From positions 1 through 64,000 of the forward strand of contig DYJE01000020.1 of NCBI GenBank assembly GCA_020723285.1: a stretch of 64,000 bases of DNA. Reading direction: 5' to 3'. The notes under the pieces are model-generated. The model was given only the letters and a program-made list of their open reading frames with translations. It was not told the origin of the DNA and did no database searches. This document shows, one piece after another, positions 1 to 64,000 of the stretch (position 1 is the first letter of the stretch; each line of letters starts with the position of its first letter). Origin of the DNA: Desulforapulum autotrophicum. Its GTDB lineage: Bacteria; Desulfobacterota; Desulfobacteria; Desulfobacterales; Desulfolunaceae. The position numbers and the translations under genes are program-made.

Positions 1-2
1 AT

Positions 3-131
3 ATCAACCTTATCATCCAGCAGATGACAGCGTTCTCCACGGATCACGGCCTTACCGTCACCAGCGTCGACGATGTGAGGAACAACCAGGACCTGATGAA
101 CATCATCGTCTCGTCCTTTAAACAGGCTTAA
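3..131 (+). CDS. C-terminal end of a probable RTX-type secreted protein (5' truncated)
   Basis: An open frame enters from the left edge and stops at TAA 129-131, giving about 42 residues that end in VSSFKQA. The tail has the look of the C-terminal secretion region of RTX/type I exported proteins: an 'LIIQQMTAF' stretch followed by scattered small and acidic residues and a short hydrophobic end. A full type I secretion operon follows directly after a terminator, which supports this reading. No GGxGxD calcium-binding repeats are inside the window, so the family is an inference from tail and context only. Confidence 0.5.
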   Translation: MNLIIQQMTAFSTDHGLTVTSVDDVRNNQDLMNIIVSSFKQA

Positions 132-152
132 ACAGAAAAACCTCTGAAACAC

Positions 153-186
153 AAAAACAGGCTTCCCGTTCGGGAGGCCTGTTTTT
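153..186 (+). terminator. Rho-independent terminator after the secreted protein
   Basis: A 16-bp perfect stem (153-168 with 171-186) with a two-base TT loop ends in a run of five T. It separates the putative secreted substrate gene from the transporter genes. It could allow partial read-through, so that substrate is made in excess over the secretion machinery. Confidence 0.85.
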
Positions 187-205
187 ACGTTCGGAGGATT
201 GGATC

Positions 206-223
206 ATGTGGACTGAAAAGTGA
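206..223 (+). CDS. Possible five-residue leader peptide (MWTEK) coupled to the TolC-like gene
   Basis: A strong ribosome-binding site (CGGAGGA, 192-198) sits at proper distance before ATG 206, not before the GTG at 220 that opens the TolC-like gene. The frame ATG TGG ACT GAA AAG TGA encodes MWTEK, and its stop overlaps the GTG as GTGA. This would be a translational-coupling leader. The alternative is that the site serves GTG 220 or ATG 226 directly at a long distance. Confidence 0.35.
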   Translation: MWTEK

Positions 224-1533
224 AGATGTTCATGAAATCGATATTTGCTGTGGTTATTGTTTTTTGCCTTTTCTTAAGCCCGAAAGCCTCGTTTTCAGAG
301 GCTCTTTCCTACGACAAGGTGCTTTCCGACGCCATGAATCGGTCCAGAAAGCTGGCTGGAGCAAGGCTTGATCAGGAAATCAAAGGGTTTGTGGTCAGGG
401 AATCGCGCTATTTACGGTATCCGGAACTCAGCTTCAAATTTTACTCCGAACAGGTGAACGATCTTTCGGATGATTCGGGTCTGACTTCCGTGGGCGGGAC
501 GGTTTTTTCGGAAGATTCAAAATTCCAGAACACCGCCTATGCGGATGTGAATTACAATCTGGTGGATTACGGAATCGCCGGAAAACAGATCGCCATAGCC
601 GAGATGGATGAAACGGCGGCCGCCGCTCTGGTGGATCAGGCGGGAATGGATGTGGAAACGGCCGTTCTCGATCTTTACAGTTCCATTTTATCTCTTTACC
701 TGGACATCCGCTACGGACAAAGGGTTCTGGATCTTACAGACAGGATGAACACCATGAGGAAACGGACCGGAGCCGCAGGGATATCGGACCGGCTGTCGGT
801 TTTGGACAGGGATATCGAACGAGCCGGGCTTCTGGACCGGATGTGCGAGTTTCGTTTTGAATTGTCGTTACGGCTCAAAGACCTGACATTTTATACAGGG
901 GTCAGCTATGATCCGGATTCTCTCGAAGTATCACCTCTTGCGTTCGATTTCGGGGGCATGAAAGAGATCGATTATCGTAAAAATCCAGAATACCGGTATT
1001 ACGAATACCAGGTCCGTATCAAGGACGCGGAAGCTGCAATTGAAAAAAAACGCTTCTATCCTGGTGTTGGTCTTTACTTGAGGTATTCCTTTTATGGTAT
1101 GGACGACCACGATTATTTCAAATCCTTTGAGGAAGTGCGGGAAAAAAATTTTACGGCGGGAATCTATACGTCGATTCCGTTGATGGAAAACCTGAAAAGG
1201 CGGCATACACTTTCGAGGATCAGGTCGGAAATGATGAAGGCAAAGGAGGCTATGGAGGAAAAATACGATGAATTGAAAACCACGTTTGGAAAACTGGAGA
1301 CACGCTACGCGTTTTATGTGAAGGATCTGGACAACAAGAAGGAACTCCTGAGTCTGGTCCGGGAAAAATCACAGATGATAAAACGTTTGACTGACGCAAA
1401 GTTGATGGATCAGGAAAAAGGGCTGGAACAGGAGTCTTCCTTGTTACAGCAAGAACTTGAACTTGAAAAAAAAATTGTTGAAAGGATGACGGCGTTGAGA
1501 CATATCTTGATTCAAACGGAAGGGGTCATGTGA
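220..1533 (+). CDS. TolC-family outer membrane efflux protein of a type I secretion system
   Basis: A 437-residue outer membrane channel protein of the OEP/TolC type. Residues 1-27 form a signal peptide (hydrophobic run IFAVVIVFCLFL, cleavage likely after SFS-EA). The rest is charged and heptad-like, with long helical stretches (for example residues 330-430) as expected for the periplasmic alpha-barrel, and two imperfect halves. Its stop overlaps the start of the ABC transporter, so the two are translationally coupled. With the next two genes it forms an outer membrane/ABC/adaptor set. Start is GTG 220; ATG 226 is also possible. Role as the exit duct is inferred from family and context. Confidence 0.85.
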   Translation: MKMFMKSIFAVVIVFCLFLSPKASFSEALSYDKVLSDAMNRSRKLAGARLDQEIKGFVVRESRYLRYPELSFKFYSEQVNDLSDDSGLTSVGGTVFSEDSKFQNTAYADVNYNLVDYGIAGKQIAIAEMDETAAAALVDQAGMDVETAVLDLYSSILSLYLDIRYGQRVLDLTDRMNTMRKRTGAAGISDRLSVLDRDIERAGLLDRMCEFRFELSLRLKDLTFYTGVSYDPDSLEVSPLAFDFGGMKEIDYRKNPEYRYYEYQVRIKDAEAAIEKKRFYPGVGLYLRYSFYGMDDHDYFKSFEEVREKNFTAGIYTSIPLMENLKRRHTLSRIRSEMMKAKEAMEEKYDELKTTFGKLETRYAFYVKDLDNKKELLSLVREKSQMIKRLTDAKLMDQEKGLEQESSLLQQELELEKKIVERMTALRHILIQTEGVM

Positions 1534-3635
1534 TGCAGACGGGGCTCATTTCACTGGAAGTTGTCGCCAGGATCGGCGGGATCGATATCGACACACGCGC
1601 CATTGTCAGGGAAAACGGATTGGACGGGTCCGAGGTCAGTACTGATGAACTGATCCGGATCGCCCGGCACCAGAAATTTAGGGCGAAACTTAAACGGATG
1701 GGAGTGACGACGGTAGCTGAAAGATACCCGATGCCCGCGATTATCCTGTTCAACGACGCGAGTTTCGGGGTTCTCCTTGATGTGAACGTGAAGGAGCGTG
1801 AGGCCCTTGTTTTTGTCCCAGGCTCCAAGGGAGCTGAAAAAATCGGATTCGATGATTTTCAGCAAAAAACAGCCGGGGAGTTCATCATTCTCAAACACCG
1901 GGAAATGTCGTCCAACGCCAGATTCGGGTTTTTATGGTTTTACAGAGAGATCGTCAAATACAGACGCATCATCTATGAAATACTCATCGGTTCCTTTGTG
2001 GTTCAGCTGTTCGGACTGATCACTCCCCTTTTCACCCAGGTGATTCTGGATAAGGTGATCGTTCATCACAGCATGAGTACTCTTGACATCCTTGCCGTGG
2101 CCTTTGTGGTGGTGGCTTTTTTCGAATGTCTTCTCAACGTGGCCCGGAAATATATTTTCGTCCATACCGCGAGCAAAATCGACGCCCGGCTCGGGGCCAA
2201 ACTGTTCAAACATCTTCTGATGCTGCCCTTTGTCTATTTCGAGAGCCGTCAGGTGGGGAATATCGCGGCCAGGGTGAGAGAACTCGACACCATCCGGAAT
2301 TTCATCACGGACAAATCGGTGAGCGTCATCATCGATCTGATTTTTTCCTTTGTTTTCGTTGTGATGATGGCCGTCTACAGTGTGAAGCTTGTTCTCATCG
2401 TCTGCACGTTCGTTTTTCTGATTTCGCTGCTTTACCTTTTTATAACGCCGGAGCTCCGTAAACGGCTTGAAAAAAAGTTTCAGATGGGGGCCAAATCCAA
2501 TTCTTATCTGGTGGAATCGGTGACCGGTATCCAGACGGTGAAATCCCTGGCTATTGAAGGTTCCATGCAGAAAAACTGGGAAAACCATCTGGGTCGTTAC
2601 GTGGATTCGGGATTCAAACTGATGAACATGTCCAATGCGGCCGGTGCCCTTGCGGGACTTCTCCAGAAACTGATGACCATCGCCGTACTCTACGTGGGGG
2701 TAACCCTGGTGATCGATAACCGCATGACCATCGGCCAGCTGATCGCTTTTCAGATGTTTGCCGGCCAGTTCACCGGACCCATTCTCCGGCTTGTCAATTT
2801 ATGGAATGAGTTTCAGCAGGCGTTGCTGTCTGTGGACCGATTAGGGGATATCCTCAATCACCCCGTGGAACTTCAGAGTTCCAATGCCATTACCCTGCCG
2901 CGCCTTGCCGGGGATGTCCGGTTTTCGAACATCGTTTTTAAATACGCTCCGGGTGGACCTAACGTTCTTGAAAACATCAATTTCGGCGTAAGGCCCGGAA
3001 CGCGGCTGGGGATTGTTGGCCGCAGCGGAAGCGGCAAAAGCACGCTGACCAAACTGGTCCAGAGGTTGTATGTGGCCAATGAGGGTTCGGTTTATTTCGA
3101 CAACATCGACATCCGACATATCAATCCGTTCTGGTTAAGAAACAATATCGGGGTGGTTCTTCAGGATAACTACCTGTTCAGCGGGACGATCCGTGAGAAT
3201 ATCGCCATGCCCAAACCGGACGCCCGGATCGAGATGATCATACATGCGGCTGAAATGGCCGGTGCACATGAATTCATTTCCCAGATGCCCGACGGTTACG
3301 ACACGGTGGTGGGGGAACGGGGAAGCACCCTTTCCGGGGGGCAGCGGCAGCGCATCGCCATTGCACGGGCCCTTATCACGGATCCGAAAATCCTGATTTT
3401 CGATGAGGCGACATCGGCCCTGGATTACGAGTCTGAGATGGTCATCCGGAAAAATCTGGATGTGATCGCCAAAGACAGGACAGTCTTCATCATTTCCCAT
3501 AAACTGTCCATCGTCAAAGACTGCCACGTCATCGTCGCCATGGACAAGGGGAGGGTGGTGGAAGCAGGAACACATCAAGAGTTGCTCGATAAAAAAGGAT
3601 ATTATCATCACCTGTGCACCCTTCAGGGCGAGTGA
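1533..3635 (+). CDS. Type I secretion ABC transporter (HlyB/LapB-like) with degenerate C39 domain
   Basis: About 700 residues in three parts: an N-terminal peptidase-C39-like domain (1-125), a membrane domain with about six helices (about 140-430), and an ATPase domain. The ATPase shows Walker A GRSGSGKST near residue 497, signature LSGGQRQR near 601, Walker B ILIFDEATSALD near 625 and H-loop ISHKL. The C39-like domain has no cysteine and no histidine at the usual place (SFGVLLDV), so it should bind the unfolded substrate and not cleave it, as known for HlyB-type transporters. ATG 1533 overlaps the upstream stop (TGATG); GTG 1530 is the alternative. Confidence 0.92.
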   Translation: MQTGLISLEVVARIGGIDIDTRAIVRENGLDGSEVSTDELIRIARHQKFRAKLKRMGVTTVAERYPMPAIILFNDASFGVLLDVNVKEREALVFVPGSKGAEKIGFDDFQQKTAGEFIILKHREMSSNARFGFLWFYREIVKYRRIIYEILIGSFVVQLFGLITPLFTQVILDKVIVHHSMSTLDILAVAFVVVAFFECLLNVARKYIFVHTASKIDARLGAKLFKHLLMLPFVYFESRQVGNIAARVRELDTIRNFITDKSVSVIIDLIFSFVFVVMMAVYSVKLVLIVCTFVFLISLLYLFITPELRKRLEKKFQMGAKSNSYLVESVTGIQTVKSLAIEGSMQKNWENHLGRYVDSGFKLMNMSNAAGALAGLLQKLMTIAVLYVGVTLVIDNRMTIGQLIAFQMFAGQFTGPILRLVNLWNEFQQALLSVDRLGDILNHPVELQSSNAITLPRLAGDVRFSNIVFKYAPGGPNVLENINFGVRPGTRLGIVGRSGSGKSTLTKLVQRLYVANEGSVYFDNIDIRHINPFWLRNNIGVVLQDNYLFSGTIRENIAMPKPDARIEMIIHAAEMAGAHEFISQMPDGYDTVVGERGSTLSGGQRQRIAIARALITDPKILIFDEATSALDYESEMVIRKNLDVIAKDRTVFIISHKLSIVKDCHVIVAMDKGRVVEAGTHQELLDKKGYYHHLCTLQGE

Positions 3636-3678
3636 GCTGTTCCCAATTCATGACGGAAACATCATAAGGAGAGTTGAC

Positions 3679-5001
3679 GTGATATCGAAGTTTTTCAAGG
3701 AAACGGGTGACGAACATGAATTCAAGCCCATTTTGGTCGAGATCGAAACACGGCCCTTGAACCCAATGGGGAGGTTTATCTTCTGGCTGCTCATAGGAAT
3801 CATCATCTTTTTTACAATCTGGCTGTACTGGGGCAAGGTTGATATCGTGGTATCGGCACGCGGCAAAATGGTGCCCGACGGTGAGATCAAGGTGGTTCAG
3901 ACTTTGGATACCGGGGTGTTGAGCCGGATCAATGTAAGGCCTGGTGATCATGTGAAAAAGGGTGATGTCCTGGTTGTCATCGATCCTTCGACGACAGAAC
4001 CGGCTTTGGAGTCTGCTGAAAAGAATCTGAATCAGTTGAGTATCGAGGCGGATCGTTTGAAAGCCACCATTTCAAGCCACGGCTTTCATGCCGGTTTAAA
4101 AACGTTTGAAACTGAAATGATGGATACCCAGATGAAAATATATCGTTCCTCAAAAGAGGCCTATGATAATCATATGGCGGCAAAACACAAAGAGTTGAAT
4201 AAAATTGAAGAGCAGATCAAATCCATGCTGGCCGAGAAGGAAAAGCATGAAATTATGCTTCCGGCAAGCCGTGAGAAATTGAAAAGAATCGAGCAGGTCA
4301 AGGATATCGTTTCATCAGAAATTTATGATAGCGGGAGAAATGAGGTCGTCGATCATGAGAAATCCATTGAATCGATTCAGTCCAAGGTCAACGAACTGAA
4401 ACATTACGAAAGACAGATCAGGGATGAAATGGAATATGAAAAGGAAAACTTCCGGAATACCCATTTGAAAGAACTGGCGGAAAAACAAAGGCAGATCGGC
4501 GAGATCATGGCCGAGATCGACCGGATCGGATTCATGAACAGAAAGCAGAGGATCGAAGCTCCCATAGACGGTTTTGTCAACGAGCTGTACATTCACACGC
4601 TGGGCGGGGTTGTCACACCGGCTCAAAAGATACTCTCCATCGTTCCTGAACACACATCCCTCATGGTCGAATCCTTTGTGATGAACAAAGATGTGGGTTT
4701 CGTTGAAAACGGCATGCCTGTTTCAATCAAGGTCGATACCTTCGACTTTCAAAAATACGGTATGATCGACGGCCAAGTGGTTCAGATTTCAAAGGACAGC
4801 ATCAACGATGAAAAACTCGGGCCGGTGTACCGGATGATGGTGAACCCCCAAAGGACATGGCTAATGGTCGACGGGAAAAAAACCGAAATGGCATCAGGAA
4901 TGACATTGTCAGCAGAGGTCAATGTGGGCAAGCGGAGAATTATCGAATTTTTCATCTATCCGTTGATCAAACACCTCGACGAAGGAATGAGCGTCCGATG
5001 A
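3679..5001 (+). CDS. HlyD-family membrane fusion protein of the type I secretion system
   Basis: The periplasmic adaptor linking the inner membrane ABC transporter with the TolC-like channel. The 440 residues start with a short cytoplasmic tail, one transmembrane helix (about residues 36-55, FIFWLLIGIIIFFTIWLYW), a biotinyl-lipoyl half (SARGKMVPDG), a long coiled coil (about 110-290) rich in Lys and Glu, the second lipoyl half (IEAPIDGFVNEL) and a beta-barrel end. GTG start 3679 follows AAGGAGAG at 3667. It lies 43 bases after the ABC gene, in the same operon. Length fits the family. Confidence 0.92.
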   Translation: MISKFFKETGDEHEFKPILVEIETRPLNPMGRFIFWLLIGIIIFFTIWLYWGKVDIVVSARGKMVPDGEIKVVQTLDTGVLSRINVRPGDHVKKGDVLVVIDPSTTEPALESAEKNLNQLSIEADRLKATISSHGFHAGLKTFETEMMDTQMKIYRSSKEAYDNHMAAKHKELNKIEEQIKSMLAEKEKHEIMLPASREKLKRIEQVKDIVSSEIYDSGRNEVVDHEKSIESIQSKVNELKHYERQIRDEMEYEKENFRNTHLKELAEKQRQIGEIMAEIDRIGFMNRKQRIEAPIDGFVNELYIHTLGGVVTPAQKILSIVPEHTSLMVESFVMNKDVGFVENGMPVSIKVDTFDFQKYGMIDGQVVQISKDSINDEKLGPVYRMMVNPQRTWLMVDGKKTEMASGMTLSAEVNVGKRRIIEFFIYPLIKHLDEGMSVR

Positions 5002-5352
5002 TGATGTGCTATGGTTTAACGAATGCCCTTCGGCGCTTGCCTCTGAGGAAGGAATAAAGCCTGCTTCTTCAATAACCTCGGCCATGTGTTTAATGGCTTT
5101 AATGGCAGGTCTGTGTCGGTCCGTAAACCTCATGTCCGGTAGTTACGGGGCTATGGCCTGTTGATGGACTCGTAAAAAGCCCGATGGCTATGGAAAAAGG
5201 CCCAGAGGCAAGGCATAGTGTTTGGCCACTTGCTACGGCATACATGAAGTACGACACCATCGATGTTGGACGTTTAAAAAAAAGCCCTCTCCGCCCAGGG
5301 CGGAGAGGGCTTTTCGATCCTGAAAAACACCATCTGTGACAATAGGAGGGAA
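5002..5352. other. Intergenic stretch after the secretion operon; possible repeat remnant
   Basis: No convincing gene. A short minus-strand frame (5133 back into the HlyD-like gene) begins with a plausible peptide (RPAIKAIKHMAEVIEEAGF), but has no recognisable domain and runs antisense. Bases 5160-5276 contain phrases such as TGATGGACTCGTAAAAAG and CATCGATGTTGGACG, which resemble dispersed intergenic repeats known from related genomes. The latter resembles the element at 7755-7896. Only the terminator at 5284-5310 is clear. Confidence 0.4.
5274..5314 (-). terminator. Terminator for the CoA-transferase gene (possibly bidirectional)
   Basis: A 12-bp perfect stem, GCCCTCTCCGCC (5284-5295) with GGCGGAGAGGGC (5299-5310). 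On the minus strand it is followed by eight T, so it ends transcription of the gene that stops at 5353. The plus strand has four T and could also stop read-through from the secretion operon. Confidence 0.85.
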
Positions 5353-7524
5353 TCACAGGGCTCCTGACGACGAAAGGGCGCAGACCACGACTTTCTGAAG
5401 CAGGCGTTCTTTCATCGATGTGGGGACATGGAGGTTCAGTCTTTCAAGATAGGGTGATGCGGATGAGGGGACGGGGCGGACCAGATGGCCGGTAAGCCCC
5501 TTGAGGGTTCCGAGTTTGTCCGATTCAAGGGAGGCTTTGAAGGACTTAAGGGCCTTGCCGATGACCAGTTCCTGATCCGTGAAATCGGTTCCAAAGGGGA
5601 AAGGCTTGAAATGGCTGTCCTTTCTGAATGGAGCCATGAGGGATTCAAGCCGCTCCGGCGTGTTGTTCCGGTACATGGCGGGGATTTCGTAATCCGCCGG
5701 AATTTTGCCGGCTTTTTTCGCCTGGTCGAGAAGACCGTTCTGGAACCTGGAATCGGTGATGTTGAGGATGGCGGCAATGACGTCCTTGTCGGATTTGCCC
5801 AGGAGATCGGCGATGCCGTATTCCGTGACCACGATGTCCCTCAAGTGACGGGGAACCGTGGTGTGGCCGTAGCTGAACACGATGTTCGACAGGGTTTCGG
5901 CCCCTTTTTCACGGGTGCTCCTGATCATCATGATCAGACGGGCGTCGGGCAGGGCATGAGCCATGGACACGAAGTTGTACTGGCCGCCCACGCCGGAAAT
6001 CACCGTGCCGTTCTCAAGACCGTCGGAGCACACATTGCCCAGGATGGACAGGATCATTCCCGCGTTGACGAAGCGTGCGTCCTTTCTCTGAAGGGTCCGA
6101 AGCGTCTCGTTGCCGTAGAGCTGGTTTACCTGGCTCACTCCGGTCATCTCGAACTGGCGGCGTTCCTCGTCGGTCATGCGGCGCAGTTCATCGTAAAACC
6201 CGTTGGAGCCGATGAAGAATCCGCCGTGAAGAAGAACGCCGTTTTTAAGCCGTTCCCCCTTGCATTCTTCCGCCACCTTTCGTCGGTTTTCCGGTTCCCT
6301 GAAATCGGCGGACCAGGAGGCTTTGCCGTTCACAATGCGGTAGTCTTTGTAAGCCAGATCGTCGCGGATGACGCCGAAACGTTTGAGGGTTCGGAAGCCG
6401 GTTTCCGTGAGCACCGGGCTGTAGGGTTCCTGCTGAAGAAGGGTGTCCACCGCTTCAGCCGAAAGTTCTTCCTGAAGAGCGCCCGAATTCACCAGTTTCT
6501 GGATGGCGGCGTCGCCGTAAACTTTCCGTTTGATGATGCCCGCCTTGTAAAGGCTGATGAACACTTCCACCAGCATTTCCGTGGCACCGTAAAGCCCTTC
6601 ATGGAACGGACCGCGTCCGCCGATGCGGTCGATCAGGTCGCCGTATCGTTCTTCCACGCCGGAAGATTCCAGGATACGCCGGTAAGTTTCGGGCTGGCTG
6701 TGGCGGAGCACCAGGGCGCTGGCGATGGCATCGCCCAGAGATCCGATGCCGATCTGGAGCGTACCGCCGTCTTTCACCAGTGAACTGACATGAAGGCCGA
6801 TCATGTGGTCCTGGGTGTCCACGGGTGCCTTGGGAACGCTGAACAGGGGATAATGGTAGGCCTCGTCTTCCAGGATCAGATGGTAGCGGCCGGGTTCGTT
6901 CACTGCGTCGCCATACATGAACGGAAGATGGCTGTTCACATGGCCGATATGGACCAGCGGCTTGCCGTTGGCACTTTCCTCCATCAGGTAATCCACCAGG
7001 TCCCCGATGTCCGCGTTGCAGCTGTCGCTGTACAGGGTTTCCCCGTTTTCCTCTTTTTTCGCGATCTGGTGGCAGTATACGTTGATGCCGTGGGTGATCA
7101 GGTCCCTGACCACATGGGTGTAGTTGGAACTGACGTATTCCTGCTGGGCGTGAGCCACGCCCACGAATCCGCCGGCCTTGCAGAAGAATTCACGCACCGT
7201 TACATTGGGGGGAAGGTTGTTCCTGCGGATGTCCGTGACGTAATCCAGATCGGGAACCCCGTCCCAGATCCGGTCGACCAGGGGTTCCATCATCCGCCGT
7301 TCCAGTTCGCTTTTCCATCCGGGTTTTTCAAGGGCCAGGGCGCTGATGATGGTGAGGCTGATGGAGGGATCGTTTTTGGCTCTCCGGTACAGTTCGTTCA
7401 CCACGGGATGGGATTTCCCCAGAGCCAGCGGCATTCCGAAAACGATGGTTTTTCCCACGCGGCGGATCATTTCATCCACACAGGCCGCCACATTCGTGTA
7501 ATAGAGAGGCATTGATCTGTTCAT
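5353..7524 (-). CDS. Acetyl-CoA hydrolase/CoA-transferase family protein
   Basis: A 723-residue class I CoA-transferase/hydrolase that would move or release CoA from short acyl-CoAs. Visible marks are the glycine loop IGIGSLGDA, the GATEM motif whose Glu316 is the likely catalytic glutamate forming the CoA thioester, and the C-terminal GVGGQYNF motif. It is longer than the usual 430-550 residue enzymes; the extra length lies in the N-terminal half and the end, as in a long subgroup of proteobacterial 'acetyl-CoA hydrolases'. The start at 7524 follows AAAGGA; the open frame extends 34 codons upstream without family support. The substrate cannot be read from sequence. In a fermenting or acid-oxidising anaerobe it could activate acetate or propionate. 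Confidence 0.85.
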   Translation of the reverse strand: MNRSMPLYYTNVAACVDEMIRRVGKTIVFGMPLALGKSHPVVNELYRRAKNDPSISLTIISALALEKPGWKSELERRMMEPLVDRIWDGVPDLDYVTDIRRNNLPPNVTVREFFCKAGGFVGVAHAQQEYVSSNYTHVVRDLITHGINVYCHQIAKKEENGETLYSDSCNADIGDLVDYLMEESANGKPLVHIGHVNSHLPFMYGDAVNEPGRYHLILEDEAYHYPLFSVPKAPVDTQDHMIGLHVSSLVKDGGTLQIGIGSLGDAIASALVLRHSQPETYRRILESSGVEERYGDLIDRIGGRGPFHEGLYGATEMLVEVFISLYKAGIIKRKVYGDAAIQKLVNSGALQEELSAEAVDTLLQQEPYSPVLTETGFRTLKRFGVIRDDLAYKDYRIVNGKASWSADFREPENRRKVAEECKGERLKNGVLLHGGFFIGSNGFYDELRRMTDEERRQFEMTGVSQVNQLYGNETLRTLQRKDARFVNAGMILSILGNVCSDGLENGTVISGVGGQYNFVSMAHALPDARLIMMIRSTREKGAETLSNIVFSYGHTTVPRHLRDIVVTEYGIADLLGKSDKDVIAAILNITDSRFQNGLLDQAKKAGKIPADYEIPAMYRNNTPERLESLMAPFRKDSHFKPFPFGTDFTDQELVIGKALKSFKASLESDKLGTLKGLTGHLVRPVPSSASPYLERLNLHVPTSMKERLLQKVVVCALSSSGAL

Positions 7525-8031
7525 TTTTTCTGGTCCTTTCACCTTGCTGAACGGTTGAAAACAAAGCCTCGAAACATGTGTTCCGGGGTTTAACGATGTT
7601 CCGCACAATAACCCGGACGGGGCCAAGGATAAATAAGGTGCTGACTGTATTGATGCCGGGTCAGGTGCCGGAAGAGGGATAGGTCAAAAGCCTAGAATGG
7701 GCTTGCGGCCGGGGAGGGTGTTATAAATCCTAAATCCCTTCCGAATGTAAAAACCGATGAACATCGAATATCCAACGCTCAACATTCAACATCGAATGAA
7801 GGAAAACTCCATTTTTAAAATAATGAATTTAAAGAATATTTTTAATCATTCGGGAAGGTGATCCCGCAACCGTTCGACGTTGGGCGTTGGACGCATGTGA
7901 TTCAACATCCAGTAAAAAGATCTGTTTTTATGGTTTTCACAAGAGGTTCTTTACAAACTTCCGGGATACGCATAAGACGTTCTTGATAACCACGTCACGG
8001 AAACCATCAACAAAACCATAAAGGACGGCGC
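7525..8031. other. Divergent intergenic region of about 500 bases
   Basis: The region lies between the divergently read CoA-transferase and kinase genes and must hold both promoters. No gene is seen. Bases 7755-7896 carry an inverted-repeat element, described separately. The flanks 7620-7750 and 7900-8020 show nothing I can name. Confidence 0.6.
7755..7896. repeat. Imperfect inverted-repeat intergenic element
   Basis: The left part (7760-7802) holds CATCGAATATCCAACGCTC, a further CAACAT direct motif and CATCGAATGAAGG. The right part (7871-7894) reads CGTTCGACGTTGGGCGTTGG, which is close to the reverse complement of the left TCCAACGCTCAACAT. The middle is AT-rich (AATTTAAAGAATATTTTTAA). Such 'ATCCAACGTCCAACATCGAA' elements are dispersed, non-coding and MITE-like or palindromic in related genomes, as far as I recall. 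A copy count would need the whole genome. Confidence 0.55.
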
Positions 8032-8907
8032 ATGAACATCATCCTTATCGGCAATCCCATATCGAGCGGCGGAAACACGGGCAAGCGCATGGAAAAACTT
8101 CAGGAGATCCTGAAAACCCGTGGGCATTCAGTCAATACCTACATGACGCGTTTCGCAGGTGACGGGAAAGAACGGATAGCGGAACTTTCCGAAGGGCAGG
8201 ACCGCATCGTGGTGGTGGGCGGCGACGGGACCTTCAACGAGATCGTGAACGGGCTTCCCGAGCGGTCCACGGTGCCCATTCTCCATTTCCCCACAGGCAA
8301 CGCCAATTTGCTGGGCACGGATCTGGGCTTGCCCCAGAACGAGGACAAGGTGGCGGATCTGCTGGAGACGGGCCGGGTGATCATGGCCGACGCGGCGGTG
8401 ATGAACGGGATGAAATTCATCATGGTGGCGGGCATGGGGTTCGATGCGCGGGTCACGGAAGAGGTGAAGAAAGTCAGGAAAGGCAAGGTCAGCGATCTCA
8501 CCTATGTCATCCCGTTTTTCAAGGCCCTTTTCACGAAGGACCAGGCCACGTACCATGTGACGGTGGACGATGACCCCAGGGTTTATGAAGGCAAGGCCGT
8601 GATTGTCGGCAACGTCCGGACTTACGCGGGCATCTGTGAAATCGCCTGCGACGCTGGGGTGGACACAGGGGTTCTCGATATCGTGATTCTGCCCTCAGAA
8701 CGCCTTTTGGATCTTGCCCGTTATCTTTTTTACGCGAAATTTTCCCGGATCGACCGCCTGAACGACGTGGTTTACCTCAAAGGGCAACGCCTTCGCGTGC
8801 AGTCCGACGCCCCTGTCCCCGTGGAGCTGGACGGTGATTTCTGCGGACGCCACGACACCGTGGACATCCAGTTGATCCCGGCCTCGGTGGCGCTGGTTGT
8901 GCCGTGA
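8032..8907 (+). CDS. Diacylglycerol/lipid kinase family protein (YegS/DagK type)
   Basis: A 291-residue protein with the DAGK catalytic domain. VVVGGDGTFNEIVNGL (GGDGT at 63-67) is the nucleotide-binding signature, preceded by the typical IGNPISSGG start and followed by a PTGNAN-type motif (FPTGNANLLG). The C-terminal part is the beta-sandwich found in soluble DgkB/YegS kinases. It probably phosphorylates a lipid hydroxyl at the cytoplasmic face of the inner membrane; the lipid (diacylglycerol, sphingoid base or other) is unknown. No signal or membrane helices. It stands alone between a divergent and a convergent neighbour. Confidence 0.88.
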   Translation: MNIILIGNPISSGGNTGKRMEKLQEILKTRGHSVNTYMTRFAGDGKERIAELSEGQDRIVVVGGDGTFNEIVNGLPERSTVPILHFPTGNANLLGTDLGLPQNEDKVADLLETGRVIMADAAVMNGMKFIMVAGMGFDARVTEEVKKVRKGKVSDLTYVIPFFKALFTKDQATYHVTVDDDPRVYEGKAVIVGNVRTYAGICEIACDAGVDTGVLDIVILPSERLLDLARYLFYAKFSRIDRLNDVVYLKGQRLRVQSDAPVPVELDGDFCGRHDTVDIQLIPASVALVVP

Positions 8908-9019
8908 GATGATTGGAATGATCCATTGGTAATCAGAATCGAAAAGAACGGTCAACGCCCAGTCGAAAGCCACCAATGTCTGGTACCGTCACCCCTGTTT
9001 GAACGAATCCCCGCGATGC

Positions 9020-10174
9020 TCATAGGTTTGGTTCCTCTTCAGAGTTCATCATGAATTCCCCCAGCGGGAGAACGGTGATCTTTTCCGCGAGGCGGTAGGT
9101 CTTCTTGCCGGGATAGATGACAAAGAGGTGGGCAAGGTCGAGATCCTGCATCACCACGGCCATGGACCGGGTGAGTCTGGGCGCGTCTGCGTATTTGAAT
9201 TCCGCACCCCAGTTACGGCCTTTCTGCTGCCAGAACAGGTCCAGTTCGGAACCTGAGTGGACGTTGTAGAAATAGAAGTCGTTATCGTTCTTGCCTATGC
9301 TGCGGCAGAGGCTTTCAAGGGCGAAACCTTCAAACGAAGCACCCAGTTTGGGATGGGCCTTGAGCTGGTGGTCGTTTTCGATGGTCATCAGGCTGTGAAA
9401 AAGCCCCGAATCCCGGAGGTATATTTTGGGACGTTTCACAAGCCGTTTACCTGTGTTACTGTGCCACGGCTGGAGAACACGGATCATGAAGGTGCCTTCG
9501 AGAATATCGATGTATTTCCTTACCGTGACATCGGAGATGCCGAAGGAGGTGCCCAGTTCTGAATAATTGATCACCTGACCGTGATAGTGGGCCAGCATGG
9601 TCCAGAACCTCCGGAGCGTCCGGGCCGGGATGTTTATTCCGAGCTGGGGAATGTCCCGTTCAAGAAACGTGGTGATGAAATTTTCCCGCCAAAGCCTGCT
9701 CAGTTCTTCATCATTCGGTATATACGAAGCTGGAAATCCGCCCCTTTGCCATAAAGATTGGATGGCCTCCCGGCCCACATCATCGATCCGAAGGCCGCCA
9801 AGTTGGAAATAAGCGATGCGCCCCGCCAGAGTTTCCGAGCTTTGGCGAATCAGGTCTCTGGATGCGCTGCCTAAAATCAGATACTTCTGGTCGGGATTTA
9901 TATCCACCAGATAGCGGATGGTGGGGAAAATATCAGGGCTTCGCTGAATTTCATCGATGACGATCAGTCCTTTCAGATCTTCCAGGGCAAGTTGCGGATG
10001 CTCAAGACGGGCGGCGTCCTGAGGATTTTCCAGGTCAAAAAAATGGTCATAGTCGCATTGCCTTGCCAGCGTCGTTTTACCCGATTGACGGGGACCCAGG
10101 ATGGCCGTGACGGGAAAGGTCCGGATGCGTTTACAGATTTCATCCATATCTGTGGGACGGTTGATGAGATTCAT
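9020..10174 (-). CDS. AAA ATPase with C-terminal DUF4143
   Basis: A 384-residue ATPase of the widespread AAA_14/DUF4143 family. Walker A is GPRQSGKTT (27-35) and Walker B is LIVIDEIQ (about 70-77), followed by sensor GSASRD. The C-terminal third has the DUF4143 restriction-endonuclease-like fold signature around FEGFALESLCR and AEFKYADAPRL. The biological role is unknown; these genes are patchy, often duplicated within genomes and look mobile. The start lacks a clear ribosome-binding site. An AT-rich inverted repeat (10192-10237) lies 18 bases upstream. Confidence 0.85.
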   Translation of the reverse strand: MNLINRPTDMDEICKRIRTFPVTAILGPRQSGKTTLARQCDYDHFFDLENPQDAARLEHPQLALEDLKGLIVIDEIQRSPDIFPTIRYLVDINPDQKYLILGSASRDLIRQSSETLAGRIAYFQLGGLRIDDVGREAIQSLWQRGGFPASYIPNDEELSRLWRENFITTFLERDIPQLGINIPARTLRRFWTMLAHYHGQVINYSELGTSFGISDVTVRKYIDILEGTFMIRVLQPWHSNTGKRLVKRPKIYLRDSGLFHSLMTIENDHQLKAHPKLGASFEGFALESLCRSIGKNDNDFYFYNVHSGSELDLFWQQKGRNWGAEFKYADAPRLTRSMAVVMQDLDLAHLFVIYPGKKTYRLAEKITVLPLGEFMMNSEEEPNL

Positions 10175-10191
10175 GGGACTATTTTAAGGGC

Positions 10192-10237
10192 TTAAACATG
10201 AAATGTCAAATATATGATTCGAAATTTCATGTTTTAA
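10192..10237. repeat. Inverted repeat in front of the DUF4143 ATPase gene
   Basis: TTAAACATGAAAT (10192-10204) and ATTTCATGTTTTAA (10224-10237) are inverted copies that differ by one extra T, separated by 19 AT-rich bases. The pair covers the promoter region of the minus-strand ATPase gene. It may be an operator or an end of a mobile unit; I see no matching copy at the other end of the gene. Confidence 0.6.
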
Positions 10238-10280
10238 ATAGGGTCGAACAGGGTTTTTGCGTTGTTCTTTATAAAGCGTG

Positions 10281-11087
10281 TCAGACCCTTGAAACCAGAA
10301 AACCAGGAGTGATGGTCAAGGACCGGTCCACCAGGGCCGATGCGCTTTCAGCGCCAAGAACGGTGACGAAAATGTCGGTGATGAAAAGACCGGCCTGATT
10401 GAACAGCATCAGCCGTTCGCCCTGGGTGAGGCCGTGGTTTTTCCCCATGCCGAAATGGATCTCCTGCTGCTCGTCTTTTTTGCTGACACGGTAGATTTCC
10501 GCTTTTCCGCTTTCAGCCATGGCTTTTTCAATGCGTCCTGAAAGGAAGAAAACGAAGATGCCGGTGACGATAATCACGGGGAGCCCGGCGATGGCCAGGG
10601 TCCAGGGTTCGGCGGACAGATAGCGTTTGATCAATGACGGATCGTGGCTTTGTTTTTGCCGGGCATTCTCAAAATACCGGATGGTGTATGTCATCCGCTT
10701 TTCAATTTTTTTTCTGTCCTCGGGTTTGATGTTCGCAAGATCGTTGAACGTGATTCTGAGGCTGGCGGTCCCCTGGCCGAGATCGGGTGACGTTACGATA
10801 TGACCCCGCCACATGGTTTCACCCAGCCAGAATCCTTTGAACATGTCCTTATCGAAGCGGAGGGAAACGCCGGGCGTGTCGGATACAAAGCCCAGGCCGG
10901 AGGGATCGGGCTTGTCGCTGTAGAAGGGGCCGATGATTTCCGTGGATGTTCCCCGGATCATGTCGAAACGGTTGTCCGGGGTCATCCAGCCTGAGAAAAG
11001 GAGGTCAAGAACTCCGGCGAAGCTGATGATCAGGGCGATGAGGCTCAGTTTCCCCAGGTATGTCCGCAGCGCGATCAGTTTATCCAT
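10281..11087 (-). CDS. Membrane protein with two helices and FlgT-C-like end; function unknown
   Basis: A 268-residue protein not assigned to a named family. Residues 14-32 and about 168-187 are membrane helices (LSLIALIISFAGVLDLLF; LAIAGLPVIIVTGIFVFFL), so the middle 130 residues should be periplasmic and the last 80 cytoplasmic. The end (HFGMGKNHGLTQGERLMLF ... DIFVTVLGAESASALV) resembles the small beta-barrel 'hG...G....V..v....S.A.V' pattern of FlgT C-terminal and similar domains. The start has AGGGGATA before ATG. Next to it on the same strand is a lipoprotein gene (11224-11811), separated by a terminator. Confidence 0.6.
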   Translation of the reverse strand: MDKLIALRTYLGKLSLIALIISFAGVLDLLFSGWMTPDNRFDMIRGTSTEIIGPFYSDKPDPSGLGFVSDTPGVSLRFDKDMFKGFWLGETMWRGHIVTSPDLGQGTASLRITFNDLANIKPEDRKKIEKRMTYTIRYFENARQKQSHDPSLIKRYLSAEPWTLAIAGLPVIIVTGIFVFFLSGRIEKAMAESGKAEIYRVSKKDEQQEIHFGMGKNHGLTQGERLMLFNQAGLFITDIFVTVLGAESASALVDRSLTITPGFLVSRV

Positions 11088-11164
11088 GCGTGTTATCCCC
11101 TGTTACGTCGTTCAAAGCGTGTCTGTCATTCCGGTAGCTGGTGAGAGGGCCTTCCTTTAAAAGG

Positions 11165-11191
11165 ACAGCGCCTTCGTATTGAAGGCGCTGT
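11165..11191 (-). terminator. Terminator after the 195-residue lipoprotein gene
   Basis: An 11-bp perfect stem ACAGCGCCTTC/GAAGGCGCTGT (11165-11175 with 11181-11191). On the minus strand it is followed by CCTTTT. It lies between the lipoprotein gene and the membrane protein gene, so the latter probably has its own promoter. Confidence 0.75.
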
Positions 11192-11223
11192 CTTCGTTCA
11201 CACTCACCCAACCAACCCAACCA

Positions 11224-11811
11224 TTATTTCTTGAAAATATCCGTTTTGGTGATGTTCATCATGCGGAGCGCCTGACCATCGTCTTTGTAGTAGATCCGCA
11301 CTTCGTCTCCGGCGGCCCAGGTCTGGTCCGGCAGATCGAAGTATTCGTCGGGAACCGACAAGGTCACCAGAAGTTTCTGACGTTTGGAATAAATCTGGAT
11401 GGTTTTGGCTGTCCGGTCCACGATGGGGAATTTCACATCCTTGACCAGAGCGTTATCCTTGTCGATTTTCTCTTTTTTATCCACAACGGTGATGGCGATG
11501 GTTTTGAACTGTGCCGCGGCCATATCGAAAATTTTGATTTCATTTTTGTCCGCATCAAGGGACATGCGCTGTCCCACCGCAGGTGCCGGCCCCATTTCGT
11601 GAAAGTCCACAGGGACTTTGAACACCACCGGAGGAAGAACGCTGTAGTCGGGTTTCCCCTTGACGAGGCTTTTATCTTCGATGAAGGTGACGGTTCCCGT
11701 GTCTTTTTCAAAGGCGATCACGCGGCCCTGAATCACTTTTCCCATGTCATTGCTGCATCCAGCGAACATCATGAGGGCGGCTGTGATGATGATTCCCGTT
11801 AATCGTTTCAT
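11224..11811 (-). CDS. Lipoprotein of unknown function
   Basis: A 195-residue protein with a clear lipoprotein signal peptide, lipobox LMMFAGC with Cys19. The mature part is rich in beta-type sequence (VIAFEKDTGTVTFIEDKS; DEVRIYYKDDGQALRMMNI) and looks like two OB/SH3-like repeats describing '...VGQRMSLDADKNEIKIFD...' and 'AAGDEVRIYYK'. I know of similar unnamed lipoproteins in sulfate reducers but no function. ATG 11811 follows AAGGAG. It is 37 bases downstream of the TauE/SafE gene and may be in its transcript. Confidence 0.7.
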   Translation of the reverse strand: MKRLTGIIITAALMMFAGCSNDMGKVIQGRVIAFEKDTGTVTFIEDKSLVKGKPDYSVLPPVVFKVPVDFHEMGPAPAVGQRMSLDADKNEIKIFDMAAAQFKTIAITVVDKKEKIDKDNALVKDVKFPIVDRTAKTIQIYSKRQKLLVTLSVPDEYFDLPDQTWAAGDEVRIYYKDDGQALRMMNITKTDIFKK

Positions 11812-11848
11812 AGTGGTCTCCTTATCTATCTATGCAATGTGTCGTGAT

Positions 11849-12904
11849 TTACGCCTGTCTCTTTTTGGCCGCCACTTCCGCTTTCGCACCCTGAACCATT
11901 TTCACGAAGATGTAGGCCGACATGCAGAATACCAGGCCGAGGATGAGGGTGGTCGCCGTGTTGTCACATAGGGTTTTGTAAACCGGGAAGTGTTTGGCTA
12001 AAAGCTTGAGCACGATGGAAAGACCGCAGCCGATAACCGCGATGCCGAAGGCGATACGGATGCCGTAGCCTTTGATGTATTTGGTGGCCACGGTGCCGAC
12101 CTGAGCGCCAACCGCAGCACCGACCAGCATGATCACGGCAGCCATGAGTTCGGTCCGGCCTTTCATGGTGTAGGTGAAAGCACCGTAAAGACCGGAGATC
12201 ATCACTTCAAAGAGGTCCGTTCCAACCGCAACGTGGGTGGGGCAGCCGATGAAGTAAATCAGGGCGGGCATGCGGATGAGACCGCCGCCGATACCCAGGA
12301 TACCCGCGATCCAGCCGGTAAGGAAGCTGATGATGATGGGCAGCCAGGCGGTGCAGGTGATGCCTGCGGTTTTGAAATGAACCATGGGGGCGATTTTGAT
12401 TTTGTGCAGGGTTTTGTGCCATTCGATACCGGTGGCCAGGTGGTCCACTTCTTCACCGCGAGCGAGGGCTTCCCGTTCTTTTTTCTTCTTTTTGGCCACG
12501 TCGGCGAAAACCATCCAGGCGATGAGGGCAAGGAGAACCAGGTAGAGATAACGGACAACGATTTCCACGTTGCCAAGGCGTTCCAGCCACATGATCATCT
12601 GCGCGCCCACCTCGAAACCCACGATGGTGCCCACGAGCATGATCAAACCTAAGGTGTAGTCCACGTTTCCGAACTTGCCGTGGCGCATGGTGGAGATCAG
12701 CGATTTCCCCGCCATGTGGGCGATGTCCGTACCGATGGCGAAAGCCATGGGAAAGCCGAGAATGTTAAGGCCGGGGGTGACCATCCACGCGCCGCCCATG
12801 CCGAAAAAACCGCCGATGATACCCACGCCCACACCAAGAATGATGAGGCCGGGCCAGAAAATCGTTACGCCAGAAATAGGCATCAATATATACAACCAAT
12901 CCAT
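11849..12904 (-). CDS. TauE/SafE-family sulfite/sulfonate exporter-like permease
   Basis: A 351-residue inner membrane protein with about eight helices in two repeats. The repeat signatures are GIIGGFFGMGGAWMVTPGL at 28-46 and GILGIGGGLIRMPAL in the second half, the hallmark of the TauE/SafE family (PF01925). A charged cytoplasmic loop (KKKKKEREALARGEEV) separates the halves. The family exports small anions such as sulfite, sulfoacetate or thiosulfate; the substrate here is not shown. ATG 12904 has GGAGGATAGAAT before it. A small membrane protein gene lies 31 bases upstream in the same direction, probably as one operon. Confidence 0.88.
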   Translation of the reverse strand: MDWLYILMPISGVTIFWPGLIILGVGVGIIGGFFGMGGAWMVTPGLNILGFPMAFAIGTDIAHMAGKSLISTMRHGKFGNVDYTLGLIMLVGTIVGFEVGAQMIMWLERLGNVEIVVRYLYLVLLALIAWMVFADVAKKKKKEREALARGEEVDHLATGIEWHKTLHKIKIAPMVHFKTAGITCTAWLPIIISFLTGWIAGILGIGGGLIRMPALIYFIGCPTHVAVGTDLFEVMISGLYGAFTYTMKGRTELMAAVIMLVGAAVGAQVGTVATKYIKGYGIRIAFGIAVIGCGLSIVLKLLAKHFPVYKTLCDNTATTLILGLVFCMSAYIFVKMVQGAKAEVAAKKRQA

Positions 12905-12935
12905 ATTCTATCCTCCATACACGTGTGGGTTTATA

Positions 12936-13232
12936 TCAATGTTCCGCAAGATCCCGTGATTCCAGGTCAATGCCGATGGCGTGCATCACGATGTCCGCCA
13001 CGACCCCAAACAACAGACCGATCAGAGGGATCAGAATGATGGTGAGTAACGAAAACTGAAGATGACTTTCGTTGTAAAGGTCCCCCCACCATTTCAGGAT
13101 ACCTGTAAGTCCCCTTGTGTCCGATACGATGACCACCGCCGCCGCTTTTTCACCAGCCGCGAAAACCATCTCCGGAAGGAGAACGCATGCCATGAGGATC
13201 ATTGCGCTGATTCTTTTCCAAAGCCTTTTCAT
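12936..13232 (-). CDS. Small membrane protein upstream of the TauE/SafE exporter
   Basis: About 98 residues from ATG 13232, which follows GGAGGCAAGG; the open frame continues 37 codons upstream but lacks support. Residues 1-24 are a signal-like segment ending VFAAGEK, then a region WWGDLYNESHLQFSLLT and a second membrane helix (LLTIILIPLIGLLFGVVADIVM). The 31-base gap to tauE suggests a co-translated accessory subunit. I associate this pairing with sulfate-reducing bacteria but cannot name the family with certainty. Confidence 0.7.
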   Translation of the reverse strand: MKRLWKRISAMILMACVLLPEMVFAAGEKAAAVVIVSDTRGLTGILKWWGDLYNESHLQFSLLTIILIPLIGLLFGVVADIVMHAIGIDLESRDLAEH

Positions 13233-13645
13233 CCTTGCCTCCATCATTAAAATTATGAGTTTTCTCCCTATGTCCTCGCTGCTTTTTTCAGGCAGCTTTT
13301 TTCCCGTGTTCATTTTTGAAACAGTTGAATGATCTCTTATCAAATCCTGTGCCAGAAGATAAAAAGTGTGTAATGTGCTTAATTTAAAATGTTTTAATTC
13401 GACATGGAATGGTTTAGGCCGACGGAATGAACCATGGGGTCCTGGCGCGGGGCTTTACAGTCTGTAAAGAAAACATGTAAAGGATGTTGAGGGCCGGGTG
13501 TTAAGAGTCACGCTTTAAACCCTGAAACGCCCATGTGATCGGGCTGGTACGTTTTTTGATTGTCCAAAAGGTGATTTGCGGTCTGATGGCCGTTTGGACA
13601 AGCGGGACGGAGGAACACGACATCAAGAAGCTGGACGGATAAACC
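13233..13645. promoter_or_regulatory. Divergent control region between the exporter operon and the PPDK-like gene
   Basis: This 413-base region separates two divergent units. It contains the palindrome CTTTACAGTCTGTAAAG (13453-13469), a nearby half-site ATGTAAAG (13475-13482) and AT-rich stretches (13375-13400) that could be promoters. No ORF or RNA gene is apparent. Confidence 0.55.
13453..13469. promoter_or_regulatory. Perfect 17-bp palindrome, probable operator
   Basis: CTTTACAG-T-CTGTAAAG is an exact inverted repeat with 8-base arms around a single T. It lies 177 bases before the PPDK-like gene and 220 bases from the divergent small membrane protein gene. A further ATGTAAAG follows at one helical turn. 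This is the size and form of a dimeric repressor or activator site; the regulator is unknown. Confidence 0.55.
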
Positions 13646-16363
13646 ATGGCGACAATTCTCGGCAATATGAAAAAGATGGTCCGCGACTGTGAAAAAGGCC
13701 TTTATGATTTGGCCCGAACAAACCGTGTCATGGATTTTTTAACGGACGCCCCCTGGATAAAGAAACGGAAAAAGATTCACAACGACGCTGAATCAAGCGG
13801 CCGTGCAGCCATGGGCTCGGTTTTTCGAACCAAGTACGGTTTTTTCAAGGAACTGCTCAAGGCCAATTCCGAACTTCTCACACTTCTCGCGGACATGGAG
13901 GAAAAACTGAAAGGGGAGGTGGTGTTCGGTTCAAGTTACATCAAAAACCAGACCGGCCGGGCTCTCATGCAGACCTTCCAGATGGTGAAAAGCATCAATC
14001 GACTGTCCGGGGGCAAATACCACGAACTCTACACGGTGCTGGAAGACATCAACGCGAATATCAAAGGCGTTCTGAAAGAAAAAAAAGATGACCAGGCTAT
14101 CGGCTACGTGATGCCTTACAAAGACATCAGCATCCGGGACGCCGATATTGTGGGTGGAAAGAACGCCAATCTGGGTGAGATGATTAACAGCCTTAAGCTT
14201 CCCGTTCCTGAGGGTTTCGCCATAACAACCCGGGCTTTCAGGGATTTTCTTACATTTGAAAACCTGAAAGAGGAAATTATCAAAAAGCGGAGTCTGATAT
14301 ACGTGAACGATGTGGAGTTGTTGAATGCGCTCAGCGCTGAGAGCATGGCTCTCATCGAGTCCAGTCCTCTGCCCCCCGGACTGGAGGAGGACATTCTGTC
14401 GGCGTATCAGGACCTGTGGGCGGACGATCCTTTTGTCCGGGTGGCCATGCGGAGCAGTGCCGTGGGTGAGGATGGCGACATTTCTTATGCGGGACAATAC
14501 CTCACTTTGCTGAACGTGACCGGTGAGAACCTGATTTCATCCTACAAATCCATCGCCGCCAGTTTGTACTCCGCCCGTTCCATCTCCTACCGGGCATCCA
14601 AGGGAATCTACGACGAAGACCTTGCCATGGCTGTGGCCTGCATCCGCATGGTGGACGCCGTGTCCAGCGGGGTGATGTACACCCGGCATCCTTACGATAT
14701 CGTCAATGAAAACATCATCATCAATGCGGTGTGGGGTCTGGGGCCTTATGCCGTGGATGGTGTGGTCTCTCCGGACACGTACTGGGTGACGAAAGACGAA
14801 GCTTACACGGTGACACGATGTGATCCGGCGGTCAAGCCGGTCCGGCTGGTGTCCGATCCAAAGGGCGGGGTCGTGGAAGAGGCGGTTCCGAAGGAACAGC
14901 AAAAGGAACCCTGTTTGTCCGAAGCCATGATTCGTAAACTGGCCGCTTACGGACGTCAGCTCGAAGTCCATTACAGATGCCCCCAGGACGTGGAATGGGC
15001 CATTGATGCATCGGGCGAACTTACGATTCTCCAGTCGAGGCCCCTTAGAATCAGCGCGGAGAACGTCAACCGGCAGAAAGCCGAGCCTGTGGCCGGTTAC
15101 CGGGTTCTGATCGAAGACGGCGACATTGCCTGTCAGGGTATCGGAAAGGGTCCTGCATTCCATATTCAGGCCATGGACGACCTCGCGGATTTTCCTCAGA
15201 ACGGTATTCTCATTGCCCATCACAGTTCGCCGGAATTCGTTGTGGTGATGAAAAAAGCACAGGCCATCGTGGTGGAGGCTGGAAGCGTGAGCGGACATAT
15301 GGCGGCCATTGCCCGGGAGTTCAATGTGCCCACTCTGATGGGGGCAAATCATGTCATGGCTCTTATCGAACCGGGCATGGTTATCACGGTGGACTGTTAT
15401 GCCGGCCGGGTATACGCGGGAAGCGTCGCGGAACTTATCGCCGCGGTCCCCAAAGAAGAATCCTACATGAAAGGGACGTCGGTATACGATGAGCTGAAGC
15501 GGGTGTCGGATTTCATGCATCCCCTTCACCTGGTGAATCCCAGATCTCCCCGGTTCACACCCTCACGGTGCACCACACTCCACGACATCGCCAGGTTCTG
15601 TCATGAATATTCCTACGGTGAAATGTTCAGGGTCAGTGACATCGCCTCCAAGTACCAGGGCAGTTCCCTGAAGCTCAAGGCATCGCTTCCCATGGATCTC
15701 CACATGATCGATCTGGGCGGAGGGCTTGCAGACGAAGGGATTGAAGGCAACACCGTGGGCGTTGACCGGATTGCCTCCACACCGTTCAAGGCCCTTCTGG
15801 ACGGCATGTTGAACAGGGACATTCTCGCCATGGGACCGCGCCCCGTGAATTTTTCCGGCCTGCTTTCCGTGATGCGTGAGCAGGCCCTTTCTCCCGGTCA
15901 TGTTGGGGAGCGGTTCGGTGACAGAAGTTACGCCATTATCGCCGACAAATACCTGAATTTCAGTTCACGGGTGGGTTACCATTACAGCGTGGTGGATGCT
16001 TACTGCGGGGATACGGTGAACAAGAACTACATCACCTTTTCCTTCAAAGGAGGGGCGGCGGATAAAGTCAAGCGGATCCGGAGGGTCAAAGCCATTTCCC
16101 TGATTCTTGAACGCTCAGGCTTCAAGGTGGATGTGATCGCCGACAAAGTGGACGCACGCATCCAGAAATACCCCTGTTCGTACATCGCGGAGCGGCTGGA
16201 TGTCCTGGGTCGCCTCCTGATTTTCACCCGTCAGATGGATATGCTGATGACGTCGGATCAGAGCGTGGTTTTCGCCGCTGAAAATTTTCTGAAAGGAAAT
16301 TACGACCTGAATCCCAGGGCCGATTCCATAACCCGGCAGGCCGGGCTCACGCCCGACACATGA
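13646..16363 (+). CDS. PEP/pyruvate-binding (PEP-synthase-like) protein without the PEP-binding barrel
   Basis: 905 residues. Residues 1-160 are a helical N-terminal domain of unknown role. From about 168 (GGKNANLGEM) to 475 (DVEWAID...ILQSRPL) there is a PPDK_N ATP-grasp domain, including RSSAVGEDG. Residues about 495-600 form the swivelling phosphohistidine domain with SGHMAAIAREFNVPTLMG, His551 being the phospho-acceptor. In PEP synthase a TIM barrel should follow; here the last 300 residues are different (for example IDLGGGLADEG). ATP could thus phosphorylate the histidine, but transfer to pyruvate is not expected unless the novel end does it. Divergent to the TauE operon. Confidence 0.82.
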   Translation: MATILGNMKKMVRDCEKGLYDLARTNRVMDFLTDAPWIKKRKKIHNDAESSGRAAMGSVFRTKYGFFKELLKANSELLTLLADMEEKLKGEVVFGSSYIKNQTGRALMQTFQMVKSINRLSGGKYHELYTVLEDINANIKGVLKEKKDDQAIGYVMPYKDISIRDADIVGGKNANLGEMINSLKLPVPEGFAITTRAFRDFLTFENLKEEIIKKRSLIYVNDVELLNALSAESMALIESSPLPPGLEEDILSAYQDLWADDPFVRVAMRSSAVGEDGDISYAGQYLTLLNVTGENLISSYKSIAASLYSARSISYRASKGIYDEDLAMAVACIRMVDAVSSGVMYTRHPYDIVNENIIINAVWGLGPYAVDGVVSPDTYWVTKDEAYTVTRCDPAVKPVRLVSDPKGGVVEEAVPKEQQKEPCLSEAMIRKLAAYGRQLEVHYRCPQDVEWAIDASGELTILQSRPLRISAENVNRQKAEPVAGYRVLIEDGDIACQGIGKGPAFHIQAMDDLADFPQNGILIAHHSSPEFVVVMKKAQAIVVEAGSVSGHMAAIAREFNVPTLMGANHVMALIEPGMVITVDCYAGRVYAGSVAELIAAVPKEESYMKGTSVYDELKRVSDFMHPLHLVNPRSPRFTPSRCTTLHDIARFCHEYSYGEMFRVSDIASKYQGSSLKLKASLPMDLHMIDLGGGLADEGIEGNTVGVDRIASTPFKALLDGMLNRDILAMGPRPVNFSGLLSVMREQALSPGHVGERFGDRSYAIIADKYLNFSSRVGYHYSVVDAYCGDTVNKNYITFSFKGGAADKVKRIRRVKAISLILERSGFKVDVIADKVDARIQKYPCSYIAERLDVLGRLLIFTRQMDMLMTSDQSVVFAAENFLKGNYDLNPRADSITRQAGLTPDT

Positions 16364-16404
16364 CGGCGGGCGGCCCACCCGCCGTTGATGAGGGGCATGG
16401 CGTA

Positions 16405-16827
16405 TCATGCTTTCAGGGCCTGAATCATTTTTACTAATTCTTCAGGGGAATAGACTGAAATGGTGGACTTTTTAAACCCAGCCAAATCGCGTGTAACAAT
16501 TGCCTGGGCGTTCGAGTGACAGGCCGCCTGAAACAAGACAGCATCTTCAAAGTCTGAAAATGAAGATTTTATTGCAGCTTCCAACACTGAACGGTTAATT
16601 GAAGCGATTGTGAAAATGGAGAGTAATTTTTCGAGGATCTCTTCAGTCTGTATTTTGCCAACAACCTTGGTGGCAAGATAAGAGATGGTTGTTAGGGTGG
16701 TTGTCCCTAAAATGCCTGTAATTATTCCATCTTCAGCCCAAGAGAACAGAATTGTCGCCGATTCGGAAAAGGGTTTTCTGTCAAGAAGGACATCAAGGAC
16801 GACGTTGGTGTCAAAGAGGACATTCAC
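16405..16827 (-). CDS. PIN-domain ribonuclease toxin (VapC-like)
   Basis: A 140-residue PIN-domain protein with the acidic residues expected for Mg-dependent RNA cleavage: Asp6 in VLFDTNVVLDVL, the middle acidic residues in SFSDFEDAVLFQAA, and Asp near IVTRDLAGF. The GTG start at 16827 overlaps the stop of the antitoxin gene (GTGA), so the two are co-translated. AT content is higher than in the flanking genes, which suits an acquired module. Confidence 0.85.
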   Translation of the reverse strand: MNVLFDTNVVLDVLLDRKPFSESATILFSWAEDGIITGILGTTTLTTISYLATKVVGKIQTEEILEKLLSIFTIASINRSVLEAAIKSSFSDFEDAVLFQAACHSNAQAIVTRDLAGFKKSTISVYSPEELVKMIQALKA

Positions 16828-17072
16828 AGATATTTTCTCTCAAGATATTTTTTGTAATCCGTCTCTTCAGTCGTGTCTGATTCGTTATTAATGCAACCTC
16901 TCAATGAACGTGTGATTTTTGAAACAGCCTGAGGCTTTTCAGTTAACATGACATCAATGAGCGAGAAATAGTTTGAAACAATTCTGGAGATTGATTGACC
17001 GGTTTTCTCTGAATAAGCCTTGGCGCTCTGTATTAGATTTTCTTCAAGCCTCAATGTTAATTTGGTATTCAT
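16824..17072 (-). CDS. Antitoxin partner of the PIN toxin (ribbon-helix-helix-like, DUF6364-type)
   Basis: About 82 residues from ATG 17072, which follows GGAGGGTGC; the frame extends 23 codons further but without support. The N-terminus (MNTKLTLRLEENLIQSAKAY) is the DNA-binding strand and helix of a small ribbon-helix-helix-like antitoxin, and the acidic end (SDTTEETDYKKYLERKYL) should wrap the toxin. It precedes and overlaps the toxin gene, the usual order, and likely represses its own promoter. Confidence 0.8.
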   Translation of the reverse strand: MNTKLTLRLEENLIQSAKAYSEKTGQSISRIVSNYFSLIDVMLTEKPQAVSKITRSLRGCINNESDTTEETDYKKYLERKYL

Positions 17073-17169
17073 GCACCCTCCGGCTGTCTGAATGACGTAT
17101 ATATTTTTTAATAATGTACGCCACATGGTCACGGGTGTCAATGATGGCTTTTTTACGAAGTGTTGAAAC

Positions 17170-20091
17170 TCATTCTCCGTCTAAAACGGCCCGGACTTTG
17201 TGGGCCATGTCTTTCAGGGAAAACGGTTTTTGAATGAAGTTGACCCCATCGTCGGAAACGCCTTTGGGGGTGATGAGGTTGGATGTGTAGCCGGACATGA
17301 AAAGATGAGCGATGCCCGGCCGGAGGATCTGAAGGCGGTCGGCCAGTTCTTTTCCGTTCATTTCCGGCATGATCACATCGGTGATGAACAGGTCGATGGG
17401 GATATCCGCTTCTTCCATGATGCGGATGGCTTCATGGGGCGTTCCGGAAGTGATCACGGTGTAGCCCAGCTGTTCAAGGATCTTCCGGGCCAGATCGAGG
17501 AGGCTGGGGTCATCTTCCACAACCAGAAGGGTCTCGCCCTGGCTTCTCGGAATGAATACCTCCTCATTTCCCATGTCATTCGTTTCTTCCGTGCTGCTTT
17601 CCGGGATGGATATTCGGAACATGGTTCCCTGACCGGGTTCGCTGAAGGCCTGAATCACACCCTCGCTTTGCGTGACGATGCCGTAAACTGTGGCAAGGCC
17701 CATGCCGGTTCCTTGACCCACACCCTTGGTGGTGTAGAAGGGCTCGAAGATGTGGGTCAGGGTTTCATGGTCGATGCCGCTGCCATCATCGCTGACACGC
17801 AGGATGATATAAGGCCCCGGAGAAAAATCGGGATGTGCGGTGCAATAGGCTTCGTCATAGAAGATTTTTTCCGTTTCAATGCAGATGTGGCCCACGTCGC
17901 TGATGGCGTCCCTGGCGTTGACACAGAGGTTGATCAGAACCTGGTCGAACTGTGTGGGGTCCATTTTCACCAGGCAGCGTTCGGATATGGGGCGCCAGGC
18001 CAGTTCGATGTTTTCACCGATGATCCGCCGGACCATTTTGAGGGTGGCTTCCACGGATTCGTTGACATCGAAAACCGTGGGTGCAAGGGCCTGTTTTCGG
18101 GCGAAGGTCAGAAGTTGCCGGGTGAGATTCCCTGAACGGCGAGCCGCGTCCAGAATGCGTTCCATGTTGGGCCTGAAGGGATTTTTCTCATCCATGTCGC
18201 TCAGGGTCATTTCCGTGTACCCCATGATGACGCTCAGGATGTTGTTGAAATCATGGGCCACACCACCGGCCAGAATCCCCACGGCTTCCAGTTTTTTAGA
18301 CTGGTTGAGCTGGCTCTGAAGTCTTTCCCGCTCCGTGATGTCCCTGAAATTCCAGACCCGCCCGATTTCAAGTCCGCCCATGATCATGGGCGCGGAATAG
18401 CATTCAAACACCCTTCCGTCTTTGAAACCGATTTCTCGCATGTGCTGAATCCGGCTGTTGTACAACAGTTCCGTCAGGGCCTTGAAATCTTCAGGATCTG
18501 TGAGCTGGTCCAGGACAAATGACCGGAGAACGCCTTCATCTTCAATGTTACGGAGTTCTGGAGGAATGTGCCACATTCTGTAGAACTGTTCGTTGGTCTG
18601 GGTGATTTTCAGATCCTTGTTCACGGCCAGAATTCCATCGGGAGTCGCGTTTAACGTGGCCCGGAGCAGTTCCATGTTTTCCTTGAGGGTGTGGATACTG
18701 ACATCCAGGCCGATGATGCGGGACGGTTTTCCCGTTTCGTCCCATTGGATGGTTTTCCCTTTGGACAGCACCCAGCACCATGTGCCATCGGCTTTCCGGA
18801 GTCTGAATTCGTGTTCCAGAGAGCCCTGGCCTCCCCCGGCCAGATAGATATGAAACATGTGCGTCATGGCCGGCTGGTCATCGGGGTGAACAAACATCAT
18901 GAATTCCGTCATGGGAACGGCCTGATCCATCTGCTCGTATCCCAGCATGGAAAACCAGGGGCCGCTTAAATGGGTGGTCCGGGTTTCGCTCCGGTAATCC
19001 CAGGCACCGGCCTGGGTCACTTCCGTGGCCAGACGGAGGACGGCGGCCTGTTCGAGGAAATCCTGCTGAGAGGCTTTCAGGCTGGCCACCTTTTCATTCA
19101 GCCTGCTTTTGAGGAGAACGGTGATGGCCATGAACCCCAGAAGGAGCAGGAGCCCGAAAACACCGGCCCATGTGAGGAATCTCACGGTTTCCGGATCAAG
19201 AAGGCTCTCGGTGTCGAGAGCGATCCATTTTTTCCGGATGATTTCGATGTCGCGTAAGGGAACGTCGGAAAGGGCTTTGAGAATGGCGCTGAAAAGCAGG
19301 GGATATCTGCGGCTGACACCGATGCTCCAAGAAAACACGTAATCGGTGCTGCCGGCCACACGGAGGTTTGGAAGTCCTTCCTGCTCTATATGGTAGGCCG
19401 CCACGGCAAGGTTTTCCACAAAAGCGTCCACCTGTCTGAACGAGGTGCGCCTCAAACCGTCGACCACGTTGCTGGCGGGAATCACATCAAAAAGACCCCG
19501 TGCCTTGTCCCGGAGATAGGTTTCCGTGGCGAATCCCGAAACAACGGCCACGGTCCGGCCAGCCAGCATATCGAGGGTCAGGTTTTCACGGACATCCTTG
19601 TTGACGATGATCACCACAGGCACGGTGGCATAGGGCTTTGTAAAAAACGCGAATCGCCGCCGCTCCGTTGTGGCCACGATGGTGGGGGCTATGGCGCATT
19701 CACCGCTTTCAAGGGCTGAAAGATGCTTGTTCCAGTCGGTTGACGGCGTTTTGACGAAGGTGGCATTCAGCCGCTTTTCCACGCATTCGATGATGTCCGC
19801 GCCCATGCCGGTGAATTCCCCGGACGCGGATGAAAATTCGATGGGCGGAAATTCGACGTTGAAATAGAGCGTGAGTTTTTCAGGGTTGTTTTTCAGCCAG
19901 TTTTGCTCTTCGGCTGTAAGATTGACGGAAGCGCCCGGTGCACCATGGACGTAAGACGCTGAAATGAAGGTCTGGTACCCTGTCAGGAAGAAAAACACCA
20001 GAACGGGCAACAACCCGGCGGCCGGGTTTTTCACGAATCGTCGGCCATGATGATGCATCAATGAAGCCGTATACGGTAAAGGGTCAGTCAT
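17170..20091 (-). CDS. Hybrid sensor histidine kinase with periplasmic solute-binding sensor, two PAS and receiver domain
   Basis: About 973 residues from ATG 20091 (a TTG 33 bases upstream is the other choice). Order: signal/TM helix (about 25-45), periplasmic SBP_bac_3 domain similar to amino-acid-binding proteins (LNNNPEKL-like start, about 55-290), TM helix ([17 protein letters not shown]), PAS domain with PAC ([10 protein letters not shown]), a second PAS ([14 protein letters not shown]), HisKA with His613 in [11 protein letters not shown], HATPase_c with NLCVNARDA and [11 protein letters not shown], and a C-terminal receiver with Asp905 in [13 protein letters not shown]. No separate response regulator or output gene is adjacent. 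Confidence 0.88.
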
Positions 20092-20391
20092 GACGGTGTC
20101 ATCCAAAAGGTATGATTCAAACAATCAGGTTCAGTTGTTACGATTCAGCGAACGAATGCTACGGTCGGTTTCATGTTCTGGATTTTGGGCAGCCTTTTGT
20201 TTATCCCTGATTTGCGCCCTTTGAAAAGCCGTTTACATTGTTTTTGTTAATGAAAACGTGTGATCAATCATACCATATTTCCAGGTATTCAAAAGAAAAA
20301 AATATCACGGCGTCTGAGGGGTATCTGTCAGATGCGATGTGGCATTCGCACCGGCAGAAATGTGATGTCTTTGACACGGAGTATCGTTCGG
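20092..20391. other. Intergenic stretch between rsgA and the sensor kinase gene
   Basis: Three hundred bases containing the likely sensor kinase promoter. AT-rich patch TTTGTTAATGAAAAC lies around 20240-20256. No convincing gene, hairpin terminator or repeat is visible. Confidence 0.4.
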
Positions 20392-21453
20392 TCACCCTTT
20401 AAAGCTTTTTTTAACCGATTTGACAAATCGTCCGAAATCACGATCCTTTTTTCTCTTTTCAGCATACGTCATCTGATGAAATTCGGATTCACTTTTAAGT
20501 TTCAGGTAGTTTTCAAAACGTTCCTGGCTGATGTCGCCGGAATCCAGCGCTTCGGAAATGGCGCATCCCGGTTCCCCCGAGTGGGTGCAGTCGCGGTATC
20601 GGCAGTCTGCTGCAAGATCTGTGATATCTGAAAAATAGTCCGATACGCTGTTTTCTGATCCAAGAATACCAAACTCCCGCATGCCGGGATTGTCGATCAC
20701 CAGCGCCCCTCCGGCAAGGCGTATCAGTTCGCGGCGGACCGTGGTATGACGCCCTTCGCCCGTTGCACTGACCTGTCCCGTTTCCTGCATGGCCCGGCCG
20801 GTCAGGCCATTGATCAGCGTGCTTTTGCCCACGCCTGACGAACCCACGAAACAATAGGTCCGGCCGGGAAGCAGCATAGCTTCAAGTTCGTCCACGCCGT
20901 TTCGGGTGACGTTACTCAATGTGATCACCGGGGCTACGATCCCTGCACTTTGGATGCTCTCCAGCTGGGATGACAGCACATCCGGGGTGACCAAATCTGT
21001 TTTGCTGAGAAGAATGACTGGGTCGGCCCCGCCTTCGGACACCATGACAAGATAACGTTCCAGGCGGTTCAGATTGAAATCGAAGTGGCAGGACTGAACG
21101 ATAAACACCACGTCCACATTGGAGGCGATCATCTGGTAATCGACGTTGTTTCCGGCCGATTTTCTGAATAACGACGTCTGACGATCCAAAAGACCCTGGA
21201 CAATCCCGAAGCCGTCTTCAGGCTGTCTGTCCACATGGACCCAGTCGCCCACGCAGGGCATGTCCCGGACCAGGCTGTGACGGTGAAGATAGCTTCCGGC
21301 CATCCTGCCCCTGAAATGTCCGGACTGGTCCACAAGAAGCAGCTGTTCACGGTCCACAGCGACGACCCGTGCCAGGGTATGTGCCGTGTTCTGTTGAGTT
21401 TTTTGTTCGAACCAGCTGTTCCAGCCCCAGTCGTTCAATGTATTGTTTTCCAT
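20392..21453 (-). CDS. rsgA: Ribosome small-subunit-dependent GTPase RsgA
   Basis: A 353-residue circularly permuted GTPase that checks and matures the 30S subunit. An N-terminal OB fold (about 30-100) is followed by the permuted G motifs: G4 LLSKTDLV, then G5-like, G1 GSSGVGKST, and G3 DNPGMREFG. A zinc-binding end follows with Cys-X4-Cys-X-His (CRYRDCTHSGEPGC). ATG 21453 was taken as start. The order of motifs (G4 before G1) is diagnostic. It stands as a single gene. Confidence 0.95.
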   Translation of the reverse strand: MENNTLNDWGWNSWFEQKTQQNTAHTLARVVAVDREQLLLVDQSGHFRGRMAGSYLHRHSLVRDMPCVGDWVHVDRQPEDGFGIVQGLLDRQTSLFRKSAGNNVDYQMIASNVDVVFIVQSCHFDFNLNRLERYLVMVSEGGADPVILLSKTDLVTPDVLSSQLESIQSAGIVAPVITLSNVTRNGVDELEAMLLPGRTYCFVGSSGVGKSTLINGLTGRAMQETGQVSATGEGRHTTVRRELIRLAGGALVIDNPGMREFGILGSENSVSDYFSDITDLAADCRYRDCTHSGEPGCAISEALDSGDISQERFENYLKLKSESEFHQMTYAEKRKKDRDFGRFVKSVKKSFKG

Positions 21454-21632
21454 GTTTCTAAGGGTATCCGGCTTTGGGTGTCAGTCTACACGTCACCGGC
21501 GGTCAGAGGGTGGCTCCGACAGCCGATGACTGTTTTTTCTTGCAGGTCTTCATTGAAAGATCAATACAAAAATATACGGAGCCTTATTAAAAAAAACCGT
21601 ATTCCTGAACCGTAAAAGCCCCCCTCCGCCGG

Positions 21633-21878
21633 TTATGACGACCTCATGTTTCGTGCGGCGATCACACCGGCCGGAACGGCAAGGTACAGCAGAATCGTGA
21701 CAGCGAAGGGAAACGGCTGAAGGGTGCTGTCTTCGAGAAAATGGAAATCAGTCCCGGTTTGTCCGGGCTCGACACACACTGTCCCCGGCTGGTTTGCCAG
21801 AGCCGTGGAACGGTCATGGACTCCGCCGAATCCGAAAACGGCGAAGGCCCACAGGGTCCATATCACAAGGGTTTTCAT
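21633..21878 (-). CDS. Small secreted/membrane protein, unknown
   Basis: 81 residues from ATG 21878, which has GAGGAGG seven bases upstream; the frame starts five codons earlier. Residues 1-19 are a signal peptide-like helix and residues about 55-75 a second helix (FPFAVTILLYLAVPAGVIAA) before a short basic tail. Between them is a short periplasmic region with one Cys (GTVCVEPG). It faces away from the fmdE gene. No family recognised. Confidence 0.55.
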   Translation of the reverse strand: MKTLVIWTLWAFAVFGFGGVHDRSTALANQPGTVCVEPGQTGTDFHFLEDSTLQPFPFAVTILLYLAVPAGVIAARNMRSS

Positions 21879-22067
21879 GGCGTGCCTCCTCATCGTGATT
21901 GATCACAGAACCAGTATGCAGGGGACTGGGTTAGATTTCTGTGAGGAAATCGTGTGTTTTTTGTTTGACGGTGAAAGAATGCCGGGAAAGACATGCTTTT
22001 GCATGTGCCACACTGGACCTTGACGAAATTTTTATTGACAGGGTTACCGGTTGCGCATTAAAAGAGC

Positions 22068-22115
22068 TTCATTGCATGATTCCGGTTTCATGAAGAAACC
22101 GGGAAAGACAATGAA
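22068..22115 (+). ncRNA. Candidate aptamer-like 5' leader hairpin before fmdE
   Basis: The leader folds into an outer stem UUCAUUG/CAAUGAA (22068-22074 with 22109-22115), an internal loop CAUGAUU/GAAAGA, and an inner stem CCGGUUUC/GAAACCGG (22082-22089 with 22095-22102) capped by AUGAA. Stem, purine-rich internal loop, stem, and then a terminator 13 bases downstream is the layout of a small riboswitch with its expression platform. I cannot match it to a known class. Confidence 0.45.
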
Positions 22116-22128
22116 ACATAAAAACGCG

Positions 22129-22174
22129 GCCACGAAGGTCGGAACATGAGATGTCCGGCTTTCGTGGCTTTTTT
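22129..22174 (+). terminator. Intrinsic terminator in the fmdE leader (possible attenuator)
   Basis: GCCACGAA (22129-22136) pairs with TTCGTGGC (22161-22168), extended inward through TCGGA/TCCGG-type pairs to an ACAT-GAG-ATGT end, followed by six T. It lies 65 bases upstream of the fmdE start and downstream of the putative promoter, so it must be read through for expression. Confidence 0.75.
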
Positions 22175-22238
22175 GTTTCTGTGCGGAGCCGTGACGCATT
22201 TTTATGGACCGCATGAACGGAGATGAAAGGAGTTTTTT

Positions 22239-23372
22239 ATGTTTTATAAGACGAGCAAGGTGCTGAGTTTAAAGATGATGTTATGGACACTGGTTGTTCT
22301 GGTCTCGGCAGGGTTTGGTCTGGCAGGGGTTGCAGAATCCTGCGTGAAAACAAGGGAGTATGGTTACTGGACAGAGGTGGGGGCTCTTGCGGCAGGACAG
22401 GCCCTTTCCATGATCCGCAAAAAAGGTGTGGCCGTGAAAGCCGACGACTGCATCGCCCTTTCCAGTGCGGGGTATGCCGAGATCAAGGACCGTGACACGG
22501 CAGGTGCCCTGGATGGCCTGGCCCGGATTCTTGGAGTGAAACGGGGGAACCACAGCCTGATCGAGGTTCACAGTGCACCGGACACGGCGTTGTGGTTTGC
22601 CGTGTACCATCTGAAATCCGGGTATGGCACCTATCTTCAGATCAATCCGGACGCCGTGGGTTCGGGCGGCACGTTGTACAGACTGGACAAAAAGAACCTG
22701 TTTTCGTCAAAGGCTGTGGAAAAAATCAACGCGGAGCACCTGTTCGCCAACGCGTCGGAGTTCGCGGGGAAATTCAACGCCAAAATCTTCGGCGGCAATG
22801 AGTTCCGCATCGTCACCATCGCCAATGCCGTGGCTGCGGGTGCGCCGTCATGCGCTGTACGGGCCTTTGAATTCCACGACCACTACTGCCCGGGCGTGAC
22901 GTCGGGCATCCTCATGGCGCTTTACATCAAACACTATTTCCCCAAGGAACCGGCCGGAAGTTACTTTGTCCAGAGCGTCCAGCCCTGGTGCAAAGAAGAC
23001 GCGCTGATGGTGATCCTCAACACCACACCGGGTAAAAGCGGCTACCATGTCAGCTATCCCACGGCCGATGACATGGCATCCTGGTCCGACACGGTCAAAA
23101 ACGCCAGCACCATCGTCTACCGGAAAGATCCTGTGTCCGGTCTCTGGGACGGCGTCGTTCTCGGCTACCAGGGTGGAACCACGGGCTGCCCGTCTTACGG
23201 CCACAGCGTGATGGACAAGCTCTGCGCCGATCTCTGGTATCTCAAACACCTCGATCACCCCGAAGAATTTGTCACGGTTCTCCATGAATTCGAACTGCCC
23301 AAGGGCGTCACACCCCAGAGTTACGGCCGTCCCGGTGTGGACCCCATGGTCAGGCTGGGTCTTGTGAAATGA
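22239..23372 (+). CDS. Secreted FmdE-family protein
   Basis: A 377-residue protein with a signal peptide (about 1-33, ending GLAGVAES). The C-terminal half carries the FmdE domain (named after subunit E of formylmethanofuran dehydrogenase): FHDHYCPGVTSG with His213, His215 and Cys217, then QPWCKEDALMVILNTTPGK. These residues bind metal in the family. The N-terminal half resembles a second, degenerate copy (YGYWTEVGALAAGQAL). Export suggests periplasmic metal or metal-cofactor handling. A TonB-dependent receptor follows after 92 bases. AAGGAG precedes ATG 22239. The exact ligand is unknown. Confidence 0.82.
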   Translation: MFYKTSKVLSLKMMLWTLVVLVSAGFGLAGVAESCVKTREYGYWTEVGALAAGQALSMIRKKGVAVKADDCIALSSAGYAEIKDRDTAGALDGLARILGVKRGNHSLIEVHSAPDTALWFAVYHLKSGYGTYLQINPDAVGSGGTLYRLDKKNLFSSKAVEKINAEHLFANASEFAGKFNAKIFGGNEFRIVTIANAVAAGAPSCAVRAFEFHDHYCPGVTSGILMALYIKHYFPKEPAGSYFVQSVQPWCKEDALMVILNTTPGKSGYHVSYPTADDMASWSDTVKNASTIVYRKDPVSGLWDGVVLGYQGGTTGCPSYGHSVMDKLCADLWYLKHLDHPEEFVTVLHEFELPKGVTPQSYGRPGVDPMVRLGLVK

Positions 23373-23464
23373 TGCGACATCCTCTGGGCGGTAGGCCGTC
23401 CGGGGGCTTACGGGTTTCGTATCGTGTGATCAGGTGAACGAATCGACAGAGTGGAGCGGAGACT

Positions 23465-25471
23465 ATGCCTTTAAAATATAAAGATACAATCAGAGATCTG
23501 TGTGTGTTGACCGTATTTGGATGGATGGCCGTCCTTTCACCCGGATGGGCCAGCGAACCGAGCATGGTTCTGAAACTGGGTGAGATCACAGTAACGGCAA
23601 AAAAGGACAGCGCGGAGGAATCCCCGCCCTCGGCCACAATCATCAAAGGGGAAGACCTGAAAGATCAGCATTTTGACAAAACCCTCTACGTCCTTCAGAA
23701 AGTTCCGGGGGTGGTGATTCAGGATTACGGGCAGGGGGCCGTGGCCAGCCAGTTTTCCATGCGGGGTTTGCGCCTGGGTCACAACACGGGCGTGGCCATT
23801 TTCGTCGACGGCGTGCCCATCAACGAGTCCACGTCCCACGGTGACGGATACGGGGATTTCAACACCATCATTCCGGAGGATATCGAGTCCGTCGAGGTCA
23901 TCAAGGGTCCGTCGTCGGCTTTGTACGGACAGTTCGCCCGGGCCGGGGTTGTGAACATCATCACCAGACGAAGCGGGAATTTCAATCTGTACAAGCTGGG
24001 TGCCGGGGATTTCAACCGTCAGCGGTTTGCGGGTTCAGCAGGAAAAACCGAGGGTGATCTGTCATCGGTGTTCGGGGTTGAAATGTCGAGAAGCGAAGGG
24101 GCCGCCGATCATTCCGGATGGCTTCTGTGCAATGCCACAGGCAAATTCACCTATGATATCAGCGACAAACTCAAGACAGGTCTTACCCTTAACATGCACG
24201 CCACGGAATGGGACCACCCCGAATACCTGACCCGGCAACAGTGGGATAACGGGGAATACTGGAGCGCGAAACCCCTGGGCGGCGGCGAACGGTACCGTTA
24301 CGGCGGAAGCGCCAATCTATCTCTGGCCGCTACGGAAACATCGACGGTAAACGCCATGATTTACGGTTACACCATGAATCTCACCCGGTACAGGGACTTG
24401 GATACCACCGTGCGTGAAGAATACCATGACCGGGATATGTACGGCGGCAGCGCGAGCCTTGTTTTAAAAACCGATATGGCGGGAATGAAAAACACCCTGA
24501 CCACCGGCGTGGACGGGCAGATGGAACTGACCCACACCATCAATGCCCTGAATCCCAGCCGGATTCCTTCGGCCCGTGAAAACATCACCGTGAACGGGGA
24601 ATCGGTGATCACCACACTTTCGGCCTACGCTCAGAATCGTCTTCATGTGTCCCCCCGCTGGCTGCTTTCCCTGGGAGGACGCATCGACTCCATCTCAGGC
24701 GATCTGGAAAACAAGCTGACCGGATTGGATTCGGACATGGACACCTTCACGATTTTCAGTCCCAAAGCCGCACTTGATTTTACGCCGGTCCCCGGCAGCA
24801 CCGTTTTCACCACCTACGGAGAGGGATTCCGACTTCCCGGAGGATTCGACAAGTTCACCTACCCCGGTCTCAAAGAGGAAACGTACCGGCAGTACGAGCT
24901 GGGTTACACATTTTCGGGAATCGAAAACCTTCAAACCACGCTGACAGGGTTTGTTCTTGAGGTGGACGACGAAATCGTTACGCTGGACGCCGCAGGGACC
25001 AAGGAAAATCAGGGCAGTACACGGCGCACCGGAATGGAGCTTGCCGCAGAGTACACCATTTTCAGGCATCTTGGAATGTACGGCCATGTGTCATACGTCA
25101 AGGGGAAATACCTCGACTACGTGAAAAACGGCGTGGATTACTCGGATACTGACATCTCCCTTGTGCCCGAATGGCTGTTCAGTTTCGGCGCGGAGTGGAA
25201 GCCACCCAAAGGCCTCTTCGCAGGTTTCGACTACCGTTATTCCGGCGAGAGTTTTCTTGAAGATTACCCCGGTGATTACACCGGCAACCGCAAGTACACC
25301 ATCGACTACTGGGTTGCCGATGCCCGGATCGGATATCGGATAGACCCATATTCGCTGACCCTTGACATCAAAAACATGTTCGATGAACGCTATCCAAGCA
25401 CCGAATCGGCCAACTCCCTGCGGACGGCCAGTCCAAGGGCTTTTTTTGTGACCCTTGCGGTTGATTATTGA
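23465..25471 (+). CDS. TonB-dependent outer membrane receptor
   Basis: 668 residues. A signal peptide (about 1-29) is followed by a TonB box-like GEITVTAKK, the plug domain with FDKTLYVLQKVPGV, MRGL, VFVDGVPI-type strand and VEVIKGPSSALYG, and then a 22-strand barrel. The protein ends in the expected aromatic C-terminus (VTLAVDY). It would import a scarce ligand, powered by a TonB complex not encoded here. Pairing with the periplasmic FmdE protein hints at a metal chelate. Confidence 0.9.
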   Translation: MPLKYKDTIRDLCVLTVFGWMAVLSPGWASEPSMVLKLGEITVTAKKDSAEESPPSATIIKGEDLKDQHFDKTLYVLQKVPGVVIQDYGQGAVASQFSMRGLRLGHNTGVAIFVDGVPINESTSHGDGYGDFNTIIPEDIESVEVIKGPSSALYGQFARAGVVNIITRRSGNFNLYKLGAGDFNRQRFAGSAGKTEGDLSSVFGVEMSRSEGAADHSGWLLCNATGKFTYDISDKLKTGLTLNMHATEWDHPEYLTRQQWDNGEYWSAKPLGGGERYRYGGSANLSLAATETSTVNAMIYGYTMNLTRYRDLDTTVREEYHDRDMYGGSASLVLKTDMAGMKNTLTTGVDGQMELTHTINALNPSRIPSARENITVNGESVITTLSAYAQNRLHVSPRWLLSLGGRIDSISGDLENKLTGLDSDMDTFTIFSPKAALDFTPVPGSTVFTTYGEGFRLPGGFDKFTYPGLKEETYRQYELGYTFSGIENLQTTLTGFVLEVDDEIVTLDAAGTKENQGSTRRTGMELAAEYTIFRHLGMYGHVSYVKGKYLDYVKNGVDYSDTDISLVPEWLFSFGAEWKPPKGLFAGFDYRYSGESFLEDYPGDYTGNRKYTIDYWVADARIGYRIDPYSLTLDIKNMFDERYPSTESANSLRTASPRAFFVTLAVDY

Positions 25472-25515
25472 ATGGAAATATGGGATTGACTTCAAATATT
25501 AATCCAGTGATTGTC

Positions 25516-25544
25516 AAAAAACCGTTCAGGAAGAGCGGGTTTTT
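25516..25544 (+). terminator. Likely terminator after the TonB receptor gene
   Basis: AAAAACCGTTC (25516-25526) pairs with GAGCGGGTTTTT (25533-25544) with one bulged G and one G-T pair, and ends in five T. It lies 45 bases past the receptor stop. Confidence 0.6.
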
Positions 25545-25555
25545 GACATGGCAGT

Positions 25556-25961
25556 GCATTATCAGTGAAACACGGAATCCTAAATGTTTGTCATTCATCC
25601 CCATCACAATTTCCGACATGGAACGTTCAGTCACTGGAAAGAAACCTATTTTGTCACCGGCTTTATACGGGGCATAGGAACCTTGTGTTTCGGCTGATTG
25701 ATCATTCATAGCGGTTTTTAGCCCGAAGAATCCTGCAATGGAATCTCGCAGACGAATCAGGGATTTCTCCCATGCCGGTGGATCGGATGCCAGAATCATC
25801 ACGGCCAGTTGATCAATCGAAAGAGCATCAGGATTTTGGATGTCTGTTTGATAAGAATCGATGTAGTCCGTAGCACCGTGCCAGTTTTTAAATATGATTG
25901 AACCGCAAGGGGGTGTTTCATGTTTGATAATGTTTATGGAATGCCTGCTTGCCTTGAATGT
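25556..25961 (-). pseudogene. Remnant of a DUF2867 protein gene
   Basis: On the minus strand an open frame reads KNWHGATDYIDSYQTDI, then LSIDQLAVMILASDPPAWEK, RDSIAGFFGLK, GDKIGFFPVTERS and DKHLGFRVSLIMH, in the order of conserved DUF2867 segments (Asp-Ser near the start, PxW, LRDxxxxxFGL, G.fpv, dkHLdFR). The frame has no ATG ahead of the first segment, only a TAA at about 25962. The usual C-terminal 'GR.Y...V.PFH' block is missing and replaced by the terminator region of the neighbour. I read it as a gene that lost both ends. Confidence 0.55.
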
Positions 25962-26016
25962 TTACACCGGCATCAGTGACAGCTGAACGCCGTCAGGCCC
26001 ATGAATTGACTGGATC

Positions 26017-26631
26017 TTAATTTTCTGTGAGCGCAAGGTTCACCCCAAGGCCGGCAAAGGCAGCGGCGAAACTGCGGCGGAGCCATGTTTGAACGCGCGG
26101 CGATTCGATGACGGATCTGCGGAAGGCATGGGCGAGAAAACCGTAGATCAGGAATATAATGAACGTCATGGCCATGAAAACAAGGCTCAGCACGAGGAGC
26201 TGGTCCATGGGTTCCGCCAAGTCCGGCCGGATGAATTGCGGCAGGAAGGCCAGGAAGAAGAGGGTCAGCTTCGGGTTGAGGATATTGAGCAGGAAGGCTT
26301 TCATGACGATGCCGGTGGCAGTTTTTGCCGATGGGTTTTCGTTAACGGTGAAAGCCGAGGTGTCACGCCAGGTGGCGTAGGCAATGAAAAGCAGATAAAA
26401 AGCGCCTGCGTATTTGAGGGCCTGGAAAGCCAGCGCGCTGGTGTGCATCACAGCGGCAAGGCCCAGAACTGTGGCCATAAGGTGGGGAAGGATTCCAGCG
26501 GTGCAGCCGAGAGCGGCGAACAGGCTTGCCTTCCGACCCTGGGCGATGCCTGTGGAAATCGTATAGATGACTCCTGTGCCGGGGACAAGCACCACGATGA
26601 ATGAGGTGATGAGAAATTCCATGGTGATCAT
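26017..26631 (-). CDS. LysE-family amino acid/homoserine lactone exporter
   Basis: About 204 residues from ATG 26631 (the frame opens 11 codons earlier; AAAGGA lies 11 bases before). It has the LysE/RhtB pattern: start MEFLITSFIVVLVPGTGVIY (the PGP/PGT signature), AQGRKASLFAALGCTAGILPH, and NPKLTLFFLAFLPQF. Five to six membrane helices. The family exports amino acids or homoserine derivatives across the inner membrane; the substrate is unknown. Single gene. Confidence 0.88.
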   Translation of the reverse strand: MITMEFLITSFIVVLVPGTGVIYTISTGIAQGRKASLFAALGCTAGILPHLMATVLGLAAVMHTSALAFQALKYAGAFYLLFIAYATWRDTSAFTVNENPSAKTATGIVMKAFLLNILNPKLTLFFLAFLPQFIRPDLAEPMDQLLVLSLVFMAMTFIIFLIYGFLAHAFRRSVIESPRVQTWLRRSFAAAFAGLGVNLALTEN

Positions 26632-26681
26632 GGGACAGGTTTCCTTTGAAGCGTCGTATAGCACCCGTCATGACGGGAACG

Positions 26682-26714
26682 GGCGGCCTTCCGGTGAATA
26701 CCGGAGACCGCCCC
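26682..26714 (-). terminator. Hairpin after the secreted domain protein gene
   Basis: GGGCGG-TCCGGT-GAAT-ACCGGA-CCGCCC stem with a small internal loop, eight bases beyond the stop at 26722. There is no clear T-run on either strand, so it is a weak terminator or an mRNA-protecting hairpin. Confidence 0.4.
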
Positions 26715-26721
26715 AGGGTGT

Positions 26722-27408
26722 TTAGAAAAAGCGGATGTCGTCGACGTTGATGTGACCCCAGCCGCCGGTGGCGTTGTCCACGATGCGGATTGCCGCCTCT
26801 TTGCCCATGAGGTTTGAGACGTCCCAGGATTCCACGGACATGGTTTCCGTGCATTTTCCGGTGGCCTGACGGTGCACGACGTTGTTGACGACCAGCTCGA
26901 TCCTGACGCCATACATGTCGCAGCCACCGCCTATGAGAAAGCTGATGGTGGGTTTACGGATGATGAAAGGCAGGGAGGTCATCTGGCCTTTGGGGCCGTC
27001 ACCCTGAATCGCTCCGGCCCGGTCGTATGGCGTTGGACGGTCTTCGAAGCCGCCGATCCAGTAATTGCCCTGGTGGTTGGACGCCTGGCCCCGGTTTCTG
27101 GCCGTGGGGTTGTCGCCATACGTGGGCTGACGGTTGAACGCCGTGCCAGTGATCATCCAGCCGTCAAGACGGCCGGTTTCAAAATCCCAGGTGGTGGAAG
27201 GGGCTTCGTCTCTGTCCGGGCGGTCAGGGCGTCCTGAGAAATGACCTTTATCTTTGAAGGTGATGGACTCGATGTCGTCCGGGTCCACCTTGACTTTGTG
27301 GGTTTTTCCGTTTTTGAGGGTGATGATCACGTCGGCGTGGGCTGCGGCGATGACAAGAAACAGTATGGCACTGACAGCGATGCATGCTTTGAGGTTGATT
27401 TTTTTCAT
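26722..27408 (-). CDS. Secreted protein with a GH32-associated-type beta-sandwich domain
   Basis: 228 residues from ATG 27408, which follows GAAAGGAGAG. Signal peptide 1-25 (ends AAAHA). Residues 26-55 contain VIITLKNGKTHKVKVDPDDIESITF, a small beta unit found in other secreted deltaproteobacterial proteins. From about 75 onward (WDFETGRLDGWMITGTAF, QPTYGDN, GNYWIGGFEDR, SFLIGGGCD, GWGHINVDDIRF) it matches the domain seen beside glycosidase family 32 and in other carbohydrate-active exoproteins. No catalytic domain is present, so it is probably a binding protein. Single gene with its own signals. Confidence 0.72.
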   Translation of the reverse strand: MKKINLKACIAVSAILFLVIAAAHADVIITLKNGKTHKVKVDPDDIESITFKDKGHFSGRPDRPDRDEAPSTTWDFETGRLDGWMITGTAFNRQPTYGDNPTARNRGQASNHQGNYWIGGFEDRPTPYDRAGAIQGDGPKGQMTSLPFIIRKPTISFLIGGGCDMYGVRIELVVNNVVHRQATGKCTETMSVESWDVSNLMGKEAAIRIVDNATGGWGHINVDDIRFF

Positions 27409-27487
27409 ACGCTCTCCTTTCATGGGTTCATTTCACCCGGCATCGTTGATGCCGTTTGAAGATGTAAACCTGTTATTGTTTCAGGCC

Positions 27488-29788
27488 CTAATTTTTTGAT
27501 GTTTCCGTGTCGGGTATTTCCTTGTATTCGCAGCCTTCCACCGGGCATTTTAAAAAGGTGCCTTCCTTTTTGCTTGTTTTTTCGACAAGGAACGTCGATC
27601 CGCATTTGGGACAGGGTCTGGACACGGGTTTGTCCCAGCTGGCAAAGGCGCAGTCGGGATAGCGGCTGCATCCGTAGAAAACTTTGCCGCGTTTGGACTG
27701 TTTTTCCGTGATTTCCCCTGTGCAGCCGCTAACGGGGCAGGCGATGCCCAGGGACTCGCCCTTGCTGTCGGCGTGGGCGGACTGGGTGTTTTTGCAGTCG
27801 GGGTAACCGCTGCACGCCAGGAATTCGCCGAAACGCCCCTGTTTCACCAGCATGGGTTTGCCGCATTTGCTGCACACCTTGCCCTCGGCCAGTTCGAAGG
27901 AGGGTTCGACGGGGTGGATCAGGCCTTTGTCGTCCCGTTCGTAATTCCGGGAATACGTGCATTCGGGATAGGCGTTACAGGCAATGAAGGTTCCGTTTTT
28001 TCCGATCTTGATGTGAAGCTCGCCTTTCTGGCAGGCGGGGCAGGGAAGGCCGGTGGCGAGTCCGACACCCTTGACGCTCACCATGGTTTCCTTGGCTTTG
28101 TCCAGTTCCACTTCAAAGGGCTTGTAAAAATCGTCCAGAAGTTTTTTGTAATCGATTTCCGACGATTCCACACGGTCCAGGTTGTTTTCCATGCGGGCCG
28201 TGAACGCGATGTCGAACACATCGGAAAAATTGGCCACCAGCAGGTCGTTGACAATGAACCCCAGTTCGCTGGGGCGGAAGTACTTGTTTACCAGATCCAC
28301 ATACCCTTTGCTGCGGATGGTGGACAGGATGGTGGCATAGGTGGAGGGCCGGCCGATGCCGTTTTCCTCCAGTTCCTTGACCAGCGACGCTTCCGAGAAC
28401 CGGGGCGGCGGCTGGGTGAAATGCTGTTTGGGGTCCAGTTTCAGGAGTTTGAGCACCATGCCGGTTTTGAGATCCGGGAGGGTCTGGCGGGATCCGTCCT
28501 CCTCCTTTTCCTTCTCCGCTTCCACGGAAAGGTAAAGGGTCATGAAACCGGGAAATTTCACCGAAGAGCCTGAAAGGGTGAAGGTGTAAGCACCGGCCTT
28601 GATGGACAGCGTGCTCTGGTCGATCAGGGCTTCCTGCATCTGGGACGCCACGAAACGTTTCCAGATCAGGGTGTAGAGTTCCATCTGGGACTTGTCCAGA
28701 TAAGGGGCCATCTTTTCCGGAGTGTTGTACACCGAGGTGGGGCGGATGGCTTCATGGGCGTCCTGGACCTTGTTCTTGTTTTTAAAAGCCCTCGGCTTGT
28801 CGATGGCGTAATTGTTGCCGAAACTTTCCCGGATAAAGGCGATGGCTTCGTGGGCCGCGTCGTCGGCGATACGGGTGGAGTCGGTACGCATGTAGGTGAT
28901 GAGTCCCACATGTTCGTCCGGTCCGAGTTCGATACCTTCATACAGCTGCTGGGCCACCAGCATGGTCTTGCTGGCGGAAAACTTCAGCCGGTTGATGGCT
29001 TCCTGCTGAAGCTTGCTGGTGGTGAACGGCGGAAGAGGGTTCCGTTTTACGGTTTTTTTGCTGATGTTATCCACCACGAACGTTTCTTTTTCAAGTTCGG
29101 TGCACATGGCGGTGGCTGTGTCGCTGTCCGGGATCTTGATTTTTTTTCCGTCTTTTTTCACCAGCTTGGCCTGAAAAGGAGGCGGTGTTTCCCCCAGGAG
29201 ATCCGCTCCGATGGTCCAGTATTCCTCGGGGATGAAAGCCTGGATGGCCCGCTCCCGTTCGCAGATGATGCGGACGGCCACGCTCTGGACCCGGCCGGCG
29301 CTGAGTCCCCCTTGAATTTTCCGCCAGAGGATGGGGGAAACCTGATATCCCACCAGCCGATCCAGAATCCGCCGGGCCTGCTGGGCGTTGTACTTGTCCG
29401 TGTTCAGGGTAAGGGGCGAGTTCAGGGCGTCTTTGATGCCTTTTTCCGTCAGCTCGTGGAAGAGGACACGGTGAAACACCCGGTCCTTTTTTTTCAGGAT
29501 GTCGGCGGTATGAAAGGCGATGGCTTCCCCTTCACGGTCGGGGTCGGGGGCCAGGTAGATGGCGTCTGCGTTGTCGGCGGCGGCTTTCAGGCTTTTGATG
29601 ATGCTGGCTTTACCCGCGATGTTCTGGTAGTTGGCTTTGAATCCTTCCGCGATGTCTATGCCGATTTCTTTCGGCGGCAGATCCTTGATATGTCCGGAGG
29701 TGGCGGTGACGTTGAAACTGTCGCCAACATATTTTTTCAGGGTTTTCACCTTGGTGGGTGACTCGACGATAATTAACGGCTTACTCAC
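27488..29788 (-). CDS. topA: DNA topoisomerase I
   Basis: A 766-residue type IA topoisomerase that relaxes negative supercoils. TOPRIM domain at the start (LIIVESPTKVKTLKKY and APDPDREGEAIAFH), active-site Tyr299 in GLITYMRTDSTRI, and three to four C-terminal Cys4 zinc ribbons (CPACQKGEL, CSKCGKPML, CPVSGCTGE, CPKCGSTFL). The GTG start (29788) overlaps the stop of dprA as GTGA and has GAGGAT upstream, so it is coupled to dprA. This dprA-topA order is common in bacteria. Confidence 0.96.
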   Translation of the reverse strand: MSKPLIIVESPTKVKTLKKYVGDSFNVTATSGHIKDLPPKEIGIDIAEGFKANYQNIAGKASIIKSLKAAADNADAIYLAPDPDREGEAIAFHTADILKKKDRVFHRVLFHELTEKGIKDALNSPLTLNTDKYNAQQARRILDRLVGYQVSPILWRKIQGGLSAGRVQSVAVRIICERERAIQAFIPEEYWTIGADLLGETPPPFQAKLVKKDGKKIKIPDSDTATAMCTELEKETFVVDNISKKTVKRNPLPPFTTSKLQQEAINRLKFSASKTMLVAQQLYEGIELGPDEHVGLITYMRTDSTRIADDAAHEAIAFIRESFGNNYAIDKPRAFKNKNKVQDAHEAIRPTSVYNTPEKMAPYLDKSQMELYTLIWKRFVASQMQEALIDQSTLSIKAGAYTFTLSGSSVKFPGFMTLYLSVEAEKEKEEDGSRQTLPDLKTGMVLKLLKLDPKQHFTQPPPRFSEASLVKELEENGIGRPSTYATILSTIRSKGYVDLVNKYFRPSELGFIVNDLLVANFSDVFDIAFTARMENNLDRVESSEIDYKKLLDDFYKPFEVELDKAKETMVSVKGVGLATGLPCPACQKGELHIKIGKNGTFIACNAYPECTYSRNYERDDKGLIHPVEPSFELAEGKVCSKCGKPMLVKQGRFGEFLACSGYPDCKNTQSAHADSKGESLGIACPVSGCTGEITEKQSKRGKVFYGCSRYPDCAFASWDKPVSRPCPKCGSTFLVEKTSKKEGTFLKCPVEGCEYKEIPDTETSKN

Positions 29789-30912
29789 GGTAAATCCTCA
29801 TGAATTGAAAACAGTTTGCCCGGTGATTGATGGATCATTCCTTTCAGTTCAAGTCTGAGAAGAACAGCGGACAGCGCGCCCGGTTCCATGGAAACATTTT
29901 GCAGGATGTCATCAATATGGACAGGATACGAATCAAGCACCTTTAATACAGACAATTCATCAAAATCAAGATTAAATTTATTTTTTAATGTTTCGAGGTT
30001 TGCATCACGAGGGGTTTCCTTTTCCGGGCTGCACGCTGATCGGGCCATGGCGTAAGCGGGAAGTTCCTCAAGGATGTCGTTTGCCGACGCCACCAGCTTG
30101 GCTCCTTCACGGATCAGGCTGTGGGTGCCTGAGCTTTTGAAGGATTCGATGCTGCCGGGCACGGCGAAAACCTCCCGGTTCTGTTCAGCGGCTATGCGAG
30201 CGGTGATGAGTGAACCGCTTTTCGGGGCTGCTTCCACCACCACGGTGCCCAGGCTCATGCCGCTGATGATCCGGTTTCTCACAGGGAAATGATGGGCTTC
30301 CGGCTCCGAGCTGTAGGGAAATTCGGACACAAGTGCCCCGTTTTCACAGATTCTGGCCGCAAGGTCCCGGTTTTCCGGAGGGTAGATTTTCCCGATGCCG
30401 CATCCAAGGACGGCGACGGTGGTCCCGCGTTTGGCCAGCGCCCCTTGATGGGCCGCGGTGTCGATGCCCCGGGCCAGTCCGCTCACCACGCTGACACCGG
30501 CCGCTGCCAGATCACCTGATAGTTTTAAGGCGGCCGAAAGCCCGTACCGGCTGGCGTTTCGGGAGCCCACCATGGCCACAAACGGCTGCTCGGGAAGGTT
30601 TCCTTTGATGAACAGGTACGGCGGAGGATCGGGGATTTCCCGAAGCAGGGCCGGATACCCCTCATCAGCCAGGGTGAGAATACGGCAGCCCTGTGAACGG
30701 GCGGTTTCAAGATCCCTGATCACGGTGTCCGGGGTTTTATGGGTGACGATAAGACGGGCGAGCCGTGCTGATACACCGGAAACGGTCTGAAGTTCGGCTG
30801 GGTCGGCTTCAAAAACCCGCCGAGGGTGTCCGAACCGGTCGAGCAGCCTTTTAAACAGCAGGTTGCCGATTCCGGGGACGCTTTTCAGTGCAATCCATGG
30901 AAGATCATTCAT
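29785..30912 (-). CDS. dprA: DNA-protecting protein DprA
   Basis: 375 residues. The Rossmann-like core has GSRNASRYG and SGLARGIDTAAHQGAL with VLGCGIGKIYPPEN, the DprA/Smf signature that binds single-stranded DNA and loads RecA. N-terminal helix-hairpin-helix-like SAM part (VPGIGNLLFKRLLDRFG) and a C-terminal winged-helix DprA_WH domain (DELSVLKVLDSYPVHIDDI). Overlaps topA by four bases. Whether the organism is naturally transformable cannot be told. Confidence 0.95.
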   Translation of the reverse strand: MNDLPWIALKSVPGIGNLLFKRLLDRFGHPRRVFEADPAELQTVSGVSARLARLIVTHKTPDTVIRDLETARSQGCRILTLADEGYPALLREIPDPPPYLFIKGNLPEQPFVAMVGSRNASRYGLSAALKLSGDLAAAGVSVVSGLARGIDTAAHQGALAKRGTTVAVLGCGIGKIYPPENRDLAARICENGALVSEFPYSSEPEAHHFPVRNRIISGMSLGTVVVEAAPKSGSLITARIAAEQNREVFAVPGSIESFKSSGTHSLIREGAKLVASANDILEELPAYAMARSACSPEKETPRDANLETLKNKFNLDFDELSVLKVLDSYPVHIDDILQNVSMEPGALSAVLLRLELKGMIHQSPGKLFSIHEDLP

Positions 30913-30999
30913 AACGATAGGCGTGTCTTGTCATTGGGGCGTCGATGGAATAACCCGCCGGAATATGGGGGCGGTGAAGACGCGGGCCGATATATAAGG

Positions 31000-31932
31000 T
31001 CAATGGGCCTGTTCGATTTTGTTCAGCATGGCTTCAGCCTTGCTCCCCGGATCGGTGAACGGGTATTCCACCACCACTTTTTTCAGATACGTGACGGCGT
31101 TTTTCCTGTCTTTCATGGAGTGGTAGGAAAAGCCGATTTTAAGAAGGGCGTCGGGGACCTTCCCCCCACCGGGATAGGTTTCCACAAGGCGGTTGAATAT
31201 CCGTATGGCTTCCTTGTAATCCTTCTGATCATAAAAAATTTCACCGGTCCAGTACACCGCGTTGTCCGCCAGGTCATGGGTGGGGTATGCGGTGACGAGA
31301 GCTCTGAAGTATGCGGCGGCGGACGGGTAATCTTTGGCTTTGAGGGCGGTGAAACCCAGGGCGTAGATGTCTTTGGGGGATTTGCCTTTCACCGTGACGG
31401 AAGGTGTGGGGATCTCGGTTTTTGCATGCGGTGCAGGAGCTTCGGCATGGCTCTCGGAGGCTGCCACGGCTTCATCTGCGGTGACAGGGACCTCAACCTC
31501 CACGGTGCTTGCTTCGTCTGAACCTTCATCAGCGCCAACGCTGACGGCTTCTTCAGGGGCCGCAGGCGGGGCTCCCTGGGGATCGGCAAGGAGGGTTTCT
31601 TCCTTGACCGAGGCTACCTTGGCCGTATCGATGACGGCTTCGCCGTCGTCGGAGGCTTTGGCGGCACCCTGTGTCTTAAGTGACGGGTCCTTGCCCGTCA
31701 GCATCCGTTCATGGGATTCCGCCATGAACTGGACCACGGAAAGCCGGTGATACATTTCCTCGACTTTCTGGTTGGTCTCTTCAAGTTCTGCGGTTAGCTG
31801 GGCGAGTCTCTGATTCGAATCAGGCTGGGTTGTCTTGCAGCCGCTGAAAGACAAGAGAACGAAGGGTAAAAGGACCAGAACGTGGGCTGTTTTTGAGGCC
31901 GGAGTCCGGGATGTCGATGATCTGTGAGCCAT
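31000..31932 (-). CDS. TPR lipoprotein, CpoB/YbgF-like
   Basis: 310 residues with lipoprotein signal (LLSFSGC, Cys about 32). After a coiled-coil segment (LAQLTAELEETNQKVEEMYHRL) comes a long Ala/Glu/Pro-rich linker and three C-terminal TPR repeats (YALGFTALKAKDYPSAAAYF; VYWTGEIFYDQKDYKEAIRIF; LLKIGFSYHSMKDRKNAVTYL). This is the architecture of CpoB, which works with Tol-Pal and peptidoglycan synthases. The tol operon has its own copy (50901-51707), so this is a paralogue. GGAGGATC precedes ATG 31932. A strong hairpin (31951-31977) lies just ahead of it. Confidence 0.8.
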   Translation of the reverse strand: MAHRSSTSRTPASKTAHVLVLLPFVLLSFSGCKTTQPDSNQRLAQLTAELEETNQKVEEMYHRLSVVQFMAESHERMLTGKDPSLKTQGAAKASDDGEAVIDTAKVASVKEETLLADPQGAPPAAPEEAVSVGADEGSDEASTVEVEVPVTADEAVAASESHAEAPAPHAKTEIPTPSVTVKGKSPKDIYALGFTALKAKDYPSAAAYFRALVTAYPTHDLADNAVYWTGEIFYDQKDYKEAIRIFNRLVETYPGGGKVPDALLKIGFSYHSMKDRKNAVTYLKKVVVEYPFTDPGSKAEAMLNKIEQAH

Positions 31933-31950
31933 GATCCTCCTTAGTGCGGG

Positions 31951-31977
31951 GCCTGTTTCCGGAAACCGGAAACAGGC
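31951..31977 (-). other. Strong hairpin between secF and the TPR lipoprotein gene
   Basis: GCCTGTTTCCGG (31951-31962) and CCGGAAACAGGC (31966-31977) pair perfectly over 12 bases with an AAA loop. No T-run follows on the minus strand. It may act as an mRNA processing or stability element, or a weak terminator, between the two genes. Confidence 0.55.
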
Positions 31978-31984
31978 GGGAAAA

Positions 31985-33022
31985 TCAATTGGTTTCGTCC
32001 TTCCATCCGATGAGGATCGGGCTTGCCACGTAGATGGACGAATAGGTTCCCACGATGATGCCGATCATCATGGCGAAGGCGAAGTCGTGAATGACGCTGC
32101 CGCCTAAAGCAAAAAGGGCAATAACCACCAGCAGGGTCAGAAGGGACGTGAGCGTGGTCCGGCTCAGGGTTTCGTTGATGCTCCGGTTGATGACCTTGGA
32201 AAGAGGCGCATTGACGTCTTTGGCGATGTTTTCACGAATCCGGTCGTAAACGATGATGGTGTCGTTCAGCGAGTAGCCGATGATGGTGAGAAGCGCCGCC
32301 ACGATCTGGAGCGTGATTTCGATGTTGAGAATGGAAAAGATGCCCACAGTGATGGTGAGGTCGTGAATCAGGGCCACGATGGCACCCAGGGCGTATTTCA
32401 GTTTCAGGTACCAGCAGAACACCAAGCTGATCACAAGGGCCATGAGAATGATGAAGGTCAGGCCCGCACCCAGGTTGAACTGGAGCACGAAATACACGGG
32501 GATGCCGATGGCGGCGGCCATGAGGGCGGAAAGGGTCCATTTGAGCTCGAAACGCCCCGAGATGTAGATCTCAAGAAGCAGAAGCGAGAAGAAGATGGCG
32601 AGCAGCGCTTTTTCCCGCAAATCCTTGCTGGCCTGGGGGCCGACCATGTCCACACTCACATCCACCACGGGAACGCCGGTGGATTCGCCGAGGGTTGTCT
32701 TGAGAGACTCGGAGAAACCTTCGGCCATGACCGAGGCCGACGAACGGATCTGGAATTCGTTGTCCGTGGGAACGCCAAATCGCTGGACTGACGCTCCTTT
32801 GATGCCCAACAGGTTGATGCCTTTTTCAATATCGGCCAGTTTGACGCTGTTTTCGAATTTGACCTGAATGGATGCGCCGCCTTCAAAGTCGACCCCGTAT
32901 CGGGGCCCTTTGTGGATGATCAGGGATACGGCGCTGACCAGTACCAGGGCCAGGGAAAGGATGAACGCTTTCTGTCGGATGCCTATGAAGTTGATGTTCA
33001 CATCGGGTTTGATGAACTGCAT
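31985..33022 (-). CDS. secF: Protein translocase subunit SecF
   Basis: 345 residues, six membrane helices with a large periplasmic domain after the first (GVDFEGGASIQVKF motif typical of SecF). The second half carries SLNDTIIVYDRIREN, diagnostic for SecF. With SecD and YajC it uses the proton gradient to help SecYEG release exported proteins. It lies 20 bases downstream of secD, in the same operon. Confidence 0.96.
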   Translation of the reverse strand: MQFIKPDVNINFIGIRQKAFILSLALVLVSAVSLIIHKGPRYGVDFEGGASIQVKFENSVKLADIEKGINLLGIKGASVQRFGVPTDNEFQIRSSASVMAEGFSESLKTTLGESTGVPVVDVSVDMVGPQASKDLREKALLAIFFSLLLLEIYISGRFELKWTLSALMAAAIGIPVYFVLQFNLGAGLTFIILMALVISLVFCWYLKLKYALGAIVALIHDLTITVGIFSILNIEITLQIVAALLTIIGYSLNDTIIVYDRIRENIAKDVNAPLSKVINRSINETLSRTTLTSLLTLLVVIALFALGGSVIHDFAFAMMIGIIVGTYSSIYVASPILIGWKDETN

Positions 33023-33042
33023 ATCTCATTCCTTTTTCGGTC

Positions 33043-34650
33043 TTAGATGCTGAGTGTTTTGTTGTCCGATCTCTTGATCAAGGCGTCCATGATCATCTCG
33101 CAGACGATCAGCGACGTGAAAAGACTTGCAATGATACCGATACTCAGGGTGACGGCGAAGCCTTTCACAGGGCCAGTCCCGTACTGGTACAGAACCACGG
33201 CGGCGATGAGCGTCGTCACGTTGGAGTCGATGATGGTCAGCGCGGCCCGCTCAAAACCTTTTTCAGAGGCTGCAATGGGACTTAATCCGTTCCTCAGTTC
33301 TTCCCGGATGCGTTCGAAGATCAGGACATGGGCGTCCACGGCCATACCGATGGTGAGAACGAAACCCGCGATGCCCGGAAGGGTCAGCGTGGCCTGAACC
33401 ATGGCCAGGGCTGCGGCCATGATGATGATGTTCATGAACAAGGTGACGTTGGCGATGACCCCGGACATTTTGTAATAGACAGCCATGAACAGGAAGACCA
33501 CGACGGTTCCGATGATCATGGAGATCACACCTTTTTTGATGGCGTCCATACCCAGGGCCGGACCCACGGTCCGTTCTTCAAGAGTGACAACCGGTGCGGG
33601 CAGAGCGCCAGCCCTGAGGGCGATGGCCAGGACCTTGCCTTCTTCCTGGGTGAAATTGCCGGTGATCTGGGCGTGGCCGCCCACGATCTTGCTCTGGATC
33701 ACCGGGGCGGAGTACACCGCGTCGTCAAGGACGATGGCCAGGCGTTTCTGGAGGTACTGCCCGGTGATGTCCGCGAATTTCCTCGCACCCTCCCGGTTAA
33801 AGTCCAGGGACACGTAATACTCGTTGTCCATGCTGTTGAAGGACAGTCGGGCGTCGGTCAGGGCTTCACCGGTCAGGCTCACTTCTTTTTTGATCAGGTA
33901 GGGAGTTTTTTTGATCACCGCGCCGGTGACCGGATCTTTGGCGGTTTCGTAAAGGATTTCCGATTCGGGAGGCACGTTTCCGCCCAGGGCCTGCTGCACG
34001 TCATGTTGCTCGTCCACCAGTCTGAACTGGAGAACGGCGGTTTTTCCCAGAAGCTCTTTGGCCCCTTTCGGGTCCTTGATGCCGGGAAGCTGGATCTGGA
34101 TGCGGTTTTCACCGAGTTTCCGGATTTCGGGTTCGGCCACGCCGAACTGGTCTATGCGGTTCCTGATGGTTTCAAGGGCCTGATCCACGGCGGATTTTTT
34201 GATTTGGTCCGCTTCTTCGGGAATCAGATTCACCTTGTAATCGGTCACGGCAGTGTCACCGGCCTTGTTGGCGATGCGGAGATCGGGGTACTCTTTTTTC
34301 AGAAGTTCCTCGAACTTGGCCGCCGGTTCGCCGGATTCGGTCTGAATGGCCAGCGTCGCCGTGTTTTCAAGCCGTTTGACCATTTTGGGAACGATCTGGC
34401 CCTGGAACATCTTTTTTCTCAGTTCATTGATTCTGGCGTCCAGATTGAGGTAGACGGCTTTCTCGCTCTGCACTTCGAGAAGGAGGTGCATGCCGCCCTG
34501 AAGATCAAGCCCCAGGTTGATTTTTTTGTTCGGCCAGAGTTCGGGCTGGCTTTGCCCCTTGCTGTACATGACCGCCGTAGGCATGATGTAGATGATCGAG
34601 ACAGCCATGACCAGGATTAGACTCGCAATTTTCCAGGAAAACGCTTTCAA
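33043..34650 (-). CDS. secD: Protein translocase subunit SecD
   Basis: 535 residues with a first helix, the LGLDLQGGMHLLLEV motif, the large P1 periplasmic domain including NRIDQFGVAEPEIRKLGENRIQIQLPG (split into shorter conserved parts IDQFGVAEP and IQIQLPG), and five C-terminal helices with GFVLTIGMAVDAHVLIFERIRE. Standard length for the family. It precedes secF and follows yajC, with a hairpin in the yajC-secD gap. Confidence 0.96.
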   Translation of the reverse strand: MKAFSWKIASLILVMAVSIIYIMPTAVMYSKGQSQPELWPNKKINLGLDLQGGMHLLLEVQSEKAVYLNLDARINELRKKMFQGQIVPKMVKRLENTATLAIQTESGEPAAKFEELLKKEYPDLRIANKAGDTAVTDYKVNLIPEEADQIKKSAVDQALETIRNRIDQFGVAEPEIRKLGENRIQIQLPGIKDPKGAKELLGKTAVLQFRLVDEQHDVQQALGGNVPPESEILYETAKDPVTGAVIKKTPYLIKKEVSLTGEALTDARLSFNSMDNEYYVSLDFNREGARKFADITGQYLQKRLAIVLDDAVYSAPVIQSKIVGGHAQITGNFTQEEGKVLAIALRAGALPAPVVTLEERTVGPALGMDAIKKGVISMIIGTVVVFLFMAVYYKMSGVIANVTLFMNIIIMAAALAMVQATLTLPGIAGFVLTIGMAVDAHVLIFERIREELRNGLSPIAASEKGFERAALTIIDSNVTTLIAAVVLYQYGTGPVKGFAVTLSIGIIASLFTSLIVCEMIMDALIKRSDNKTLSI

Positions 34651-34700
34651 TGCTTCGATCCTTTCTTAATGGAGGATAAACTCCCTCATCAACAAGACAA

Positions 34701-34725
34701 TCCCGGACCGGGGAACGGTCCGGGA
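34701..34725 (-). other. Intercistronic hairpin between yajC and secD
   Basis: TCCCGGACCG (34701-34710) and CGGTCCGGGA (34716-34725) form a perfect 10-bp GC-rich stem with a five-base loop, nine bases after the yajC stop. On the minus strand it is followed by TTGTCTTG, so termination may be partial. It could set the ratio of YajC to SecDF. Confidence 0.55.
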
Positions 34726-34734
34726 CAGATGGGT

Positions 34735-35034
34735 TTACATTTTTCCGGCGATGTTGGAACGGATCATTTTGATCCGGACATTGTCCGCAATTTCCACCTG
34801 AAGATCGTTGTCTTCGACTTTGGTGATGGTGCCGTAGATTCCACCGGAGGTGATGATTTTATCGCCTTTTTTGAGGGCTTCGATCATGGCCTGGTGTTCT
34901 TTGGCTTTTTTCTGCTGGGGACGGATCAGGAGGAAATAAAAAATGACAAACATCAGAAGCAGGGGCACAAAGGCGAAAAATCCGCCGCCTTCTCCACCGC
35001 CCTGGGCCGGAGCCATAGCGTATGCGACATTCAT
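34735..35034 (-). CDS. yajC: Sec translocon accessory protein YajC
   Basis: 99 residues: a short N-terminus with Gly run, one membrane helix (FVPLLLMFVIFYFLLIRPQ) with the conserved RPQQKK motif directly after it, and a small cytoplasmic domain (GDKIITSGGIYGTI). This is the invariant YajC form. First gene of the yajC-secD-secF operon. ATG 35034 has AAGGAG (35044-35049, minus strand) upstream. Confidence 0.96.
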   Translation of the reverse strand: MNVAYAMAPAQGGGEGGGFFAFVPLLLMFVIFYFLLIRPQQKKAKEHQAMIEALKKGDKIITSGGIYGTITKVEDNDLQVEIADNVRIKMIRSNIAGKM

Positions 35035-35130
35035 GGGGGTTGAACTCCTTAATTCGGTTTTTTGTTATTTTCAATCGACTGACAGATACAGTAAAGCGAA
35101 ACATGTGTCAACCGGCAAATCCCTAACATT

Positions 35131-36591
35131 TCACTCACAAATGACCCGGCTTTCACTGGGTAGCATGGCGCTGTGGGCTTCGATACTGATGGTGATGCCG
35201 CGCTTTTCCTCGATGGCCAGGATCTCCGCCCGTTTTTTGTTCAGAAGGTACGAGGCCACGTCCGGGGGCACGAAACCCTTGGCCTGGGTGATGCCTTCCT
35301 TGAGGATCTCCAGGTTGAGCTTGCGCAGGAAAGACAGGGCGAACGCCTCGGTTGAAAGAACCATGCCTTTGCCGTTGCAGTGTTTGCAGGTGACGAAATT
35401 GCCGAATTCAATGGGTGGACGGATGCGCTGCCGTGACATTTCCATGAGGCCGAACTGGGAAATCCGGCTGATTTTGCTGCGGGCCTTGTCTTCCTTGAGG
35501 AAATTCTTGAAGCTTCCTTCCACGGCGATTTTGTTTTTGGCGTCCTTCATGTCGATGAAGTCGATGACGATGAGGCCTCCAAGGTCCCTTAGCCGAAGCT
35601 GGCGCGCGATTTCCTCCGCCGCCTCCAGATTGGTCTGGCGGGCTGTTTCCTCGATGTTCCGGCTTTTGGTGGATTTTCCGGAGTTCACGTCGATGGCCAC
35701 CAGGGCCTCGGTCTGGTCGATGACGATGGAGCCGCCGGAGGGCAGGGGCACCCGGCTTTCAAAGATTGACGCAATCTGGTTTTCCAGCTGGAACTTGGTG
35801 AAAATCGGTTTGTCGCCTTTGTGCTGCCGGACCAGGTTCACCTGCTTGGGAGAGATGAGCTTCAGAAACGCCTTCACCTCTTTCAGGATGTTGGGGTCGT
35901 CGATGAGGATTTCCGACACGTCCGGCGTGAGATAATCCCGGATGGCCCTGACGGAGAGCTCCATTTCCTTGAACAGAAGGCTGGGGGCCGGATCTTTTTC
36001 CGCATTTCTGTTGATGTCTTTCCAGAGTTTCATCAGATAGTTGAAATCTTTGACCATCATGGTTTTCGTGGCGTTTTCTCCCGCCGTGCGGATGATGAGC
36101 CCGTAGCCTTCGGGCAGTTTCAGATGGGTCATGATTTCTTTGAGTCGGGTCCGTTCGCTTTCATCGTCGATCTGGCGTGACACCCCTTTGTTGTCGCTGC
36201 CCGGCATCAGGACCACATGACGACCGGGAAGGGAGATGAAGGTGGTGAGCATGGCCCCTTTTTTGGCCGAAGGGTCCTTGGTGACCTGAACGATGAGTTC
36301 CTGGCCCCGTTTAATGATCTTTTTAAGGCTCCGGTCACCCGACGGGTTGTCCTGAAAGTAGTCGCTGTGGATTTCCTGCATCTGGAGAAAACCGTGACGG
36401 TCTGTTCCGAAATCCACGAAAACAGCCTGGAGACTGGGTTCAATCCGTGTGACGATGCCTTTATAAATATTGCCCTGGACGCTTTCTTTGGCTGTGGTTT
36501 CTGAATGGAACTCTTCAAGCTTGGATTCGTTGACCCTCGCAATCCGGCACTCTTCGGAATCAACGGCGTTGATGAGAATTTTTCTTGCCAT
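35131..36591 (-). CDS. rng: Ribonuclease G/E family protein
   Basis: 486 residues, close in size to RNase G. An N-terminal S1 domain (GNIYKGIVTRIEPSLQAVFVD) is followed by the RNase H-like and 5'-sensor parts, the DNase I-like catalytic domain with Asp pairs in ALVAIDVNSG and GGLIVIDFIDM, the zinc-link CKHCNGKG, and a small end domain. It cleaves single-stranded RNA, including rRNA precursors and mRNAs. It lacks the long C-terminal degradosome scaffold of E. coli RNase E. Reads toward yajC; 96 bases separate them. Confidence 0.93.
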   Translation of the reverse strand: MARKILINAVDSEECRIARVNESKLEEFHSETTAKESVQGNIYKGIVTRIEPSLQAVFVDFGTDRHGFLQMQEIHSDYFQDNPSGDRSLKKIIKRGQELIVQVTKDPSAKKGAMLTTFISLPGRHVVLMPGSDNKGVSRQIDDESERTRLKEIMTHLKLPEGYGLIIRTAGENATKTMMVKDFNYLMKLWKDINRNAEKDPAPSLLFKEMELSVRAIRDYLTPDVSEILIDDPNILKEVKAFLKLISPKQVNLVRQHKGDKPIFTKFQLENQIASIFESRVPLPSGGSIVIDQTEALVAIDVNSGKSTKSRNIEETARQTNLEAAEEIARQLRLRDLGGLIVIDFIDMKDAKNKIAVEGSFKNFLKEDKARSKISRISQFGLMEMSRQRIRPPIEFGNFVTCKHCNGKGMVLSTEAFALSFLRKLNLEILKEGITQAKGFVPPDVASYLLNKKRAEILAIEEKRGITISIEAHSAMLPSESRVICE

Positions 36592-36715
36592 AAGGTTATT
36601 GTCTGGTTACCTCCGATTGGGATAGTGAATGACGATGTGTCATGATTTGTGTGTAAAAAAAAGAATTTAAGCTTATATATGTCCAACGGGCCGATTTTGC
36701 AAGAAAAATGTCCGG

Positions 36716-37042
36716 TCACCGTGGATTAGGGGGTTCATCGTCTCCGTTCCATGGATACAGTTCAGCCGTGGTCGCTCCCCATCCTCCGGTTTCAAGCTGG
36801 CCGGAAGTGAAGGAACGGACATGGGGATGGTTTTCGAGAATCCCGCGCACCCGTTCTTTCTGAACGCCTTTGCCTTTGCCATGGATGATGCGGACAGACA
36901 GGATGCCCTGTTTGCGGCAGGCCCGTATGTATTCAAGGACGAGATCGGGAATGTCGGCGGGTTTGAACGCGTGAAGGTCGATGGAATCCGTGATGGGAAC
37001 CACCACCGGCTCGTCCGGCCAGAAATTTTCGTCGTCAGTCAT
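36716..37042 (-). CDS. Smr-domain protein
   Basis: About 108 residues from ATG 37042, which lies inside the end of the response regulator gene (overlap ATGACTGA). The Smr domain shows IDLHAFKP near the start, then RIIHGKGKGVQKERV and the C-terminal GGWGATTAELYP. Small stand-alone Smr proteins are candidate endonucleases acting on RNA or DNA; the DLH and HGKG motifs are intact. The longer open frame (to 37108) overlaps the regulator fully and is unlikely. Confidence 0.85.
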   Translation of the reverse strand: MTDDENFWPDEPVVVPITDSIDLHAFKPADIPDLVLEYIRACRKQGILSVRIIHGKGKGVQKERVRGILENHPHVRSFTSGQLETGGWGATTAELYPWNGDDEPPNPR

Positions 37043-37760
37043 GGTCGAAAATGTAGCCCACGGATCTCCGGCTCTTGAAATATTCGGGATTCTTGGGATC
37101 TTTTTCAAAGTATTTTCTGAAGCGGACCAGGAAGTTGTCCACGGTCCGCGTGGTCATGTTCCGGGTGTAGCCCCAGCCGATTTCAAGGAGCTTCTGACGT
37201 GACAGGGCTTTTCCCCGGTTGGCCACAAAGAGTTTCAGCAGCTTGATTTCCTGTTCGGTGAGGAAGATTTTACCCGCCATGCACTGGGCCGTGGAATCCA
37301 CGAAATCGATTTCATTGTCACCGAAACGGTAGAGACGGCCCTGTGCCCCGATTTTTTCAGCACCGGACAGGTCGTTGCTTTTGTACATGGTGACGCGGGT
37401 AAGCATGCGCTCCACCCGGAGCAGGAATTCTTCCAGGTCGAAGGGTTTGGCCAGGTAGTCGTCCACGCCGTGCTTGAGGCCTTCGATCTTGTCGGCCTGG
37501 GTGCTTCTGGCCGACAGGATGAGGATGGGGATTTTCTGGTCTTCCAGACGAATGTTCCGAAGAACCGAAATTCCGTCGATCCGGGGGAGCATGATGTCAA
37601 GGACGATGAGGTCCGGCCGCCAGGATTTCCAGAGGTCAAGGGCCGACACCCCGTCGGCGGCGATGACCGCTTCGTAACCCTGGAGGGTCAGGTTGAGTTT
37701 GAGGCCGTCGGCGATGTGCTCTTCGTCTTCAACGATCAGAATGCGTCTTTTATCGTTCAT
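37035..37760 (-). CDS. OmpR-family response regulator
   Basis: 241 residues: receiver domain with acidic EDEE, phospho-acceptor Asp55 in LIVLDIMLP, Ser/Thr in ILSARS and Lys in DDYLAKPF, followed by a winged-helix DNA-binding domain (EQEIKLLKLFVANRGKALSRQKLLEIGWGYT, read as shorter parts). It pairs with the histidine kinase gene just upstream (10 bases apart). The regulon is unknown. Confidence 0.93.
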   Translation of the reverse strand: MNDKRRILIVEDEEHIADGLKLNLTLQGYEAVIAADGVSALDLWKSWRPDLIVLDIMLPRIDGISVLRNIRLEDQKIPILILSARSTQADKIEGLKHGVDDYLAKPFDLEEFLLRVERMLTRVTMYKSNDLSGAEKIGAQGRLYRFGDNEIDFVDSTAQCMAGKIFLTEQEIKLLKLFVANRGKALSRQKLLEIGWGYTRNMTTRTVDNFLVRFRKYFEKDPKNPEYFKSRRSVGYIFDHD

Positions 37761-37769
37761 AGTGAGTTC

Positions 37770-38819
37770 TCACGTGCGTTTGAGTTTCTGGATCACCGAG
37801 AAAATCGGCAGGGTCACCACGAATTCGCTGCCTTTTCCGGGGCCGGGACTTTTTACAGTGATGTCCCCTCCGTGGATTTTCGTGATGATACTGACCAGGT
37901 AAAGTCCAAGCCCGCTTCCCTCTGCGTTGCTGGCTGAGGATGGACCGGCCTGGTAAAATTTCCGGAATATTTTGTTCATGTCTTTTTTTTCGATGCCGAT
38001 GCCGTTGTCCTTGAAGCTGATGGAAAGGGTGTTCAGCCGGGCCGTGAACCGTATGTCCACGAAAGGCGTCTCGCAGTGATTGTACTTCATGGCGTTTTTG
38101 ATGATGTTCATGAACAGCATTTCAAACAGAGCGATGTCCAGGGCAAGGACCACGGGTTTTTTCAGTTCGTTGTAGATGCGGAGGGTGCAGCCTGTGAAGA
38201 GGTGGTGGTTGTTTTTAAGAAAATCTTCGGTGAAGGCCACGATATCCGTGGAGATGGCTTTGCGTTCGTATTCATCGCTTTCCAGCCGCGCCAGGTGGAG
38301 GATGCTGCTGATGGTTCCCGAAAGCCGGCTCACGTCGGAAAGCATGTATTTCAGGTACTTTCTCTGGTCTTCTTTTGAAAGGTCGTGTTTTAAAAATGTT
38401 TCCAGATACAGCTTGAGGGAGGTTACAGGGGTTTTCAGTTCGTGGGTGAAGTTGTTGATGAAGTTCTGCTGGTAACTGTAGAGCTGGAGCACTTTCTGGT
38501 AATACACGAAGGTCATGAAAATGCCCGCCAGAATCACGCCGCCGATGAGGGTGAAAATCAGGGTGACGATCCAGGTCCGGCTCTGAAAGATGAGAAAGGG
38601 GTCGAAATTCAGGCGGCCGATGAACTCCTCAAGGCCGTTTTTCACTTCGATGTACCAGTAGATGCACAGAAAAAGGGTGATGCCCAGGGCCGCCATGGAG
38701 AACATGAAAAGGGCCGTGGGGTGGGGCAGCCACTTGTACCGGTTTACCATGATGTCGGTCAGCTTGAACGTGTCTTTCACATCATCAGCCTCAGGAGTCC
38801 ATCCGGAATCCTCTGTCAT
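37770..38819 (-). CDS. Sensor histidine kinase
   Basis: About 349 residues from ATG 38819; a TTG 15 codons further up is also possible and neither has a good ribosome-binding site. Two membrane helices (FMFSMAALGITLFLCIYWY and IVTLIFTLIGGVILAGIF) enclose only about 30 periplasmic residues, then HisKA with His in NFTHELKTPVTSLK, and HATPase_c with N box (NIIKNAMKY), G1 (DNGIGI) and G2 (GSGLGLYLV). The tiny sensor loop suggests it senses the membrane or a partner protein. Cognate regulator follows. Confidence 0.9.
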   Translation of the reverse strand: MTEDSGWTPEADDVKDTFKLTDIMVNRYKWLPHPTALFMFSMAALGITLFLCIYWYIEVKNGLEEFIGRLNFDPFLIFQSRTWIVTLIFTLIGGVILAGIFMTFVYYQKVLQLYSYQQNFINNFTHELKTPVTSLKLYLETFLKHDLSKEDQRKYLKYMLSDVSRLSGTISSILHLARLESDEYERKAISTDIVAFTEDFLKNNHHLFTGCTLRIYNELKKPVVLALDIALFEMLFMNIIKNAMKYNHCETPFVDIRFTARLNTLSISFKDNGIGIEKKDMNKIFRKFYQAGPSSASNAEGSGLGLYLVSIITKIHGGDITVKSPGPGKGSEFVVTLPIFSVIQKLKRT

Positions 38820-38930
38820 TGTTTGGATAAAATTCGTTTGTCGACGAACAGTTATAATATTCAAGGGATTTGTTGAAGAACACTATAGGGTATTCTGCGG
38901 GAATAGACAACAGCATTGATCGGGTGCCGT

Positions 38931-39713
38931 TCAAGGTTTCCTGTAGATGCTGGGGGAAATCGTCATAAGCGGGGTTTTGATCCCCACCATGCTTTCGCTC
39001 TGCCCGAAGATGAACAGTCCGCCGGGTTTGAGGGCTTTGACCATGTCATCCATCACTTTCTGCTTGGTGGGCAGATCGAAGTAGATCATCACGTTCCGGC
39101 AGAAAATGATGTTGTATTCCGACTGAGGGGGCGTTCCGGTGACCAGGTTGTATTTTCCGAAGGTGATGTGCTCTTTCACGCAATCCTTGATTCGAATTTT
39201 GTTGATGCTGTGGTTGACACCTTTCTGGAAATATTTTCTCAACAGATCCGGCGGAACGGCCCGTGCCCGGTCCATGGGGTAGACTCCCCGGTTAGCTGTT
39301 TCAAGGATGGTGTCTGAAATATCCGAGGCGTAAATCCTGAAACTGAAACCGTTTTCTATAAGCTGGATGGCGATGGTGTAGGCTTCTTCGCCGCTGGATG
39401 AGGCAGCGCTCCAGATTTTGAGACTTCTGGACCGGTCCATGGTCTTGATGATAAACTCGCAATGCTTGTTTTCCCGGAAGAAATACGTGTGATTGGTGGT
39501 GATTCCATCGATAAAACGCTTGAATTCCTCGCTGTCCTGATCGATGCGGTGGATGTAGTCTGTGACGGATGTGATTTTGGTGGCCCTCAGACGTTTGGCG
39601 ATCCGGGCTTTCAGAAGGTCTTTCTTGTTGTCGGTGAGATGGATTCCCGAGACTCTGTACACGGTGTCGGAGAGGCTTCGAAATTGTTTTTCTGTGATGT
39701 GTGTATCGTACAC
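38931..39713 (-). CDS. cheR: CheR-type protein-glutamate methyltransferase
   Basis: 260 residues. Helical N-terminal domain and an AdoMet-binding domain with IWSAASSSGEEAYTIAI, ASDISDTILETA and FDLPTKQKVM; CRNVMIYF is the CheR signature. It methylates glutamates of chemoreceptors, or another target. No other chemotaxis gene is near, so it could be an orphan. GTG start 39713 follows GGGGGATA. Confidence 0.9.
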   Translation of the reverse strand: MYDTHITEKQFRSLSDTVYRVSGIHLTDNKKDLLKARIAKRLRATKITSVTDYIHRIDQDSEEFKRFIDGITTNHTYFFRENKHCEFIIKTMDRSRSLKIWSAASSSGEEAYTIAIQLIENGFSFRIYASDISDTILETANRGVYPMDRARAVPPDLLRKYFQKGVNHSINKIRIKDCVKEHITFGKYNLVTGTPPQSEYNIIFCRNVMIYFDLPTKQKVMDDMVKALKPGGLFIFGQSESMVGIKTPLMTISPSIYRKP

Positions 39714-39776
39714 GTTGGTATCCCCCGATTCGGAAAAATGATTGTACTGATAAATAACACGGTTATCATGGGTTTA

Positions 39777-40505
39777 TCAATATCCGGCCGAATACATTTT
39801 CTCCACTTCGTCACTGTATATTCCGTGACTTTTAAAAATGATCAGCGGTTTTTCAACGTTCGGGCAGGAAATCCGGCCTTTGATGGACTCCACAAGGATA
39901 CGGGTGGGTGGCCCGGCCTTTATAGGGTGGACCATGCGAATCCGTTCCGGACCGAATCCATGATCGGCAAGTTCTGTCAGCAGTTCATCCAGTCTGTTGA
40001 AAGGATAGATCACGGAAAACCGGCCGTCAGGCGTGAGGAGTTCCGAGGCCTTGGACACGAGCCTTGAAAGATCCACGGTGATTTCATGTCTGGCCAAAGC
40101 TTTTTCACGCATCGGATTGAGGCGGCCGTTTTTTTGGGGGATATACGGAGGATTGGACATCACGCATCCTGGCTGTACTTTGAAATCATCGGTGGTGAGC
40201 CTGTTCAAATCGTCATGGATGATATGTATCCGCATGTCCAGTCCGTTGATTGTCGCGTTTTTCTTGGCAAGTGCCGCCAGGCCGGGCTGAATTTCCACGC
40301 CGGTCACGGTGAGGTCGGGGAAGCGGTAGGCGAGAATGAGGGGAATGATTCCCGAGCCTGTGCCGAGATCCACGACGGTTTCTCCCGTGGGGTGAGAGCT
40401 GAAATGGGCGAGAAGAACGGAATCGACGGTAAACCGGTAGCCGTTTCTGGGCTGTCTGAGGGTCAGTGCACCGTCAAACAGGCTGTCGCTGGTATAATCG
40501 TCCAT
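39777..40505 (-). CDS. TrmN6-like tRNA1(Val) adenine-N6 methyltransferase
   Basis: About 242 residues. RQPRNGYRFTVDSVLLAHF at the start, AdoMet motif VVDLGTGSGIIPLILA, and the N6-adenine catalytic motif CVMSNPPYIP are the hallmarks of the YfiC/TrmN6 group, which modifies A37 of tRNA-Val. Other N6-methylating relatives cannot be excluded. The start may be ATG 40505 or TTG 40517; the latter overlaps the DUF721 stop. Confidence 0.85.
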   Translation of the reverse strand: MDDYTSDSLFDGALTLRQPRNGYRFTVDSVLLAHFSSHPTGETVVDLGTGSGIIPLILAYRFPDLTVTGVEIQPGLAALAKKNATINGLDMRIHIIHDDLNRLTTDDFKVQPGCVMSNPPYIPQKNGRLNPMREKALARHEITVDLSRLVSKASELLTPDGRFSVIYPFNRLDELLTELADHGFGPERIRMVHPIKAGPPTRILVESIKGRISCPNVEKPLIIFKSHGIYSDEVEKMYSAGY

Positions 40506-40513
40506 GAACTGAT

Positions 40514-40825
40514 TCAAAGGGTGCCGATTTTGAACGTCAGATCTCTCACCATCTCCGAGCCGAGAGCCAGATTCAGTTTTGCCATCAGGTCTTTTTTATG
40601 AAAATTCAAGTGGTAAAGCCAGGATGAACTTGAAACGTGAACGAGAAGAAGGTGGCCCTTGAACGAAAAAGGTCGGCTGTTTTTAGCCACAGCGTCTCCC
40701 ACGGCGTTGTCCCAGATGTCCCAGATGCGCATCATCTCACCGTCTCCGCCGCTTCGGCAGGCCTTGAGAGATGAATTAAGGATCGAGCCGATGTGCATCA
40801 TGGTTTTGTCATGGTTTTTTTTCAT
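40514..40825 (-). CDS. DUF721 (DciA-like) domain protein
   Basis: About 103 residues from ATG 40825 (a TTG 21 bases earlier is the other choice). The pattern is that of DUF721: LKACRSGGDGEMMRIWDIWDNAVGDAVAKNSRPFSFKGHLLLVHVSSSSWLYHL, read as 'W...VG...a.n..P..f..g.L.V.v.ss.W...L'. Proteins of this group include DciA, which helps load the replicative helicase; the N-terminal domain is present but it is short, so function is inferred. Confidence 0.75.
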   Translation of the reverse strand: MKKNHDKTMMHIGSILNSSLKACRSGGDGEMMRIWDIWDNAVGDAVAKNSRPFSFKGHLLLVHVSSSSWLYHLNFHKKDLMAKLNLALGSEMVRDLTFKIGTL

Positions 40826-41052
40826 GGCCAGAAGATTACTGAACAAGTGAAAGGTCTGTCAAGGAAAACAAGGGGCTTGTTTGCGTGTCGTGAATACCGG
40901 AGACGGGGGAGCCCAAAGGCTTTTTATCTTGAAATGTCCGGGAAATCATGTAAAAACATAACTCTTTAAATTCACAGGACGAAGGGTCCGGATCTGTCTG
41001 GATGCTTTTACTGATCAATGATCGGGTTATCCGATGAAACAGGCTGAGGTTT

Positions 41053-42090
41053 ATGAACTGGGACTGGGAAAAACTGCGGGAACAGCAGCAGCGCTATAAA
41101 AAAAGCCAGGGAGGAAGCGGAGGGGGAGGCAGTGAAGTGCCGCCGCCTATTGACGATCTCGTCGGCAATTTCAAGAAATTCAAAATGCCCGGCGGTTTTC
41201 TGGCCGGGCTGCTTATCGCCCTGTTTCTGGGTACGTCCATGATTTACACCATCAAGTCCAATGAGGTGGGGGTCATCCAGCGTTTCGGGCGTTTTGTACG
41301 GAAAACCCAGCCGGGTCTCCATTTTAAGCTGCCTGTGGGCATAGAAAAACTGACCAAAATCAAAACCGATCTTATTTATAAGGAAGAGTTCGGCTATTCC
41401 GGCGGCGATGTGAACGAGATGACCCTGATGCTGACCGGAGACCTCAATGTGGCTCTTGTTCCCTGGCTCGTTCAGTATCAGATTTACAAACCGGAAAAAT
41501 ATCTGTTCAAGGTCCATGCGCCCGAGAACCTCCTGAGGGATCTGGCCCAGGCATCCATGCGTCTTGTGGTTGGAGACCGGAGCGTTGACGAAGTGATCAT
41601 CAAACGCGACGAAATCGCCAATGCCTGCAAGGAGATCCTCCAGAAAGAGCTGGATCTTGCCGAAACGGGTTTGAAGGTCGTGACCATCGAAATGAAGAAG
41701 ACCAATGTGCCCGAACCCGTTCAGCCCTCCTTCAACGAGGTGAACAAGGCCCAGCAGGAAAAGGAGACCATGATCTACAAGGCCAACGAGGAGTACAACA
41801 AGGCCATTCCTGCGGCTTTGGGCGAGGCTCAGAGAACGGTCCTTGAAGCCGAGGGATACGCTCTGGACATCGTGAACCGGGCCGAAGGCGATGCGGCACG
41901 TTTCATGGCCATGTACAAAGAATACGCACGAGCCAAGGATGTGACCACACGGCGGATTTACCTTGAAAAACTCGGAGAGCTTCTCCCGAAAATCGGGAAA
42001 AAGTACATCGTGGATTCAAAGCAGAAAAACATTCTGCCTTTGCTTAACATGGGTCTGCCGGTCAAACCCGAGGGGGAAACGACGAAATGA
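41053..42090 (+). CDS. hflK: FtsH protease modulator HflK
   Basis: 345 residues: Gly-rich, basic N-terminus (SQGGSGGGGS), one helix (LAGLLIALFLGTSMIYTI), then the SPFH/Band-7 domain (VGVIQRFGRFVRKTQPGLHF, VVTIEMKKTNVPEPVQPSF) and a coiled-coil region. HflK and HflC form the cage around the FtsH membrane protease. ATGA overlap with hflC (42087-42090). Confidence 0.95.
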   Translation: MNWDWEKLREQQQRYKKSQGGSGGGGSEVPPPIDDLVGNFKKFKMPGGFLAGLLIALFLGTSMIYTIKSNEVGVIQRFGRFVRKTQPGLHFKLPVGIEKLTKIKTDLIYKEEFGYSGGDVNEMTLMLTGDLNVALVPWLVQYQIYKPEKYLFKVHAPENLLRDLAQASMRLVVGDRSVDEVIIKRDEIANACKEILQKELDLAETGLKVVTIEMKKTNVPEPVQPSFNEVNKAQQEKETMIYKANEEYNKAIPAALGEAQRTVLEAEGYALDIVNRAEGDAARFMAMYKEYARAKDVTTRRIYLEKLGELLPKIGKKYIVDSKQKNILPLLNMGLPVKPEGETTK

Positions 42091-43034
42091 AATATAACGG
42101 ATGGGTTCTGACACCCCTTGTCATCCTGGTTTTTATCCTGCTTTTTTCCCTGTACACCGTGGATGAAACCCAGCAGGCTGTGATCACCCGGTTTGGAAAA
42201 GTTCAGGGTGAACCGGTGGAGGATGCCGGGATTCATATGAAGATGCCTTTTGTGGACATGGTGAATTACTACCCCAAAACCCTTCTGGAATGGGACGGTG
42301 AACGGGGAGAAATCCCGACGAAAAATAAAACATACATATGGGTCGACGCCTTTGCACGGTGGAGAATTTCAGACCCTGTCAAGTTCCTGAAAAACTGTGA
42401 GAGCGTCAAGAATGCCATCGGCATAATCGGTGACATCATCGACCCCTCGGTGAAAAACGCCATTGCGGGTTACGACCTGATCGAAGCCGTGAGAAACACC
42501 AACCGTGAATTTGATTACAAAGTGGCCGATGTGGAACTTGTTTCAGGCAAGATGAACACCGAACGGGTGAATTACACCATCGCCGTGGGCCGGGAAAAGA
42601 TCACTGTGCAGATTCTCGCCCAGGCCAAGGCGAAACTGGTGGGGTACGGCATCGATCTGGTGGATGTGAAAATCAAGAGGATCAATTACCGGGATGACGT
42701 TCAGCGGTCGGTTTACGACCGAATGATCGCCGAGCGGGCGCAGATCGTGGAGAAGTTCAGGTCCGAGGGGCGAGGAGAGGCCCAGAAGATCAAGGGTGAC
42801 AAGGAAAAAGAGCTGAAGAGGATCACATCGGAAGCGTATAAGAAAGCCGAGATGATCAAAGGCAAGGCGGATGCAACGGTCACAAGGATCTACGCCAATG
42901 CTTTCGGATCGGATCCGGAATTCTACTCGTTCGTCAAGTCTCTTGAGATTTACAACAAGAGCCTGGACAAGGACAGCACGCTGATCCTGTCCACGGATTC
43001 CGAATTGCTGAAATACCTGAATAAAAGACGGTAG
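42087..43034 (+). CDS. hflC: FtsH protease modulator HflC
   Basis: 315 residues: short N-terminus, one membrane helix (LVILVFILLFSLYTV), SPFH domain (VDETQQAVITRFGKVQGEPV; GIDLVDVKIKRINYRDDV) and coiled coil rich in Lys/Glu (KIKGDKEKELKRITSEAYKKAE). Starts within hflK's stop. A bidirectional terminator (43085-43115) ends the operon. Confidence 0.95.
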   Translation: MKYNGWVLTPLVILVFILLFSLYTVDETQQAVITRFGKVQGEPVEDAGIHMKMPFVDMVNYYPKTLLEWDGERGEIPTKNKTYIWVDAFARWRISDPVKFLKNCESVKNAIGIIGDIIDPSVKNAIAGYDLIEAVRNTNREFDYKVADVELVSGKMNTERVNYTIAVGREKITVQILAQAKAKLVGYGIDLVDVKIKRINYRDDVQRSVYDRMIAERAQIVEKFRSEGRGEAQKIKGDKEKELKRITSEAYKKAEMIKGKADATVTRIYANAFGSDPEFYSFVKSLEIYNKSLDKDSTLILSTDSELLKYLNKRR

Positions 43035-43084
43035 GTGACGGCCCCGAAGAAGAACGGTTTCCGCGTCTTCGGGGCGGGCAAACA

Positions 43085-43115
43085 AAAAAAGCACCTTCAA
43101 GGCAGGTGCTTTTTT
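43085..43115. terminator. Bidirectional terminator between hflC and the bS22-like gene
   Basis: AAAAAAGCACCT (43085-43096) and AGGTGCTTTTTT (43104-43115), a perfect 12-bp stem with a seven-base loop. The A and T runs on either side make it work for hflC on the plus strand and for the tiny gene at 43154-43252 on the minus strand. Confidence 0.9.
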
Positions 43116-43153
43116 CAGGCAACATATACAAAAGCAAAGAAAACGGCGAAGAA

Positions 43154-43252
43154 TTATTTGCCTTTTCTTCTCTGATGTCTTGTACGGGCTAACAGCTTTT
43201 TGTGTTTATGTTTGCGCATCTTTTTTCTTCTTTTTTTGATGACACTGCCCAA
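43154..43252 (-). CDS. bS22/mS38-like small basic ribosomal protein (AURKAIP1/COX24 domain)
   Basis: A 32-residue, extremely basic protein, MGSVIKKRRKKMRKHKHKKL followed by LARTRHQRRKGK. This matches the bacterial AURKAIP1/COX24 domain proteins, homologues of mitochondrial small-subunit protein mS38 and of bS22 described in mycobacterial ribosomes. It starts with TTG (43252-43250), seven bases after a strong GGAGGTGG (about 43255-43265 on the minus strand), and ends before a terminator. It is short enough to be missed by ordinary gene finding. Inferred role: binding 16S rRNA near the decoding region. Confidence 0.88.
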   Translation of the reverse strand: MGSVIKKRRKKMRKHKHKKLLARTRHQRRKGK

Positions 43253-43362
43253 AAGACCACCTCCATTCGTGTGTAGTATGTTTTAAACAATTCGAAACAG
43301 TAGCACCCTTTTCATTGATTTGTCCACAATTTTTTTAATTCAAGGGTGAGCGTGAAAACGGC

Positions 43363-43896
43363 ATGGGAAACGGACCGGCTGGCGTGATGAACGGACTTGA
43401 AACATTCAGTGAGCGCCAGATCGCAACGGTAAACCAGGCGGTCTGTCTTGCGGAGGATATCGTCAGTGAACATTACAAAATGTCCCAGGCCCAGTGGCTT
43501 CGAAATCGTTACGATGTGAAAACCCTTGTTCAGCTCGATGAATCGGAGATCGTTTTCGGTCCATATGCCCAGATTGTCAGGTATGCCGGCCGGAAAAGCG
43601 ATTCCCAGCTGGGGTCAGGCATGTTTGACTTTTACAAGATCTGTCTGCAGGACCATGCGATTCTCAAGGCGTTGAAAGAGAATAAAAGGCTGAAAATAGA
43701 ACCATTTCTTCTGTATATCATTGCCCATGAACTGATCCATGTGATTCGTTTCGGCCAGTTTATACAGTTTTTTGATGCGAATGACGAACAGAGGGGGGTC
43801 GAAGAGGAGTATGTCCATCAAAGGACAGAGGAAATTTTACGAAAAATCCACATGATCGGCATGGAGTATGTTTTTGGATTCTATAAAACCTTTTGA
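43363..43896 (+). CDS. HExxH-motif protein of unknown function
   Basis: 177 residues without signal or membrane helix. IIAHELIHVIRF holds His122-Glu123-x-x-His126, a zinc metalloprotease-type motif, with further acidic and His residues in RGVEEEYVHQRTEEI that could supply the third ligand (Glu in VEEEYVH). I recall similar small cytoplasmic proteins near fmdB/groES in sulfate reducers but no assigned role. ATG 43363 has no strong ribosome-binding site; ATG 43387 is the other possible start. Confidence 0.7.
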   Translation: MGNGPAGVMNGLETFSERQIATVNQAVCLAEDIVSEHYKMSQAQWLRNRYDVKTLVQLDESEIVFGPYAQIVRYAGRKSDSQLGSGMFDFYKICLQDHAILKALKENKRLKIEPFLLYIIAHELIHVIRFGQFIQFFDANDEQRGVEEEYVHQRTEEILRKIHMIGMEYVFGFYKTF

Positions 43897-44055
43897 TTTC
43901 GTTCATGAAATATTCGCTGATATTTTTTTGGGGCTCTGGTTGACAATGGGTGTTGACTGATTATATTTTCACCGTTCAAGCTGGTTTGAACGGTTTGACG
44001 AAGTAAAGTAACAAAGGTTATTGTTCAATGATTTGACCGGGAGGTTTTTTTTAAC

Positions 44056-44313
44056 ATGCCAATTTACGAATACGAATGCACTGAGTGTGGACGGATTGAG
44101 GAGATTGTTCAGAAAATATCCGACAAACCGCTGACCCAATGCAGGCACTGTTCCGGTGGGCTCAGGAAACTGATTTCACACAGCGCTTTCCATTTGAAAG
44201 GCGGTGGATGGTATGCTGACAATTACGGTAACAAACCAGGGACGGGTTCAAAAGTCACCAAACCAGCAGCAAGTGCTCCGGAAACCAGCAGCGAAAAGAA
44301 ATCCGACAGTTAA
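44056..44313 (+). CDS. FmdB-family zinc ribbon protein
   Basis: 85 residues beginning MPIYEYECTECG with the two CxxC knuckles (CTECG; CRHCS) of the FmdB/CxxC_CxxC_SSSS family. The Ser/Thr/Lys-rich tail (about 55-85) is disordered, as usual. The family is linked to regulation of amide-degradation genes and is widely found near groES in Desulfobacterota; its actual role is unknown. Preceded by GGGAGG. Confidence 0.9.
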   Translation: MPIYEYECTECGRIEEIVQKISDKPLTQCRHCSGGLRKLISHSAFHLKGGGWYADNYGNKPGTGSKVTKPAASAPETSSEKKSDS

Positions 44314-44502
44314 TCCATTCCGGCCCATGCTGTTGGGCAGGAAACGGTTGGAATGAATTGAGACGTTATTCTTAATAAAAAAGGAACGGCTGTATTCCCG
44401 TATGATTTTCGGGTTATGGGCTGTTTATTGAGTAAGTTTCGGTTTTCTTTGGCCATTATCTGATAATTAACAAAGTTGAACTAAAAAAGGAGTTTAGGAG
44501 AA

Positions 44503-44793
44503 ATGAAAATCAGACCATTACAGGATCGAATTCTGGTGGAACGTCTTGCAGAAGAAACCAAAACAAAAGGTGGGATCATCATTCCCGACACGGCGAAAGA
44601 AAAACCCGCTGAAGGCACTGTTGTGGCTGTTGGCAAGGGCAGACTCGACAAGGAAGGAAAAGCCATTCCCATGGAACTGAAAGTCGGTGACCGCGTTCTT
44701 TTCAGTAAATACGGCGGAACGGAAGTGAAGCTTGACGGCAAAGAATACCTCATCATGGGACAGGACGACGTCCTTTGCGTGGTTGACGCCTGA
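44503..44793 (+). CDS. groES: Co-chaperonin GroES
   Basis: 96 residues, standard length. [15 protein letters not shown] start, the mobile loop [19 protein letters not shown] (residues about 16-34) and [17 protein letters not shown] are all conserved. It caps GroEL during folding. AGGAG lies seven bases before ATG. No CIRCE element or sigma-32 promoter was found between 44314 and 44502, so control must be different. Confidence 0.98.
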
Positions 44794-44895
44794 TTTCCCG
44801 CCTGAATCGGAAATGATTTTTTATAGTAAGTGATACAATACGTTTTATACAGAAAACTCATCTAACGAATACGAACATACGGAGGTTCTGATACC

Positions 44896-46539
44896 ATGGC
44901 TAAACAGATTATTTATGATGCCAAAGCCCGTGCAGCGATGCTTCAGGGTGTTAAAACTCTTGCCAACGCTGTAGCCGTCACTCTTGGTCCCAAAGGCCGT
45001 AACGTTGTCATCGACAAATCATGGGGTTCTCCCACCGTGACCAAAGACGGTGTGACCGTGGCCAAGGAAATCGAACTGGAAGACAAGTTCGAAAACATGG
45101 GTGCCCAGATGGTCAAGGAAGTGGCCAGCAAAACAAGCGATACCGCCGGTGACGGAACCACCACCGCCACGGTTCTTGCAAGAGCTATTTATGATGAAGG
45201 TCAGAAACTCGTGGTGGCCGGTAACAATCCCATGGCCATCAAACGCGGGATCGACAAAGCCATCGAAGCGGCCGTGAAAGAGCTGGCCAAAATGAGCAAG
45301 CCCACCAAAGATCAGAGTGAAATCGCACAGGTCGGCACCATCTCCGCCAACAGCGACACCACCATCGGCAACATCATCGCAGAAGCCATGAGCAAAGTGG
45401 GCAAAGAAGGCGTCATCACCGTTGAAGAAGCCAAATCCATGGACACCACCCTCGATGTTGTTGAAGGTATGCAGTTCGACCGCGGTTACCTTTCTCCCTA
45501 TTTCGTCACCGATACCGAAAAAATGACCGCCTCTCTGGACGGCCCGTTCATTCTTCTGTGTGAAAAGAAAGTCAGCAACATGAAAGACCTTCTGCCCATT
45601 CTGGAGCAAGTGGCCAAAACCGGCAAACCGTTGGTGATCATCGCAGAAGACGTGGACGGCGAAGCTCTCGCCACTCTCGTTGTCAACAAACTCCGCGGCA
45701 CCATCAGTGTTGCGGCTGTGAAAGCTCCCGGTTTCGGTGACAGACGCAAGGCCATGCTTGAAGACATCGCCATCCTCACCGGTGGTCAGGTGATTTCCGA
45801 AGATCTGGGCGTGAAACTTGAAAGCATCACCCTGGACGGATTGGGAAGAGCCAAGAGCGTCATCATCGATAAAGACAACACCACCATCATCGACGGTGCC
45901 GGTTCCCGTGAAGCTTTGGAAGGCCGCGTAAAAATGATCCGCGCCCAGGCCGAAGAAACCACCTCTGACTATGACCGTGAAAAACTTCAGGAACGTCTTG
46001 CCAAACTTATCGGCGGCGTGGCCGTGATCAGCGTTGGCGCAGCCACCGAAGTTGAAATGAAAGAAAAGAAAGCCAGAGTGGAAGACGCATTGAACGCCAC
46101 TCGCGCTGCGGTTGAAGAAGGCATCGTTCCCGGCGGCGGCGTGGCCCTGGTCCGCTGCATCGACACCCTTTCCAAACTTAAGGTGAAAGCCGAAGAAAAA
46201 CTGGGTGTGAGAGTGGTGATGAAAGCCATTGAAGAACCCCTGAGAATGATCGCCAACAACGCCGGTGTTGAAGGCTCCGTGGTTCTCAACAAAGTGATCG
46301 AAGGCAAGGAAGGCTTTGGTTACAACGCAGCCACCGACACCTATGAAGATCTTATCGCCGCTGGCGTCATCGATCCCACCAAAGTGGTCCGCTTCGCCCT
46401 TCAGAATGCGGGCAGCGTGGCTTCCGTCATGATTACCACCGAAGCGATGATCTCTGATCTTCCTGACAAGAAAGAACCCCCGATGCCTGGTGGAGCACCC
46501 GGCATGGGCGGAATGGGCGGCATGGGCGGCATGATGTAA
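44896..46539 (+). CDS. groEL: Chaperonin GroEL
   Basis: 547 residues. Start [21 protein letters not shown] site [11 protein letters not shown] (about 86-96), and the C-terminal Gly-Gly-Met tail ([10 protein letters not shown]). Together with GroES it folds cytosolic proteins. It is 102 bases downstream of groES and is closed by a terminator. Codon usage is biased as for highly expressed genes (many AAA and CTT/CTC, GGC). Confidence 0.99.
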
Positions 46540-46574
46540 CAACGCCGTGATCAACCGGCCTGCATGATACAGTT

Positions 46575-46601
46575 AAAGCCCCCGCTGGCCGGGGGCTTTT
46601 T
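46575..46601 (+). terminator. Terminator of the groES-groEL operon
   Basis: GCCCCCG (46578-46584) and CGGGGGC (46590-46596) with flanking AAA/TTT pairs and a run of five T. It separates the chaperonin genes from tolQ. Confidence 0.92.
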
Positions 46602-46707
46602 CTTTTGTTTCTCTTGACAGGCACCCTCAGCTTGTATAGATTTCATCACCCTTGCTACAATGGGCTGTCCAACCAAAGACGTCAACGCAGTCGGAGAGCG
46701 TTAAAAC

Positions 46708-47436
46708 ATGGCTCATGAATCCATAGGTATCCTTCACACCATCCTGAGCGCCAGTCTGGTGGTCAAGCTGGTTCTACTTGTTCTTCTGGGTTTTTCCGCC
46801 ACATCCTGGACCATCATCATCATCAAATTCAGGCTGATCGGCAGGGCTCAGAAAGAAACTCTGTATTTCATCGACACGTTCTGGAAAAGCAAGAACCTTT
46901 CCGACGCTTATTCCAAAGCCCGCCAGTTGCAGGAAAGCTATGTGGCGCGGGTGTTCAGGAACGTCTATATGGAGTTGAAGCGGATCACCGGAACGGCTGT
47001 GGGCCAGGACACCCTGGGCAGCCAGAACGGCGGACCGTCACTTGACTACCGATCCGGCGTGGAGCACATGAGACGGGCGTTGAGGAAAGCCACCAGCGAG
47101 GAAGTGACCCGGATGGCGCAGCTCATTCCCTTTCTTGCCACAGCCGGAAGCACGGCCCCGTTCATCGGCCTTTTCGGAACGGTATGGGGCATTATGACGT
47201 CGTTTCAGGGTATCGCCAACAAGGGTTCGGCCAATCTGGCGGTGGTGGCCCCCGGTATCGCCGAGGCGCTTATCGCGACGGCCATCGGTCTTGCCGTGGC
47301 CATTCCGTCGGTCATCGCCTTCAATTATTTTTCCCAGAAAATCAGGATCATCGATTCGGATCTTCAGAATTTTTCATCGGATATTCTGAACATCGTGGAA
47401 CGTGACATCTTCAGACCCAAGGGAGACGGCCGATGA
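46708..47436 (+). CDS. tolQ: Tol-Pal system protein TolQ
   Basis: 242 residues of the MotA/TolQ/ExbB family. Three helices: near the N-terminus (LVVKLVLLVLLGFSATSWT), middle (MAQLIPFLATAGSTAPFIGLFGTVWGIM, read as shorter parts) and the third (IAEALIATAIGLAVAIPSVIAFNYF). The GLFGTVWGIM signature is present. With TolR it forms the proton-driven motor of the Tol system. Overlaps tolR by four bases. Confidence 0.95.
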   Translation: MAHESIGILHTILSASLVVKLVLLVLLGFSATSWTIIIIKFRLIGRAQKETLYFIDTFWKSKNLSDAYSKARQLQESYVARVFRNVYMELKRITGTAVGQDTLGSQNGGPSLDYRSGVEHMRRALRKATSEEVTRMAQLIPFLATAGSTAPFIGLFGTVWGIMTSFQGIANKGSANLAVVAPGIAEALIATAIGLAVAIPSVIAFNYFSQKIRIIDSDLQNFSSDILNIVERDIFRPKGDGR

Positions 47437-47852
47437 TCGTTGGCGGCGGCGACAATCAGCTGATGTCCGAAATCAACGTGACACCTTTTGTGGACGTCAT
47501 GCTTGTTCTTCTGATCATTTTCATGGTGGCGGCCCCCATGATGACCCAGGGTGTGGACGTGGCTCTGCCCGAAGTGAAGGCCGAATCCCTGCCCCAGGAC
47601 GACGAGGTTCCCTTTGTCGTCAGTGTGGACAAGGACGGCAAGGTTTTTATCAACGAGTTCGAGGTGAACCGTGGGGGGCTCAACAAAAAACTCGTGGCGA
47701 TTTTCCGGGAAAAACCCACTGAAAAAGTGTTTCTCCGGGCTGACAAGCGTGTTCCTTACGGAACGGTGATGGACGTGATGGCCCAGATCCGGGGAGCGGG
47801 AATCGAGAAATTAGGAATGATCACGGATCCCGCTTCTGAAAAACAGCAGTAA
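47433..47852 (+). CDS. tolR: Tol-Pal system protein TolR
   Basis: 139 residues of the ExbD/TolR family: short cytoplasmic start, one helix with the key Asp (INVTPFVDVMLVLLIIFMV), and periplasmic domain (VALPEVKAE, VFLRADKRVPYG). ATGA overlap with tolQ. The Asp in PFVDVML is the proton-path residue. Confidence 0.95.
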   Translation: MIVGGGDNQLMSEINVTPFVDVMLVLLIIFMVAAPMMTQGVDVALPEVKAESLPQDDEVPFVVSVDKDGKVFINEFEVNRGGLNKKLVAIFREKPTEKVFLRADKRVPYGTVMDVMAQIRGAGIEKLGMITDPASEKQQ

Positions 47853-47874
47853 CGCGGGGATTGACAGTCGAGTC

Positions 47875-48777
47875 ATGAACAGAACCACGGCCTTCGACAA
47901 CAGGGACCCCCTTGACTCCAGCGACTGGATGATCGGAATCGGCGTGTCCGTTCTGATCCATCTTCTGGTGGGCGCCTCATTTTTCATTTTTCCTCATTTT
48001 GGAGCTGACCCAAAATCCATTACCCCTTTGAATGCCATTGACGTTGATCTGGCCTATCTTCCCGCATCCATGGGTAAACCCGATGCCACAGGCGGTGAAA
48101 AAGGGTTTGATGATCCGGCTCCGCCCCCACCCGCAGAAAAGGTCGTTGAGACACCGCCGGCGGAACCTGAAAAAATCACTCCGCCCCCCAAAGCCGAGCC
48201 TGCTGAAAAACCCGTGATCAAGGATGATTCGGCCATTTCACTTAAAAAAGACAAGGTTCCTCCCAGAAAAAAAGATGACACGAAGAAAAACCCCAGCGAG
48301 GAAGAGCTGATCAGCAAGGCCATCCGTAAGGTTGAAAAGAACATCGGTGCACCGGCTGAAGAAGCGAATCCTCTGGCAGACCGGTTAAAACGCATGGCCA
48401 GGGAAGCGGATGAAGGGCAGGGCGGACCTAAGGGGAACGGCGGTACAGCGGACGGTGAGCAGGCCGAGTCGGGTCTGAACGCCACCCTTATTGACCGGTA
48501 CAAAATTTTCGTAAAAACCCAGGTCAGTGAGAACTGGGCCTTTTCACAGCATCTTACCGGTGGGAAAAAGAGTCTGGAAACCTGGGTGAGCTTCGAAGTT
48601 CTGCCCAACGGCGATATCAAGGACGTTACCGTCACCAAGCGTTCCGGCAACGATTACATGGACAGCGCCGCCACCATGGCGATTCTGAAATCGAGTCCTG
48701 TGCGGCCACACCCGCCCGGACTTAACAGAACATCCATCAAGATGGGTTTCAAATTCAAACCCAATGAACTGAACTGA
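47875..48777 (+). CDS. tolA: TolA/TonB-like protein of the Tol-Pal system
   Basis: 300 residues: N-terminal helix (DWMIGIGVSVLIHLLVGASFFIF, read in parts), a Pro/Lys/Glu-rich periplasmic spacer (PPPPAEKV ... PPRKKDDTKKNPS) and a C-terminal TonB/TolA-type domain (LETWVSFEVLPNGDIKDVTV ... SGNDYMDSAATMAILKSSP). It links TolQR at the inner membrane to Pal and TolB. Start ATG 47875. The stop overlaps tolB (TGATG). Confidence 0.88.
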   Translation: MNRTTAFDNRDPLDSSDWMIGIGVSVLIHLLVGASFFIFPHFGADPKSITPLNAIDVDLAYLPASMGKPDATGGEKGFDDPAPPPPAEKVVETPPAEPEKITPPPKAEPAEKPVIKDDSAISLKKDKVPPRKKDDTKKNPSEEELISKAIRKVEKNIGAPAEEANPLADRLKRMAREADEGQGGPKGNGGTADGEQAESGLNATLIDRYKIFVKTQVSENWAFSQHLTGGKKSLETWVSFEVLPNGDIKDVTVTKRSGNDYMDSAATMAILKSSPVRPHPPGLNRTSIKMGFKFKPNELN

Positions 48778-50138
48778 TGAAGGATACGATTATGGAATAC
48801 AGCAAGGTCCGGTGGGTAGGATTGGTACTGATCCTTATGGCCGCATGGATAATTCCGGGAACGGGTCTGACCCAGGAAGATGACGAATACATCACCATCA
48901 CGGACCCGTCCATGAAAAAGGCCCCCATCGCCATCCCCAGGCTGAAGGTCCTCTCCGGCTCAAAAACCGAGACGGATCTTTCCGCCGACGCGTCGAAAAC
49001 CCTGTCCGACATGCTGGATTACACGGGGTATTTCAAGATCATCGACCATGCGGCTTTTCTCGAAGAGCCTTCGGCCAAGGGTGTGGATCTTCCCAGCATC
49101 AATTTCAGGAGCTGGACCACCATCGGCTCGGAACTTCTGGTCACCGGCAGCGTTCTGGAGAACAAGGGCGACATCACCGTTGATTTTTACCTGTACGATG
49201 TGGCCAGAACCAACCTGCTTGCGTCCAAACGTTACCGCGGGAAAACCGCCAATTTAAGGGAAATCGCCCGACGCTTCGGCATGGAAATCTTGAGGAAATT
49301 CACCGGCGGCGATGGGATTTTTTTCAGCCGTCTCGCTTTTGCGTCGACGGGAACGGGGAACAAGGAGATCTATGTGTGCGAATTCGACGGAGCCATCCCC
49401 AAGCAGGCCACCCGCACCCGGAGCATCACCCTGTCACCGGCCTGGTCATCCGACGGGACGATGATCGCCTACACGTCGTATCAGAAAGGCAAGCCGGATA
49501 TTTATGTGAAAAACCTGGTGACGGGTGCCGTCTCCCTGGTGACTTCCATGAAAGGGACGAACATCACTCCGGCATGGGTTCCGGGCACAGGCGATATTGC
49601 GGCATCTCTTTCCTACAAAGGTGGACAGGGAATTTATCTGTTGACCCCGGAAGGTAAAATTCGTAAAAGAATAACGAATAAATGGAGTGAATGGGGTATC
49701 GATGTGTCACCTTCTTTTTCTCCGGACGGGAAGAACATGGCTTTTGTGTCGAACCGTTCGGGCACTCCCCAGATCTTTGTCCAGAACATGGATTCAGGCA
49801 GCGTCAAGCGATTGACGTACCAGGGAAAATACAACACTTCCCCGGCCTGGTCTCCCACAGGAAAGAAAATCGCCTATGCCGGTCTTTCCGGCAGCCGTTA
49901 TCAGATTTTCGTTATAGACGCCGGGGGCGGTGAGGCGGACCAGCTTACGAACAGCGCCGGCGACAATGAGTCGCCTGCCTGGGCTCCGGACGGAAGCATG
50001 ATCGCATTTTCATCCACTCGGGAGGGGGCGTCAAAGATCTATGTGATGACGGCATTTGGTACGGAACAGCGGAAACTCCTGGATTTGCCGGGGGAACAGT
50101 CAAATCCGAGATGGTCAGCGAATACTATTAATAAATAA
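48777..50138 (+). CDS. tolB: Tol-Pal system periplasmic protein TolB
   Basis: 453 residues with signal peptide (GLVLILMAAWIIPGTGLTQ), an N-terminal TolB domain (KVLSGSKTETDLSADASKTL, TGYFKIIDHAAFLEE) and a beta-propeller with repeated 'SPAWSxDGxxIAYxS' units (LSPAWSSDGTMIAYTS; SPSFSPDGKNMAFVSN; SPAWSPTGKKIAYAG; SPAWAPDGSMIAFSS). It binds Pal in the periplasm. Overlaps tolA by one base. Confidence 0.95.
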   Translation: MKDTIMEYSKVRWVGLVLILMAAWIIPGTGLTQEDDEYITITDPSMKKAPIAIPRLKVLSGSKTETDLSADASKTLSDMLDYTGYFKIIDHAAFLEEPSAKGVDLPSINFRSWTTIGSELLVTGSVLENKGDITVDFYLYDVARTNLLASKRYRGKTANLREIARRFGMEILRKFTGGDGIFFSRLAFASTGTGNKEIYVCEFDGAIPKQATRTRSITLSPAWSSDGTMIAYTSYQKGKPDIYVKNLVTGAVSLVTSMKGTNITPAWVPGTGDIAASLSYKGGQGIYLLTPEGKIRKRITNKWSEWGIDVSPSFSPDGKNMAFVSNRSGTPQIFVQNMDSGSVKRLTYQGKYNTSPAWSPTGKKIAYAGLSGSRYQIFVIDAGGGEADQLTNSAGDNESPAWAPDGSMIAFSSTREGASKIYVMTAFGTEQRKLLDLPGEQSNPRWSANTINK

Positions 50139-50162
50139 TCATCAAGAAACTGGAGGTACGAC

Positions 50163-50753
50163 ATGAACAAAAAACGGTCCATCACATTCTGCCTGGTCTG
50201 CATGATTCTGTCGATCATGCTTGTTGCATCCTGCGGAAAGAAAAAAGTGGAAACAGATCCGGCTGCGGCAACGACGACAGACACGGCGGCTGACACCAAA
50301 ACGACAGACGATGCGGCGGCCGCTTCGGCTGATGCAGCCACAGATGAAGGAACGGCTGCGGTGGCTGGGGATGATACGGCCACCACCAAAGAAACGGCCC
50401 ATGTTGCCCATATGGGAGATAAAACGAATGTTTCCGATATTTTCTTCGATTATGACAGCTCGGAAATCCTCAGCGGTGAAACAGCAGCCCTTGAAGCCAA
50501 GGCTGCCTGGCTGAAATCCAACCCCAAAGCGAAAACCACCATCGAGGGGCACTGCGACGAACGCGGAACCAGCGAATACAACCTGGCCTTAGGTGACAGA
50601 CGTGCGGCCCGTGCGAAAAGCTTCCTCGAAAAACTGGGAATTTCAGCTGATCGGATGGAAACGGTGAGTTACGGTGAAGAAAAACCCGCTGTGGTCGGTC
50701 ATACCGAAGAAGCCTGGTCAAAAAACAGAAGGGCTCATTTCTCGGACAAGTAG
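50163..50753 (+). CDS. pal: Peptidoglycan-associated lipoprotein Pal
   Basis: 196 residues. Lipobox LVASCGKKK (Cys24), an Ala/Thr/Asp-rich spacer of about 55 residues, and an OmpA-like C-terminal domain with IFFDYDSSEI, GHCDERGTSEYNLALGDRRA and NRRAHF. It anchors the outer membrane to peptidoglycan. GGAGG precedes ATG. The long, low-complexity Ala-Thr spacer is longer than in E. coli Pal. Confidence 0.95.
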   Translation: MNKKRSITFCLVCMILSIMLVASCGKKKVETDPAAATTTDTAADTKTTDDAAAASADAATDEGTAAVAGDDTATTKETAHVAHMGDKTNVSDIFFDYDSSEILSGETAALEAKAAWLKSNPKAKTTIEGHCDERGTSEYNLALGDRRAARAKSFLEKLGISADRMETVSYGEEKPAVVGHTEEAWSKNRRAHFSDK

Positions 50754-50788
50754 TCTGTGAGGCCTGAAGATTTAGACATATTGGGCGG

Positions 50789-50806
50789 GCGGTGGAATTC
50801 CACCGC
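50789..50806 (+). other. Hairpin between pal and cpoB
   Basis: GCGGTGGAATTCCACCGC is a perfect 18-base palindrome (50789-50806) 35 bases after pal. No T-run directly follows (CGTCACGTGTTTT), so it may be a weak terminator or mRNA-stabilising hairpin between tol genes. Confidence 0.5.
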
Positions 50807-50900
50807 TCGTCACGTGTTTTAGCGACGGTTTTTTTATGTGGCCGGGCCTTTCCCTGTGAAAGGCCTGATGTACTTTTGTTTTGATGGAACAGGGGATGTT

Positions 50901-51707
50901 ATGATTGGACGTGTGACACTTGTGTTTTTATGTTTAGCCCTGGCACAGGGGTGCGCCATGCGCCGTGACGTCGTGTTTCTCGATGAACGCATCGACGGTG
51001 TGGAAACGCTGATTTCAAAACAAAAGACCCAGACGGACGAAGCGGATACGGCCATAAGGAAAGAGTACGCAAAGCTCAGCAACGATATGGAAAATCTTGC
51101 CGAGCAGGTCCGCAAGGTCGATGGGAAAGCTGATGAGAAACTCTACGCCATTGAAAAGAAAAGTGTAACTCCCGCCAAACTTAAAACAGAGCTTGATCGC
51201 ATCGAGGCATTGATCACGGACATTTCCCTTAGGCTCACGAACCTCGAAAAAACCATTGCCTATGACAAAGCCGAGGCGAAAAAAAATGCCGCTGCAGCCG
51301 ACGTTCCAGCTGACGGGAATGGGGCGTCAGCCGAGGCGGCCTCGGACATACGGCTTTATGATGAGGCTCTGAAAGCCCTTGAAAAAAATGACACCAAAGG
51401 CGCACGGGAGAAGCTGACGGTTCTGATGAAGGATTTTCCTCAGTCCAAACACGCGGATAACGCACAGTTCTGGATCGGCGAGACCTACTACAGGGAAAAA
51501 TGGTATCAGAAAGCCATCCTCGAATACCAGAAGGTCATCGAAAATTATCCCCGAGGTGTCAAAGTCCCGGCCGCCTACCTGAAGCAGGGACTGGCGTTTT
51601 TTGAACTCAAGGAAGCCGATAACGCCAAACTGATTCTCAATCAGCTGGTCAAGAAATTCCCCGATTCTTCGGAAGCCGCCGTGGCCAGGAAGAAGCTCGG
51701 CCGATGA
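50901..51707 (+). CDS. cpoB: Cell division coordinator CpoB (YbgF)
   Basis: 268 residues from ATG 50901 after CAGGGGATG; the frame runs 21 codons further up without support. Lipobox-like LALAQGC at the signal end (unlike E. coli CpoB, which is soluble), a coiled-coil trimerisation segment (about 40-100), and three C-terminal TPRs (LYDEALKALEKNDTKGAREK; ADNAQFWIGETYYREKWYQK; VPAAYLKQGLAFFELKEADN). It closes the tol operon and overlaps ruvC by four bases. Confidence 0.9.
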   Translation: MIGRVTLVFLCLALAQGCAMRRDVVFLDERIDGVETLISKQKTQTDEADTAIRKEYAKLSNDMENLAEQVRKVDGKADEKLYAIEKKSVTPAKLKTELDRIEALITDISLRLTNLEKTIAYDKAEAKKNAAAADVPADGNGASAEAASDIRLYDEALKALEKNDTKGAREKLTVLMKDFPQSKHADNAQFWIGETYYREKWYQKAILEYQKVIENYPRGVKVPAAYLKQGLAFFELKEADNAKLILNQLVKKFPDSSEAAVARKKLGR

Positions 51708-52246
51708 ATGGGGAAGGCAAGCTGAAAGGCACGACAACGGTTATCGGTATCGATCCGGGTCTGGCCGATACGGGGGTGGGGATCGTTTGTGGAACCGCTC
51801 TCAATGTCCGATCGTATTCCTTCGGAAGTATCGTGACCCGGAAAGAGGATTCAACCGCTGTCAGGCTTGACAGAATTTATTCTAAAATCAAGGGGCTTAT
51901 CGATACCCACCGCCCCGACCTGATGGTTGTGGAGGATGTGTTCTCCCTTGAACGTTATCCGAAATCGGGCATTCTTCTGGGAAAAGTCATCGGGGTCATT
52001 CTCCTTTCAGCGGCCCATGCGGGTCTTGCAACCGTCGAGATTCCCGTACGAGAATCGAAAAAAATCCTTTCAGGCAACGGCAATGCCGGGAAAGACCAGC
52101 TTGAGCAAGCCGTCCGCCGTTATTTGAACCATGGTGGGCCCATCAGGCCTTATCACGCCTCGGATGCCCTGGCCCTGGCGCTGATCGGGCTTTTCAGGTA
52201 CGAACGACGTGAATCCGGGGAAAACGAAAGACATCGAAGCCCATGA
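51704..52246 (+). CDS. ruvC: Crossover junction endodeoxyribonuclease RuvC
   Basis: 180 residues. VIGIDPGLADTGVGIV holds the first catalytic Asp, VVEDVFSLE the Glu, and YHASDALALALIG the last Asp. It cuts Holliday junctions. ATGA overlaps at both ends (with cpoB and ruvA) show tight coupling. Confidence 0.96.
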   Translation: MNGEGKLKGTTTVIGIDPGLADTGVGIVCGTALNVRSYSFGSIVTRKEDSTAVRLDRIYSKIKGLIDTHRPDLMVVEDVFSLERYPKSGILLGKVIGVILLSAAHAGLATVEIPVRESKKILSGNGNAGKDQLEQAVRRYLNHGGPIRPYHASDALALALIGLFRYERRESGENERHRSP

Positions 52247-52863
52247 TCGCTTACCTTGAAGGAACCATCATCAGCCGTGACGAAGACCGGATCGTACTCC
52301 TTGTGAACCATGTGGGCTACGAGATCCTGTTGCCGGCCCACATCATGGAAGGGTTGAAGGACAGTCCCCTCGATGGGATACACGCCTTTCACATTTATTA
52401 CCACCAGACCGAACGTCAGCCCAAACCCGTGCTCATCGGATTCAATCTTGAGGCTGAAAAGGAATTTTTTCAGTCGTTTATCACCGTCGAAGCCATCGGT
52501 CCCCTGAAAGCCGTGAAAGCCATGACCCTGCCGGTCAGAGACATTGCAAGAGCCATTGAAAACAAGGATGTGGGGGTCCTCCAGAAGCTGAGCGGTATCG
52601 GTAACCGGACAGCCCAGAAAATCATCGCGACCCTTGAAGGAAAAATGGGCAAGTTCGCTCTGATTCATCCTGGTGAGCGTCAGAAGGAACAAGGCCCTGT
52701 TCCGGATTTCACCGAGATGGTTCTCACGGTATTGACGAACCAGCTGGGTTACAAACCCGCCGACGCCCGGCGGATGGTCACCGAGGCCATGGAGCGGAAT
52801 CCGGATATCGCAACGCCCGAAGAACTGTTCGATGAAGTGTACCGGGGGGAGAAGAATCCATGA
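52243..52863 (+). CDS. ruvA: Holliday junction helicase subunit RuvA
   Basis: 206 residues with the N-terminal OB fold (IAYLEGTIISRDEDRIVLLV), two helix-hairpin-helix motifs in the middle (LQKLSGIGNRTAQKIIATL) and the C-terminal RuvB-binding domain (MVLTVLTNQLGYKPADARRM). Tetramer clamps four-way junctions. Followed by ruvB after 114 bases. Confidence 0.95.
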   Translation: MIAYLEGTIISRDEDRIVLLVNHVGYEILLPAHIMEGLKDSPLDGIHAFHIYYHQTERQPKPVLIGFNLEAEKEFFQSFITVEAIGPLKAVKAMTLPVRDIARAIENKDVGVLQKLSGIGNRTAQKIIATLEGKMGKFALIHPGERQKEQGPVPDFTEMVLTVLTNQLGYKPADARRMVTEAMERNPDIATPEELFDEVYRGEKNP

Positions 52864-52977
52864 TGGCCATGGGACATCTTTTTGGCGAGGAACCCGCAAC
52901 GAATGATGAAGGATGACGTTTGTCTCTCCATGTCGATTTTACATAAACTCAACAGGATACCGAAACGGATATGACCC

Positions 52978-54018
52978 ATGGGTGAAGATGTTTTAACGTT
53001 TTCCTCTGAAAAAAAGGGGATTCTCACGGAAAAGAAGGTGCTCCAGGATGAAAGCCAGGACATCCTTTCCCTTCGCCCTTCGTCGTTCGATGATTACGTG
53101 GGCCAGAAAGAAACGGTGGAGACCCTGAAAATAGCCATCCAGGCGGCCAAGATGAGGGGTGAGCCCATCGAGCATGTATTGTTTCACGGCCCACCCGGTC
53201 TTGGCAAAACAACTCTGGCCCACATTATCGCCAACGAAATGGGCGGGGAACTGACCATCACGTCCGGACCGGCTCTTGAAAAAGGGGGCGACCTTATCGG
53301 AGTCCTCACCCGCCTTGAACAGGGCGACATTCTTTTTATCGATGAAATCCACAGGCTTCCCAAGACGGTTGAAGAATTCCTCTACCCGGCCATGGAGGAT
53401 TTTTCCATCGATTTCGTGTTCGACAAAGGGGTTCATGCCAGAAGCCACCGTTTCAGGCTCAAGCAGTTCATTCTCGTCGGCGCCACTACCCGTGTGGGGC
53501 TTTTGTCTTCGCCATTGAGGGACAGGTTCGGGATTTTCAGAAGCCTTGATTTTTATACCGATGAAGATCTGATCAAAATCACCCGGCGTTCGGCGTTTCT
53601 GTTGGGGGCCAGGATCGACGACGACGGAGCTTTTGAGCTGGCCCGGCGATCCAGGGGAACCCCCAGGATTCTCAACCGGTTGCTCAAGCGGGTTCGAGAT
53701 TACGCCCAGGTAAGGTCAGACGGCTCACTGACCCGGAAAACCGTCGAGGACGCTCTGGCCCTTGAAGGGGTGGACGACATGGGGCTGACCAATCTGGACC
53801 GGAGTTTTTTGAGAACGATCATCGAATACTACCGTGGCGGCCCCGTAGGCATTGAAGCCATCGCCGCCACGCTTCAGGAGGAGACGGACACCCTGGTGGA
53901 CGTGGTGGAACCCTATCTTCTCAAAATCGGAATGCTTACCCGGACATCTTCCGGCCGCAAGGCCTCGGAGTCGGCCTACAGGCATCTGAAGTTCCCATAC
54001 CAGCGGACATTGTTTTAA
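52978..54018 (+). CDS. ruvB: Holliday junction helicase subunit RuvB
   Basis: 346 residues: Walker [10 protein letters not shown], Walker [10 protein letters not shown], sensor [19 protein letters not shown] with the arginine finger, and C-terminal winged helix ([21 protein letters not shown]). Motor for branch migration with RuvA. The N-terminal extension (about 18 residues before [15 protein letters not shown]) is normal. Confidence 0.97.
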
Positions 54019-54068
54019 CAGTAACCAGCCCATGTCAGGATTATGGGGCATCAAGGAAAGGAGAAACA

Positions 54069-55430
54069 TTGAAGACGTTCGGATACAAAATCGGATTCAG
54101 AAAACGGGTTTCGATCTGTTTTGTGTGGGCAGGCGTTATTTCGTTTATTGTTATTTCAAAGATCCATGCCAGTGCGGACGAAGGCCTGCCCTGGGCTGTA
54201 CTTTCCATGGGTGGCCAATCGAAATCCGCCATGGTTGTGGAAAAGAAAACCCAGACTTTATATCTCTACACCCTGGAAGGAGAACAGGTGCAGGTGAAAA
54301 AAAAGGCCTGTTCCACCGGCAAGTCCCTGGGTGACAAAAAAACAGGTTACGATAATCGGACACCCGAAGGCGTCTATTTTTTCGAGGGGAAAGTCAAGGA
54401 GAAAAAAAGGAAAAAAACCCGGGGGACCACGGCTTACAAACTGGATTATCCCAACATCCTGGACGAGTCCAGCGCCGGTCCAGGGAAACCCGTGCTGCTC
54501 ACCGTTTCCCAAAAGGAACTGAAACCCATGGACACCGACGGAAGCATCGCGGTGGAACCCCAGGCCATGGCGGATATTGAGGCGGGACTTTCACTTGATG
54601 ACACACCGGTGATCATCGTCGAAGAACTGGGAACATGCCCGGTCACGGACAAAAATGACGATAAAAAAAATGTGGAGAGTCTCGAACAGCTGCTGGCAGG
54701 CTGGAGCAGAGCCATGGGCAGCGGGTCGTATCATGATGTGCTGGCCTATTATTCTAAGGAACGTATGCCCGACATGGACTGGTGGAACGCCTGGGCCAGG
54801 GTACGGAAAGACGCCGGGGCTCATGGAGCGGCTTTGGTTCTTGGGATTTCCGATAAAAGTTTCTATAGGGATACCGGTGAGTTCCTGGCTGTATTTCGCA
54901 TGAGCCTTTCAGGGGGAACCTCCTCCAAGGACATGGGAGTGCGGAAACTTTACATCCGTCAGGAAGACGGCGTTTTCCGTATCGTGGGTGACGAAACGAA
55001 AAAGACCCTGGCCGGTGACAGCCGAAATCCTCTGCTCACGGCGGCGAAGGGGCTCTGTGAAGACTCAAAGCAGGAATACGTGGACAACGAGAGGCAGGAT
55101 GTTCTGAAAACCCTGGACGCCTGGATCGCCGCCTGGACGTCCGGCGACATCAGTCGTTACGGTGATTTTTATTCCAAATCCTTTTATTCCACGGGAATGA
55201 AGAAGAAGGCGTGGCTTGAAAAAAAGAGAAGGCTCGGCTCCGTCAATCGAAACATCCAGGTCAGTATTGATAAAACCGTGGTGGAATTCAGGAAAGATCA
55301 GGCCCGTGCAACGTTCATGGAAGATTACCGTTCAAGTGGGCATTCGTCCAAGGGGGTCAAAACTTTGATACTGGTGAAGGAAAAAGACGGATGGAAAATA
55401 CTCAAAGAGACCTGGGTGAAGACGAAGTAA
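54069..55430 (+). CDS. L,D-transpeptidase-fold protein with degenerate active site and two NTF2-like domains
   Basis: 453 residues from TTG 54069 (AAAGGAG before it). Signal helix (about 15-35), then a YkuD-type fold (MVVEKKTQTLYLYTLEGEQV ... GYDNRTPEGVYFF ... AYKLDYPN). Where active enzymes have HG and SxGC, this one shows LLTVSQ (Thr145) and TDGSIAVE, Ser159 replacing the catalytic Cys. Residues about 205-310 and 335-453 are two NTF2/SnoaL-like repeats (LEQLLAGWSRAMGSGSYHDV; LKTLDAWIAAWTSGDISRYG). Similar to 'L,D-transpeptidase Cds6 family' proteins. Likely a periplasmic binding or scaffold protein. Its end overlaps the convergent CYTH gene by 29 bases. Confidence 0.78.
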   Translation: MKTFGYKIGFRKRVSICFVWAGVISFIVISKIHASADEGLPWAVLSMGGQSKSAMVVEKKTQTLYLYTLEGEQVQVKKKACSTGKSLGDKKTGYDNRTPEGVYFFEGKVKEKKRKKTRGTTAYKLDYPNILDESSAGPGKPVLLTVSQKELKPMDTDGSIAVEPQAMADIEAGLSLDDTPVIIVEELGTCPVTDKNDDKKNVESLEQLLAGWSRAMGSGSYHDVLAYYSKERMPDMDWWNAWARVRKDAGAHGAALVLGISDKSFYRDTGEFLAVFRMSLSGGTSSKDMGVRKLYIRQEDGVFRIVGDETKKTLAGDSRNPLLTAAKGLCEDSKQEYVDNERQDVLKTLDAWIAAWTSGDISRYGDFYSKSFYSTGMKKKAWLEKKRRLGSVNRNIQVSIDKTVVEFRKDQARATFMEDYRSSGHSSKGVKTLILVKEKDGWKILKETWVKTK

Positions 55431-56046
55431 TGCCGGATTCGAAGGTTCTGGCGTGGCTGATCAGGGTTTCTCTGCGGGTGGGGCAAGTCTTGAAGTGGTC
55501 AAACGTGACATCGTTAAAGCCCAGGTTTTCCATGTGTTTCATGTATGCGAAGATTTCCAGGTAATTGGCGGTGATGATCTGGGTTGGGGAAAAACCCAGG
55601 GTTTTTGAAAGATTGTCAATATCCGTCGTGCTTCCTTCGATTTCAATAAAATCGGCATAGGGCATCTCGTCGATACAGATCAGGGCGTTTCCCGCCCTGA
55701 ACGTTTCACGCCATTTTTCGTAAACCTGTGCTTCGTGGAAACCCAGAGACGTTAATATGATCCGCATCGTGTCGAAGCTTTCGACCTGGACTTCAAGTTC
55801 TTTCAGAATCTTATACCGTGAGTCAATGTTCGGAATTTCGGATTTGAACGTGAGGGTGGCCTTCCGGTCCTGTCTCAGCCGGAGTAGTTTTTTCTGAGGC
55901 TTCAGGCTGTTTTCTTCATCTTCAAACCGGATGTTTGTCTCGAAAAATCTCCCCAGGGACTCAGCGCCTGCTTCCACGATCTGCCGACGGATTGAAGGGA
56001 CATCGGTCACCAGGTATTTGACTTCGATTTCAAGGGGCTCGTTCAT
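55402..56046 (-). CDS. CYTH-domain (triphosphate-tunnel/adenylyl cyclase class IV-like) protein
   Basis: 214 residues. The ExExK signature EIEVKY sits at the start, with further tunnel residues KLLRLRQDRKATLTFKSE, KWRETFRAGNALICIDEMPY and FIEIEG. The family hydrolyses triphosphate groups (thiamine triphosphate, inorganic triphosphate) or makes cAMP; motifs do not decide. A C-terminal region of about 40 residues is extra. Convergent with and overlapping the L,D-transpeptidase-like gene by 29 bases. Confidence 0.87.
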   Translation of the reverse strand: MNEPLEIEVKYLVTDVPSIRRQIVEAGAESLGRFFETNIRFEDEENSLKPQKKLLRLRQDRKATLTFKSEIPNIDSRYKILKELEVQVESFDTMRIILTSLGFHEAQVYEKWRETFRAGNALICIDEMPYADFIEIEGSTTDIDNLSKTLGFSPTQIITANYLEIFAYMKHMENLGFNDVTFDHFKTCPTRRETLISHARTFESGITSSSPRSL

Positions 56047-56228
56047 GGTGTGCTCCAGTTTGGACTGAGTTTTTCGGGAATCCTATGAAAAAACGAAAAG
56101 GGTGTCAACAGCAGGCAAGGGGTGTTTGCTGCCGGTGTGAAACAAAAGAAAAATGTCCTTGACAACAGGGAATGATTCCATTATTTATTTCAAGTTCTTT
56201 TTTTGAAACTCGATAGGAGCATAATAAG

Positions 56229-56663
56229 GTGAAAAAGTCTACATACAGCGCAAAGCGATCAGATAATCAAGAAAAATGGTATGTTGTCGATGCCGAAGGC
56301 CAGGTTCTCGGCCGTCTTGCGTCCAACATCGCCTCCAGAATTCGTGGAAAACACAACCCCCTGTACACGCCCAGCGCAGATACCGGTGACTGGATTGTCG
56401 TTGTCAATGCAGAGAAAGTTGTTTTGACCGGCAATAAACTGAATGATAAAAAATACCATCGCCACAGCGGTTATCCCGGTGGAATCACCACCACCACCGC
56501 CAAGGAAATGATGAGGCAGCGTCCTGAAGACCTGATCAGGATCGCTGTCAAAGGCATGCTTCCGAAAAACAGGCTGGGCAGTGATCTGAATAAAAAACTT
56601 CGTGTGTATGCCGGTCCGGATCATCCCCATGTGGCCCAGCAGCCCGATGTTTTAACCTTTTAA
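56229..56663 (+). CDS. rplM: 50S ribosomal protein L13
   Basis: 144 residues, standard length. [42 protein letters not shown] (read in parts) and [10 protein letters not shown] are conserved. GTG start at 56229; TAGGAG lies upstream. First gene of the rplM-rpsI operon. A promoter should lie in 56100-56200 (TTGACA at 56159). Confidence 0.98.
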
Positions 56664-56708
56664 TTGATAACCAGAAAGACGATACATTACCTGAGGAAAC
56701 GCTAAGAC

Positions 56709-57095
56709 ATGGAAAATACGTATTACGCAACCGGTAAACGGAAAAACGGAGTTGCCAGGACCTGGCTCACTCCCGGAAAGGGAACCATCATCGTCAACGA
56801 TAAACCCATGAACGAATACTTCAGCGCTTCGGCGCGGTTGATTCTGACAGAACCCCTTTCACTTATCGGCGGTCTTGAATCCTATGATGTCAAAGTCACC
56901 GTAAGAGGCGGCGGTATCATCGGTCAGGCCGGTGCTGTACGTCATGGAATCACCAAGGCCCTTCTTCTGATGAACCCTGAACTTCGAACCGTTCTCAAAA
57001 AAGCAGGTTTCATCACCCGTGACTCCCGCGTCAAGGAAAGAAAGAAATACGGCCAGAAAGCGGCCCGCGCAAGATTCCAGTTCTCCAAACGTTAA
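56709..57095 (+). CDS. rpsI: 30S ribosomal protein S9
   Basis: 128 residues ending in the invariant RARFQFSKR tail that reaches the ribosomal P site. [15 protein letters not shown] start is conserved. Forty-six bases after rplM, closed by a terminator. Confidence 0.98.
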
Positions 57096-57122
57096 TCCGT
57101 TCAGGAATTTCAGATATCTCAG

Positions 57123-57149
57123 AAGGAGCAGGGTTTTCCCTGCTCCTTT
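57123..57149 (+). terminator. Terminator after rpsI
   Basis: AAGGAGCAGGG (57123-57133) and CCCTGCTCCTT (57138-57148) form an 11-bp perfect stem with a TTTT loop, then TTATT. The run of T is short but the stem is strong. Confidence 0.8.
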
Positions 57150-57194
57150 ATTATTTGAACGGAACACCCTATCCATGCCGTTCAGGATGCGCCG

Positions 57195-58814
57195 ATGCCG
57201 GAAGAAAAAAGCACGGTCCTTCTCATTCAGCCTCCCATCCGGGATTTTTATTTTACCCGGAAGAGGTCCATACCCTATGGGCTTGCCTGTATTGCAACAG
57301 AGTTGAAAAAAAATGGTTTTCAGGTTGTCATCCTTGACGCCCTGGCCACGTCAAAAACACGCGACAAATCATGGCCTCCTGAAATGGGATACCTCGAACC
57401 CTTCTACGGCAAACCGGATGCAAGTCCCTTTTCACTGTATCATGGCTATAAACATTACGGGCTGAGTTACGAGGCCATCGGAAAAAAGGCTGCGGAATCC
57501 GGAGCTTTTCTGGTGGGGATTTCGTCGCTTTTTACAGCTTATGCCGGGGAGGCCCTGGAAACGGCCCGCGTGGTGAAACGCCATCTTCCAGACTGCCGGG
57601 TTGTCATGGGCGGACACCATCCCACCCATCTTCCTGTGGATGTTCTCTCTGAACCCGCCGTGGATTTTGTCATCCGTGGCGAAGGCGAACGGGCCATGGC
57701 CGAGCTGGCCCAGGCTCTGCACAACAACCGGTCATATCACGAAGTGGCTGGGCTGGGATTCCGAACCTCGCAGGGCGGGTATCATATCCCTGAACCTGTC
57801 GTGATATCTGATCCTCGCAATTTCCCTATGCCCGCCATGGAGCTTACGGCTCAGGCCTTTTATGGGAGAAAAAACGGGGGAAGCACGGTGACCACCGCCA
57901 GCAGGGGCTGCCCCATGACGTGCAGTTACTGCTGTGTGGCGTTTCCGTCTTCACGTTACCGGCGGCGGAGTGTCGATGACGTGGTTCACGAAATCCGCCA
58001 GGCTGTCCTGGACCATGGAGCCCGGTTCATCGATTTTGAAGACGAAAACCTGACGCTGGACAAAGACTGGTGCCTTGAGCTTTTGTCCCGGATCACGAAG
58101 GAGCTGGGGCATCTGGGTCTCGAACTCCGGGCCATGAACGGCCTTTATCCCCCAACTCTGGACGATGAATTGATCGGCGCCATGCATGCCGCAGGATTCA
58201 AGGCACTGAACCTGTCTCTCTGCACCGTTTCAAAACAGCAGCTGGTCCGTTTCAAGCGAAGGGATGTGAAAGACGCTTATGAAAACGCCCTTGAATGTCT
58301 CGAACGACGGAATATGGAGTCCGTGACATACATCCTTGTGGGAGCACCGGGCCAGAGCCCGGTGGATTCTCTTGACGATCTTGTTTATCTTGCGGGCAAG
58401 GAGACGATCTGCGGAGTTTCCGTATTCTATCCCGCTCCAGGCAGTCTGGATTTTGAGAATTTGAAAACCCGCCATGCATTACCCGCATGCTTGTCCCTGA
58501 TGCGTTCGTCCGTTGTTCCTGTTTCGGATACGACATCCCGGCTTCAGTCCGTCACCTTACTCCGGATCGGACGGATCGCAAATTTTATAAAAGATCTGAA
58601 AAAACAGGGAATACCATTCCCTGGAAAGACGACATGTGATGATGAAAGACTGGATCCGGCGGACAGGACCGGAACAGGTCTGGCGCTGCTGGCTGGTTTT
58701 TTAAACGACGCACGGATCAGGGGGGTTGACAGAGATGGCCGGATCTATGTCCATGACACCGATGAAACCCTTTGCCGGCGCTTTATTGAGAAAACAGGGG
58801 GGCTGATCGTATAG
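57195..58814 (+). CDS. B12-binding domain radical SAM protein
   Basis: 539 residues. An N-terminal cobalamin-binding Rossmann domain (LIQPPIRDFY; YGLACIATELKKNGFQVVILDA; VVMGGHHPTHLP) precedes the radical SAM domain with the cluster motif CPMTCSYCCV (Cys-x3-Cys-x2-Cys) at about residue 239, followed by DFEDENLTLD and a TIM-barrel half. It is a member of the large class of B12 radical SAM enzymes (methylases and others); the substrate is unknown. A long PYGLAC/HGYKHYGLSYEAIG insert lies between domains. No clear ribosome-binding site before ATG 57195. Confidence 0.88.
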   Translation: MPEEKSTVLLIQPPIRDFYFTRKRSIPYGLACIATELKKNGFQVVILDALATSKTRDKSWPPEMGYLEPFYGKPDASPFSLYHGYKHYGLSYEAIGKKAAESGAFLVGISSLFTAYAGEALETARVVKRHLPDCRVVMGGHHPTHLPVDVLSEPAVDFVIRGEGERAMAELAQALHNNRSYHEVAGLGFRTSQGGYHIPEPVVISDPRNFPMPAMELTAQAFYGRKNGGSTVTTASRGCPMTCSYCCVAFPSSRYRRRSVDDVVHEIRQAVLDHGARFIDFEDENLTLDKDWCLELLSRITKELGHLGLELRAMNGLYPPTLDDELIGAMHAAGFKALNLSLCTVSKQQLVRFKRRDVKDAYENALECLERRNMESVTYILVGAPGQSPVDSLDDLVYLAGKETICGVSVFYPAPGSLDFENLKTRHALPACLSLMRSSVVPVSDTTSRLQSVTLLRIGRIANFIKDLKKQGIPFPGKTTCDDERLDPADRTGTGLALLAGFLNDARIRGVDRDGRIYVHDTDETLCRRFIEKTGGLIV

Positions 58815-59021
58815 AATGACGGAACCTCTTTTTATAAAACGATTTTCATCAACGTTATTTTTTGTTATGTTCATGATATTTCAATGTCGTCTGATGAAAA
58901 GCCGCTCATGAAATGATTCAAAACATGCATCGGGCTTTGAATACTTATAAATCCATCGTCATGCGCATCGGCAAATGCGAAGGGTCATGAGCAGCCTGCT
59001 CATCACCCCGCATCCGTGCGT

Positions 59022-60371
59022 ATGATCAACATGTTGACAGGTAACAGTTCATTTATGATATCGGGCCTTCTATTAACGCTGTTTTTAGTGATTCTGAACG
59101 GATTTTTCGTTGCTGCGGAGTTCTCTATCGTCAAAGTGCGGTATTCCCAGATCCATCTCAAAGCAGAGCAGGGAAACAGATACGCCAAGAAATCGGAGCA
59201 CATCATCAACAATCTGGACACTTATCTTTCAGCCACGCAGCTCGGGATCACCCTGGCGAGCCTTGGGCTGGGATGGATCGGTGAGCCCGTTGTCGCGAAA
59301 ATCATAGCCGCGGTTTTTTCTTCCCTTGAAATCTCCATCACTCCGGATATGCTCCACTCCATTTCCCTTCCTGTGGGATTTGTCCTTATCACCATGCTCC
59401 ACATCGTTTTCGGAGAGCTGGCACCCAAATCCATCGCCATCCGGAAATCCGAAGAGACCACCCTTTCGATAGCCTATCCCCTGTTCGTTTTTTTTGTCGT
59501 GTTTCGTCCGTTCATCTGGCTGATGAACACCATGTCAAACATCTTCCTGAACCTTATCGGCATTCAGCCTGTGGGAGAACATGAGATCCACAGTGTGGAC
59601 GAACTGCGGCTCCTGGTGGAGCAGAGTAAAAAAGGTGGAGAAATTCAGGAGGAGAACTACGAGATCATCAAGAACGCCTTTGATTTTACCGACCACAATG
59701 CCAAGCAGATCATGATTCCACGCCAGATGGTGTTCTCCATCGACATTGAAACACCTCCCCATGAAGTCATCGAATCGATCCTTGAAAATGGCTATTCGCG
59801 AATCCCCGTGTACAAGGAATCCATCGACAACATCATTGGATTCGTCTATGCCAAGGACATTCTCAAAGCCCAGTACATGAATCAGAATTTCAAGATCGAC
59901 GATCTGCTTCATCCGCCGTTCTACGTGTTTGAAACGCGAAAAATCAGCGATATTTTGAAGGAGTTTCAGAAACGGCACATGCATCTGGCCGTGGTGATGG
60001 ACGAATTCGGCGGGACACAGGGTATCGTCACCCTGGAAGATATTCTGGAAGAGCTGGTGGGTGAGATTCAGGACGAGGATGATGATGAAAAACCCATCGT
60101 GGAAAAAAAGGGGGGCAACGTTTTTTTTGTTCAGTCCACCCAGCCCCTGACGGACATCAACGAGCATCTTCCCCATCCTTTTGAAACCAGTGAAAACTAC
60201 ACCACGTTATCAGGGCTTCTGCTTTATTACTTTAACCGTATACCAAAGATTAACGAACAGATTCAGGTGGACAATTACGAAATCACCATATTGAAAATCC
60301 AGCAGCGGACCATCCGGCGGGTGATGGTGAAGGAACTTGTCGGGGAAAATCATATTCCGGAATCCGATTGA
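59022..60371 (+). CDS. CNNM/CBS-domain membrane protein (CorC/TlyC-like)
   Basis: About 450 residues. DUF21/CNNM membrane domain with four helices (LLLTLFLVILNGFFVAAEFSIVK at the start is diagnostic; LPVGFVLITMLHIVFGELAPKSIAI), two CBS domains (QIMIPRQMVFSIDIE; PVYKESIDNIIGFVYAKDIL) and a C-terminal CorC_HlyC domain (GGNVFFVQSTQPLTDINEHL). The family handles Mg, Co or related ions or stress. Start uncertain: GTG 59016, ATG 59022, 59031 and 59055 are all without a strong ribosome-binding site. Confidence 0.9.
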   Translation: MINMLTGNSSFMISGLLLTLFLVILNGFFVAAEFSIVKVRYSQIHLKAEQGNRYAKKSEHIINNLDTYLSATQLGITLASLGLGWIGEPVVAKIIAAVFSSLEISITPDMLHSISLPVGFVLITMLHIVFGELAPKSIAIRKSEETTLSIAYPLFVFFVVFRPFIWLMNTMSNIFLNLIGIQPVGEHEIHSVDELRLLVEQSKKGGEIQEENYEIIKNAFDFTDHNAKQIMIPRQMVFSIDIETPPHEVIESILENGYSRIPVYKESIDNIIGFVYAKDILKAQYMNQNFKIDDLLHPPFYVFETRKISDILKEFQKRHMHLAVVMDEFGGTQGIVTLEDILEELVGEIQDEDDDEKPIVEKKGGNVFFVQSTQPLTDINEHLPHPFETSENYTTLSGLLLYYFNRIPKINEQIQVDNYEITILKIQQRTIRRVMVKELVGENHIPESD

Positions 60372-60425
60372 GCGGTTTCGTCAGGCCGAAGGCCTTTTCG
60401 ATGCCGCGCACGTTTGGAGAGACCC

Positions 60426-61085
60426 ATGAATCGTGACATGCGTAACATTCTGGCAGGAATCGCTATCGCTCTGGTTCTGGTGTTTCTGATGGTGTCCTGT
60501 GCGCGTCACGCTGCCCGCCAGACCGCGGATGAGCGGTCCATGCTCAAAGCCCCGCTTGTCTCCGGCGAATACATTGTCAGGGCAAACAGCTGTTCCAGAG
60601 TGGACAGGGCAGATTTTCTTGGCGGCGGAACAGCCAAGTTCGGGTCGTGCTGTCTGACCAATCTCCGGTTTATTTATGAAGAATCCCAATGGGCCAGAAC
60701 CCTGGCCGCCATTGGAAAGGCCGTCCCCACCCAGGGTGATTTCGGGATGAAGGAGATTTTAAAAGGTGCTTACCATGTTTTTAACGCCCATTACGTCATT
60801 GAAGCGGGAAAAAACGGGGGCCTTCATCTGGTTGAAAGAACGGGCCAGATCATCATTCCTCTTACGGCCATAAAAAACATGACGCTTAGCGGTTCCCGGT
60901 TTTCATCGTCTGATCCTGCCGATGAAAGGGATTTGCGATGGCTGACCATCACTACGGAAGACGGGCAGCCGTTTATATTTGAAATCTACACCCTGCCGCC
61001 GGATAAAACAGGCGTTATGCCAGGCTTTACGAGCCATGAATGGGAAAAAGAGATCCGGCGCGTGAGAAGCAAGTCATTTAAATAA
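60426..61085 (+). CDS. Predicted lipoprotein or anchored protein with PH/GRAM-like domain
   Basis: About 219 residues from ATG 60426, after GGAGAGACCC. A hydrophobic N-terminus (ILAGIAIALVLVFLMVSC) ends in a possible lipobox Cys25 or is a simple anchor. The body has the pleckstrin/GRAM-like pattern: GEYIVRANSCSRVDRADFLGGG..., then SCCLTNLRFIYEES, IIIPLTAIKNMTL and ITTEDGQPFIFEIYTL, i.e. 'made visible by l.lTn.Rl.f... ip...I..'. Function unknown. Next gene, an MglA GTPase, starts 71 bases downstream on the same strand. Confidence 0.7.
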   Translation: MNRDMRNILAGIAIALVLVFLMVSCARHAARQTADERSMLKAPLVSGEYIVRANSCSRVDRADFLGGGTAKFGSCCLTNLRFIYEESQWARTLAAIGKAVPTQGDFGMKEILKGAYHVFNAHYVIEAGKNGGLHLVERTGQIIIPLTAIKNMTLSGSRFSSSDPADERDLRWLTITTEDGQPFIFEIYTLPPDKTGVMPGFTSHEWEKEIRRVRSKSFK

Positions 61086-61156
61086 TTCGTCGTCATCAAG
61101 GTCATTATCAGTCATATCATACGGTTACTCTTGTATTTGCTGAATCGGAGGTGCTT

Positions 61157-61762
61157 GTGGCTTTCATGAATCTGCGTAAGAAGGAAATTCAGGCCAAAAT
61201 CGTCTACTACGGCCCTGGTCGATGCGGCAAGACGTCCAATCTTCAATATATTTTTACGAAATTACGAAACCAGATCAAAACAAACATGGTCAGTGTCAAG
61301 ACCGAAGGAGACTGCACCCTGTTTTTTGATTACATGCCGCTGGATATCGGTAAAATCAAAGGCTTTGAAGTCAAGATCCAGCTGTACACGGTTCCCGGTC
61401 AGGTGAAATATGAGTCCACCCGTAAACTGGTTCTCAAAGGGGTTGACGGTGTGGTTTTCGTGGCCGATTCCAGGGAGGAGAGGCAACAGAAGAATAAAAT
61501 CTCCTTGAAAAATTTAAGTGAAAATCTGAAATTCCATGGCCTGAACATCTTCAAAATCCCCCTTGTCATGCAGTACAACAAGAGAGACCTGATGGATAGC
61601 GGTGTTCCTCTTCTGGATATCGATACCCTTGAGAATGATTTGAACAGACAGCTCAAGGTCCCGTTTTTCGCAGCCAGTGCAGTTTCCGGTGTCATGGTTG
61701 TTCCCACGCTCAAGGAAATCATGAATCTGACCATGGCGTCCCTTGAAAAAGAGTTCGGTTGA
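61157..61762 (+). CDS. MglA-family small Ras-like GTPase
   Basis: About 201 residues from GTG 61157 (SD CGGAGG, 7 bases). The other GTG at 61151 overlaps that site. IQAKIVYYGPGRCGKTSNL holds G1 (GPGRCGKTS), TVPGQVKY is G3, and MQYNKRDL is G4. The close match to MglA (M.FiN...rEinxKIVYYGPGxCGKTtNL) identifies it. MglA sets cell polarity with partner MglB in Myxococcus; mglB is not seen in this window. Asp and Arg of the atypical switch are not evaluated here. Confidence 0.9.
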   Translation: MAFMNLRKKEIQAKIVYYGPGRCGKTSNLQYIFTKLRNQIKTNMVSVKTEGDCTLFFDYMPLDIGKIKGFEVKIQLYTVPGQVKYESTRKLVLKGVDGVVFVADSREERQQKNKISLKNLSENLKFHGLNIFKIPLVMQYNKRDLMDSGVPLLDIDTLENDLNRQLKVPFFAASAVSGVMVVPTLKEIMNLTMASLEKEFG

Positions 61763-61866
61763 CATGTATGGCTGGTTTTCGTTGACGGCGCTGGCCGGGT
61801 CGTGTACAGGTCAGCGATTGATGCCGGACATGTTGGCTGTTGAACCGTGATCGGGGGAAGGGTTCG

Positions 61867-63438
61867 ATGAGGGGATGGATCATAGTGCTGCTCGTTGCCT
61901 GCAGTTTTGCAGGGTGTGGAGAGAAACGGGTTTCCGACGAACTGACTGTAAAAAGCGGCTGGAAAGCATGCTACAGTCAGGCGGCTGATCTTGATGCTGT
62001 CAGCGAAACTGGGACCTGGGTTGTCAAAGACGTGCATCGGCTTTTCAGGCTGCCATACGGAGGTTCCAAGCCCTTCAAGTTTATCTGGCTGAAAACCAGC
62101 GTCGCCGTGGAACAACCCGAAGGATATTATGGCATATCACTTGGCCGACTTTACGATTCTGACGAGGTATACATCAACGGGACTCTGTGTGGAGATCGAA
62201 GACCTGACGATATTCAGGAGTACCATTTCCCCCGAAATTACGGAATTCCACCGGGCGTTCTCAAAAAAGGTGAAAACGAAATACACATCCGTTTAGGGAT
62301 TTTCGGGAATGAATACGGTGGAATCCGGGGGGCGGTGAAGCTGCTTTCCGAATCGCGGTTCAAACGTCAGAAAATATGTGACAGTCTGTTGTTTCTTCAC
62401 ATCCCTCTGGCCATCATTTCCATGCTTTTCGGACTTATGGTCAATGCTCTGGCCCATTATTTCCCCAAAGACAGAGAATCGTCGGCTTTAGCGGTTGTGG
62501 GCATCCTCATGGTCTGGATCGTCGACCTGACCCTCCTTTTTGCACCCTTCCAGATTTTCGGGATCGGAATCCGTACCAATCTTCTTTGGGTATCATCCTT
62601 TGTCAGTTCCATTCTGTTCGTGATCATCATCCAGAAGACCTTCGGTTTTCAAATGCCCAGGCTGACACGTGTGTTCGTGAGCATTGAAGCGGGATTCACC
62701 CTCTGGGTCCTTGTGGCCAACGATCCGCTGGTGTATCTGAATTCTGGAAAAATCACAGGGGCATTGAATGTTCTGATCACCCATGTGATGATCGGCATCC
62801 TTTTTTTCAGATTATGGAATCATGTGGATCTGAAAATGAAAACCTTGTTTTGTTTCCTTGCCGTAATTCCGGGGGAGATTATCGGGATTGATATTCTGAA
62901 CTACCTTTTCGGAACCCATACCGTGCCTTATCTCCATGCCTACTTTATTCCGCTGATCATGCTGCTGATCACGCTTTTTCACCGATGGCGCAGGCTTGTG
63001 GACATCCGGCAGCTCGAAGAGCTGGCGTTGAAGCTCAAAGACAAAGATGAAATTCATGAAAACGCCGGTCAGAGATCCATGGTCACCGCTCAGGTGAAAC
63101 GGAAACTGAACCGGCTGATCGATCATATGGAAATGAATTATCATCTGCCACTGACCCGTGAAAATCTTGCGGAGAAGGCCGGACTCAGCCCGGATTATCT
63201 CGGGCGGATGTTCAAGGCCCATTCGGGCAAAAAAATCAACGATTACGTGAACGATCTGAGAATCCGGGCAGCCTGCCGTCTGCTGACGGAATCCCAGGAT
63301 AAAATTGTCGATATCGCCTTTGCCGTTGGATTTGAAAGCCTGGCGACATTCAATCGTTCCTTTATGAAAACCATGAATGTCTCTCCAACGGAATACCGCC
63401 AGATCCAGACCCCTTCCATTGCCAAGAGCCCTTTCTGA
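61867..63438 (+). CDS. Membrane-anchored AraC-type regulator with periplasmic jelly-roll domain and seven helices
   Basis: 523 residues from ATG 61867 (AAGGG before it; a TTG at 61840 is less likely). Signal/lipobox-like start (LLVACSFAGCGEK), then a galactose-binding-like periplasmic domain (YYGISLGRLYDSDEVYINGTL; GENEIHIRLGIFGNEYGG), about seven transmembrane helices (about 180-400), a short coiled coil, and two C-terminal AraC-type helix-turn-helix motifs (RENLAEKAGLSPDYLGRMFK; VDIAFAVGFESLATFNRSF). This is a 7TMR-DISM-like sensor joined directly to a DNA-binding domain, a one-component membrane regulator. Target genes are unknown. Confidence 0.85.
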   Translation: MRGWIIVLLVACSFAGCGEKRVSDELTVKSGWKACYSQAADLDAVSETGTWVVKDVHRLFRLPYGGSKPFKFIWLKTSVAVEQPEGYYGISLGRLYDSDEVYINGTLCGDRRPDDIQEYHFPRNYGIPPGVLKKGENEIHIRLGIFGNEYGGIRGAVKLLSESRFKRQKICDSLLFLHIPLAIISMLFGLMVNALAHYFPKDRESSALAVVGILMVWIVDLTLLFAPFQIFGIGIRTNLLWVSSFVSSILFVIIIQKTFGFQMPRLTRVFVSIEAGFTLWVLVANDPLVYLNSGKITGALNVLITHVMIGILFFRLWNHVDLKMKTLFCFLAVIPGEIIGIDILNYLFGTHTVPYLHAYFIPLIMLLITLFHRWRRLVDIRQLEELALKLKDKDEIHENAGQRSMVTAQVKRKLNRLIDHMEMNYHLPLTRENLAEKAGLSPDYLGRMFKAHSGKKINDYVNDLRIRAACRLLTESQDKIVDIAFAVGFESLATFNRSFMKTMNVSPTEYRQIQTPSIAKSPF

Positions 63439-63925
63439 TTCCCCCTCCTGCTCGATGATCTTTCGATTTATCCTAACATTCCGGCTGTATAACCGACAGG
63501 ACAATAACCTTGTTCATTTTTTTGGCCAGCCGTTTGTCCGTCTGTTTTCTTCCGAACAGGCCTCCTGAGAATCCTGATCGATACAGGATTGGCCACAAGA
63601 AAGGCCGTTGTGACAATCAAAGGCCTTGAGCTGTCTCTGACTGACCAGGTCACAGAGCTAAAGCGAAAAAGGATGAATTTATTATTCGCCTGATAATATT
63701 GTGTATGTTGATTGGTTTTGCGGAAGACTCCAAATTTGTCGTGATCAATTCCAGAGAAATCCGATTTTGAACAGACCGGAGTGAAACTCTTTGATACTGA
63801 TGTAAAAAACAAGCGTTGTTAAAAACATTCAATGTTAACATGAAGGGTTTGTGTCCGCAGAATCGTTCAATAGATCTTCGGACCTCATCGAATAATAAAG
63901 CGTATATGTTTCAGGAGCAGGTCAG
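63439..63925. other. Intergenic region before the epimerase-like gene
   Basis: 487 bases with no gene I can support. It is AT-rich near 63660-63720 and contains a small hairpin, AATCCTG/CAGGATT (63570-63576 with 63584-63590). Likely promoter region of the gene at 63926. The minus-strand frame 63468-63812 has no recognisable domain and poor codon character. Confidence 0.4.
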
Positions 63926-64000
63926 ATGGTCAGGAAAAAGGTGTTGATCACCGGCGGCGGCGGTTTTTTAGGGAGGGTCATCGCACGGAAGTGCGTGGAG
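63926..64000 (+). CDS. Start of an NAD(P)-dependent epimerase/dehydratase family protein (3' truncated)
   Basis: ATG 63926 follows AGGAGCAGG. The 25 residues in view read MVRKKVLITGGGGFLGRVIARK and continue to the window edge. VLITGGGGFLGR is the TGxxGxxG nucleotide-binding loop of extended short-chain dehydrogenases. The substrate cannot be judged from this part. Confidence 0.8.
   Translation, partial: MVRKKVLITGGGGFLGRVIARKCVE

Follow-up and report, generated by a model that had tools for sequence, protein, structure and literature searches.

The leader of an fmdE-type gene in Desulforapulum autotrophicum is, with a probability of roughly 0.62, one member of a widespread family of terminator/antiterminator switches which, judged by sequence comparison, would control a nickel (possibly nickel and cobalt) regulon in anaerobes without NikR. 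The DNA analysed, here called the window, comprises 64,000 nt (GCA_020723285.1, contig DYJE01000020.1, positions 1-64,000, forward strand). Comparison with related leaders reveals a conserved element, a hairpin (P2) and a terminator that exclude each other, covarying pairs in both, a nickel-gene context downstream, and a near-absence of NikR from the genomes concerned. How nickel is controlled in anaerobes without NikR found no answer in the literature searched, seen in part, though CO dehydrogenase, hydrogenase and lactate racemase need the metal; the element would be a testable answer, and it names a regulon that includes FmdE, DUF3842, DUF4198 and many TonB receptors. Nickel is thus predicted as the cargo or cofactor of misnamed proteins, such as the 'molybdenum formylmethanofuran dehydrogenase operon protein'. 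If true, this would be a second dual-hairpin antitermination system beside that of the ANTAR proteins.

Sequence and fold place the parts of the leader, from 5' to 3', in the order TTGACA, hairpin (P1), strong terminator, RBS and fmdE, whose ATG lies at 22239 (Table 1). The promoter-like box, the hairpin and the intrinsic terminator seen in the initial annotation are all found, and the fold of 22060-22180 reaches -52 kcal/mol (z = -6.8), equalled by none of 200 shuffles. The left arm of the terminator is common to the terminator and P2. A promoter scan of the window did not call the TTGACA/TTAAAA pair, nor did a simple terminator scan list the terminator; by eye, the leader also holds a 19-codon frame. 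Pfam bears out the two genes named downstream, an FmdE-type protein with an apparent signal peptide (judged by eye) and a TonB-dependent receptor, which probably form one operon.

Table 1. Features of the fmdE leader and of the genes that follow it, in positions of the window.
Feature	Positions	Strand	Basis and remarks
-35 box TTGACA, leader promoter	22035-22040	+	sequence
-10-like TTAAAA	22058-22063	+	weak, 3/6 vs TATAAT; placed via 17-nt spacer
Hairpin P1	22068-22115	+	fold; reads CCGGUUUC-AUGAA-GAAACCGG
P1 outer stem	22068-22074/22109-22115	+	
P1 inner stem	22082-22089/22095-22102	+	
P1 apical loop AUGAA	22090-22094	+	
Hairpin P2 (putative antiterminator)	22127-22141	+	5 bp in nascent-chain folds to 22145 and 22150; covariation in relatives
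P2 core: GCC, loop ACGAA, GGU	22129-22131, 22132-22136, 22137-22139	+	
Intrinsic terminator hairpin	22129-22168	+	fold; covariance model R1 at 22120-22176
Terminator left arm GCCACGAAGG	22129-22138	+	
Terminator right arm CTTTCGTGGC	22159-22168	+	
Terminator U run	22169-22174	+	sequence
RBS AGGAG	22228-22232	+	sequence
fmdE-type gene, 377 aa	22239-23372	+	ORF; PF02663, 46.5 bits
TonB-dependent receptor	23465-25471	+	ORF; PF00593 and PF07715

Two parts are conserved among the leaders, the GAA-ended loop of P1, [N]NGAA, and GCCANGAAGGY, the left arm of the terminator; the outer stem and the internal loop of P1 are not. The purine-rich internal loop CAUGAUU/GAAAGA noted in the initial annotation is absent from the other leaders compared and is no aptamer core. 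Close relatives of fmdE occur in 22 of 194 and in 19 of 389 genomes of the order (different thresholds, overlapping sets), and the leaders of many fmdE relatives keep the terminator, with the left arm fixed as GCCANGAAGG and the right arm keeping in step with it. The pattern GCCANGAAGG-N8..38-TCNTGGC-N-TTTT, which sets no condition on the complementarity of N and N', matches 52 of 116 genomes of relatives (reversed-pattern control, 0), and a near-identical pattern matches at least 118 stretches in a species-wide collection; these counts are lower bounds, the patterns being strict. N' is the complement of N in 136 of 154 unique matches, and the matched elements are 39-59 nt long. Four matches lie in the window's genome, before fmdE, two TonB-receptor operons and DUF3842-CooT; hosts of the element belong to the Desulfobacterota, Nitrospirota and Clostridia. 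The ACC-type pattern also hits tandem CACGAAG/CATGAAG repeats at L275, L276 and L280, which look like a different, repeat-type palindrome.

A covariance model (R1) built from 62 elements, with the window's own left out, scores the site at 22120-22176 at 44.7 bits (E = 1.4e-8 in 64 kb); the next-best hit in the window is the opposite strand of the same site (E 0.0034), and otherwise E = 0.23. By this model the element lies at most about 700 nt upstream, on the same strand, in 12 of the 22 close fmdE loci, none of them part of the model (L028, L030, L032, L033, L036, L051, L058-L062 and L064, the last weak at E 0.07). The initial annotation had counted on covarying pairs and on a hairpin conserved along with its gene: the element is indeed conserved and its pairs covary, but the other 10 of the 22 close fmdE loci have no upstream element by R1. 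At L036:679-901 the model finds three tandem copies upstream of one fmdE-type gene, which suggests a steeper or multi-step switch.

TTGACA stands upstream of 70 of 122 non-redundant elements (8.9 expected from shuffles), mostly 79-118 nt before the conserved arm; the leaders are thus short. Fourteen loci judged off-target by eye (L080, L109, L112, L116, L117, L127, L130, L137, L162, L177, L178, L179, L190, L210) were left out of the analyses of TTGACA enrichment and spacing, of strict P1 hairpins and of neighbouring genes; near-duplicates were mostly removed from the TTGACA, strict-P1 and neighbour analyses, and these, like the element lengths, cover only matches with complementary N and N'.

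The family is apparently undescribed so far. The initial annotation could name no class for the leader, and in keeping with this the window has no Rfam match at gathering score; at the same threshold the element is free of Rfam overlaps in 18 related loci as well. The Mo/W cofactor riboswitch, considered as a candidate, was dropped for want of an Rfam match, and the NiCo riboswitch RF02683 has no match in 21900-22300 at E up to 10. No description of the element was found in the openly licensed literature searched, and the words nickel and cobalt are absent from a survey of 104 motifs (PMC2864571).

The conserved strand takes part in two folds. P1 hairpins of at least 5 bp with a 4-5-nt loop ending in GAA occur in 47 of 127 leaders (the runner-up trinucleotide reaches 8, shuffles 2.1), and in 90 of 175 under looser limits (at least 4 bp), with loops such as AGAA, ATGAA, AAGAA, TGAA and similar ones. 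P2, GCC-ANGAA-GGY, has a loop of the same type: C-ANGAA-G inside a terminator is found 172 times, against 0-13 with the loop permuted, and the stem is intact in 158 of these 172 cases. Pair 1-11 of P2 covaries, position 11 being C113/T47/A1 with G at position 1 and T31/G4/C4 with A (Fisher 8e-11, kinship ignored; 200 elements, after 13 of 213 had been set aside as opposite-strand copies), and the terminator fold does not require position 11 to be paired; most A1 elements were contributed by a scan in which 44 of 389 genomes were positive. Pair 0-12 is Watson-Crick in 95 of 175 elements, against 62.3 expected (p 2e-4, kinship ignored). Counter to this pairing, A1 faces G11 or C11 in 8 of 39 elements; in the GCC/GAC elements (3 of 200) P2 is broken. 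The permuted-loop counts, together with the covariation at 1-11 and 0-12, argue that P2 is real and not a mere half of the terminator.

The bases of the left arm have a second covarying partner in the right arm of the terminator (kinship ignored), in which C or T stands opposite an invariant G, as G-C and as G-U in 25-26 of 62 elements each, at two positions. P2 and the terminator are mutually exclusive, and both sets of pairs covary; the strand of the left arm thus has two covarying partners, which fits what a switch needs. In folds of the nascent chain, P1 and P2 are present as far as nt 22150; the terminator takes over at about 22165-22171. Enforcing P2 costs about 17 kcal/mol relative to the full terminator, so that P2 needs help to win. 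The leader thus has the build of an attenuator: between promoter and gene lie a G+C hairpin and a U run, and an alternative fold excludes the hairpin. A conserved strand further upstream that could act as antiterminator by pairing with the left arm was sought as well: no such k-mer is enriched, the enriched words being mainly of the TTGACA type and of the loop type.

In the mechanism proposed, RNA polymerase would make P1, with its [N]NGAA loop, and then P2. An unheld P2 would lose GCCANGAAGGY to the right arm, which is made next, and the terminator would form and stop transcription; a factor gripping the GAA-ended loops of P1 and P2 would allow P2 to persist and block the terminator, and fmdE and the TonB receptor would be transcribed. 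With little conserved besides the two loops, the element looks like the target of a loop-gripping protein. The protein nature of the factor, nickel as the signal and the direction of the switch are what we infer, ligand and direction being drawn from the gene content; since the downstream genes serve uptake, the factor would be expected to act under nickel scarcity. The initial annotation saw in this layout a riboswitch: a cis-regulatory leader with an attenuator is indeed present, but with so little conserved outside the loops, recognition by a protein is a better fit than a riboswitch of the classic kind.

The genes behind the element may form a regulon of nickel uptake and use, with cobalt, given CbiM, as a possible co-signal. 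The first downstream genes (117 of 120 extracted proteins scanned with Pfam) encode TonB Plug domains (16), DUF4198 (10; presumably nikK), ExbB/TolQ (8), FmdE (7), SBP_bac_5 (6), CbiM (6), DUF3842 (4), FecCD (3), a periplasmic binding protein (3) and TonB (3). Against NCBIfam, two of these first genes match LarE over the cut-off, one of three CbiM matches is over it, and NikA- and NikB-like matches remain under it; the neighbours include CbiQ, ExbD, DUF4198, FmdE and two nicotianamine synthases. LarE, according to the part of the source consulted, makes the nickel-pincer cofactor, and CooT is described as binding nickel with nanomolar affinity (PMC6006190). The metal theme proposed for the ligand is thereby retained, but molybdenum and tungsten give way to nickel (perhaps cobalt), to which the gene context points.

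The leading candidate for the factor is DUF3842, a lead that could equally be a target of the switch. Of the 55 element-bearing genomes, 52 encode it, among them almost every genome without CooT or ANTAR (the three misses are G100 and G412, draft or partial genomes, and G397, whose element is doubtful), compared with 7 of 25 genomes in a biased comparison set (16 picked for their lack of CooT, 3 because they carry NikR, and 6 more; the survey covered 80 of 97 planned genomes, the 17 dropped ones all belonging to the comparison set). DUF3842 lies inside 13 of the 118 element stretches listed, and in 7 distinct loci an element stands 28-278 nt upstream of it, a placement that may be that of an autoregulated regulator; for the majority of DUF3842 genes, the 900 nt upstream contain no element. 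The best 25 families of two Pfam tallies of neighbours (121 and 70 of 301 proteins) contain no other recurrent regulator. The predicted structure (pLDDT 86) has a Rossmann-like fold, with a UbiX-like decarboxylase as its best Foldseek match (E 6.8e-4) and lactate dehydrogenase at Z 9.5 by VIA (rmsd 4.2, 127 aligned); there is no RNA-binding relative among the structure matches, no PDB sequence relative below E 0.36, no conserved Cys or His, and no mention of DUF3842 by name in the openly licensed literature searched. Tentatively, DUF3842 could be a nickel-responsive RNA-binding antiterminator that, alone or with CooT, replaces NikR and, when nickel is absent, binds P1 and P2 by their GAA loops, so that RNA polymerase can proceed into nickel-uptake operons; this is compatible with co-occurrence, physical linkage and the autoregulation-like placement, and is unproven. 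If true, it would add an RNA-binding regulator fold outside the ANTAR, BglG, TRAP, PyrR and HutP families, and a nickel regulon spanning at least three phyla.

CooT was rejected as a universal sensor because 13 of the 37 element-bearing genomes from other sources lack it; among the relatives it is present in 98 of 116 genomes, and the element pattern occurs in 50 of these 98 and in 2 of the 18 without CooT. ANTAR (PF03861) is found in 25 of 42 element-bearing genomes and is absent from 17, isolates included. With no tested protein family universal in element genomes (DUF3842 is nearly so), the two GAA-loop hairpins might bind nickel, cobalt or a nickel cofactor directly, and an aptamer embedded in a terminator has a precedent in the HMP-PP (thiS) class, which likewise carries conserved sequence inside its terminator hairpin and differs from the fmdE-leader element, whose ligand binding is putative, in sequence and genes (so far as the text consulted goes; PMC6478431). 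Such a riboswitch nevertheless seems unlikely: almost nothing is conserved beyond two 4-5-nt loops and P2, and a metal that stabilised P2 would switch on uptake genes when metal is plentiful, the reverse of what would be expected. Known aptamers, to our knowledge, conserve far more than such loops. The NiCo (czcD) riboswitch RF02683, akin in its RNA-level control of Ni/Co genes, is a four-way junction that controls efflux, whereas the element consists of two simple hairpins before uptake genes, matched by no Rfam family. The architecture is closest to that of the dual-hexaloop leaders of ANTAR proteins (eut, nasF, amiE), in which, in the portions consulted, two tandem mini-hairpins with stems of at least 3 bp are described, the second of which shares sequence with the 5' base of the terminator and, when bound, prevents termination (PMC3369931, PMC8934654); tandem hairpins and overlap are found here as well, and the window's genome has one ANTAR match. 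But the hexaloops there have A at position 1 and G at position 4, against [N]NGAA loops here (in P2 ANGAA, 5 nt, with G at position 3), the linker between the hairpins is 5-12 nt in eut leaders, against a median of 42 nt here (5th-95th percentile 21-82), and 20 additional nt of linker abolished the action of EutV (PMC8934654). ANTAR leaders moreover control nitrogen genes, whereas the element precedes nickel genes, and with PF03861 missing from so many of its hosts, binding of both hairpins by a divergent ANTAR protein is improbable.

About as improbable is an ordinary constitutive terminator, shared by descent and regulating nothing: the element does fold as a strong intrinsic terminator, but it stands between promoter and gene rather than after genes, its left arm is invariant with a right arm drifting within the rules of pairing, and the genes downstream are thematically narrow. 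An inverted repeat before nickel genes could also be read as the DNA operator of a dimeric nickel repressor such as NikR, a reading that is hardly credible given matched lengths that vary between 39 and 59 nt, the C/T drift opposite an invariant G, which RNA pairing allows, the U run after the repeat, and the covariation of P2, which would have no meaning in DNA. The window has no match to the NikR operator, GTGTTAC-N13/14-GTAACAC, and its genome no NikR_C; NikR occurs in 1 of 55 element-bearing genomes (54 distinct ones, since G003 and G420 share their CooT places and are apparently one genome), and NikR_C in 3 of the 116 relatives, none of which matches the element pattern. In delta-proteobacteria that have it, NikR, a DNA-binding repressor acting on that operator, controls nikMQO and nikK, as stated in the part of the source consulted (PMC545781), and these targets, a nikMQO-type CbiM-family transporter and nikK, overlap with those of the element. 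The near-absence of NikR and the overlap in targets are most simply read as an RNA switch doing the job of NikR, in line with the terminator/antiterminator reading preferred here.

Several loci show further particulars. TonB receptors behind the element match NCBIfam models of the 'FCYXU', 'CU' and 'PUIUD' motif type, in whose names U presumably stands for selenocysteine, and the element locus L126 also carries tRNA-Sec; selenocysteine-bearing nickel receptors, if real, would be notable. In the window's genome (L213:17479-18000), an apparent lipoprotein with tetrapyrrole-methylase-like sequence, recognised by eye, is encoded 3' of both an element and a TonB receptor; for a relative of a cobalamin-pathway methylase, export would be unusual. 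One copy of the element has a cobalamin riboswitch (L110:6441-6628; RF00174, 107 bits) some 5 kb away, so that the two controls share a neighbourhood. In gut Clostridia (L140, L185) the element precedes a gene for an ECF-transporter-like membrane protein, which is divergent from DUF3842 and may have nickel as its cargo.
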